From: Candidatus Magasanikiibacteriota bacterium
GTDB taxonomy: Bacteria > Patescibacteriota > Patescibacteriia > Magasanikbacterales > UBA922
Assembly: GCA_018650645.1 (NCBI GenBank)
Contig: JABIFP010000032.1
Coordinates: 1 to 39,540, forward strand
DNA: 39,540 nt
Direction of reading: 5' to 3'
The translations under genes and the position numbers were made by a program. How positions within the stretch are numbered: position 1 is the stretch's first letter; every line of letters begins with the position of its first letter. Under the pieces are notes generated by a model. That model was not told where the DNA came from, ran no database searches, and saw only the letters and a list, made by a program, of their open reading frames with translations. Below are positions 1 through 39,540 of the stretch, piece by piece.

Positions 1-498
1 ACCATCAGGCCCCAAGCCACTAACGCTATCGCCGGTGAGCAAGATCAGCAACGACCGCACGAAGTGCGGGAGCCAGCGGTGGTTGTTCGTCCCGATCCAC
101 GACTGGAAGCTCACAGTAGGGACATCGTTGTCACCCTCGTAGGAGAGAACAGGAACCCCCATCAGCCCATCCGGACCGGTGAACGTCAGTTCAACCGTAT
201 CTCCGCGATTGACCGCCAGGAAGCTGTGCAGTTCACCGTACGCCGCAGCGCACTCGGCGAGCTCGGCCACCTGGAAGGAGTCCACCTTGTAGACATCTCG
301 GTCCTCGAAAGGCAACCGCTCCATCTGCACGCAGCGCCCCAGGAATGCCTGGGCCAGCCGGCGGATCAGCTCGAGGCTCTCCTCGATCGGAATCGACGAG
401 TAGTACTCGATCTTCCCGATGAGGTTGTTGCTGAGATCCCGGACCAAGAACTCATCGTCGTATCGCTCAATGAACGCAATCGTACTCATGTCAGGCAT
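1..498 (-). CDS. Hypothetical orphan protein, GC-rich cassette 1, C-terminus runs off the window (begins MPDMSTIAFIERYDDEFLVRDLSNNLIGKIEYYSS...)
   Basis: Reverse strand reads AGGAGG-N5-ATG (start at 498), then 166 open codons to the window edge with GC-rich third positions. Absent from the ORF track because its stop lies outside the window. Confidence 0.75.
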   Translation of the reverse strand, partial: MPDMSTIAFIERYDDEFLVRDLSNNLIGKIEYYSSIPIEESLELIRRLAQAFLGRCVQMERLPFEDRDVYKVDSFQVAELAECAAAYGELHSFLAVNRGDTVELTFTGPDGLMGVPVLSYEGDNDVPTVSFQSWIGTNNHRWLPHFVRSLLILLTGDSVSGLGPDG

Positions 499-534
499 GT
501 AGCCCTCCTCTCGTCAAAAAAAATAGGACGCTTC

Positions 535-563
535 AATATATCATATATTTGTGTTTTTGTCAA
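535..563 (-). promoter_or_regulatory. Sigma70-type promoter of cassette 1
   Basis: Reverse strand TTGACA-17 bp-TATATT. Confidence 0.75.
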
Positions 564-627
564 TAGTAGAAGGCCGCACATACCGGTAAAAATGCCTTAT
601 TTTAGGTGTTTCGTGGTGTTTAGGGGG

Positions 628-656
628 TTGACAAAGAAGTTTATTAGTGGTTATCT
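628..656 (+). promoter_or_regulatory. Sigma70-type promoter of cassette 2
   Basis: TTGACA (628-633), 17-bp spacer, TTATCT (651-656). Confidence 0.65.
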
Positions 657-687
657 AGGGGCTCAACCAAGGGTAGGAGTACATGCC

Positions 688-1272
688 ATGAGGAATGGCG
701 GAGAGGATGAAGTAGCCAAGGCAAAGGCGCTCTTTCACGAAATCTGCGGGAGCGTTTTCAATCCCGGCAGTCTGGCGCAGCGAGAGGTAGATGTCCAAGT
801 GGCGCGGGACAACCTCAAGCGCAGCGAGGAGTGGGTCGCCAAAGCGCTAGCCTCCATGGAGGCTGCACACCGAGCGCTGGAGGAAGCCACACTCGTTCGG
901 ACCGACAAGCGAGAGGAACTGTTCGACGGGCGAATCGATGCCGCATACCCAGTTCATCTGCGACCGCAGTATCTGGATCAGCTCCTGCTGCCACTCAGCC
1001 AGCTCCCGGGGATTCCCGAAAAGCTGGCTGAGAATCTCAAGGTGCTCTGCGACTTGCGCTTCGTCGGCGACATCAGCACGCGACCGCTGCAAGACCTCCA
1101 GAAGATCCTTCATCTCCAGCCGGAGTTTGCGGAGAAGCTGCGAGATTGTGTGCGCCAACACGGTGAAGTCCCGTTGGACATGGGACACGGCGATTGGGAT
1201 ACCGCCCTTCGCTACTGCAAGCCCTCTTCGGAGCGAGCACCCCAACAGCTGGCACCGCCCAACGGCAGCTGA
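688..1272 (+). CDS. 194-aa orphan with N-terminal helical region and C-terminal RNA polymerase alpha-CTD/HhH-like domain (GC-rich cassette 2)
   Basis: AGGAG upstream of ATG at 688; in frame with the 64..1272 ORF. C-terminal ENLKVLCDLRFVGDISTRPLQDLQKI...EKLRDCVRQHG resembles the alpha-CTD pattern NCLKxxxIxxIGDLxxxxxxELLKxxxxGxKSLxEIKxxLxxxG. Confidence 0.7.
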   Translation: MRNGGEDEVAKAKALFHEICGSVFNPGSLAQREVDVQVARDNLKRSEEWVAKALASMEAAHRALEEATLVRTDKREELFDGRIDAAYPVHLRPQYLDQLLLPLSQLPGIPEKLAENLKVLCDLRFVGDISTRPLQDLQKILHLQPEFAEKLRDCVRQHGEVPLDMGHGDWDTALRYCKPSSERAPQQLAPPNGS

Positions 1273-1274
1273 CC

Positions 1275-1337
1275 AACACCCCACCCACGGGTCCAAAGAA
1301 AGGACAACCCGGCGGGCGACGGGGTGTTCTTTTTTTA
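1275..1337 (+). terminator. Rho-independent terminator of cassette 2
   Basis: AACACCCC...GGGGTGTT stem (1275-1282/1321-1328) enclosing an inner GTCC/GGAC stem, followed by a T tract. Confidence 0.8.
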
Positions 1338-1347
1338 TCAAAAAGGG

Positions 1348-1376
1348 TTGACACACTCCCTCATTTTCTATATAAT
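1348..1376 (+). promoter_or_regulatory. Consensus promoter of the tRNA genes
   Basis: TTGACA-17 bp-TATAAT, about 20 bp upstream of tRNA-Lys. Confidence 0.85.
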
Positions 1377-1395
1377 CCTATCGCCAATAACACAC

Positions 1396-1468
1396 GCGCC
1401 GTTAGCTCAGTTGGTAGAGCAGTTGGCTCTTAACCAAACGGTCGAGGGTTCGAATCCCCCACGGCGCA
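1396..1468 (+). tRNA. tRNA-Lys (anticodon CTT)
   Basis: GCGCCGT/ACGGCGC acceptor stem, TAGCTCAGTTGGTAGAGC D arm, anticodon loop CTCTTAA, T arm GAGGGTTCGAATCCCCC. Confidence 0.93.
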
Positions 1469-1473
1469 CATTG

Positions 1474-1515
1474 TCCGCCATAGCTCCAAGTGAAACGAGG
1501 AGCGACGGCAGACGC
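1474..1515. repeat. Imperfect palindrome of CCGCCATAGC-type intergenic repeat
   Basis: GTCCGCCATAGCTCC pairs with GGAGCGACGGCAGAC (12 of 15 positions) around loop aagtgaaacga. A related motif occurs at 15811-15831. Confidence 0.5.
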
Positions 1516-1541
1516 AGAAGATTCTGACCATAGAATCTTCA

Positions 1542-1615
1542 TGCTCCTGTAGTTAAATGGATATAACAACGGTCTTCGGAACCGTGGTTGGGAGTTCGAT
1601 TCTCTCCGGGAGCAC
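1542..1615 (+). tRNA. tRNA-Arg (anticodon TCG)
   Basis: TGCTCCT/GGGAGCA acceptor stem, ACGGT-CTTCGGA-ACCGT anticodon arm, GGGAGTTCGATTCTCTC T arm. Confidence 0.9.
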
Positions 1616-1653
1616 AATAAAAGCAACCCCCTCAAGGGGTTGCTTTTATTTTG
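1616..1653 (+). terminator. Strong, potentially bidirectional terminator after the tRNAs
   Basis: AATAAAAGCAACCCC-ctcaa-GGGGTTGCTTTTATT perfect palindrome. Confidence 0.9.
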
Positions 1654-1766
1654 TTCTAAGAGCGAGAATCGAACTGGGGATGGTAAGGGGGATTCCCCCT
1701 TACATGCGGAGGAAAAGCTGGAAAAACCAGAAAGTTTTTTACGAGAGCCCGAAGAGGCGATGTGAG

Positions 1767-1783
1767 TTCTCTCCGGGAGCACA
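1767..1783 (+). repeat. 17-nt direct repeat of the tRNA-Arg 3' end
   Basis: TTCTCTCCGGGAGCACA is identical to 1600-1616 in tRNA-Arg. Confidence 0.75.
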
Positions 1784-1840
1784 CCTACGCTCATCTCTTG
1801 CCTTCCAGTATGGTAACCTTCGACATGCAGGCACAAAACA

Positions 1841-1872
1841 AAAAAACCTTCTCTATTACGAGAAGGTTTTTT
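1841..1872 (-). terminator. Bidirectional terminator of the padR-pspC operon
   Basis: AAAAAACCTTCTC...GAGAAGGTTTTTT. Confidence 0.85.
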
Positions 1873-1881
1873 GTTACTTTT

Positions 1882-3687
1882 TTATTCTGCTATTTCTTCT
1901 GTAGAAGAAGTAATGATCGTCTTTTCTCTTACCTTACGCTGCACTACTTCCGCGGCACCAGAAGTTCTTACATCTACAAATTCTGGTTTTGTATACAAAC
2001 TAATTTCGCTTGCGCCAGATGCCTTTCCAATAAGCTGTTTATCAGCAGAAAGAGCTAATTCACTTGCACCGCTAGCATCGACTTCAGTTCTTTCAGTAAC
2101 AAGATCCTTTGCAAATACTTCAGAAGCGCCACTCGCAGAAATTATTGAAGAAGACACATTTCCATCTATCCATAGCACCGACGCACCTGACAGTGAAAGG
2201 CGAAGTATTTCTGCTGAGATATTTCTTGCCTTTGCGTCTGCAGCTCCTGAGAGTTTCAGTTCTAAATCATTTACCTGAAAACCTTCTATTTCTGCATTCG
2301 AAGCTTCACTCAAATGCACCCTCTCAATATTTGGAACTACCGCAGTAATCGTCAGCCGCTGACCCTGACAAAAGAAACAGAATTCAGGCTTTGAAATACG
2401 CAATTCTCCGCCTGCGACAATTACATCATACGTATCAAGCGCAACTTGATTTCCTGATATGGTTACCTGTTGCTGTTCTCCTTGAGTAAGTATCAGCTTA
2501 TGATTTCTATTAATTCGGATGGATGTTATTTCTTCTACCTCTTGCTCTTCTGATATTTGTGGAGCTGATTCGATGTTATCATGAATGGCCTGAATATTAG
2601 GAGCAAGATTAACGGCCACAACACCGGCACCAATAATCGATGCAATCCAGATAATGATTAGCGGTACAACTATTGCCACTTTAAAAATCGATTTGCGAAG
2701 CATAAGTGAAATGCCGGCCAACAGGAGGAGTAATGCCGGGATAGCCAGTACAGCAAAACTGAGAGAAGCCACAACTATTGGTTGATACGTCCCCACAAGC
2801 TCTGCAATATTAAATTCCTGCACAAACTGCTCGGTATTCATAAAGAACCCAAAAAGAAAGATACCAACAGCGCTAATACTGATAATTACGGCCAAAGAGA
2901 GTATAGAACCAATAAGTACCCCTATTACCGGCACAAGAGAGGCTAATCCCTTTCCAAGCCCCTCCAAAAGTGCACCTAACGCTTTAAATGGTGCGCTTAC
3001 AACCGCCCGCAGGGTTCCTTTTTGCCCAGAATCATTTTTTTTTACCGTTTGTACTTTCTCTCCAACTTTTTTTGCAAATTGCTGTGTGGATTTTTTTACT
3101 TCTACCTCACCTTTTTTTACAAATTTTTCAATGTCTTTGATTGTTACCGGTGTGCCGTGCATGCGCATTTTATCTTGCACTGAAACAGCTTCTGGTGTGG
3201 CAATCCATAAGACAATATAAACCAATCCTCCCCATCCCCAAAACAGTGTTGAGATAATGAATAGCACTCGTACAATAACTGGATCGATTCCAAAATATGC
3301 AGCCAATCCACTGGCAACACCTGCTAAGTATTTGTCATCAGGATCACGGAAAAGGCGTTTAGGCGCGTCACTCGATTCGTTTGGTGCATTCTTTGCACTT
3401 GCTCCTTCCGTTTCTGGAACTTCTTCTCCTACAATGTCCCCAACAGAACCAAGTTTGTCTTGCATCTTATTTACGTCCCCTACTGTTACCGCTTGTTTGT
3501 GATCATTTATCATGCCGCTCAGATGTTCTGCAACAGCTCCTTCAATATCACTGATAATTTCAACTTTTTCTTGCTCATCACTATAATGTGCGGCAATGGC
3601 ATCAAGATATTGTTTCAAAAGTGCATACGCATCTTCCTCAATAAAGAACACGCGCTCGGCAATTGTGATGTTAGTTACTTTTTTCAT
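1882..3687 (-). CDS. PspC-domain membrane protein with C-terminal GIN/DUF2807-like beta-helical head domain
   Basis: LFRDPDDKYLAGVASGLAAYFGIDPVIVRVLFIISTLFWGWGGLVYIVLWIATPE is a PspC domain. Several TM segments follow, then an SGAS/SGAA-repeat region typical of DUF2807. Confidence 0.85.
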   Translation of the reverse strand: MKKVTNITIAERVFFIEEDAYALLKQYLDAIAAHYSDEQEKVEIISDIEGAVAEHLSGMINDHKQAVTVGDVNKMQDKLGSVGDIVGEEVPETEGASAKNAPNESSDAPKRLFRDPDDKYLAGVASGLAAYFGIDPVIVRVLFIISTLFWGWGGLVYIVLWIATPEAVSVQDKMRMHGTPVTIKDIEKFVKKGEVEVKKSTQQFAKKVGEKVQTVKKNDSGQKGTLRAVVSAPFKALGALLEGLGKGLASLVPVIGVLIGSILSLAVIISISAVGIFLFGFFMNTEQFVQEFNIAELVGTYQPIVVASLSFAVLAIPALLLLLAGISLMLRKSIFKVAIVVPLIIIWIASIIGAGVVAVNLAPNIQAIHDNIESAPQISEEQEVEEITSIRINRNHKLILTQGEQQQVTISGNQVALDTYDVIVAGGELRISKPEFCFFCQGQRLTITAVVPNIERVHLSEASNAEIEGFQVNDLELKLSGAADAKARNISAEILRLSLSGASVLWIDGNVSSSIISASGASEVFAKDLVTERTEVDASGASELALSADKQLIGKASGASEISLYTKPEFVDVRTSGAAEVVQRKVREKTIITSSTEEIAE

Positions 3688-4018
3688 ATGATCGAACCAG
3701 ACGATTTATAGATTTAGAGAGAGATTTCCAGGAGGTGGAAAGTGATGTGATCATCTCTTGTCCATCGGCTGTTAATGAATAATATTTTCTTGGTGGACCA
3801 GACGGTGATTCCTGCCAAACATAGGTAAGAAAGCCGTCTCTTCGTAAACGCGATAGCAATGGGTACAATGTCCCCTCTACTACAATCAGATCTGCTTTGG
3901 TGAGTTCCTGCAAAATATCTGCTGCATATAAATCGTTCTTTGAAATAACGAGTAGTGTGCAAAATTCCAAGAATCCTTTACGCATTTGTGCTTTTGTATT
4001 TTCAATTTTTGTTGCCAT
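3671..4018 (-). CDS. PadR-family transcriptional regulator
   Basis: MATKIENTKAQMRKGFLEFCTLLVISKNDLYAADILQELTKADLIVVEGTLYPLLSRLRRDGFLTYVWQESPSGPPRKYYSLTADG matches the PadR winged helix. Overlaps the pspC start by 17 nt. Confidence 0.88.
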   Translation of the reverse strand: MATKIENTKAQMRKGFLEFCTLLVISKNDLYAADILQELTKADLIVVEGTLYPLLSRLRRDGFLTYVWQESPSGPPRKYYSLTADGQEMITSLSTSWKSLSKSINRLVRSYEKSN

Positions 4019-4134
4019 ATGAGGTATTACAAAGTAATCATAGCAAATAGTACTATGTGATGCAAGGTACCTTGTGGATAAATAATTTAACACCCACATG
4101 ACGAGCCCTTATTACTGTGCTACAATCCATCTAT

Positions 4135-4539
4135 ATGCCAAAAAGAATCTACCACTACATTCGTGCTCATAAAGCTCAAATCACCAAATTTGCACTTGTT
4201 GGTATTGGCTCATTCATAATCGACATGAGCCTGCTTATTTTCTTTAAACAATCGATTGGTATGTCCCCTGTTGCCGCTGTTGCGGTTTCACAAATCATCG
4301 TTATTTCAATAAATTTCTTGCTCAATAAATATTGGTCATTTGAAAGCAGACAAGTTCCTCTCAAACAACTCAACCGATATCTTATTTTGGTTCTTGCCAA
4401 CTATTCGCTGAGCCTACTATTTATGTATGTGTTCCACGATCTACTTGCTTACGACTATCGCGCAGTGCGCTTTGGAACCATTCTCCTGTTTGTCACATCA
4501 AACTTTTTGCTGTATAAGTACTGGGTATATAAAGAATAG
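4135..4539 (+). CDS. GtrA-family membrane protein
   Basis: FALVGIGSFIIDMSLLIFF...VSINFLLNKYWSF GtrA motif. TACAAT (4121-4126) lies 8 nt before the ATG, consistent with a leaderless transcript. Confidence 0.85.
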   Translation: MPKRIYHYIRAHKAQITKFALVGIGSFIIDMSLLIFFKQSIGMSPVAAVAVSQIIVISINFLLNKYWSFESRQVPLKQLNRYLILVLANYSLSLLFMYVFHDLLAYDYRAVRFGTILLFVTSNFLLYKYWVYKE

Positions 4540-4541
4540 CT

Positions 4542-6233
4542 ATGGATATTGATGTTGTTATTGCCATCCGCCTGCTGGGCGTTGCCTTTGTGCTCTTGGG
4601 CGCATATATCATGATGTATAAACGCAGCTACCCGCTGTTTTTACTTTTGTATGGAGCGATTAGTGCGGCAGCGTTTGCGCTTTTAGTAGATAATTTAGAT
4701 TTGGCACTTTGGGGCTTGCAAGGAGATGAAATTACTATTGCTGCAATGTATCAAACCTTTGCGAGCCTTGGAGCTGGAGCAGATTTTGCATACCACCACC
4801 TTCCCCCATTTTACCCACCGGGATTCTTTTGGCTGGTGAGCGCTATTGGTGCGCCGTTGCAATTATCTGGTGTAGGCCTCATGAAACTCGCTGGCGTTAT
4901 TGGCTTTGCAACGTTTCCATTAGGAACCTATTTGCTTGCGGTTGTGCTGCATAAAAAAGAAGGTGGCTCTAACATGAAACTGATGCGAGCGGTTGCCTTT
5001 TTAGCACCACTCTTCATGCTTGTCATTATTGGTGTTGACCCCATGCTTGGGAAACCGTATGAGGTACTCGCACTTGGTGCAACTATTTTTTGGACGTTGA
5101 GCCTGTGGCAACGCGCACATGCAGATAATTGGAATAAATGGGATGTCCTTTTGTATGGAATTATTGGAGGAATTATTGCCATGGTGTACTACCTGTGGCT
5201 AGCTTTTGCCGCAATTTCCCTCCTTCTGGCCATAGTGTTTATCAAACGTCGATTAAGATATCTTTTACGCCTAATGAGCGCTGCTATTGTATCGTTCATT
5301 ATCCTTGCTCCGTATGCATATCCGCTTTTTAAAGCATACACTGCTATTGGCATGGAAAACTGGCAAACAGCATTTTTTGTACCAGATGGATTAGCCTTGT
5401 GGCTGCCAATGGTGACACAAATTTCTGTGCAATCACTACTCATGCTCTTTGGTCTTTGCGGCATGGTATATTTTTGGCAAAAAAAACCGATGAAGCTGCT
5501 TGCCAGCATGCTAGCGAGCGCATATGTATGGTGGATTATGGGACTGTGCCTACTGCTATTTTTTGACACACCCTTTCAGGAATTTAGAGGATTTTATTTA
5601 TACGCGCCAGCAGTTCTTGGAACGGCAGCAGCATTCAGTGCCGTGTATGCGTATAAACAATTTGATATAGCCAATAATAAACGCACACTTTATACGATTA
5701 GCGCGGTGCTACTCTTAGTCCTTTGTGCAAATAGTGTCTTTGGTACATTTATTGATGATCCAAAACTGCAAGAGTACCGCACTGAAGCTGCAAAGATCGA
5801 TGAAGAAACAGGAACACTCGCACAATTTCTTGGGCGCAGTGATACAACAGTAAAAACGCTTCATTCTGTTCCGCAAGTACAAGGATTTGTTCCGGTTAAT
5901 AATGTTTTGTATTTTAATCAGCACAACAATCACCCTGCGGCACTTTTTTCTGAACGGATGAGTTTTGTAGAGTCACTTGCAAAGGCAACTACTACAGAGC
6001 AGCTGACTGCTATAAATGCAGCCAGCAAATTTGGGCCAGTCGAGCGGTTTATCTTTTTTGATGACAAACAAGGAGGCTATCATCTCTTTTTTCATGTGGA
6101 TGCATTTGGTAAAGGAATAGAAGAGAAAATCATTGAATTTGATGCTAATCTATTTTCTAAAGAGCTATTCGTGGAACGATTCAAGAATAGAAAATATGTG
6201 GTTATTGAGCGAAAGACCGTCATAAGTGAGTAG
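4542..6233 (+). CDS. Polytopic GT-C-type glycosyltransferase (AftA/arabinofuranosyltransferase-like)
   Basis: Many TM helices; loop GDEITIAAMYQTFAS...DFAYHHLPPFYPPGFFW resembles GT-C/AftA enzymes; follows GtrA by 2 nt. Confidence 0.6.
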   Translation: MDIDVVIAIRLLGVAFVLLGAYIMMYKRSYPLFLLLYGAISAAAFALLVDNLDLALWGLQGDEITIAAMYQTFASLGAGADFAYHHLPPFYPPGFFWLVSAIGAPLQLSGVGLMKLAGVIGFATFPLGTYLLAVVLHKKEGGSNMKLMRAVAFLAPLFMLVIIGVDPMLGKPYEVLALGATIFWTLSLWQRAHADNWNKWDVLLYGIIGGIIAMVYYLWLAFAAISLLLAIVFIKRRLRYLLRLMSAAIVSFIILAPYAYPLFKAYTAIGMENWQTAFFVPDGLALWLPMVTQISVQSLLMLFGLCGMVYFWQKKPMKLLASMLASAYVWWIMGLCLLLFFDTPFQEFRGFYLYAPAVLGTAAAFSAVYAYKQFDIANNKRTLYTISAVLLLVLCANSVFGTFIDDPKLQEYRTEAAKIDEETGTLAQFLGRSDTTVKTLHSVPQVQGFVPVNNVLYFNQHNNHPAALFSERMSFVESLAKATTTEQLTAINAASKFGPVERFIFFDDKQGGYHLFFHVDAFGKGIEEKIIEFDANLFSKELFVERFKNRKYVVIERKTVISE

Positions 6234-6270
6234 AACGGAGAGTTTTCAACAAGTTTTTTTAACTAAAATA

Positions 6271-6290
6271 AGCGCTTTTTGCGCTTTTTT
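6271..6290 (+). terminator. Short terminator hairpin after the GT-C gene
   Basis: AGCGC-TTTTT-GCGCT-TTTTT. Confidence 0.7.
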
Positions 6291-6303
6291 GGTGTCTATT
6301 GGG

Positions 6304-6332
6304 TTGACAAGGATACGGCTGTATGCTAATTT
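6304..6332 (+). promoter_or_regulatory. Promoter of cassette 3
   Basis: TTGACA-17 bp-TAATTT with TGC immediately upstream (extended -10). Confidence 0.65.
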
Positions 6333-6375
6333 CTTTGTACGCCCATTGGGTATAACTGGATAAGGAGGTGCTGCA

Positions 6376-6516
6376 ATGCACCAGACCCACAACGCCGTGC
6401 AAGCGCGCGGTTCGCCCATCGTCGCCGACAGTCAACTTTGTTACACCGATCACTTCGACCGCGGCGCCGACGGCGCGGTGGACCGGGCCGGCATGATGCA
6501 CAGCGCGACGCGCTGA
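6376..6516 (+). CDS. 46-aa small protein MHQTHNAVQARGSPIVADSQLCYTDHFDRGADGAVDRAGMMHSATR (GC-rich cassette 3)
   Basis: AAGGAGGTGCTGCA-ATG with optimal SD; strongly G/C-ending codons; TGA at 6514-6516. Below the ORF track size cutoff. Confidence 0.55.
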   Translation: MHQTHNAVQARGSPIVADSQLCYTDHFDRGADGAVDRAGMMHSATR

Positions 6517-6521
6517 TCGCC

Positions 6522-6603
6522 GGCGGCCACCGCCCTTGCGCGAGAGGCCAGCCTTGGCTGGCCACCACCGATGGCATCGAAAGATGCCTGAGGCAACCTC
6601 GCG
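6522..6603 (+). ncRNA. Candidate structured RNA element (multi-hairpin 3' region)
   Basis: Perfect hairpins GGCGG-CCA-CCGCC (6522-6534), GGCCAGC-CTTG-GCTGGCC (6546-6563) and GGCATC-GAAA-GATGCC (6573-6588). The last two are enclosed by CGCGAG (6539-6544)/CTCGCG (6598-6603). Confidence 0.5.
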
Positions 6604-6607
6604 TTGG

Positions 6608-6666
6608 CCCCCGAGAGGATCTGCAAGCTCACCCAGCATGCAGCCTCCCGGGGGTCTGTTTTTTTT
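6608..6666 (+). terminator. Terminator of cassette 3
   Basis: CCCCCGAGAGG...CCTCCCGGGGG (one mismatch) followed by T8. Confidence 0.75.
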
Positions 6667-6693
6667 GCTTTTTTTTTGGCGCTACGCTACAAT
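6665..6693 (+). promoter_or_regulatory. Putative promoter of cassette 4
   Basis: TTGCTT-17 bp-TACAAT; the -35 lies within the preceding terminator T tract. Confidence 0.5.
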
Positions 6694-6730
6694 GGCTCTG
6701 CGCACGGTGCGCACACTGACACAAGGAGGA

Positions 6731-6877
6731 ATGCCCATGAGCATTCGAGGACCCACGAATCGTGGGATTGATTGTGGGCGGATAGCCAACGAAGCGGGGG
6801 GCCTGCAGCTTCCTGATGGCGGCTGCCTGGAGCCCGACGGTGGATGCCTGGACGACGGCGGGAAGATCAACGGCTAA
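6731..6877 (+). CDS. 48-aa micropeptide with tandem PDGGCL repeats: MPMSIRGPTNRGIDCGRIANEAGGLQLPDGGCLEPDGGCLDDGGKING (GC-rich cassette 4)
   Basis: AAGGAGGA-ATG; in frame with the C-terminus of the 6536..6877 ORF; 21-nt tandem repeat encoding LPDGGCL/EPDGGCL; followed by a terminator. Confidence 0.6.
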   Translation: MPMSIRGPTNRGIDCGRIANEAGGLQLPDGGCLEPDGGCLDDGGKING

Positions 6878-6933
6878 GCGCGCCAACTACGCGAGGCTAT
6901 CGACTTCTGACGAGCCGCGACGCTCACGCGTCA

Positions 6934-6970
6934 GCCGGGGTTGCTGCTTGCAGTGGCCCCGGCATTTTTT
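6934..6970 (+). terminator. Terminator of cassette 4
   Basis: GCCGGGG...CCCCGGC followed by T6. Confidence 0.8.
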
Positions 6971-7001
6971 ATACTGAGATACATTGCAAAAAAAGCAAAG
7001 C

Positions 7002-7039
7002 ACATAAAAACAACGCGATTTTTCGCGTTGTTTTTATGT
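7002..7039 (-). terminator. Terminator of the surface-protein operon
   Basis: ACATAAAAACAACGCG...CGCGTTGTTTTTATGT. Confidence 0.85.
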
Positions 7040-7040
7040 A

Positions 7041-9119
7041 TCAGAGTTGCAACTCGTCTCCAATAATAATCATGTTTTCTTCTGTCACCGTATCGGTTGC
7101 CCGTAGCTCTACCCTACTCATCAGCTGCGTCTGTGAAGGATTTGCACCCTCTCTATACAGCGTAAACTGCATTGGTATTTGCGGAATATCTATTGGCCAC
7201 TCATCAATAGTCCAGCTAAGTATTTTTGTTGTTTCGTTATACTCCATCTTCCCCGCTGGTGCGGTACTTGTTACCATTTGTGTTAACCCAAATACTTCAG
7301 CACTCAGTTCCACATTCTTTAATGGGTGGAAACTATTACTGAGTAACCATGTAACGGTATGCGTATCTTCTGGATTATTCGTCGTTGAAACATCATCCAC
7401 TACTTGCAAAGCTAAATCTGAGTTCAGTGTCATGGTAATCGGTGATGAGCTTAATACAATCTGCTCGCCGTTTAGTGTATATTGCATTTCAACTGTCAGC
7501 GTTGCCTTCTCTGGTGGGAATGTTGAAAGAATAATGTCTTCTGCGTTCTTAATTGGAATTTGGAAGTCGATTATTTCTTGTGCGCCAAATGGGAAGCTCG
7601 AAAATGCTGGTACTTGCGCGCTGGTGTGTGTTAAAATTCCTCGCCGCAATGTTTTTGATAATTGTTCACCCACAATCGATCCATCTAATTCGTCTTCCAG
7701 ATTCCGCCAATCAAAAATATTTACATTTTCAAACGACGGACCATCTAACATAGCCCGCACACGAACATTTTTAAGTGATACATCACTTTGGTTCCGTACG
7801 GCAACACTAATATTGAGTTTTTCTCCTGGCTGTACAGTCAAATCTTTTGTAGCACCGTTTACCACTGGAGTAATGCTAATATCCGTATCCTGCAGTGTTA
7901 CATGCATTGAAGAACTCGCATACACAAACCCTTCTCCCTCTTTTTGTGCATTTGCATACCCAACAAGTTGCACAGGAATATCTAATTCTTTAACTATTCC
8001 GTCTGGGCTCACAAACAGTCCTTCCATTTGTAAAATATATGGCTCACTGAGCACATCAATACTCCATCTGAGCTGTTCAAACTGATCACTTTCTGGCGCT
8101 GATAGTTTTTTAACAAACATGCCAGTCCCCAGCATTTCTAAATACATATGCTGCACATTCATTCCTTCTTTTGGTGTAATAGTAAATTGCATTGGTACCT
8201 CTACCCCACTTGCAACCATCTCTGGGTACTCAATATCGATTGTTGCCGGTGCGTGAGCGGTGTTCACTTCTAATGTAGTCGCCTTTTGAAATTCTGAACT
8301 AAATCCATTTGGCGTATACGTCATAAACGCTCTAAAGGACTGCGCTTTTTGCAACGCACCAAACATATTTCCGCTTACATCAATATATCCTGAGTCACCT
8401 GCTGCCAAGTTCCCAAGCTCCCATCGATTTACTGTATCTTCTGATGGCGCTACAGTTGATTCTTTATATACAAACCCTGCTGGGTATCGTACTTCTAACG
8501 ATACATTATGTAGTCCTGCTTCTTGTGCATTCCTATATCGAATTCTATATCGCACATGTTCCCCTGGAGTGATTTCTTCTTCTCCAGATACAGAAAGTAT
8601 CACATCATTTTCTACAAATTCACCGCTTGGTTGTAATAAAAATAGTCCGGCATACACCACACCACCCAAAAGTCCTACAGAAAGGATAAACGAGAGGAAT
8701 GATCGGAATAATCTCCCTCTTTTGTTTGATTGAAAGGTTGAAAGATCTGGTACTGACCCATCAGAATCCTGATAAATCGATTCAATCCCCGCAGAAATTC
8801 TTTCTTTTGAGGCTTCTGACATATGCAACGCCGCACGAGAGGCAGACGGTGCAGGAACAGCAACTTCAGACTCAATCTCTAGTTCTAATTCAAGTTCCGG
8901 TTCTTCCTCTACCTGAGGAATATGCGGTGCCACTTTTTTCTTGTGATGCACCTTACTTTTTTTCTCTACATGTTTTTTCTTTGCTACATGCTTTTTCTTT
9001 TTTGGAGCCGCTGCAATCTCAACATCATGAAATCCCTCATCTTTCTTCTTATGTGTTTTTTTAGAGCGCTTTGTCGTTTTTTTGACAGGCCCTTTTTTTG
9101 CGACAGGTTTTTTTGCCAT
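7041..9119 (-). CDS. Membrane-anchored surface protein with Lys-rich cytoplasmic tail and DUF11/CARDB-like extracellular repeats
   Basis: MAKKPVAKKGPVKKTTKRSKKTHKKK..., one TM (LFRSFLSFILSVGLLGGVVYAGLFLL), then beta-rich repeats (ISVSGEEEITPGEHVRYRIRYRNAQEAGLHNVSLEVRYP). Confidence 0.7.
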   Translation of the reverse strand: MAKKPVAKKGPVKKTTKRSKKTHKKKDEGFHDVEIAAAPKKKKHVAKKKHVEKKSKVHHKKKVAPHIPQVEEEPELELELEIESEVAVPAPSASRAALHMSEASKERISAGIESIYQDSDGSVPDLSTFQSNKRGRLFRSFLSFILSVGLLGGVVYAGLFLLQPSGEFVENDVILSVSGEEEITPGEHVRYRIRYRNAQEAGLHNVSLEVRYPAGFVYKESTVAPSEDTVNRWELGNLAAGDSGYIDVSGNMFGALQKAQSFRAFMTYTPNGFSSEFQKATTLEVNTAHAPATIDIEYPEMVASGVEVPMQFTITPKEGMNVQHMYLEMLGTGMFVKKLSAPESDQFEQLRWSIDVLSEPYILQMEGLFVSPDGIVKELDIPVQLVGYANAQKEGEGFVYASSSMHVTLQDTDISITPVVNGATKDLTVQPGEKLNISVAVRNQSDVSLKNVRVRAMLDGPSFENVNIFDWRNLEDELDGSIVGEQLSKTLRRGILTHTSAQVPAFSSFPFGAQEIIDFQIPIKNAEDIILSTFPPEKATLTVEMQYTLNGEQIVLSSSPITMTLNSDLALQVVDDVSTTNNPEDTHTVTWLLSNSFHPLKNVELSAEVFGLTQMVTSTAPAGKMEYNETTKILSWTIDEWPIDIPQIPMQFTLYREGANPSQTQLMSRVELRATDTVTEENMIIIGDELQL

Positions 9120-9127
9120 ATGATGTA

Positions 9128-11719
9128 TTATTGATCAGCGTTCTTTTCCATCACGATTCCCACAATGATATCTTTTTTCAGTGGATGTGTGTACAGCCCA
9201 CCGTTAAGTGCAAGATCCATGTGGTCAGATGAGCGCCATGTTGGCTTCCATCCAGACGGATAAATGATTGTTGATTCAAATTCACTTTCTATTCCTGATT
9301 GCTTTTGCACAACTACTGAATATCTTGATGCATCTACCGCCACTGATTCAATAAGTTGGTCTGTTACCGCCGTTGTTTGCTGCTCTGTCTGCAAATGCGC
9401 AAACACATTAAATGGTAATTCGTAGACAAAGTATACTTCTGATGTTTCCCCGGGGGCGGTCATCACCCAATTTTCAAATACGGTTTTATCAAACGATTCA
9501 TTTATGAGTGTTCCAGAATCATCATGATATTCCTGCGGATCTTCTGTGGCCATCAAATCTTCATCATCTACAGCATGCGATACAGGTGTTCTGAACGCCG
9601 CATCTGGAGGATATTGGAATCCACCCGCCTCATGTAGTACTGCTCCTTTTGGCACATACACTCGCAAATAGTTCACATTCGGTTCTCCGGTAAACTGCTC
9701 ACCCGCTTCTCCTGTATGCTCTCGCTTTACCATCACCGTTACAAGCGCGCGTCCATCAGCTTGCACCTCTACCTGATGCGCAATTGATTGCTCAATCTTT
9801 GCATCGCTTTTTGCTCCTTGAATATTTGTGTTCACTACATACAGATAATCTTGCCACGGTTTTACATTTGCAATTTCTCCTGTCCATCCATACTCTGCGG
9901 CAGTTGCGTGATGCTGCGCATCATTGAGCTGCAGCTGAATATCTTTTTTCTGTAACCCATCATGCACAAGTGAAAGCATTTTTAGCGCATCGATTTGATC
10001 TCTTTGCGATGTTAAAATTTGCTCAAGTACATCCCCAATAATTTCTTTTGGCTTGTTTTCTTCTTTATCATAATCTACCTCTACTTTGTACTGCAATGTA
10101 TCAAGTGCATCTTCTGCTGCAAGTACTACTCCGTGTTCTTCATTTTCAATTGGGCCAATAATACCAAGGACCTTTTCAAACACAGATGCATTGATTGCAA
10201 TTACCCCATCAACCGTTGCTCCCCGTGAGTGTTCATAGAACCACTGCAATTTTTTTGAAGAAGCGGCAAAATCAGGCCACCAATTTGCATCTTGTGGTTC
10301 CCAACGAGTATTTACGAGTTGCAATGGCAGTGGCGGTTTTACATGTGTATCAAGCTGCCCTTTCCAATCGTATAATCCCCCACCAGGAACCTCAATCTTG
10401 TGAATTTTTCCTTTTTGTACATCAATAAGTGCGGCACTTCCCATAAATCCACCAGTCGCCCGTAATTCTCTATTGTTTTGGAACACCACCAAATACGTTC
10501 GCAAGTCTTCGCTTCCAAACACCTGTGCAAGTGTTGCAGATACGTCGTTTAAGTCATGTAAATCATCTACAAATGCTGCAAATAATATTTTAAATTCTGC
10601 AAAGGTGTTTTGATGTTCAAGTGGCAGCGCAGAAATTTCTACATCACTCAGCGCCTCAAGCGCATCGTCATATTGCGGGATAGCTCTATTCACATGCAAA
10701 GAAACCTGCTGCATTCTATCTGTCACTGGTAAATCACCCCTATTTCTTGCTTCTTCTAATCCTTTAATAATATATGTGTTTCCAAGGGCGATTTGATGCC
10801 CTGCCGTAAGCAGTTGCTGCCGTGAATGAAGCTTATCACCTACTACCGGAATCATTTTTGCTAAAAATTGTGCAATCTTGTGCTCTTTATCTAACACATT
10901 TTTGGCTTCTGCAAATGCACTGAGCGCTTTACTCACATCTGCATTAGCAGTATCGATATCCGATTCAAGTGCCGCAATGGTTGACGACTGGAGTGATAAA
11001 AATCCAACGGTGCTCGCACTGAGTACTTGTTCTGAGGTATCTTTTACATCGTTATAATAAGACAGCGTTGGCCATGGTAATGCAGCTAACACAAAGAGTG
11101 CAACAGATGCATACGCTAATTTTTTCCATGTGGTAAGCTGCGCATTATTGGGAACAAACCGTTTCCAACTAACTCGCTCTGGTGCAAGCGGTGTTCCACT
11201 GAGTAATCCCGCAAGTTCTCTTTCAAATTGCTTTTTCTTCTTCTTTGGCACCGGAATATCTAGTACTGCTTCTACTGGCAACTGCCATTCGTCTACCCCT
11301 TCCGCCATGCCTGGAGTAATTGATTTGAGCTGTTTTCTAAACGCTTCAATTTGCCGCTTTTGATCTGCAGTAAGCGGTCTCTCTGGTGTAATGTGGTGTT
11401 TTTCTAAAAACGATTTTATTTTTTGCTGCCGAACTTTTGCTGCCGGATCGATAGTAACACGCACTTCTTTTGCTGCACGACGTTCTTTAAATGTTGAAAC
11501 ACCCTTCCAAAGCGATTCTTTCTCTCTGTCTTTCAGATCTACCACATGCGGAGAAGATCCCCCATCTCCCATAACCTTAACAACCACCGATTTATTGGTG
11601 GCTTTTTTAGGCGTGATGTTTTTCTTTTCTTTCACTCCTGAACACGTTCTCCTTGTATGTCCTGGCTTTCTACACAATGAACAACGCCGAACAATTTTGT
11701 TGTTCGCTTTTTTAGCCAT
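9128..11719 (-). CDS. DUF4012-domain membrane protein with N-terminal CCHC zinc-knuckle motif
   Basis: Core YLVVFQNNRELRATGGFMGSAALIDVQKGKI...WWPDF fits DUF4012; N-terminal CSLCRKPGHTRRTC is exactly C-X2-C-X4-H-X4-C. Confidence 0.82.
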   Translation of the reverse strand: MAKKANNKIVRRCSLCRKPGHTRRTCSGVKEKKNITPKKATNKSVVVKVMGDGGSSPHVVDLKDREKESLWKGVSTFKERRAAKEVRVTIDPAAKVRQQKIKSFLEKHHITPERPLTADQKRQIEAFRKQLKSITPGMAEGVDEWQLPVEAVLDIPVPKKKKKQFERELAGLLSGTPLAPERVSWKRFVPNNAQLTTWKKLAYASVALFVLAALPWPTLSYYNDVKDTSEQVLSASTVGFLSLQSSTIAALESDIDTANADVSKALSAFAEAKNVLDKEHKIAQFLAKMIPVVGDKLHSRQQLLTAGHQIALGNTYIIKGLEEARNRGDLPVTDRMQQVSLHVNRAIPQYDDALEALSDVEISALPLEHQNTFAEFKILFAAFVDDLHDLNDVSATLAQVFGSEDLRTYLVVFQNNRELRATGGFMGSAALIDVQKGKIHKIEVPGGGLYDWKGQLDTHVKPPLPLQLVNTRWEPQDANWWPDFAASSKKLQWFYEHSRGATVDGVIAINASVFEKVLGIIGPIENEEHGVVLAAEDALDTLQYKVEVDYDKEENKPKEIIGDVLEQILTSQRDQIDALKMLSLVHDGLQKKDIQLQLNDAQHHATAAEYGWTGEIANVKPWQDYLYVVNTNIQGAKSDAKIEQSIAHQVEVQADGRALVTVMVKREHTGEAGEQFTGEPNVNYLRVYVPKGAVLHEAGGFQYPPDAAFRTPVSHAVDDEDLMATEDPQEYHDDSGTLINESFDKTVFENWVMTAPGETSEVYFVYELPFNVFAHLQTEQQTTAVTDQLIESVAVDASRYSVVVQKQSGIESEFESTIIYPSGWKPTWRSSDHMDLALNGGLYTHPLKKDIIVGIVMEKNADQ

Positions 11720-11776
11720 GTGGCAGCGCTTTTTCTATGCACGTAGTATACCACAAAATGGCTGAGCTGCGCGATA

Positions 11777-13357
11777 TTACAGCAGTGGACGCCCGGTCAT
11801 ATCTGGTGGTTGTTCAACTCCCATGAGTTTGAGCATGGTTGGTGCAACATCTGCGAGCATACCAACGGGTGGCATCAAGCTTAAATCTCCTTCTGGCGGG
11901 TCGCCTGCTGGACCGGCATGACCCCGAAGGTCATTACTAATGATGATAAATGGAACTGGATTTGTTGAATGCTCTTTATCTTTTTCTCCTGTTTCTAAAT
12001 TCGATACCTCTTCCCCATTTCCATGATCTGCTGTAATAAAAAGGATTCCATTTTTAGCGAGTACATGATCTGCTAGCATGCCAAGTGATCTATCTACTGC
12101 CGCGCACCCTTGAATTGACGCTGTAAGATCCCCTGTATGCGCAACCATGTCGGCATTGGCATAATTAAGCATGTACACGTCATAGCTATCTGCTTGAATC
12201 GCCTTAATCGTTTCTTTAGTAACTTCTAGCGCAGACATTTCTGGCTTTTGATCATAACTCGAGACCTTTGGAGACGGAATAATTTTACGTTCTTCTCCTT
12301 CAAACGGATCTTCTATGGTTCCATTCAAAAAGAATGTCATGTGGGCATATTTTTCTGTTTCTGCAATATGAAATTGCGTCAGCCCTGCTTTTGAAAGCAC
12401 CTCTGCCAAGCAATTAATAATCACCACCGGTGGATATGCAACTGACACAGGCAATTCTTTTTCGTATTCTGTCATGGTTACAAAAAACAGATCTTCTATA
12501 TACTCCCGCTCAAACTTTGGAAACGACGGAAGCACAAATGCTTTGGTCATTTGCCGCGCTCTGTCTGGTCTAAAGTTAAAGAAGACCATACCATCGCCAG
12601 AGTTTACCGTTGCTGTTGGTTTTCCTTCTTTTCCAATAACCGTTGGTACAAATTCTTCATCATATATTTCCTTTGCATATGATTCCTCAATAGCAGAAAG
12701 CGCATCTTTGGCATATTGCTTTGCAACTCCATTTGCCATTGCTTCGTATGATTCTTGCGTCCGTTCCCATCGATTATCTCTGTCCATGGCATGGAATCTC
12801 CCGGCTAGTGTGGCAATTTTACCAACACCAAGCTCTTTCATTTTTTCTTCTAACTGCCCAATAAAATCTTTTCCTGAATCGAATTTTGTATCTCGTCCAT
12901 CTAAAAAAGCATGGATAAATACTTTTTTTATTTTGTTTACTTTTGCGAGTTCAAGCAGCGCATACAAATGTTCTTGCGCGGCATGTACATTTCCCTGACT
13001 CACAAGCCCCATGATATGCAATGCTGATTTATTTTTTTTCACGTGCTTTACAGCTTTTGCAAACGCATCATTTTCTGCAAAAGAACCTGCACTAATACTC
13101 TGATTAATTCGAGGAAATGTTTGGTAATACACGCGACCAGCACCAATATTTAAGTGCCCAACTTCGCTATTTCCCATGTCGCCAAAAGAAAGGCCCACTT
13201 CTGCTCCTGCAGCGGCAATAGTCATGGTTGGATACTCGCGAATAAAGCGATCCATGTTGGGCGTATCGGCAAGTGTAATGGCATTCCCCTCTCCGGCAGG
13301 TGCAACTCCCCAACCATCAAGCACGGCAAGTACGACTGGTCTGTTTGGTAATGTCAT
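11777..13357 (-). CDS. gpmI: 2,3-bisphosphoglycerate-independent phosphoglycerate mutase (paralog 1)
   Basis: VVLAVLDGWGVAP, GNSEVGHLNIGAGR, ITADHGNGEE, NPVPFI, ADVAPTMLKLMG. Confidence 0.95.
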   Translation of the reverse strand: MTLPNRPVVLAVLDGWGVAPAGEGNAITLADTPNMDRFIREYPTMTIAAAGAEVGLSFGDMGNSEVGHLNIGAGRVYYQTFPRINQSISAGSFAENDAFAKAVKHVKKNKSALHIMGLVSQGNVHAAQEHLYALLELAKVNKIKKVFIHAFLDGRDTKFDSGKDFIGQLEEKMKELGVGKIATLAGRFHAMDRDNRWERTQESYEAMANGVAKQYAKDALSAIEESYAKEIYDEEFVPTVIGKEGKPTATVNSGDGMVFFNFRPDRARQMTKAFVLPSFPKFEREYIEDLFFVTMTEYEKELPVSVAYPPVVIINCLAEVLSKAGLTQFHIAETEKYAHMTFFLNGTIEDPFEGEERKIIPSPKVSSYDQKPEMSALEVTKETIKAIQADSYDVYMLNYANADMVAHTGDLTASIQGCAAVDRSLGMLADHVLAKNGILFITADHGNGEEVSNLETGEKDKEHSTNPVPFIIISNDLRGHAGPAGDPPEGDLSLMPPVGMLADVAPTMLKLMGVEQPPDMTGRPLL

Positions 13358-13358
13358 A

Positions 13359-14930
13359 TTATTGAAATAAATTTTTTCCGGTCATTTGCGGTGGAATGTC
13401 ACATCCCATAAGCGCTAAAAGCGTTGGAGCAACATCGGCAAGTGTACCGGTTGGCTGTATTGTAGCATCTTTTTTGGCTAAATCAACCACAATCATTGGA
13501 ACAGGATTATCTGTATGGGCGGTCATCTTTTCTTTTGTTTTTTCATTAATCATTTTTTCTGCATTTCCGTGATCTGCAGTAATCACCATAATGCCATTAT
13601 GCTCTTCAATGTATTCAGCCAATGCATGAACGGTATCATCTAGTATCTGTACAGCTTTTTTTGCCGCTTCAAAATCTCCGGTATGCCCCACCATGTCGGC
13701 ATTTGGGAAATTCACACACACAAAATCGTATGATCCATTATCAAACGAGTAGATAATGTCTTTTGCAAGTTTTGGAGTCTGCATTTCTGGATTTTCTGCA
13801 TATGACTTTACTCCTGTCGATTTTACCAGCACTCTATCTTCACCATTAATTGGTTCCGGGTAACCTCCATTAATAAAATACGTAACATGCGCGTATTTTT
13901 CTGTTTCAGACAAGTAGAGTTGTTGGTATTGTTCCCCAATCGCTTTTGCTAAACACCAATCGATGTCTGGACTTGGAAATGCTGTGTGAATATGTGGCAA
14001 GTCTGGGCCAAATTCACTCATGGCCACAAAACACAAATCTTTTACCACTGTTTTACGCTCAAATGCATGTGGATTTTTTTCTACAAAGTCTGGTTGCAGA
14101 AATGCTTTCGTTAATTGTCGCGCTCTGTCTGAGCGAGCATTAAAAAATAACACAACATCACCATCTTGTATCCGCGCTCCTCCTTCAATACAGGTTGGAG
14201 AAATATATTCATCCGTTTCATCTCTATTATATGCTGATTGAATGGCCTGCTCTGCCGTATCTGCGCATGCGTGTTCGGCATCCCCAACTAATACATCGTA
14301 TGCAAGCTTGGTTCGCTTCCACGACTTATTTCTATCCATGCCATAAAACCGCCCCATAATGGTAGCAATTTTTTCTCCGTTTTGCATGTGCTTTCTGAGC
14401 TCTGTTAAATGCGAGATGGCTGAATGCTGAGAAGAATCTCTACCGTCTGTAAACAAATGCAGATGCGTATCATGAATACCCGCGTCTCTAAAATATTTGA
14501 GCAAGCTGTATAGATGTTCTGACAACGTATGTGCACTGTGAATTCCTGTAAGAAGCCCCATAATATGTACACGCCCGCCTTTTTGCGCACGTTCTTTTGC
14601 AACCGCAAACGCAGGGTTTTTAAAGAATGTTCCGTCTACAATAGCATCACTAACAACCGAGACATCTTGCTTTACCAAGCGACCCGCACCAATATTAAGA
14701 TGCCCCGCTTCACTGTTTCCCTCTTGATGTTCTGGCAGTCCTACCGCTACTCCATGCGAATCGAGCTTTGCCGTTGGATATGTCTCCATGAGCGCAAAAA
14801 TATGCGGTGCAGTTTCTGGCGTAATGGCGTTTCCTGGCTGATTGGGATCAGCTAAACCGAATCCATCCATAATAACAAGGAGGGCTTTTCTATTTTTCTC
14901 CCTTTTTTGATCATGCGAAGTTGAATCCAT
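13359..14930 (-). CDS. gpmI: 2,3-bisphosphoglycerate-independent phosphoglycerate mutase (paralog 2)
   Basis: ALLVIMDGFGLADP, GNSEAGHLNIGAGR, ITADHGNAEKM, AHTDNPVPMIVV. Confidence 0.95.
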   Translation of the reverse strand: MDSTSHDQKREKNRKALLVIMDGFGLADPNQPGNAITPETAPHIFALMETYPTAKLDSHGVAVGLPEHQEGNSEAGHLNIGAGRLVKQDVSVVSDAIVDGTFFKNPAFAVAKERAQKGGRVHIMGLLTGIHSAHTLSEHLYSLLKYFRDAGIHDTHLHLFTDGRDSSQHSAISHLTELRKHMQNGEKIATIMGRFYGMDRNKSWKRTKLAYDVLVGDAEHACADTAEQAIQSAYNRDETDEYISPTCIEGGARIQDGDVVLFFNARSDRARQLTKAFLQPDFVEKNPHAFERKTVVKDLCFVAMSEFGPDLPHIHTAFPSPDIDWCLAKAIGEQYQQLYLSETEKYAHVTYFINGGYPEPINGEDRVLVKSTGVKSYAENPEMQTPKLAKDIIYSFDNGSYDFVCVNFPNADMVGHTGDFEAAKKAVQILDDTVHALAEYIEEHNGIMVITADHGNAEKMINEKTKEKMTAHTDNPVPMIVVDLAKKDATIQPTGTLADVAPTLLALMGCDIPPQMTGKNLFQ

Positions 14931-14938
14931 AGATCCAT

Positions 14939-14967
14939 AGTATACCTAATTTTGCCCCTGCGAGCAA
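14939..14967 (-). promoter_or_regulatory. Promoter of the gpmI pair, likely leaderless
   Basis: Reverse strand TTGCTC-17 bp-TATACT, with the -10 8 nt before the ATG at 14930. Confidence 0.55.
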
Positions 14968-14978
14968 AGCCGTTGCCC

Positions 14979-15006
14979 TTGACAAAATAGGGTTTTTTGC
15001 TATAGA
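14979..15006 (+). promoter_or_regulatory. Promoter of cassette 5
   Basis: TTGACA-16 bp-TATAGA. Confidence 0.6.
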
Positions 15007-15062
15007 GTGAGGAGGAACACAAGACCTGTCCCACATAGTGAGGATAGGAAGGGAGGAACGAG

Positions 15063-15713
15063 ATGGACGAACTGTCCTATGGAGTGCGCCTGGGGCTGTT
15101 TGTCCTGGCGTGTATCGCAATTTTGAGGCTCGGATGGGTAGCCCTCCAACGCATGCGTGAGAAGCGCATGCTCGACACCTTGAACGAGCCAGACCAGCCA
15201 CCCGCAGACACTTCTCAGCGCGATGCGCGCGGACGCACCATCACCGATTCGGTTGAAGAAGAGATCCTCGAAGCGCTCAAGCCCGTGATCGTACGGCTTT
15301 GGAACCATGGAGGAGATGTGATCCTCGGTCTGCCGTGGTGCAAGGGAATGCCCGGCTGGAACAAGGGGTATCTGCGCCACCTTCAGCGCAAGGGCTGGTT
15401 CATCAAGATCACCGGCGAAATCGACATCGACAGCGCCACGACTGATGATGACAACTCTAAGATTGAGCTGTGGGGTTTCATCGCCAAGCTGCAAGCCAAG
15501 GATGCACTCACTATGAGCATCCTTCCCGCTGAAGCGAACCCGCAGACGATCCTCGCGATCTACGGACCAATTGCGACGGGCCAACAGCCCGGCGACACCA
15601 CCATCGGAGCCCTTCATCACGACACCCTGTACATGCCGGGATCCGCCGGCGCCATACCGGGCCAGGCGTCACCGGCGATGATGGATCTCAATCCGATCAA
15701 GGAGGACGACTGA
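15063..15713 (+). CDS. 216-aa membrane-anchored orphan protein (GC-rich cassette 5)
   Basis: GGGAGG-N6-ATG; N-terminal TM segment (LGLFVLACIAILRLGWVAL); GC-rich codons; terminators follow. Confidence 0.8.
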   Translation: MDELSYGVRLGLFVLACIAILRLGWVALQRMREKRMLDTLNEPDQPPADTSQRDARGRTITDSVEEEILEALKPVIVRLWNHGGDVILGLPWCKGMPGWNKGYLRHLQRKGWFIKITGEIDIDSATTDDDNSKIELWGFIAKLQAKDALTMSILPAEANPQTILAIYGPIATGQQPGDTTIGALHHDTLYMPGSAGAIPGQASPAMMDLNPIKEDD

Positions 15714-15732
15714 CCACCGCCTGTCAACAACC

Positions 15733-15805
15733 CCGCCGACCCCCGCGCCAAGCGCGCGTGGGTCGGCCTATCAAAAAAGCCCCGCAAACATGCGAGGCTT
15801 TTTTG
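15733..15805 (+). terminator. Two hairpin terminators between cassette 5 and eno
   Basis: GCCGACCC...GGGTCGGC, then AAAAAAGCCCCGC...GCGAGGCTTTTTT. Confidence 0.8.
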
Positions 15806-15810
15806 TTTAC

Positions 15811-15831
15811 CCGCCATAGCCTTGGCGAAGG
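15811..15831. repeat. CCGCCATAGC-type intergenic repeat
   Basis: CCGCCATAGCCTTGGCGAAGG, containing CGCCA...TGGCG inverted repeat. Confidence 0.45.
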
Positions 15832-15845
15832 TTAGTTTTCTTTTC

Positions 15846-17093
15846 CTACAACGTCGCTTCAATCTCCATCAGTCGATTATATTTCCCAACTCGTTCACTT
15901 CTAGAAAGTGATCCCGTCTTAATATATTCACTATTCACCGCAACGGCAAGGTCAGCAATAAACGTATCACACGTTTCACCAGATCTATGAGAAACTGACG
16001 TACTGTACCCATGCTGCTTTGCAAGCATAATCGTATCAATCGTTTCGCTAAGAGATCCAATTTGATTTAGCTTAATCAAAATTGAATTCCCTACCCCCAT
16101 ATCAATTCCTTTTTGCAGTCGCGATTTATTTGTGACAAACAAATCGTCTCCAACTACTGCAACTTTTTTTCGGAGCACATCGGTGCACGCTTTCCACGCA
16201 TCCCAATCGTCTTCTGCCAATGGATCTTCTACAGAAATAAATGGATACTTTTTTACCCACTTTGCAATTTGTGTAATCATTGCTTTGCCGCTAATAGCAG
16301 CTTTGCCCTGCTCTAATTTGTACTTTCCCTTCTCATAAAATTCTGAAGCCGCAATATCTGTCGCTAAATACACATGCTTGCCTGGAATATATCCGGCAGC
16401 TTTAATCGCCAGCATAATCAGCTTGATTGCATCTTCATTTTTTTTGAGTTCTGGTGCAAATCCCCCTTCATCACCAACGCCAGTTGCAAGTTTTTTCTTT
16501 TTCAAAATCGATTGTAATGCATGAAAAATTTCTGCACCAATACGTACCCGCTCTGCAAATTTTGTATGCATAGGTACCACCATGAACTCCTGAATAGATA
16601 ATCCATTGGTTGCATGCTGCCCACCATTTAGAATATTCATGGTAGCAATCGGCATCTTGTATCCCTTTTCTTTTATTCTGTATGTTTGGCGAATATGTTT
16701 ATACAGCGGCCGCTCTAATGCAATAGCGCAGGCTCTTGCAGTTGCCAAAGAAACTGCCAAAATTGCATTTGCCCCCAATTTCTTTTTATTTGTGGTGCCG
16801 TCTAACGCAAGCATGGTTTCGTCAATCAATCGCTGCTTACTTGCGTCCATGCCTTTGAGTTTTTTGGCAATAAGAGTGTTTACATTTTTCACTGCCTTTT
16901 GTACGCCTTTTCCACCATACCGCTTCCCTTTATCTCGCAATTCCCAGGCCTCGTGAATGCCAGTAGATGCACCGCTTGGAACAGACGCAACGGCTTGTGC
17001 GCCGCCTTGTAACACAACAGCGGCTTGCACGGTAGGATTTCCTCGTGAATCTAAAATTTCTCTGGCTTGAATCGATTTGATGAGCGTCTTCAT
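15846..17093 (-). CDS. eno: Enolase
   Basis: IQAREILDSRGNPTVQA, SGASTGIHEA, MNILNGGQHA, GVGDEGGFAP, VGDDLFVTN, SHRSGET. Confidence 0.97.
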   Translation of the reverse strand: MKTLIKSIQAREILDSRGNPTVQAAVVLQGGAQAVASVPSGASTGIHEAWELRDKGKRYGGKGVQKAVKNVNTLIAKKLKGMDASKQRLIDETMLALDGTTNKKKLGANAILAVSLATARACAIALERPLYKHIRQTYRIKEKGYKMPIATMNILNGGQHATNGLSIQEFMVVPMHTKFAERVRIGAEIFHALQSILKKKKLATGVGDEGGFAPELKKNEDAIKLIMLAIKAAGYIPGKHVYLATDIAASEFYEKGKYKLEQGKAAISGKAMITQIAKWVKKYPFISVEDPLAEDDWDAWKACTDVLRKKVAVVGDDLFVTNKSRLQKGIDMGVGNSILIKLNQIGSLSETIDTIMLAKQHGYSTSVSHRSGETCDTFIADLAVAVNSEYIKTGSLSRSERVGKYNRLMEIEATL

Positions 17094-17096
17094 ATA

Positions 17097-17936
17097 TTAT
17101 TGGATTTCAAATACCACATTAACCTGCATACGCACCGTGTTTTCTCCTGCTGCGAGTGCTGGAGCAGAACCGCCACCTAATGCTTTTGCTTCCATATACA
17201 TCATATCTGGTCGTCCTCCGTCTTGCGGCTCATACTCACTGTAATTCACTACTCCCACAACATCTACATCGAGTGAACCCGTAATCATGCGTACTTTTTC
17301 TTTCAATTCTTTAATTGCTTCAGCGCGTGCTTTTTCTATATAAACATCAGTGTCATCGACTTGTAAATCAAGCCCACCCACATTTGTTGCGCCAACGCTT
17401 CCTGCTAGTGCGAGTACTTCATCAGCTTTATCAATATCTCTTACACGAACGCGCACATGTTGACTTACTTGATACCCGCGGAGCTCCCGTCCTTCGTCAG
17501 GAGTGTAATCATACTGCGGATATACATTGTAATCTTGCGTTTGCATATCTTTTTCTGCAATTCCCATTGCGGCAAGCTCAGTGAGCAATTTGTTCATAAT
17601 TTGCGTATTCTGATCTTGCGCGGCTTCTACCGTTTCTGCCTCTGTTTGTACACCCATTGTGGTGAAGGCAACGTCTGGTACTACTTTAACCTCTCCAGTT
17701 GCTTGCAAAGAAATAGTTCGCATGCCTTCATCGCTTCTTCCAATAAATTCATACTCTTTAATTTCTGTGCGAATCAGTGTTCCAATATAAAAAATCAAAT
17801 AGATCAAAAAAATCGTCCCTAAAAGAGCGACAAATGCGTGACCATATTTATGTTTTGGTTTTGGCTTACAGCAACCACCCATTTGTTGTACAGGTGCTGT
17901 TTTTTGTGACTTTGCAGTCGATTTTTTTACAGGCAT
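17097..17936 (-). CDS. SIMPL-domain (DUF541) membrane-anchored protein
   Basis: TISLQATGEVKVVPDVAFTTMGVQTEA...AMGIAEKDMQTQDYNVYPQYDY pattern plus N-terminal TM. Confidence 0.85.
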   Translation of the reverse strand: MPVKKSTAKSQKTAPVQQMGGCCKPKPKHKYGHAFVALLGTIFLIYLIFYIGTLIRTEIKEYEFIGRSDEGMRTISLQATGEVKVVPDVAFTTMGVQTEAETVEAAQDQNTQIMNKLLTELAAMGIAEKDMQTQDYNVYPQYDYTPDEGRELRGYQVSQHVRVRVRDIDKADEVLALAGSVGATNVGGLDLQVDDTDVYIEKARAEAIKELKEKVRMITGSLDVDVVGVVNYSEYEPQDGGRPDMMYMEAKALGGGSAPALAAGENTVRMQVNVVFEIQ

Positions 17937-17992
17937 ACTCGTAAAGTTATAACATACAACTCGAGTATATCACGAAGATGCGATCAGCCAAA

Positions 17993-19162
17993 CTATGTAC
18001 CCTGCGCAATACCCGGAAGCGTTTTTCCAGAGAGCAATGTAAGCATCGCTCCACCACCGGTAGATGCAAATGATACCGCATCTGCAGCGCTCCACAAATT
18101 CATTGCTTGCAACGTCTCTCCGCCACCAATAACCGTGTGCACACCAGCTTCTGTTGCCTGCGCAATTGCTAACACAAGCGATTGCGTTGCCGCATGATAC
18201 GGCTCTTGTTCAAAATACCCGAGTGCCCCATTCCACAGTATAGTACCAGCACGCGCAACAAGCGCTTCGGCAATCCGCACGCTTTCTGGCCCAATATCTA
18301 ATATCATTTCTTCTTCAGTGCAAAGTACTTTCGTTTCTTCTACGCGTACAACTTTATGCCCGCTTCCATCTTTTTTTCCAACAATCACATCAACAGGCAT
18401 TAATACCCGCCCAAGTGTAGTAATTTTTTTTGCCTGACGGATGAGCGACTGATCACAAATCGATGCCCCAATCTTATACCCCGCGGCAGCGAGCACGGTA
18501 TTTACAATTCCACCACCAAGTACCACCGCATCTGCACGTTTACTCAGTTCATGAATCACCGGCAACTTAGTACTCATTTTAGCGCCACCAATAATTGCCA
18601 CAAATGGTTTTTTGGGCCCTTCTAAAAGTGGTTTTAGCTCTAACAGTTCTTTTTTTACAAGCAGACCCATAGCTGAAGGCAAATACGCTGGAATCCCCAC
18701 AATAGACGCATACGCTCTATGCGACTGCCCAAAGCAATCCATGACAAATAGATCAAATGGCGCTGCAAGGCGTTTTGCATACTCCTTACTATTGTCTACT
18801 TCACCTGGTGAAAATTGTACGTTTTCTAATACTCCAATTTGCGCATCAGAAAGTCTTGAAACTTGTTCTTGCCAATCGTCTTCAAACTGATCGATATGAA
18901 TAACCTGTGCACCAAACACCTTCTCAATTGCAGGAACCAACATTGATGTACTCAGTGACGATACAACTTCTCCCTTTGGCCTCCCTAAATGCGTTGCCAG
19001 CGTAACAATCCCCCCGGCTTTCCTAATATATTCAATAGTTTCTTGCGCCGCATGCAATTTTGCAATTTCCGTCACACCCGTTGCATCAATACTCACATTT
19101 AAATCAACACGAACAAGCACTCGCTTCCCTACAAATTGTGTTCCTTCATCAATATAGGTCAT
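17993..19162 (-). CDS. pgk: Phosphoglycerate kinase
   Basis: GKRVLVRVDLNVSID, THLGRPKGE, AIIGGAKMSTK, LWNGALGYFE, VIGGGET. Confidence 0.96.
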   Translation of the reverse strand: MTYIDEGTQFVGKRVLVRVDLNVSIDATGVTEIAKLHAAQETIEYIRKAGGIVTLATHLGRPKGEVVSSLSTSMLVPAIEKVFGAQVIHIDQFEDDWQEQVSRLSDAQIGVLENVQFSPGEVDNSKEYAKRLAAPFDLFVMDCFGQSHRAYASIVGIPAYLPSAMGLLVKKELLELKPLLEGPKKPFVAIIGGAKMSTKLPVIHELSKRADAVVLGGGIVNTVLAAAGYKIGASICDQSLIRQAKKITTLGRVLMPVDVIVGKKDGSGHKVVRVEETKVLCTEEEMILDIGPESVRIAEALVARAGTILWNGALGYFEQEPYHAATQSLVLAIAQATEAGVHTVIGGGETLQAMNLWSAADAVSFASTGGGAMLTLLSGKTLPGIAQGT

Positions 19163-19165
19163 ACG

Positions 19166-19645
19166 TTATCTTCTGATAGTAATACTTTCTACTTCTTCAG
19201 GGTGACATGCCACGGCCTGGATATTTCCAAGCGCATCGCGCTGCACGGCATAACCTGTACGCTCAATTGTACCAAGTACCGGGTCGGTTGGCACCTGTGG
19301 CAATGTTTTTTTGAGCATTGATTTCAAATCGAGACATGCTTTTTGTGTAATGCGCTCTGCCACTAATCCATTCTCGCCTTTTACTGCGCAAGAGATATCA
19401 CAACTCGATGTAGCCGTTCCAATCTGCCAAAGCAGTGGACTAATATCACTATTTCCAATGTTCCCATCTACTTCTCCAAGCCGAATAGCGTGTACAATAC
19501 TTTGCAATTCCTGAATACGCCGCGTGTCTCTCGATTTCTGCACTCCATCATCTGGCGCAAAGATAAAAATCGACCCAACAAAAAGCAACGAGCCCATTCC
19601 TATGACCAGGATGAGTCCTACTACTGACAGACCGTTTTTATTCAT
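19166..19645 (-). CDS. Type IV pilin/pseudopilin-like protein
   Basis: N-terminal hydrophobic segment followed by KSRDTRRIQELQSIVHAIRL, typical of prepilin-like proteins. Confidence 0.6.
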   Translation of the reverse strand: MNKNGLSVVGLILVIGMGSLLFVGSIFIFAPDDGVQKSRDTRRIQELQSIVHAIRLGEVDGNIGNSDISPLLWQIGTATSSCDISCAVKGENGLVAERITQKACLDLKSMLKKTLPQVPTDPVLGTIERTGYAVQRDALGNIQAVACHPEEVESITIRR

Positions 19646-19654
19646 ACACAGCTA

Positions 19655-20653
19655 TTAGCTAAGTGAATCCCCTACAATATGTGCCATTTCTACTAATCGA
19701 TTTGCATATCCCCATTCATTATCATACCAAGCAATCACTTTTACCATGTTTCCACCCACAACATTGGTGAGTGATAAATCAACCGTAGAAGAATATGGGT
19801 TCCCAATGTAATCGCTTGAAACAAGTTCTTCTTCTGTCACTGCCAAAATTCCTTTCAGCGGTCCATTTGCAGCGTCAATAAATGCTGCGTTTACATCTTT
19901 TGCTGTGACATCTTTTTTAAGGAGTACTGTTACATCAATAAGTGACACGGTAATGGTTGGAACACGAATAGCCATACCATCAAACTTCCCTTCTAATTCT
20001 GTAATAACGCGAGTTGTTGCAATTGCAGCCCCGGTAGACGTCGGTACAATGTTTTGTGCCGCTGCGCGCGCTCTTCGCAAATCTTTATGCGGTGCATCTT
20101 GCAATTTTTGATCTGCAGTATACGAATGCACCGTTGTCAGCATCGCTTTTTCAATACCAAAGTTCTCTTCTAACACAGACATTACTGGCGCCGTACAATT
20201 GGTTGTGCAAGAGGCATTATCAATAATCAATTCGTCTGTATATGTTTCGCAATTCAGTCCGCGGAGGAAACAACTAATCCCATCGCCTTTCCCTGGTGCT
20301 GATAATACAACTCGTTTTGCGCCAGCTTCAATATGAAGTCCAGCTCCCTCTTTTGTTCTAAAAAATCCAGTACATTCTAATACTACATCTACATCATATT
20401 CATCCCACGGAAGCGCAGCCGGATCTTTTTGTGAAAATGCTGAAATCTTTTGCCCGTTTACAATCAAATGGTCTTCATCATATGACACCTCCATGTCTAA
20501 CGCTGGGTACGCTGTATCGTACTGAAGTAAATGCGCTAACGTTTTATTATCTGTAAGATCATTTATAGCAACCACTTCCATATCAGCGTGATCCATCATC
20601 ACTTTAAATGCGTGTCGACCAATGCGACCAAATCCATTAATTGCAATCTTCAT
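19655..20653 (-). CDS. gap: Glyceraldehyde-3-phosphate dehydrogenase, type I
   Basis: MKIAINGFGRIGRHAFK, IDNASCTTNCTAPV, VVGGNMVKVIAWYDNEWGYANR. Confidence 0.97.
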   Translation of the reverse strand: MKIAINGFGRIGRHAFKVMMDHADMEVVAINDLTDNKTLAHLLQYDTAYPALDMEVSYDEDHLIVNGQKISAFSQKDPAALPWDEYDVDVVLECTGFFRTKEGAGLHIEAGAKRVVLSAPGKGDGISCFLRGLNCETYTDELIIDNASCTTNCTAPVMSVLEENFGIEKAMLTTVHSYTADQKLQDAPHKDLRRARAAAQNIVPTSTGAAIATTRVITELEGKFDGMAIRVPTITVSLIDVTVLLKKDVTAKDVNAAFIDAANGPLKGILAVTEEELVSSDYIGNPYSSTVDLSLTNVVGGNMVKVIAWYDNEWGYANRLVEMAHIVGDSLS

Positions 20654-20763
20654 ACCAAACGATTAGATATATATGTGCATAGTGTATCATTCGGACAGAT
20701 TTCTGAAAAGCGAGTAGCGCACATTATTATATGATATAGTAGGCCTATACTTATATAGATATT

Positions 20764-21417
20764 ATGACTCGACTCCTTTTTACGCTCTTTAGACTCATCG
20801 ATTTAACCCTGAGTATTTGTATTCCTGCTGCGGCACTCTATTATATAGGCGACGCCGCAGATATTGGCCCACTCATGAAAACCGCCATTACCTATTCCCT
20901 TTTACCGGTTTGGGTTATTGTGTTTATTTTTTACCGCCAATACCGATTTCCACAAACACTACTTGGCGCTGGTATAAGTACACTCATACTCGTAGTCCAA
21001 ACGATTTTTGTAGCGGTTACCGCATCTCTGATATTCTCATTGTACACCTATTTTGTTGTCTCTTTGGCAGCTCTGGCAATACTGCTCGTGCTTGGAGCAA
21101 TATATATGGTGCGATCAAAAAAATTCAACAAGTCCTACCTCTTTGGCCCGGTATTCTTTTTACTGATGAGCGCCTTTGCAGGATTTATGACCTATACACT
21201 TTCCGGTGCAATTAGTGCTCACGCAGAGACGCTTTCTGGAACAGCCTTCTTGGCATTTATTGCTATTGTAGGCATGCAATTTGTTTCAATGACACTTTCT
21301 ACGGCAAGGTATTCCCTTTCTGATCCGGAAGAACCGGTACACCCACTGCCTATAAGTGTGCTTAGTGTTGGGCTGCTGCTTTCTGTTGTGTTGGCTATAG
21401 TTGCACTACTTAGTTAA
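20764..21417 (+). CDS. Polytopic membrane protein of unknown function
   Basis: 217 aa, multiple hydrophobic segments; near-leaderless start (TATACT at 20746-20751). Confidence 0.7.
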   Translation: MTRLLFTLFRLIDLTLSICIPAAALYYIGDAADIGPLMKTAITYSLLPVWVIVFIFYRQYRFPQTLLGAGISTLILVVQTIFVAVTASLIFSLYTYFVVSLAALAILLVLGAIYMVRSKKFNKSYLFGPVFFLLMSAFAGFMTYTLSGAISAHAETLSGTAFLAFIAIVGMQFVSMTLSTARYSLSDPEEPVHPLPISVLSVGLLLSVVLAIVALLS

Positions 21418-21426
21418 TCCACAAAC

Positions 21427-21456
21427 AAAAAAAGACCCTCACGGGCCTTTTTTATT
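21427..21456 (-). terminator. Bidirectional terminator between the 20764 gene and tsf
   Basis: AAAAAAAGACCCtcacGGGCCTTTTTTT. Confidence 0.8.
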
Positions 21457-21465
21457 TTTTTGCAG

Positions 21466-22113
21466 TTATGCGAGTTGTTCTTCAACTTCCTCTGCAAAGT
21501 TTTTTGTTGATTTTTCAATTCCTTCTCCAAGAACAAATCGAGCAAATCGACGAAGCGTCAATTTCTCTCCGATTTCTGCTGTCTTTTCTACAAGGAGTTG
21601 TTCGATTGTTTTGTCTTCATCTTTGATGTACTTTTGTTCAAGCAAACAGATTTCTGCGTAGAACTTGTTCATCTTTCCTTCAAGAATTTTTTCGATCATC
21701 TCTTCTGGCTTTCCTTCAGCCTTGAGTTGATCTGCGTGTACCGCCTTTTCTCTTGCCACTACTTCTTCTGGTACTTCATCTCTTGAAACAAATTGTGGAG
21801 CAACCGCTGCAATATGCATACCAAGGTCGCTCACAAGCGCTTGGAAGATATCATTTTTTGCAACAAAGTCAGTTTCTGAATTGAGCTCAAGAAGAACACC
21901 AATCTTTCCGTTTCCGTGAATGTAACTTGCTACCGTTCCTTCTGCTGCAATCTTTCCAGCTCGCTTTGCTGCTTTTGCTGCACCTTTTTTACGCAAGACA
22001 TCTACAGCTTTTTCAATGTCTCCATTGGCTTCTTCAAGCGCTGCCTTACAAATAAGCATTCCTGCACCAGTTTTTTCTCTGAGTGCTGCAATATCTTTTG
22101 CGGTAATTGACAT
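21466..22113 (-). CDS. tsf: Elongation factor Ts
   Basis: MSITAKDIAALREKTGAGMLICKAALEEANGDIEKAVDVLRKKG...ELNSETDFVAKN. Confidence 0.96.
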   Translation of the reverse strand: MSITAKDIAALREKTGAGMLICKAALEEANGDIEKAVDVLRKKGAAKAAKRAGKIAAEGTVASYIHGNGKIGVLLELNSETDFVAKNDIFQALVSDLGMHIAAVAPQFVSRDEVPEEVVAREKAVHADQLKAEGKPEEMIEKILEGKMNKFYAEICLLEQKYIKDEDKTIEQLLVEKTAEIGEKLTLRRFARFVLGEGIEKSTKNFAEEVEEQLA

Positions 22114-22140
22114 AGCGTTTTTTTTAATGATCAAATGAAT

Positions 22141-22920
22141 TTATACTGATTGGTCTGGAGTTGGTGTTACTTTTTTTGCTACTTGCTTTGGAGCTGCTGC
22201 TTCCGCTGCTTTTTTTGCAATACTTTGTTTCTTTTCCCATGATTTTGCTCCTTTTTTAGCAGCTTCTGCCACCAAGTTTACAATCATGGTGATAGATTTT
22301 ACCGCATCATCATTCGCAGGAATAACGTGAAGTACTTTTTCTGGGTTTGCGTTTGTATCACACACACCAATTACTGGTACACCAGTTTTGTTTGCTTCTA
22401 CCATTGCTGTTTTTTCTCTTTGTACCGCTGGCACAAACATTGCATCTGGCATTGATTTAAGTGTTGCAAGACCACCCAAATAGGTGTCCATCTTGTCTAA
22501 TTTTTTTGAAATTTCAAGCCGTTCTTTCTTTGTATACTTTTCAAGTTCACCACTTGCTTGTTGTTCTTTTAATTTGTTGTAGTTGGCAATCAATTTTTTG
22601 ATTTCTGCAAAGTTTGTAAGCATTCCACCAAGCCATCTATCCGTAAGGTATGGCATGTTGCAGCTAATAGCAGCTTCTTTCACAATTTCTCTTGCTTGTG
22701 GCTTTGTTGAAACAAATAAAATTTGTTTTCCTTCTGCGGCAAGCTTTTCTACTGCTTTCAGTGTTTCTTCTAGCATCTTTTGTGACTTTTCTAAGTCAAG
22801 AATGTGTACACCATGGCGCTCAGTAAAAATGTACTTCGCCATTTTTGGGTACCATCGTGATGTTTGGTGGCCAAAATGCACACCAGCTTGCAACATCTCT
22901 ACAATACTTGGGATCTTCAT
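22141..22920 (-). CDS. rpsB: 30S ribosomal protein S2
   Basis: MLQAGVHFGHQTSRWYPKMAKYIFTERHGVHILDLEKS, TDRWLGGMLTNF, GVCDTNANP. Confidence 0.97.
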   Translation of the reverse strand: MKIPSIVEMLQAGVHFGHQTSRWYPKMAKYIFTERHGVHILDLEKSQKMLEETLKAVEKLAAEGKQILFVSTKPQAREIVKEAAISCNMPYLTDRWLGGMLTNFAEIKKLIANYNKLKEQQASGELEKYTKKERLEISKKLDKMDTYLGGLATLKSMPDAMFVPAVQREKTAMVEANKTGVPVIGVCDTNANPEKVLHVIPANDDAVKSITMIVNLVAEAAKKGAKSWEKKQSIAKKAAEAAAPKQVAKKVTPTPDQSV

Positions 22921-23010
22921 AGATTTTCCTTTAACCTCCCTAATCTCCCTATTTCTATGCTGAAATAAGAGGAAAAATGATGACTAGGTGAGAAATTTAT
23001 TAGTGGCAGG

Positions 23011-23039
23011 AGTATATGGGATTTGGGGGATTTTGTCAA
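23011..23039 (-). promoter_or_regulatory. rpsB-tsf promoter
   Basis: Reverse strand TTGACA-17 bp-TATACT. Confidence 0.75.
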
Positions 23040-23114
23040 TAGATCTAGCGTATATAGGATATTTCTGAAAATAGATGTTTTTTCCCCCTACTTATGCTTA
23101 TATAATCTTTCAGC

Positions 23115-23134
23115 GGGGAGAGTTTCCTCTCCCC
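23115..23134 (-). other. Hairpin after cassette 6 (possible terminator without clear U tract)
   Basis: Reverse strand GGGGAGAG-GAAA-CTCTCCCC. Confidence 0.5.
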
Positions 23135-23155
23135 ACGTCCTGGCTAGCTTGGCCC

Positions 23156-23458
23156 TCAGGCCAGAAGGTAGTTGTAGTATACCGTCTGGATCAAGAGCAC
23201 GAGACTTGAAGTCAAGCCTATGGTGTCTGGCGGAATCAGCGCCCACGCTTGCTTGCCGATGCAGTACGGGATACGGACACCGTAGATGAGCAGAGCAACC
23301 ACCACAAGAAAGATATGGATGCCGCAGTGCTGATCTTGCCAGGTCTGGTAGATCTGCATCGGAAAGCCGATGACCGCCATCAGCATACCAAATCGCAGAG
23401 TCCAAACTTGCAACGCGTCTATCCGCGCTTCGCACCAAGCACGCACCTTATTCTTCAT
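23156..23458 (-). CDS. 100-aa three-TM protein resembling SemiSWEET/PQ-loop proteins (GC-rich cassette 6)
   Basis: Start preceded by GGAGGA; FGMLMAVIGFPMQIYQTWQDQHCGI...LLIYGVRIPYCIGKQAWALIPPDTIGLTSSLVLLIQTVYY fits the G-x-P(x)QI-x2-TW / G-x-N(T)xG-x-Y layout of PQ-loop halves. Confidence 0.7.
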   Translation of the reverse strand: MKNKVRAWCEARIDALQVWTLRFGMLMAVIGFPMQIYQTWQDQHCGIHIFLVVVALLIYGVRIPYCIGKQAWALIPPDTIGLTSSLVLLIQTVYYNYLLA

Positions 23459-23489
23459 GACTTCCTCCAGTCAAAGCGAAGATAGTGGA

Positions 23490-23518
23490 ATCTAATACTA
23501 TTTTTTGTACGTTGTCAA
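23490..23518 (-). promoter_or_regulatory. Promoter of cassette 6
   Basis: Reverse strand TTGACA-17 bp-TTAGAT. Confidence 0.6.
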
Positions 23519-23617
23519 TTACATTTATCGCACAGACCAGGCAAACAATATATTTGCTTAGTATTTAGTAACCGTATATTATGAATATATTCACTACATT
23601 ATTATTTGTCACTCTCT

Positions 23618-23989
23618 ATGCAAATCGAAAAACAATCTCTTACAACTGCGCAGGAATACACTGACTTTGTACGAGCCTACGCAACGCTCCTCGACGAACA
23701 ACTCGCCATATGGGAAGAGCGTGCAAAGAATAAAGAATCTTTGCATGAAGTTGCTCATGCCATGCCAGCACTTATCTCTTTAGTAAACACCGTTGGCCAC
23801 CTGCGTGGACAAGATGGTATGTTTCTCCATATAAGACCGCAGACTGATAGCCAAAAAGAATTCTATGGATATGAAGATCTCTTTGAGAAGCGATTAAATC
23901 ATCTTATTGAAATTGTGCAATCGTCTGAAGAAAAAGAGTTTTATATTGAGAGACTGAAACAATACTTTGTTTCTGCAAGAAGCTCTTAG
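23618..23989 (+). CDS. Hypothetical protein, 123 aa
   Basis: MQIEKQSLTTAQEYTDFVRAYATLLDEQLAIWEERAKN...; compositionally like the AT-richer genes; followed by a terminator. Confidence 0.6.
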   Translation: MQIEKQSLTTAQEYTDFVRAYATLLDEQLAIWEERAKNKESLHEVAHAMPALISLVNTVGHLRGQDGMFLHIRPQTDSQKEFYGYEDLFEKRLNHLIEIVQSSEEKEFYIERLKQYFVSARSS

Positions 23990-24022
23990 TCTACAAAAGA
24001 CCATACACAATCTCCCCTCCCT

Positions 24023-24053
24023 AAAAACGACCAGCAAAATGCTGGTCGTTTTC
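24023..24053 (+). terminator. Rho-independent terminator
   Basis: AAAAACGACCAGC...GCTGGTCGTTTT. Confidence 0.85.
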
Positions 24054-24100
24054 TCTACGCTCCGAACACAATATGTGTTATACTGTGCACATTATTGTAT

Positions 24101-24868
24101 ATGCCTGAATACGCTTCAAAACCGTGGTATAAACACCCTCTTGGTATTATAGGACTTGGCTTTCTTGTTATTGTTGCAATTGCTGCGGGTGGCTTTCTTG
24201 TCACCACCGGGTATTATACATATGTACAAGTCTTTGGCGATCAAGACGAGCAGACCGCTCTAGCTGAAAGATTCGATGCGCAATTCACGTCAGCACAAAG
24301 TGGCAGAAGTATCCGGGGATCACTAACAGACATAGACATTGATCCACAAAGTATTATTTCAGAGCATGCACCTAAGTTTGGTGCAGAAGATCCACAGGTG
24401 ACTATCATTGCCTTTATCGATTTTGAATGCCCGTTCTGTCGTCAGGCATATCCTGCATTTCAAGAAATTAGAAAGCATTACTCCCCTGCCGTACAGGTCG
24501 TCTTTAAGCATTTCCCCATTTCTTCCATTCACCCACACGCAGAAGAAGCATCTTTAGCTGCGCAGTGTGCCTCAGATCAGGACATGTTTTGGGAGTATTA
24601 TGAGCTTTTGTTTACAGAAGGAAAGCTCGATTCCACCTCACTTAGGCGATATGCTAGCATTTTAGGCCTCGATGAGCGCTCATTTTTTGCTTGTTTAAGC
24701 TCAAAACGACATGAAGCCTATATAAATGAAGACCTGGCCGATGGGTATGAAGTGGGCGTACGAGGAACTCCTACATATATAATGAATGGAAAGAAGATTG
24801 AGGGCGTCATTGATGCAGCAACATGGAACTCGCTTATTGTTTCTGAGCTTCAAGCACAAGCAAAATAA
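24101..24868 (+). CDS. DsbA-family thiol oxidoreductase, membrane-anchored
   Basis: N-terminal TM; FIDFECPFCRQAYPAFQEIRKHY (CPFC active site), VFKHFPISSIHPHAEEASLAAQCA, GVRGTPTYIMNGK. Confidence 0.88.
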   Translation: MPEYASKPWYKHPLGIIGLGFLVIVAIAAGGFLVTTGYYTYVQVFGDQDEQTALAERFDAQFTSAQSGRSIRGSLTDIDIDPQSIISEHAPKFGAEDPQVTIIAFIDFECPFCRQAYPAFQEIRKHYSPAVQVVFKHFPISSIHPHAEEASLAAQCASDQDMFWEYYELLFTEGKLDSTSLRRYASILGLDERSFFACLSSKRHEAYINEDLADGYEVGVRGTPTYIMNGKKIEGVIDAATWNSLIVSELQAQAK

Positions 24869-24877
24869 CTGTTTTGT

Positions 24878-26431
24878 ATGAAAAAATACCTAAGATTAGC
24901 CATTTTTGCACTCATTGTGGGAGCTTGGCTACTACCAATACCAACCTATGCGCAGCTGGATACACGCTGTTTTTTACAAAATGACTGTTTACAGCTTAGA
25001 AAGGACATGATGGTTTCGGATAATAAGCTGCAAGAGGGCTTTTATCAAGGACCTGACTCTATTACCGCATGTGGAGGGACCGAAAAAATAAATCCGGTAT
25101 CTAAACAGTCTGAAAAAGTAGGTTTTTGCCTACCGGCAGGCCAAACAGAGACTAACATCACCTTTGGAAACAAAAAGAACTTCTTGCATTTAGGTGATTT
25201 CATCCAATTTATCTATGGATACGGCATAATTATTGCTAGTATTTTAGCTGTAGTGATGATTATTTTGGGAGGTGTCCAGTATATGGCCTCTGGCAGCATG
25301 CTCTCTGGAAAGAAAGATCAGGTGAATGGAGCTAAAAAAAGAATCGCTGGCGGTGTGATAGGCTTGACAATTGCGCTTTTATCGTATACCATTCTTTCGA
25401 CCATTAACCCACAACTAGTGGCCTTCCGTTTACCGCAAATATGGATGATTAATACCATTGCGGAACCAGTTGAATACTGTACGGACTTAAAGAATGATGA
25501 GCTTGTAGCACCGCTTGGTACTGCAGTAGAACGCACTGAGGATCTTCCAAAAGAAAATCGAAAGTCAGCGCTTGCATCATTATATGAACGGGCAAATTTT
25601 ACCCAGGCACCAAAAGAAGCAAAATGTGGGAACGAGTTCTTTATACAAAAAGGAAATGGATTTACCTGTAGAGGTGTTGCTTGTCCTAGAAAAGGTGAAG
25701 CGTGTCATTATCCTTCACCACTTTCAAATAATGCAAAAGAGCCGAGTTGTGTGACAGCCAACTTTACAGCAAGCTTATCGGCACCAGCGCGCATTATGTG
25801 TGGGGATCTCGAATCGACCATCATTGATGGAGAAATGGGGATAATCGCACTTTGTAAAAGTGGAGAAATCCATTACCTCGGTGGAGACGATTTAGAAGAA
25901 GGTGATTTTGAAATCCGAATAGGAGGTATTTCAGATGCAAAAATTGATTCCATCTGTGGATCATACTCTGGACTCTCTGGATTTTATATCGGCGCTCAGA
26001 TTAATGATGAAGGTGGTGGTTTCTTAGGAAAACAATGTCCTGGTAATTCCTTCAGTGCCGGAGAAGATGATTGGCACGCTATAGGATTGACAGCACCCGG
26101 TTCAAATACTTGCAGTGTAAACCTTGGCAGCCTTGGTTTTGAACTTCTGTTTTCGAAAAAACCTGATTGCGAATCAAGAGGCTCATATGATAGAACGTGG
26201 AATTGTAACTGTGGAACGATTTCTGGAAACGACCGCGTTAAAAAACTAGCTACCAATCCTGACTTTATTAAACACCTAATTACTCGTGAAGAATTAAAAC
26301 AAGGAAAATTTTGTAAGATTCACATATCAAGAAATGATTTTCCAGATATTGATAATAATGCCCTCAAAGATCAAACGAGTTGCTATGCCAATAATTCAGA
26401 GAGTGCTCCACTCTCTATGAGAGGAACCTAG
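24878..26431 (+). CDS. TrbC/VirB2-like pilin-type protein with Cys-rich C-terminal domain
   Basis: Signal peptide, two TM segments (IIIASILAVVMIILGGVQYMASG...IAGGVIGLTIALLSYTIL) as in VirB2/TrbC pilins of Patescibacteria, then many Cys. Confidence 0.7.
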   Translation: MKKYLRLAIFALIVGAWLLPIPTYAQLDTRCFLQNDCLQLRKDMMVSDNKLQEGFYQGPDSITACGGTEKINPVSKQSEKVGFCLPAGQTETNITFGNKKNFLHLGDFIQFIYGYGIIIASILAVVMIILGGVQYMASGSMLSGKKDQVNGAKKRIAGGVIGLTIALLSYTILSTINPQLVAFRLPQIWMINTIAEPVEYCTDLKNDELVAPLGTAVERTEDLPKENRKSALASLYERANFTQAPKEAKCGNEFFIQKGNGFTCRGVACPRKGEACHYPSPLSNNAKEPSCVTANFTASLSAPARIMCGDLESTIIDGEMGIIALCKSGEIHYLGGDDLEEGDFEIRIGGISDAKIDSICGSYSGLSGFYIGAQINDEGGGFLGKQCPGNSFSAGEDDWHAIGLTAPGSNTCSVNLGSLGFELLFSKKPDCESRGSYDRTWNCNCGTISGNDRVKKLATNPDFIKHLITREELKQGKFCKIHISRNDFPDIDNNALKDQTSCYANNSESAPLSMRGT

Positions 26432-26455
26432 CACTTGAATGAGGAATGAATATAT

Positions 26456-29290
26456 ATGCCAGAAAAATACATCGACATCAAAAACGCAAACGTACATAAC
26501 CTGAAGGGAGTCTCAATAAAGATTCCAAAGAATAAACTTACCGTGATCACAGGACTCTCTGGATCAGGTAAGTCATCTCTGGCATTCGACACAATTTATG
26601 CGGAGGGGCAACGACGGTATGCTGAGTCTCTTTCAGCATACGCGCGGCAGTTCATGGACATTCAGGATAAGCCTGATGTAGAAGAAATTACCGGCCTCTC
26701 CCCGACTATTGCGATTGAACAAAAGAATACATCTCAAAACCCACGTTCAACGGTTGGAACCACAACTGAAATTTACGATTATCTTCGTCTTCTTTTTGCG
26801 CGTCTTGGTACACAATACGATCCGGAAACAAATACTCCCGTTATTCAATATTCAGAAGGAGAAATTGTAGAAATTATTAGAAAGCGCGTAACGGACAATA
26901 CAAAACTCATTATCCTCTCTCCGATTCATAAAAAAGAAGGCATCAAGCCAAAAGCGCTTATTGCAACGCTTGAACAATCAGGGTTTGAATCAGCAAGATT
27001 GAATGGCGTTATCATGCCACTGCGTGATTTGAAAAAATATTCTTTTGATGCAAAAAAATCATACGAGATTGAAGCGGTGGTAATGAATATTTCAAAAGAA
27101 AACAAACTCGATATTCCAAAAGCTATTGAAAAAGCTATTGATCTGTCAAACGGCTACGTACTCGCGTTAGACGAGGATGAGGGAGATGAGCACACATACT
27201 CGACTCTTCCCTATTCAGCGGCTACAGAGACCATTTTTGACCCCGTAGAGCCTCGTAGTTTCAGTTTCAACTCTCCATATGGAGCATGTCCACGTTGTAC
27301 CGGCCTTGGATACACAATGGACGTAGAACCTGAGCTTGTTATTCCAAATCCACGACTTACGTTAGCAGAAGGAGCAATTCAGCCCTGGACGCGTATTGTT
27401 GGAAATCAACAGCAATATCAAGCACTGCTTGCGGAAGTTGCAAAGGCACATGACTTTAGCGTAAATACACCAATTGAAGAACTTTCAAAACGCGTGATGG
27501 ACCTCATCATGTTTGGAACAGACGGACATCAATACAATATTAATGGAAAGACGCAGGTGTATGAAGGAGTTGTACCAAACTTGGTAAACCGTCATGCAAC
27601 TACAGACTCAGAATACATCAGAAAAGAAATCGAGCAGTACATGAGAGAAAAGAAGTGTCCTGTATGTGAAGGAAAACGACTAAAACACAATTCTTTACAT
27701 GTTCGTATTGGTGATTTTTCTATTGCCGATGTTGTTGACATGAGTATTGAAGAAACATTACAAATGTTCAAACTCAATACAAAAAAAGAAAATGTATTTA
27801 CCACACAAGTGCCAAAAGAAAAAAGAGATATCGCTCGATCTATTTCAAAAGAAATTGCGATTCGATTACAGAATATGGTAAACGTTGGGATTGCATACCT
27901 CACATTAAACCGATCTGTAAATACACTCGCGGGTGGTGAGGCGCAGCGTATTAGACTCAGTACGCAACTTTCTACCGGTCTTACTGATGTGATTTATATT
28001 TTAGACGAACCGTCTATTGGACTACATTCAAGAGACAACTTAAAACTTATTGAAACACTCAAATCACTTCGTGATTTAGGAAATACAGTAATCGTTGTAG
28101 AGCATGATCAAGAAATGATGGAGGCTGCTGACTACGTTGTAGACATCGGTCCGGGAGCCGGAGAACTTGGTGGTGAAATTGTTGCGCATGGAACTGCTGC
28201 AGCTATTAAAAAAGATCCACAATCAACAACCGGAAGATACATCAGTGGAAAACTTAAAATTGAAGGACCGAAAAAATACCGAAAAGGAAATGGAAAGACT
28301 ATCGACATTGTTGGCGCAACAGCGTTTAACCTAAAAAATGTTGATGTGAGCATTCCACTTGGCATGTTTGTCTGTGTTACCGGTGTTTCTGGATCTGGAA
28401 AATCGACCATCGTTATTGATATCCTTTCTAAGGCTCTTTCAAAACATTTTTACCGTGCAAAGGCAGAACCCGGAGCGCATAAAAAAATCAATGGTATAAA
28501 AAACATTGATAAAATTATTTCAATCGATCAAACACCAATTGGAAGAACACCTCGTTCTAATCCAGCTACGTATACCGGTGTATTTACCGCGATTCGTGAC
28601 TTGTTTGCGAACCAGCCAGAAGCAAAGATGAATGGCATGGGCGCTGGTATGTTCAGCTTCAATGTAAAAGGTGGTGGACGATGTGAAGCGTGTAGTGGTG
28701 AAGGATACCGACGTATTCCAATGCAATTCTTGGCAGATGTATTTGTTGAGTGTAACGAATGCAGCGGAAAACGATATAACAAATCGGCACTCGATGTACA
28801 TTACCGCGGAAGAAATATTGCAGACGTGTTAGACATGACTGTGGAAGTTGCGTACCGATTCTTTAATGATACTCCTGCCATTGCAGACAAGCTTCGCGTT
28901 CTAAGAGATGTTGGACTTGGATACTTACACCTTGGACAACCAGCAACAACCGTTTCTGGTGGTGAGGCGCAAAGAATTAAGCTCGCAACAGAGCTTTCAC
29001 GCCGCTCAACAGGAAAAACACTGTACATTTTGGATGAGCCTACGACAGGTCTTCATTTTGAAGACATTAAGAAGCTCTTACACGTACTGAACAAACTCGT
29101 TGAAAAAGGAAATACCGTTCTAACTATTGAGCACAACCTTGATGTCATTAAATCTGCTGACTGGGTCATTGATATGGGACCTGATGGAGGAAGCAAAGGT
29201 GGTGAACTCGTAGCAGAAGGAACGCCAAAAGATGTGATGAAAGTCAAAAAAAGTTTGACTGGGCAGTTTTTGAAGAAAATGGACAAATAA
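26456..29290 (+). CDS. uvrA: Excinuclease ABC subunit A
   Basis: ITGLSGSGKSSLAFDTIYAEGQRRYAESLSAYARQF, LAGGEAQRIRLSTQLSTGLTDVIYILDEPSIGLH, VTGVSGSGKST. Confidence 0.97.
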   Translation: MPEKYIDIKNANVHNLKGVSIKIPKNKLTVITGLSGSGKSSLAFDTIYAEGQRRYAESLSAYARQFMDIQDKPDVEEITGLSPTIAIEQKNTSQNPRSTVGTTTEIYDYLRLLFARLGTQYDPETNTPVIQYSEGEIVEIIRKRVTDNTKLIILSPIHKKEGIKPKALIATLEQSGFESARLNGVIMPLRDLKKYSFDAKKSYEIEAVVMNISKENKLDIPKAIEKAIDLSNGYVLALDEDEGDEHTYSTLPYSAATETIFDPVEPRSFSFNSPYGACPRCTGLGYTMDVEPELVIPNPRLTLAEGAIQPWTRIVGNQQQYQALLAEVAKAHDFSVNTPIEELSKRVMDLIMFGTDGHQYNINGKTQVYEGVVPNLVNRHATTDSEYIRKEIEQYMREKKCPVCEGKRLKHNSLHVRIGDFSIADVVDMSIEETLQMFKLNTKKENVFTTQVPKEKRDIARSISKEIAIRLQNMVNVGIAYLTLNRSVNTLAGGEAQRIRLSTQLSTGLTDVIYILDEPSIGLHSRDNLKLIETLKSLRDLGNTVIVVEHDQEMMEAADYVVDIGPGAGELGGEIVAHGTAAAIKKDPQSTTGRYISGKLKIEGPKKYRKGNGKTIDIVGATAFNLKNVDVSIPLGMFVCVTGVSGSGKSTIVIDILSKALSKHFYRAKAEPGAHKKINGIKNIDKIISIDQTPIGRTPRSNPATYTGVFTAIRDLFANQPEAKMNGMGAGMFSFNVKGGGRCEACSGEGYRRIPMQFLADVFVECNECSGKRYNKSALDVHYRGRNIADVLDMTVEVAYRFFNDTPAIADKLRVLRDVGLGYLHLGQPATTVSGGEAQRIKLATELSRRSTGKTLYILDEPTTGLHFEDIKKLLHVLNKLVEKGNTVLTIEHNLDVIKSADWVIDMGPDGGSKGGELVAEGTPKDVMKVKKSLTGQFLKKMDK

Positions 29291-29298
29291 ACACACCT

Positions 29299-29333
29299 AA
29301 AAAAAGAGCACCTACACATGGTGTTCTTTTTTT
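29299..29333 (+). terminator. uvrA terminator
   Basis: AAAAAAAGAGCACC...GGTGTTCTTTTTTT. Confidence 0.85.
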
Positions 29334-29340
29334 ATATAGC

Positions 29341-29367
29341 AAAAGCGACCGGGAATACCGATCGCTT
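29341..29367 (-). terminator. Terminator of cassette 7
   Basis: Reverse strand AAGCGATCGGtattcCCGGTCGCTTTT. Confidence 0.65.
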
Positions 29368-29389
29368 GATCTCCTGACAGCGAGTGGGT

Positions 29390-29463
29390 CATCGCGCTTG
29401 GCGATGTTCGCATGTCGGCCGGAGGGGCCACTCAATCTTGTTTTACTCGGTTGAGCTACCGAG
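29390..29463 (-). other. Hairpin-rich 3' UTR of cassette 7
   Basis: CTCGGT/ACCGAG (29446-29463), GGCC/GGCC (29417-29429), CATCGC/GCGATG (29390-29406), all perfect. Confidence 0.5.
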
Positions 29464-29478
29464 GTGTGTTGTGATGCC

Positions 29479-29937
29479 CTAGAGGGCGAATGAATCCGAG
29501 AGATCCAGCGTCAGCTTCGGCATTGCCGGCTTAACATTGGATTCGGCGATGGACGTCCGAGCGGGAGTCACCTTCTTGGCAACGTACTGCTCAGCGGTCC
29601 AACCACCTGTCGGAGTCATGACCAACACCATCTTGTAGCCCGCGACCTTGAAGGTCGGGAGGTTGCGGAAGTTGAACTTCTGCACCTTCTTGCCAATGAC
29701 CAGCACCCCTTCGCTTGCGCGATCGGTGCAGATTTTGACGACGGCATCATCGATGTTGATGGTGGTCTTGTCGTAGTCGCCGCTTCCAGGGAACTGCATC
29801 CCCAGGGCTTCGAGCTTCCACGCGCGAGCGCAGAAATCTACGACGTCTTTGGCATCGCTCACACCGAGATCGACCTCCTGCCCGTAAGCAACAGAGGAAA
29901 TCAAGGTCAGAGCGAGTGCGGTGAGGAAAAAACGCAT
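29479..29937 (-). CDS. 152-aa secreted orphan protein with signal peptide (GC-rich cassette 7)
   Basis: MRFFLTALALTLISSVAYGQ-EVDLG... has a signal-peptide pattern; start preceded by GGAG; TAG stop. Confidence 0.75.
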   Translation of the reverse strand: MRFFLTALALTLISSVAYGQEVDLGVSDAKDVVDFCARAWKLEALGMQFPGSGDYDKTTINIDDAVVKICTDRASEGVLVIGKKVQKFNFRNLPTFKVAGYKMVLVMTPTGGWTAEQYVAKKVTPARTSIAESNVKPAMPKLTLDLSDSFAL

Positions 29938-30077
29938 GTGCGTCTCCGACTCCAATCAGCAAGTGCTGAGGAGTCCTTCTAGGTCCCAGGATTTTCGTCC
30001 CAGGGTCTATTGAAAGGTTCTCGGCCAGAGGCCGCTATTCAGGAAGTGATTGTTGCCAATCTCTTACCGAACAAAGC

Positions 30078-30106
30078 ATTATGCCACAAAATAGCCCCTT
30101 TGTCAA
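30078..30106 (-). promoter_or_regulatory. Promoter of cassette 7
   Basis: Reverse strand TTGACA-17 bp-CATAAT. Confidence 0.7.
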
Positions 30107-30163
30107 GTGTTTACGGCGCTTTTTGAGCTTTTTTTTAGCTTAACTTAGCCAAATATTACAAAA

Positions 30164-30194
30164 ACAAAAGAACCGCCTAAGCGGTTCTTTTTGT
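30164..30194 (-). terminator. rpoBC terminator
   Basis: ACAAAAGAACCGCctaaGCGGTTCTTTTTGT. Confidence 0.88.
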
Positions 30195-30211
30195 TGAAAA
30201 GCGAGTTCGTC

Positions 30212-33200
30212 TTATCGCTCTTCTCCGAATCCTGTTCCTACTGGAATCAGCCGTCCAATAATAACGTTTTCCTTGAGTCCTTCAAGATAATCAACTTTAC
30301 CAGTAATGGCAGCATTGATAAGTACCTTTGAAGTTTCTTGGAAACTCGCAGCAGAGAGGAAACTTTGCGTAGAAAGCGCAACCTTAGAGATACCCAGGAA
30401 GAGTTCTCTTGCCTTTGCAGGAGTTCCACCTGACGCTTTCATTTCTCTGTTGGCAATGATGTATTGTGCTTTTTCTACAATCTCACCAGGAAGAAGATCT
30501 GTGTCTCCAGCATCTTCAACATACATTCTGCTGAACATTTGTTTAATGATAATTTCGATGTGTTTATCATTTAAACTCTGTCCTTGTGAAGAATAGATCT
30601 GTTGAATTTCTTCCAAGATGTATCGCTGTACTGCGTCACGTCCACGAAGTTCGAAGAGTTCTTTCAGATCCACGCTTCCCTCAGAAAGCTGCGCACCCTT
30701 GATTACTTCGTCTCCATCTTTCACCCACAATTTATATCCAATTGGGATGATGTATTCTTTTGTATGACGTCCTTCGTAGCTAAGAATAAGCTTTCTGCGT
30801 TCAAAACGAACGGTTCCAGTATATTCAGCCTTAATTTTTTCTCCAGAAGAGCCCTTCACCATGAGGAGTTCATCTTTCTTCACCTTCTGTCCGTCTTCAA
30901 CTTTTACATCATCAGCTTTCAGCATTTTGATTTCCATTTCATCAATTCCATCAAAATGAATCTTGATGATTTTCTGTCCGCGACGTCCTTCAAATACTTT
31001 TCGTCCTGTTGGACTTGTGATGATTTTTCCGTCAGCGTCTTCAATTTCTACTGTTCCAGCAACGCCAGCAAGTACTGCTTTACGTTTTGGTTTACGCGCT
31101 TCAAGAAGTTCTTCTACACGGGGCAAACCTTGTGTAATATCTCCTCCACCCGCTACACCACCAAGATGGAACGTACGCATGGTAAGCTGAGTACCAGGTT
31201 CACCAATTGACTGCGCGGCAATTACACCAGCAGCGGTTCCAAGTTGTGCAATGTTATTGTTTGAAAGATCTGTTCCGTAACATTTTGCACAAACACCCTT
31301 AGGCAATGTACATTGTAATACTGATCGTACGTGTACTTCTTTCACTTCAACTTTATCAATAGCACGAGACAGTTCTAAGGTGATGAGTTTTCCTTTTTTC
31401 ACAATTACATTTCCATCAGTATCAACAACATCAGCAAGAACGAATCTTCCTGAAACTCGTTCAGCAAGTTTTTTATTCATGCTATTTGATTGCTCAAGTG
31501 TGACGAATTCACCAACCTTATCTTTACAATCATCGGTCTTAATAACCACATCTTGCGCAACGTCTACTAATCGACGAGTAAGGTATCCCGCATTCGCAGT
31601 ACGAAGCGCCGTATCAGACAGCCCTTTACGTGTACCATGAGAAGAGATGAAGAACTCGAGTACATCAAATCCTTCTTTAAAGTTACCCTTTACAGGCAAC
31701 TCAATAATTTCTCCAGTCGGAGAAGCTACAAGCCCCTTCATTCCGATTACCTGTCCAAGTTGTCCCCAAGAACCACGCGCTCCAGAGTCAATCATGGCAA
31801 ATACCGGTCCGTCTTTATCGATTACTTCCTTATTGTGTGATACAACTCGATCTTTAATGTCAGTCCAAATTTCAAGTACTTTTGCATGTCGTTCTGATTC
31901 AGTCAAAAGCCCTTCTTGGAACTGCTCTTCTACCATGAGCATCTTGTCGTCACCTTCTTGGATGAGTGCTTTCTTTGCTTCAATATGTCCAAAGTCATCC
32001 ATACCTAGTGAGTATCCTGATTTTGTTACATATTTGAATCCAAGTGCCTTCATGCTATCAAGCATGAGTGATGTTTGTTCTTGACCACAGAATTCTAAGA
32101 GGAATGAAATGATCTGCCCTAGATGCTTTTTCGTTACTGCTTGGTTGTAATAAGCAATCGCATTTGGGAAAATTTCATTAAAGAATACACGACCAACAGA
32201 TGTTTCAATAATCGGCCCCTCACCTACTTCAAATTTACTTAAATCAGTAAATCGTACTTTAATCTTTTCGTTCAAATTAATTTTTCTTGTTTTGTACGCA
32301 AACTTTGCTTCTTTTGGTGAAGAAAAGATTTGTGTTGCATCTCCTTCTTCTTCTGCCATTTTTGTTAGATAGAAACAACCGAGTGCAATATCTTGTTGCG
32401 GTGTTGCAACTGGTCTACCAGTCGCTGGCTTCAAAATATTTTTCTCTGCTGCCATCAAGTTTTCTGCTTCCCATTTTGCTTCTTCTGTCAGTGGAAGATG
32501 TACAGCCATTTGATCTCCATCAAAATCGGCATTAAACGCAGGACATACAAGTGGATGCAAACGAATCGCCTTTCCTTCTACTAGTCGTGGGCGGAATGCT
32601 TGAATACCAAGTCTATGCAATGTAGGTGCACGGTTAAGAAGTACACGAGTTTTTTGTGTAAGCTCTTCTAAAATGTCCCACACTTCTGGTGCATTTGTTT
32701 CAATAAATCGAGAAGCTGAACGCACATTATGCGCAAGTTCTCGTTTAATAATTTCTGCCATAACGAATGGCTTGAACAGTTCAAGTGCCATGCGTTTTGG
32801 AAGTCCACATTCGTGCATTCCCATGTTTGGCCCTACCACAATTACAGATCGTCCTGAGTAATCAACACGTTTTCCAAGCAAGTTCTGACGGAAACGACCT
32901 TGTTTCCCTTTCAAGATATCTGCAAGTGAACGAAGTTGTCTCTTTTGCCCTGTTGAGGCTGTTACTGTCTTTGAAGAACGTGCGTTGTTATCAATAAGAG
33001 CATCTACTGCTTCTTGCAGCATTCTCTTTTCATTTCGGCAGATAACTTCTGGTGCGTTCAAAGAAATAAGTCGTTTCAAACGATTATTTCTGTTAATCAC
33101 ACGTCTGTATAAGTCATTTAAATCACTTGTTGCAAATCGTCCACCATCAAGTGCAACCATAGGACGAAGGTCCGGTGGAATGACAGGAATTGCTGTAAGC

Positions 33201-34090
33201 ACCATCCATTCTGGACGGATATCATTTTTATGGAAACTCTTAATGAGTTTTGTTCTTCTAATAAGTCGTTCTCGTTTTGCTCCTTTGCTCTTCAGCAATT
33301 CTTCCTCTAATCGTTCAATAGTCTTTGGAAGATCTAGCTTTTCAAGCAATCTGCGAACAGCTCCACCACCAATTTGTGCTTCAAACAAATGTCCGTATCG
33401 GTACGCAAGTTCTTGGTAACGAACTTCAGAGATAATGTTCATGACAGAGATGTCCTTGAGTTCCCCTTCTGCCAAATCATAGTCCTCTTTCAGCTCAGCA
33501 AGCTTTTCATCACGTTCTACGCCGAGTGCTTCGCGCTCTTTTTCAGCAGCACCACTTTTCACGAGTTCATCAATACGCTTTTGGTATCCTTTTGAAATTT
33601 GTTTGCTCTTTGTTTTGTATTCGTCTTTCAATTCTGCATGAATCGATTCTTTTTCTTCTTGATCAACTGCAGTAATAATGAATGATGCAAAGTAAATCAC
33701 TTTTTCAAGTGCTTGAATTGAAAGATCCAAAATCAAACCGATCTTTGAAGGAATAGAACGGAGGAACCAGATATGTGTTACTGGCGCCGCAAGTTCAATG
33801 TGTCCCATTCGTTCACGACGAACGAGTGAGTGAGTAACTTCTACTCCACATTTATCACAGACAATTCCTTTATATCGAATTTTTTTATACTTTCCACAGT
33901 AACATTCCCAGTCCTTTGTTGGACCAAAAATTTCTTCTGCAAAAAGCCCGGTCTTTTCTGGTTTTTGTGTTCGGTAGTTGATGGTTTCTGGCTTGGTAAT
34001 TTCTCCGTATGACCAGTCATGAATGACTTCAGGAGAAGCAACACGAAGTGCCAATGCATCAAAGTCTCGAAGTTGAATATTTTGACTCAT
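30212..34090 (-). CDS. rpoC: DNA-directed RNA polymerase subunit beta'
   Basis: CYCGKYKKIRYKGIVCDKCGVEVT, NADFDGDQMAVHLPL, GEPGTQLTMRTFHLGG. Confidence 0.98.
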   Translation of the reverse strand: MSQNIQLRDFDALALRVASPEVIHDWSYGEITKPETINYRTQKPEKTGLFAEEIFGPTKDWECYCGKYKKIRYKGIVCDKCGVEVTHSLVRRERMGHIELAAPVTHIWFLRSIPSKIGLILDLSIQALEKVIYFASFIITAVDQEEKESIHAELKDEYKTKSKQISKGYQKRIDELVKSGAAEKEREALGVERDEKLAELKEDYDLAEGELKDISVMNIISEVRYQELAYRYGHLFEAQIGGGAVRRLLEKLDLPKTIERLEEELLKSKGAKRERLIRRTKLIKSFHKNDIRPEWMVLTAIPVIPPDLRPMVALDGGRFATSDLNDLYRRVINRNNRLKRLISLNAPEVICRNEKRMLQEAVDALIDNNARSSKTVTASTGQKRQLRSLADILKGKQGRFRQNLLGKRVDYSGRSVIVVGPNMGMHECGLPKRMALELFKPFVMAEIIKRELAHNVRSASRFIETNAPEVWDILEELTQKTRVLLNRAPTLHRLGIQAFRPRLVEGKAIRLHPLVCPAFNADFDGDQMAVHLPLTEEAKWEAENLMAAEKNILKPATGRPVATPQQDIALGCFYLTKMAEEEGDATQIFSSPKEAKFAYKTRKINLNEKIKVRFTDLSKFEVGEGPIIETSVGRVFFNEIFPNAIAYYNQAVTKKHLGQIISFLLEFCGQEQTSLMLDSMKALGFKYVTKSGYSLGMDDFGHIEAKKALIQEGDDKMLMVEEQFQEGLLTESERHAKVLEIWTDIKDRVVSHNKEVIDKDGPVFAMIDSGARGSWGQLGQVIGMKGLVASPTGEIIELPVKGNFKEGFDVLEFFISSHGTRKGLSDTALRTANAGYLTRRLVDVAQDVVIKTDDCKDKVGEFVTLEQSNSMNKKLAERVSGRFVLADVVDTDGNVIVKKGKLITLELSRAIDKVEVKEVHVRSVLQCTLPKGVCAKCYGTDLSNNNIAQLGTAAGVIAAQSIGEPGTQLTMRTFHLGGVAGGGDITQGLPRVEELLEARKPKRKAVLAGVAGTVEIEDADGKIITSPTGRKVFEGRRGQKIIKIHFDGIDEMEIKMLKADDVKVEDGQKVKKDELLMVKGSSGEKIKAEYTGTVRFERRKLILSYEGRHTKEYIIPIGYKLWVKDGDEVIKGAQLSEGSVDLKELFELRGRDAVQRYILEEIQQIYSSQGQSLNDKHIEIIIKQMFSRMYVEDAGDTDLLPGEIVEKAQYIIANREMKASGGTPAKARELFLGISKVALSTQSFLSAASFQETSKVLINAAITGKVDYLEGLKENVIIGRLIPVGTGFGEER

Positions 34091-34116
34091 ATGAGCTTTT
34101 TTTATTGGTGAGTAGG

Positions 34117-37100
34117 TTAGTTGTCTTCCCCTTCATCGTCTGACGCATCCTTTTTCAGTAATGCGCGTGCTTCATCTACTGGAAGATACTTGCCCTCACC
34201 GACCTTTTTGAGGACATCTACGTCAAGTGCTAGCCCTTTCAACTCACGTACAAGTACGTTAAATGATTCAGGCAAATTCACCTTCGTAATTGGTTCACCT
34301 TTAATGATTGCTTCGTATGCTTTTGAACGACCTGGTACATCATCCGATTTAATAGTAAGGATTTCTTGAAGCATGTGCGCTGCACCGTACGCTTCAAGTG
34401 CCCAAACTTCCATTTCTCCAAATCTCTGCCCACCAAATTGCGCCTTACCACCAAGTGGTTGCTGTGTGATCAAAGAGTATGGACCAATTGAACGTTGATG
34501 CATTTTGTCTTCAATCATGTGGTTCAATTTGAGCATGTAGTTGTATCCAACTGTTGTCTTTTTATCGAATTCTTCACCAGTCCTTCCATCAAAGAGTTGG
34601 AGTTGTCCATCTACTGGCAATCCAGCCTTTTCAAGTTCTCCCTTAATCTGCGCTTCTGTAATACCATTTAATACTGGTGTTGCGGCTCTATATCCGAGTG
34701 CGTTTGCTGCAAGACCCAAATGTGTCTCAAGCAATTGCCCAAGGTTCATACGTGAAATTACCCCAAGCGGAGAAAGAATGATGTCTACCGGAGTACCATC
34801 TTCAAGGAATGGCATGTCAGCAACAGGAACAATACGTGAAATCACCCCTTTGTTTCCATGACGACCCGCCATTTTGTCTCCTACTTGAATTTTACGCATG
34901 TCTGCAACAGTTACCTGTACTTGCTTCATTACACCCGGTTGCAAGCGGTCACCTTCTTCTGCAGAGAATACTTTAATGTCTGTTACTTTCCCGTGTTCAC
35001 CATGCTCTAGATAAAGAGATGAGTCACGTACGTCTCTCGCTTTTTCACCAAAGATCGCTCGGAGAAGTCGTTCTTCTGGAGTAAGTTCTGTTTCACCTTT
35101 TGGTGTAATCTTTCCAACCAAGATATCTCCTGATTGTACTTCTGCACCAACACGAACTACCCCTTCTGAATCGAGGTTCTTTAACTTTTCTTCACTTACG
35201 TTTGGAATGTCAGAAGTAATGACTTCTGGTCCAAGTTTTGTTTCGCGAATATCTGTTGAATGATTTTCAATGTGCACTGAAGTAAATCTGTCTCGTTGCA
35301 CCAATCGCTCTGAAACAATAATCGCATCCTCATAGTTGTATCCGTCCCATACCATGTATGCAACAAGAACGTTTTGTCCAAGTGCAAGTTCTGCATTTTG
35401 GATTGACGGTCCATCACAAAGTGGTTCACCTTTTTTCACTTTTTGTCCAAGTGTTACTGTTGGACGTTGGTTAATACAACTCGATGCATTTGATCGAATG
35501 TATTTTTCTAATCTGAAGTTGAAAATCTTTCCTTTCTTTCCAGTAAGTTCAATCATATCTCCTTGGAGCTTGGTGATTGTACCATCTTCTGGAGCTGTGT
35601 GAACGTATCCACTGTACAGCGCTGCCGCTTTTTCTACACCCGTACCAACGTATGGTGCATCTGGGGTAATACAAGGCACCGCTTGCCGTTGCATGTTCGT
35701 TCCCATCAATGCGCGAGTCGCATCGTCATGCTCAAGGAAAGGAATCAAACTTGTTGCAATTGAAAGAATCTGATTTGACGCAACATCCATGTAATCAACC
35801 TTTGCCGCGTCTACTACAGACGGTTTTCCATGTTCACGAGCAGGAATACGAGCATCCGTAATCACTCCGTTTTCATCCATCGTAACAGTCGCACTCGTTG
35901 TCACCATTTTTTCTTCCGTAAATGAGTTGATGTATTCAACTTCATTTGTTACACGTGGCATGACCGTAATGCGTTCGATTTTCTTTTGTCCTGCAAGTTT
36001 TTTTGCAATTTCTTTGGTGATTTTTTCACCAGCTTTCACAACACCCTTAATGTCTTCACGAGCAACTTCTCCTTCTGTAAATCGCGCTTCGTTTGGTACA
36101 TTAGTCACTACCTTTCTGTATGGTGTTTCGAGGAATCCAAATTGATTTACACGAGCAAAACTTGAGAGATGCCCTACAAGACCAATATTCGGTCCTTCCG
36201 GAGTAGCAATCGGACAAATTCTTCCGTAATGCGTTGTGTGTACATCACGAACCTCAAACCCCGCACGATCTCTTGAAAGACCACCCGGCCCAAGCGCAGA
36301 TACACGACGCTTATGTTCGAGTTCTGCAAGTGGATTAATCTGATCCATGAATTGTGAGAGCTGTGAACTCATGAAGAATTCACGTACAGCACCAATCACC
36401 GGTCTTGCATTGATCAGTTTGTTTGGTTGCAATCCATCAAGTTCGTATGTACTCATTCTATCCTTGATGATACGTTCCATTCGGCTAAGCCCAACGCGGA
36501 ATCTATCTTGCACCAATTCCCCTACCGCGCGAACACGACGATTTCCAAGATGATCAATATCATCTGGATCTTCTTGTGTAATATTCAATCGAACAATCTC
36601 TTTGAGTACGAGAAGTACTTTTTCTGGACTAAGCACACGTACTTCTTTGTCGTCGTACGCTTCTTCTTTTAAATCGAGTCCAAACTTAGTATCAAACTTG
36701 TATACACCAACTCGTCCAAGATCATATCTATCAAAGTTGAAGAACATTGAGTAGATCAACCCTTTTGCATTATCAGCAGTCGCAAGGTCACCTGGTCTGA
36801 TTCTTTTATATACTTCAATAAGTCCCTCTTCTTCATTTGTTGCAATATCTTTTTTGAGTGTTGCTTCAATGTAATCGATTGTTGAATGCGTATTGACATC
36901 TTTAAACAATTCTAGAATTTGCTCCGTTGTTCCATATCCAAAAGCACGCAAAAGTGATGTTGCTGCAACTTTTCTTTTTCGGTCTACTTTAATCCAAATA
37001 ACATTATTTGCATCTGTTTCAATTTCAATCCACGCACCTCTATTTGGAATAATTTTTGCTCCGTAGTATCGGCGTCCTCTGCTTGCGTCTGCAGTAAAGT

Positions 37101-37536
37101 AAGCACCCGGACTTCTAATAAGCTGGTTGATCACGACTCGTTCAATACCGTTGATCATGAATGTTCCACGGTCGGTCATGACAGGAATATCTCCAAGATA
37201 GATTTCTTGAGAGGTTTCTTCCTTTGTTCGCTTATTAATCAAACGAGCTTTCACACGAAGCGGCGCTTCAAATGAAATATTTTTTTCTCGACTTGTTACT
37301 TCGTCGAATTTTGGCTCGTCGATGTAATAATCCTCCATGTAGAGTTCAAGATCTCTCCCCGTGAAATCCGTAATAGGTGAGAGTTCATCAAACAAATCCT
37401 TAATCCCCTTTTTTAGGAACCAGTCATACGATGTTTTTTGAATCTCGATGAGATCCGGAAGTTTGGTTGCATCACGCAAATCGGTGAAGAACTTTCGCTC
37501 CTTTTCAGTCTCGTATTGGCGCTTATAAGTCGGCAT
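34117..37536 (-). CDS. rpoB: DNA-directed RNA polymerase subunit beta
   Basis: IERVVINQLIRSPGAYF, RRVSALGPGGLSRDRAGFEVRDVHTTHYGRICPIATPEGPNIGL, KMAGRHGNKGV. Confidence 0.98.
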   Translation of the reverse strand: MPTYKRQYETEKERKFFTDLRDATKLPDLIEIQKTSYDWFLKKGIKDLFDELSPITDFTGRDLELYMEDYYIDEPKFDEVTSREKNISFEAPLRVKARLINKRTKEETSQEIYLGDIPVMTDRGTFMINGIERVVINQLIRSPGAYFTADASRGRRYYGAKIIPNRGAWIEIETDANNVIWIKVDRKRKVAATSLLRAFGYGTTEQILELFKDVNTHSTIDYIEATLKKDIATNEEEGLIEVYKRIRPGDLATADNAKGLIYSMFFNFDRYDLGRVGVYKFDTKFGLDLKEEAYDDKEVRVLSPEKVLLVLKEIVRLNITQEDPDDIDHLGNRRVRAVGELVQDRFRVGLSRMERIIKDRMSTYELDGLQPNKLINARPVIGAVREFFMSSQLSQFMDQINPLAELEHKRRVSALGPGGLSRDRAGFEVRDVHTTHYGRICPIATPEGPNIGLVGHLSSFARVNQFGFLETPYRKVVTNVPNEARFTEGEVAREDIKGVVKAGEKITKEIAKKLAGQKKIERITVMPRVTNEVEYINSFTEEKMVTTSATVTMDENGVITDARIPAREHGKPSVVDAAKVDYMDVASNQILSIATSLIPFLEHDDATRALMGTNMQRQAVPCITPDAPYVGTGVEKAAALYSGYVHTAPEDGTITKLQGDMIELTGKKGKIFNFRLEKYIRSNASSCINQRPTVTLGQKVKKGEPLCDGPSIQNAELALGQNVLVAYMVWDGYNYEDAIIVSERLVQRDRFTSVHIENHSTDIRETKLGPEVITSDIPNVSEEKLKNLDSEGVVRVGAEVQSGDILVGKITPKGETELTPEERLLRAIFGEKARDVRDSSLYLEHGEHGKVTDIKVFSAEEGDRLQPGVMKQVQVTVADMRKIQVGDKMAGRHGNKGVISRIVPVADMPFLEDGTPVDIILSPLGVISRMNLGQLLETHLGLAANALGYRAATPVLNGITEAQIKGELEKAGLPVDGQLQLFDGRTGEEFDKKTTVGYNYMLKLNHMIEDKMHQRSIGPYSLITQQPLGGKAQFGGQRFGEMEVWALEAYGAAHMLQEILTIKSDDVPGRSKAYEAIIKGEPITKVNLPESFNVLVRELKGLALDVDVLKKVGEGKYLPVDEARALLKKDASDDEGEDN

Positions 37537-37909
37537 AGAGTAGAAAGATATTATTTTTGAGGAAAACAGATCAAATTATTGTAGAATACTTTGATCTCAT
37601 TTCCCCTCGATTTCCCAATAATCGATCTAAATGAGAGGGATAAAAAAGTGCTCAAAAAACAAAAAAGCCGGCATTTTGAAAAACCGTCTTCTATTTACTG
37701 TTTCTTGATGCTTGCATGAGTGCTGTCGACAAAAGCAAAAGCGTTGTATAGCAGTGAATTCATTAATACGTTCGCGAGAAATATTAATGCTGCTAAAATC
37801 CGTATTTCTGCTTATTTAAGCGAAAAATTCAGATTTGTTACCTCTTGTAGAGATCCTCAATAGGATAATCGATTTTGACCTTTCTGTCAAATGCTGTGTG
37901 TGCATAACG

Positions 37910-39094
37910 TTAGTTCTTTGCGAGTGCTCTTTTTTTGGGAATACTATATATACTCAAAACCACAATAATAAGAAGTATGCTTGCACTTACCATATACCCT
38001 TCTGACACACCCAAAACATGCATAACATAGCCAAAAACTCCCGCCATAAGGGCTGCCACAAGGCTCTGAATCAGACTATTCATAGAAAGGAGTGTTGCCC
38101 GAGACCCATTTGTACTCAAATGATTGGCATAATCGTTTGTAGCAACATTTAGTACGATGCGCGCAGCGGCCCCAAGCAACATGCCAAAAATGATAACTAA
38201 TGGGCTTTTTGTTACGCTTACTATGACTAAATGCAGAATAAGCATCCACCCAAGACCCGTAATCGCCTGCGATACTGAGAATTTATCTGTAAGCACATGC
38301 GTAAAAGGAGCTGCTATCCCTGCAACAAATCGATTCAGCGCATAAATACCACCGATATATAAGGCAATAAGCCCAACATCCGTATATAACACCTGTCTAA
38401 ATTCTATTGTTGCCAATATCACTCCCTGAATAAGCGCACTCACAATAACAAGCCACCCGAGCATACGATTCTTCATGATTTGCCGAGATGAAGTGCTAAA
38501 GTGGGAAAGAAAGTACCAAAACCCTTCTTTTTCTGAGACGTTGACTGCCTTTTTAGGGGCTGCAAACGAATAGATTACTACCGCAGCGAGGATAAATTGT
38601 ACTACTTCTAGCGCAAACGGAAGCCAAAACGCAAACGTATACGCTGCTCCAGCAATAAGCATGCTAATAATCCCAAACTGATACGCAATTCCCTTTGCCT
38701 TCCCAGCCAGCTTTTTATGCTCGTCTGCCCTGCCCTGTTCTTGCAGGTATTCAAAAAAGAGCGCATCCGCAGTTCCACTGAATAGCGCGCCAAAGAAACT
38801 ATATCCAATTCTGGCCGCCAATATCCATGCAAATGTTCCACCCAGGTAAGAAAGCACCACCGCAACTTTTCCTATACAAGAAATAATCAGGGTTGCTTTA
38901 TGTCCAAACGTATCAGCCAGCATGCCACTGGGCACTTCAAAGATAATAGACATGATACTTCCAACCGCAGCAACAGTAGCTATCTGCCCAAGAGACAACC
39001 CAATGTCTAGCATGTAGATTACCAAAATTGGAGTACTGATGCGTTTGATTAGCGAACGAAACGCATAATATTTTAAGATGTTCTTGTCTTTCAT
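37910..39094 (-). CDS. MFS transporter
   Basis: 12-TM-like 394-aa protein; VPSGMLADTFGHKATLIISCIG is a typical MFS loop 2-3 motif. Confidence 0.85.
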   Translation of the reverse strand: MKDKNILKYYAFRSLIKRISTPILVIYMLDIGLSLGQIATVAAVGSIMSIIFEVPSGMLADTFGHKATLIISCIGKVAVVLSYLGGTFAWILAARIGYSFFGALFSGTADALFFEYLQEQGRADEHKKLAGKAKGIAYQFGIISMLIAGAAYTFAFWLPFALEVVQFILAAVVIYSFAAPKKAVNVSEKEGFWYFLSHFSTSSRQIMKNRMLGWLVIVSALIQGVILATIEFRQVLYTDVGLIALYIGGIYALNRFVAGIAAPFTHVLTDKFSVSQAITGLGWMLILHLVIVSVTKSPLVIIFGMLLGAAARIVLNVATNDYANHLSTNGSRATLLSMNSLIQSLVAALMAGVFGYVMHVLGVSEGYMVSASILLIIVVLSIYSIPKKRALAKN

Positions 39095-39168
39095 AACGGG
39101 ATGAGTATAGCAGCGGCAAAAGAAAAAAGAAACCCGGCCACCAGCGTATCATTCATGCTAAAAAGCAA

Positions 39169-39192
39169 AACAGCGGGTATTTCACCGCTGTT
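39169..39192 (-). terminator. Terminator of cassette 8
   Basis: Reverse strand AACAGCGG-tgaaatac-CCGCTGTT followed by TTGCTTTTT. Confidence 0.75.
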
Positions 39193-39221
39193 TGCCTCTT
39201 TCATACTCCTAGGTTGTAGTT

Positions 39222-39540
39222 TTACGGGCGTTCACACACGTCGGTGCCGCGGTCCCAGCCGTAGTTGGCACCCACGTTCCACTTGCACACCAAGCCGGCC
39301 TGACAGTGGCTGTTGCGGTCGCAGTCCCCTTCGCCGTGGCCACACTTGCACGCATCCGAGCAGTACGGCCCATCGCCGTTGCTGCCAGAGTGGCAGTTTG
39401 CCGCGGGCGGGTTCTGAGGCGGTGGCGCAGGAGGCGGGGGAGGCGGTGCTGCATTTCCCTGAACAGGCATACAGACGTCCACGTTGGCCGCCCAGCCGAA
39501 CTGCGCACCGATGTTGTTTCGGCACTCAGTTCCCTGCTGA
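39222..39540 (-). CDS. Cys-rich repeat protein with Pro-rich linker, N-terminus off the window (GC-rich cassette 8)
   Basis: Reverse strand is open to the window edge: QQGTECRNNIGAQFGWAANVDVCMPVQGNAAPPPPPPAPPPQNPPAANCHSGSNGDGPYCSDACKCGHGEGDCDRNSHCQAGLVCKWNVGANYGWDRGTDVCERP*. Confidence 0.8.
   Translation of the reverse strand, partial: QQGTECRNNIGAQFGWAANVDVCMPVQGNAAPPPPPPAPPPQNPPAANCHSGSNGDGPYCSDACKCGHGEGDCDRNSHCQAGLVCKWNVGANYGWDRGTDVCERP

Follow-up and report, generated by a model that had tools for sequence, protein, structure and literature searches.

A GC-rich ORFan cassette with a folded 3′ end, and its many counterparts, in a Patescibacterial genome

Between two native genes of Candidatus Magasanikiibacteriota bacterium lies a short GC-rich segment, of which positions 6304–6666 are read here, with a probability of about 0.6, as one complete monocistronic unit: a moron-like ORFan cassette (cassette 3) with a structured 3′ untranslated region (3′UTR) and a terminator. 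Below its stop codon is a three-way RNA junction, and roughly 70–100 similar GC-rich single-gene inserts are present in the genome. The window, 39,540 nucleotides (nt) long, is the whole of contig C31 of a genome of 1,035,600 bases in 32 contigs (42.5% GC, estimated 100% complete). The features of the locus, and the GC-rich islands of the window, are the following.

4542–6233, + strand: native AftA-like gene upstream (Pfam match to AftA_N)
6270–6286, + strand: AT-flanked terminator of the AftA-like gene (terminator scan), beyond which cassette 3 starts
6304–6332, + strand: putative promoter, TTGACA-N17-TAATTT (sequence, and fit to the promoter geometry of 69 cassettes)
6362–6369, + strand: Shine–Dalgarno (SD) sequence AAGGAGGT, with the ATG 6 nt downstream
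6376–6516, + strand: 46-amino-acid (aa) ORFan ORF (MHQTHNAVQARGSPIVADSQLCYTDHFDRGADGAVDRAGMMHSATR) with GC-rich codons, TGA at 6514–6516
6522–6534, + strand: hairpin GGCGG-CCA-CCGCC, folding only when the upstream ORF is left out
6538–6604, + strand: three-way junction (fold, shuffle test and pair probabilities)
6538–6544/6598–6604, + strand: closing helix of the junction, CGCGAG/CTCGCG at 6539–6544/6598–6603 plus the G-U pair 6538/6604
6546–6552/6557–6563, + strand: arm A, GGCCAGC-CTTG-GCTGGCC (6546–6563)
6568–6569/6592–6593 and 6573–6578/6583–6588, + strand: arm B, including GGCATC-GAAA-GATGCC (6573–6588) with its GAAA loop
6606–6666, + strand: intrinsic terminator, a long hairpin CCCCCGAGAGG...CCTCCCGGGGG at about 6606–6656 and T8 at 6659–6666
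6665–6966, + strand: second mini-cassette, with putative promoter TTGCTT-N17-TACAAT, SD AAGGAGG and terminator at 6934–6966
7041–9119, convergent: native DUF11-containing gene downstream (Pfam), with a terminator at 7001–7040 (terminator scan)
About 1–521, 639–1403, 6281–7028, 14999–15872, 23104–23436, 29336–30007 and 39128–39540: GC-rich islands of the window, many of them single-gene cassettes

The GC content rises from about 33–43% just upstream to 59–69% across cassette 3 and the adjacent mini-cassette, and the segment is bounded by the AT-rich terminators of the native genes. Named relatives of the AftA-like protein (43% identity) belong to Magasanikbacteria and Falkowbacteria. In phages, morons are single-gene units that work autonomously, each having a promoter and a terminator and differing from its neighbours in GC content; cassette 3 likewise has a predicted promoter and terminator of its own, a deviating GC content and a position between native genes. 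It does not lie in a recognizable prophage, its flanks being the native AftA-like and DUF11-containing genes, with no match in PHROGs. Relatives sharing the upstream gene provide no clean empty site, because the closest of them with that gene conserved has a different gene downstream. The 46-aa ORF of the mini-cassette (6737–6877, MSIRGPTNRGIDCGRIANEAGGLQLPDGGCLEPDGGCLDDGGKING) has a marginal codon score of 0.145; its peptide contains DGGC repeats and has no relatives.

The 46-aa ORF of cassette 3 had been proposed by an initial annotation of the same DNA, and its coordinates are correct, with an open frame and a well-placed SD sequence. Its frame has the highest codon log-odds of the six (0.198) under a model trained on 42 other cassettes and calibrated on 45-codon chunks, in which true cassette coding chunks have a median of 0.228 and the 95th percentile of wrong frames is 0.139; on this codon usage, the ORF probably encodes a peptide. 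With a leader of 36 nt, TTGACA-N17-TAATTT matches the common cassette plan exactly. The promoter went unreported in a generic scan for 9 of 12 consensus positions because its −10 element is weak.

All the stems named in the initial annotation (GGCGG, CGCGAG, GGCCAGC and GGCATC) and the terminator, a GC-rich hairpin followed by a U-run, are present, and the suggested resemblance to a three-way junction corresponds to a real fold. Its view that the structure exceeds chance is borne out by dinucleotide shuffling, the folding-energy test it had itself proposed: the junction region (6536–6605) folds at −37.6 kcal/mol, whereas its shuffles average −22.0 and 1 of 5,000 is as stable; for the longer region 6517–6605 the values are −45.7 and −32.7 kcal/mol (3 of 5,000). 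In the full predicted transcript (6339–6667), junction and terminator are both retained, and the junction helices have pair probabilities of 0.80–1.00, at least 0.93 except for the outer G-U pair. The claim of four perfect stems holds only in part. As its bases pair with the ORF, the GGCGG/CCGCC stem has a probability of 0.00 in the full transcript, and the robust set is therefore three perfect stems and the terminator. Junction and terminator fold independently of the ORF.

Neither the RNA, for which homologues had been called for, nor the peptide has a recognizable relative in the databases and genomes searched. In Rfam 15, at the gathering score, the whole window contains two tRNAs only, and 6514–6667 matches no family even at E values up to 5. 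A single-sequence covariance model of the RNA recovered only itself from 46 genomes of the family, DNA searches of these genomes, phages and plasmids detected no homologue of the element, and its own genome contains no second copy; a 27–33-nt match on contig C28, considered as a copy, sits at the terminator and T-run. For the peptide, a search of 59 relatives returned itself and one match (E = 0.16) containing two stop codons; searches of GTDB contigs and IMG/VR viral contigs found no relatives, and Pfam, PHROGs, PDB, and phage and plasmid proteins yielded none, with one PDB match at E = 0.87. Two short GC-rich coding matches within the ORF stretch from plasmid blastn (Roseivivax and Streptomyces) were judged to be chance.

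GC-rich islands of 350 bp or more number 104 in this genome, and GC-rich windows account for 8.6% of its length. Requiring an SD sequence, a TTGAC upstream, a GC content no lower than 54% and GC3 greater than GC2 selects 69 non-overlapping ORFs, which share one plan: TTGACA-N17-TAnnnT, SD, GC-rich ORF, one or more stable hairpins after the stop codon and a U-run terminator. With the upstream TTGAC being a selection criterion, and the −10 element and spacer being taken as the best of 16–18, the spacer is 17 in 54 of the 69, TTGACA is present in 48 and a TAnnnT −10 element in 36 (52%, against 2% at TTGAC sites inside native ORFs). Among native gaps, cassettes are rarest in the codirectional ones (24/594, compared with 11/96 convergent and 8/94 divergent). 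Cargo elsewhere in the genome includes PP2C phosphatase and response-regulator domains; most other cassette ORFs tested lack a Pfam match. Contig ends fall within islands in 22 of 64 cases, against 8.6% expected (p = 9e-9), an excess that might stem either from differences between strains or from GC-rich DNA being poorly covered.

Two tandem GC-rich genes on contig C23 share an 83-bp 5′ promoter and leader (4516–4598 and 6010–6092, 94% identical) and encode proteins only 23% identical, and on C24 three tandem cassettes with different ORFs have terminator regions about 81% alike (178–241, 1297–1360 and 1721–1783). Short repeats (about 40–180 bp, 70–95% identity) occur in islands of C4, C5, C16, C17, C20 and C31, and a copy within the window, at about 1594–1783, adjoins a tRNA-Arg gene. 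On C22 (22–1584), a GC-rich ORF contains the motif CNGxDDDCDG repeatedly and then continues into a part that by eye resembles a formylglycine-generating (sulfatase-modifying) enzyme.

Strong hairpins, unrelated in sequence, often lie between the stop codon and the U-run in other cassettes. After trimming of the final 42 nt, and with the 3′ end set by a T-run rule, the 3′ regions of 22 cassettes have a median folding z-score of −2.96, against −0.26 for 36 native genes (Mann–Whitney p = 3.5e-6). Limiting the comparison to UTRs no longer than 160 nt (12 cassettes, 12 native genes) gives p = 0.013; numbers are small, and some long UTRs may overrun the true terminator. Cassette 3 ranks 9th of 22 with the terminator removed and 19th of 54 when the 3′ region is taken whole, and an energy scan located 144 separate island loci with a 70-nt window at or below −34 kcal/mol. 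Most cassettes have a single hairpin where cassette 3 has the more elaborate three-way junction; given these mid-table ranks and the many stable loci, the junction is a richly structured case of a widespread pattern and no outlier.

Cassettes of the same kind, with unrelated proteins, are found in Magasanikbacteria CG10_47_10, where 280 kb contain 17 islands and 6 strict cassettes; four other family members, sampled at about 100 kb each, have 0–1 strict cassettes. The CG10_47_10 cargo includes PRPP synthetase and PP2C, several of its cassettes also have one or more hairpins and then a terminator after the stop codon, and no cassette protein is shared between the stretches of the two genomes that were compared. 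Our literature search found no description of such cassettes. A study of horizontal gene transfer in groundwater Patescibacteria describes genomic islands and transfer amounting to up to 13% of genome length (PMC12455944); promoters are unmentioned in the portions of its text that were searched.

The cassettes resemble phage morons in being monocistronic, with a sigma-70-like promoter, an intrinsic terminator, deviating GC content, a position between native units and diverse cargo. They differ in being spread chromosome-wide over the 104 islands, none seen inside a prophage, and the five cassettes of the window tested against PHROGs had no match. Integron cassettes, too, are single-gene, ORFan-rich units whose 3′ ends contain inverted repeats, a superficial likeness that would make the folded region a DNA-level recombination site, an attC-like folded single strand moving the cassette. 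This is very improbable: each cassette has its own predicted promoter and terminator, cassettes are mostly dispersed among native gaps and form no single array, and cassette ends share no sequence genome-wide except for a few scattered short repeats. Inspection of the cassette 3 locus revealed no RYYYAAC/GTTRRRY arms, and the wider idea of an integron or DNA-level repeat was discarded after island self-BLAST and examination by eye found neither shared ends nor R/L boxes.

Structured bacterial 3′UTRs with Rho-independent terminators, and the small RNAs (sRNAs) derived from them, likewise have stable hairpins that follow the stop codon and precede the U-run, although the junction of cassette 3 reaches −37.6 kcal/mol per 70 nt and has no sequence relatives. 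Known 3′UTR-derived sRNAs have a very stable 3′ domain that folds on its own and ends in a terminator, just as seen here, and RNase cleavage might free junction and terminator to pair with other mRNAs. We give this only a slim chance: the fold pairs almost every base and offers targets few single-stranded ones, no homologue was found among the 46 family genomes, and comparable structures occur in many unrelated cassettes. Less probable still is a non-coding RNA gene spanning the entire cassette, with a fortuitous ORF; the ORF has just 46 codons and no relatives, but its SD is correctly spaced, cassette-like codon usage is confined to the right frame, other cassettes have the same ORF-bearing architecture and the ORF region, folded alone, is no more stable than its shuffled versions (z = +0.84). 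The position of the element directly upstream of the mini-cassette (6665–6966) might suggest a riboswitch or attenuator acting on it in cis, yet a strong T8 terminator lies in between, the mini-cassette has its own putative promoter and nothing in Rfam matches, making this the most remote of the four. Because strong hairpins are common in unrelated cassettes and in CG10_47_10, the folded region is most likely an ordinary transcript end rather than a special regulator, and the riboregulator or dual-function RNA first suggested for it finds no support in homologues of RNA or peptide.

Read as a self-contained unit, cassette 3 would be transcribed from its sigma-70-type promoter into an mRNA of about 330 nt, with the 36-nt leader and SD sequence, encoding the predicted ORFan peptide. 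Past the stop codon, the rigid three-way junction would stack straight onto the intrinsic terminator and is likely to have a passive role, capping the 3′ end against exonucleases and shielding the terminator fold from ribosomes and upstream RNA. Owing to this arrangement, the cassette might be expressed and insulated at whatever site it occupies. A broader proposal, speculative and on balance unlikely, is that the junction is one of many fast-evolving, sequence-unrelated and functionally equivalent 3′ ends required by mobile, self-expressing single-gene cassettes. These would constitute a chromosomal 'moron' system of a Magasanikbacteria-like lineage, with roughly 70–100 units per 1-Mb genome and possibly with genes aimed at the host cell.

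Taken alone, the hairpin region is elaborate yet ordinary; of greater interest is the population of cassettes to which it belongs. The genome is an unusual one, that of a streamlined 1-Mb Patescibacterium. About 9% of its DNA consists of GC-rich single-gene units, each with a promoter and terminator of its own and many of them ORFan, which are absent from most sampled relatives and present in one. If the cassettes are exchangeable, they would show how reduced cells acquire foreign genes and express them outside any operon, and would point to a source of that DNA, perhaps the host cell.
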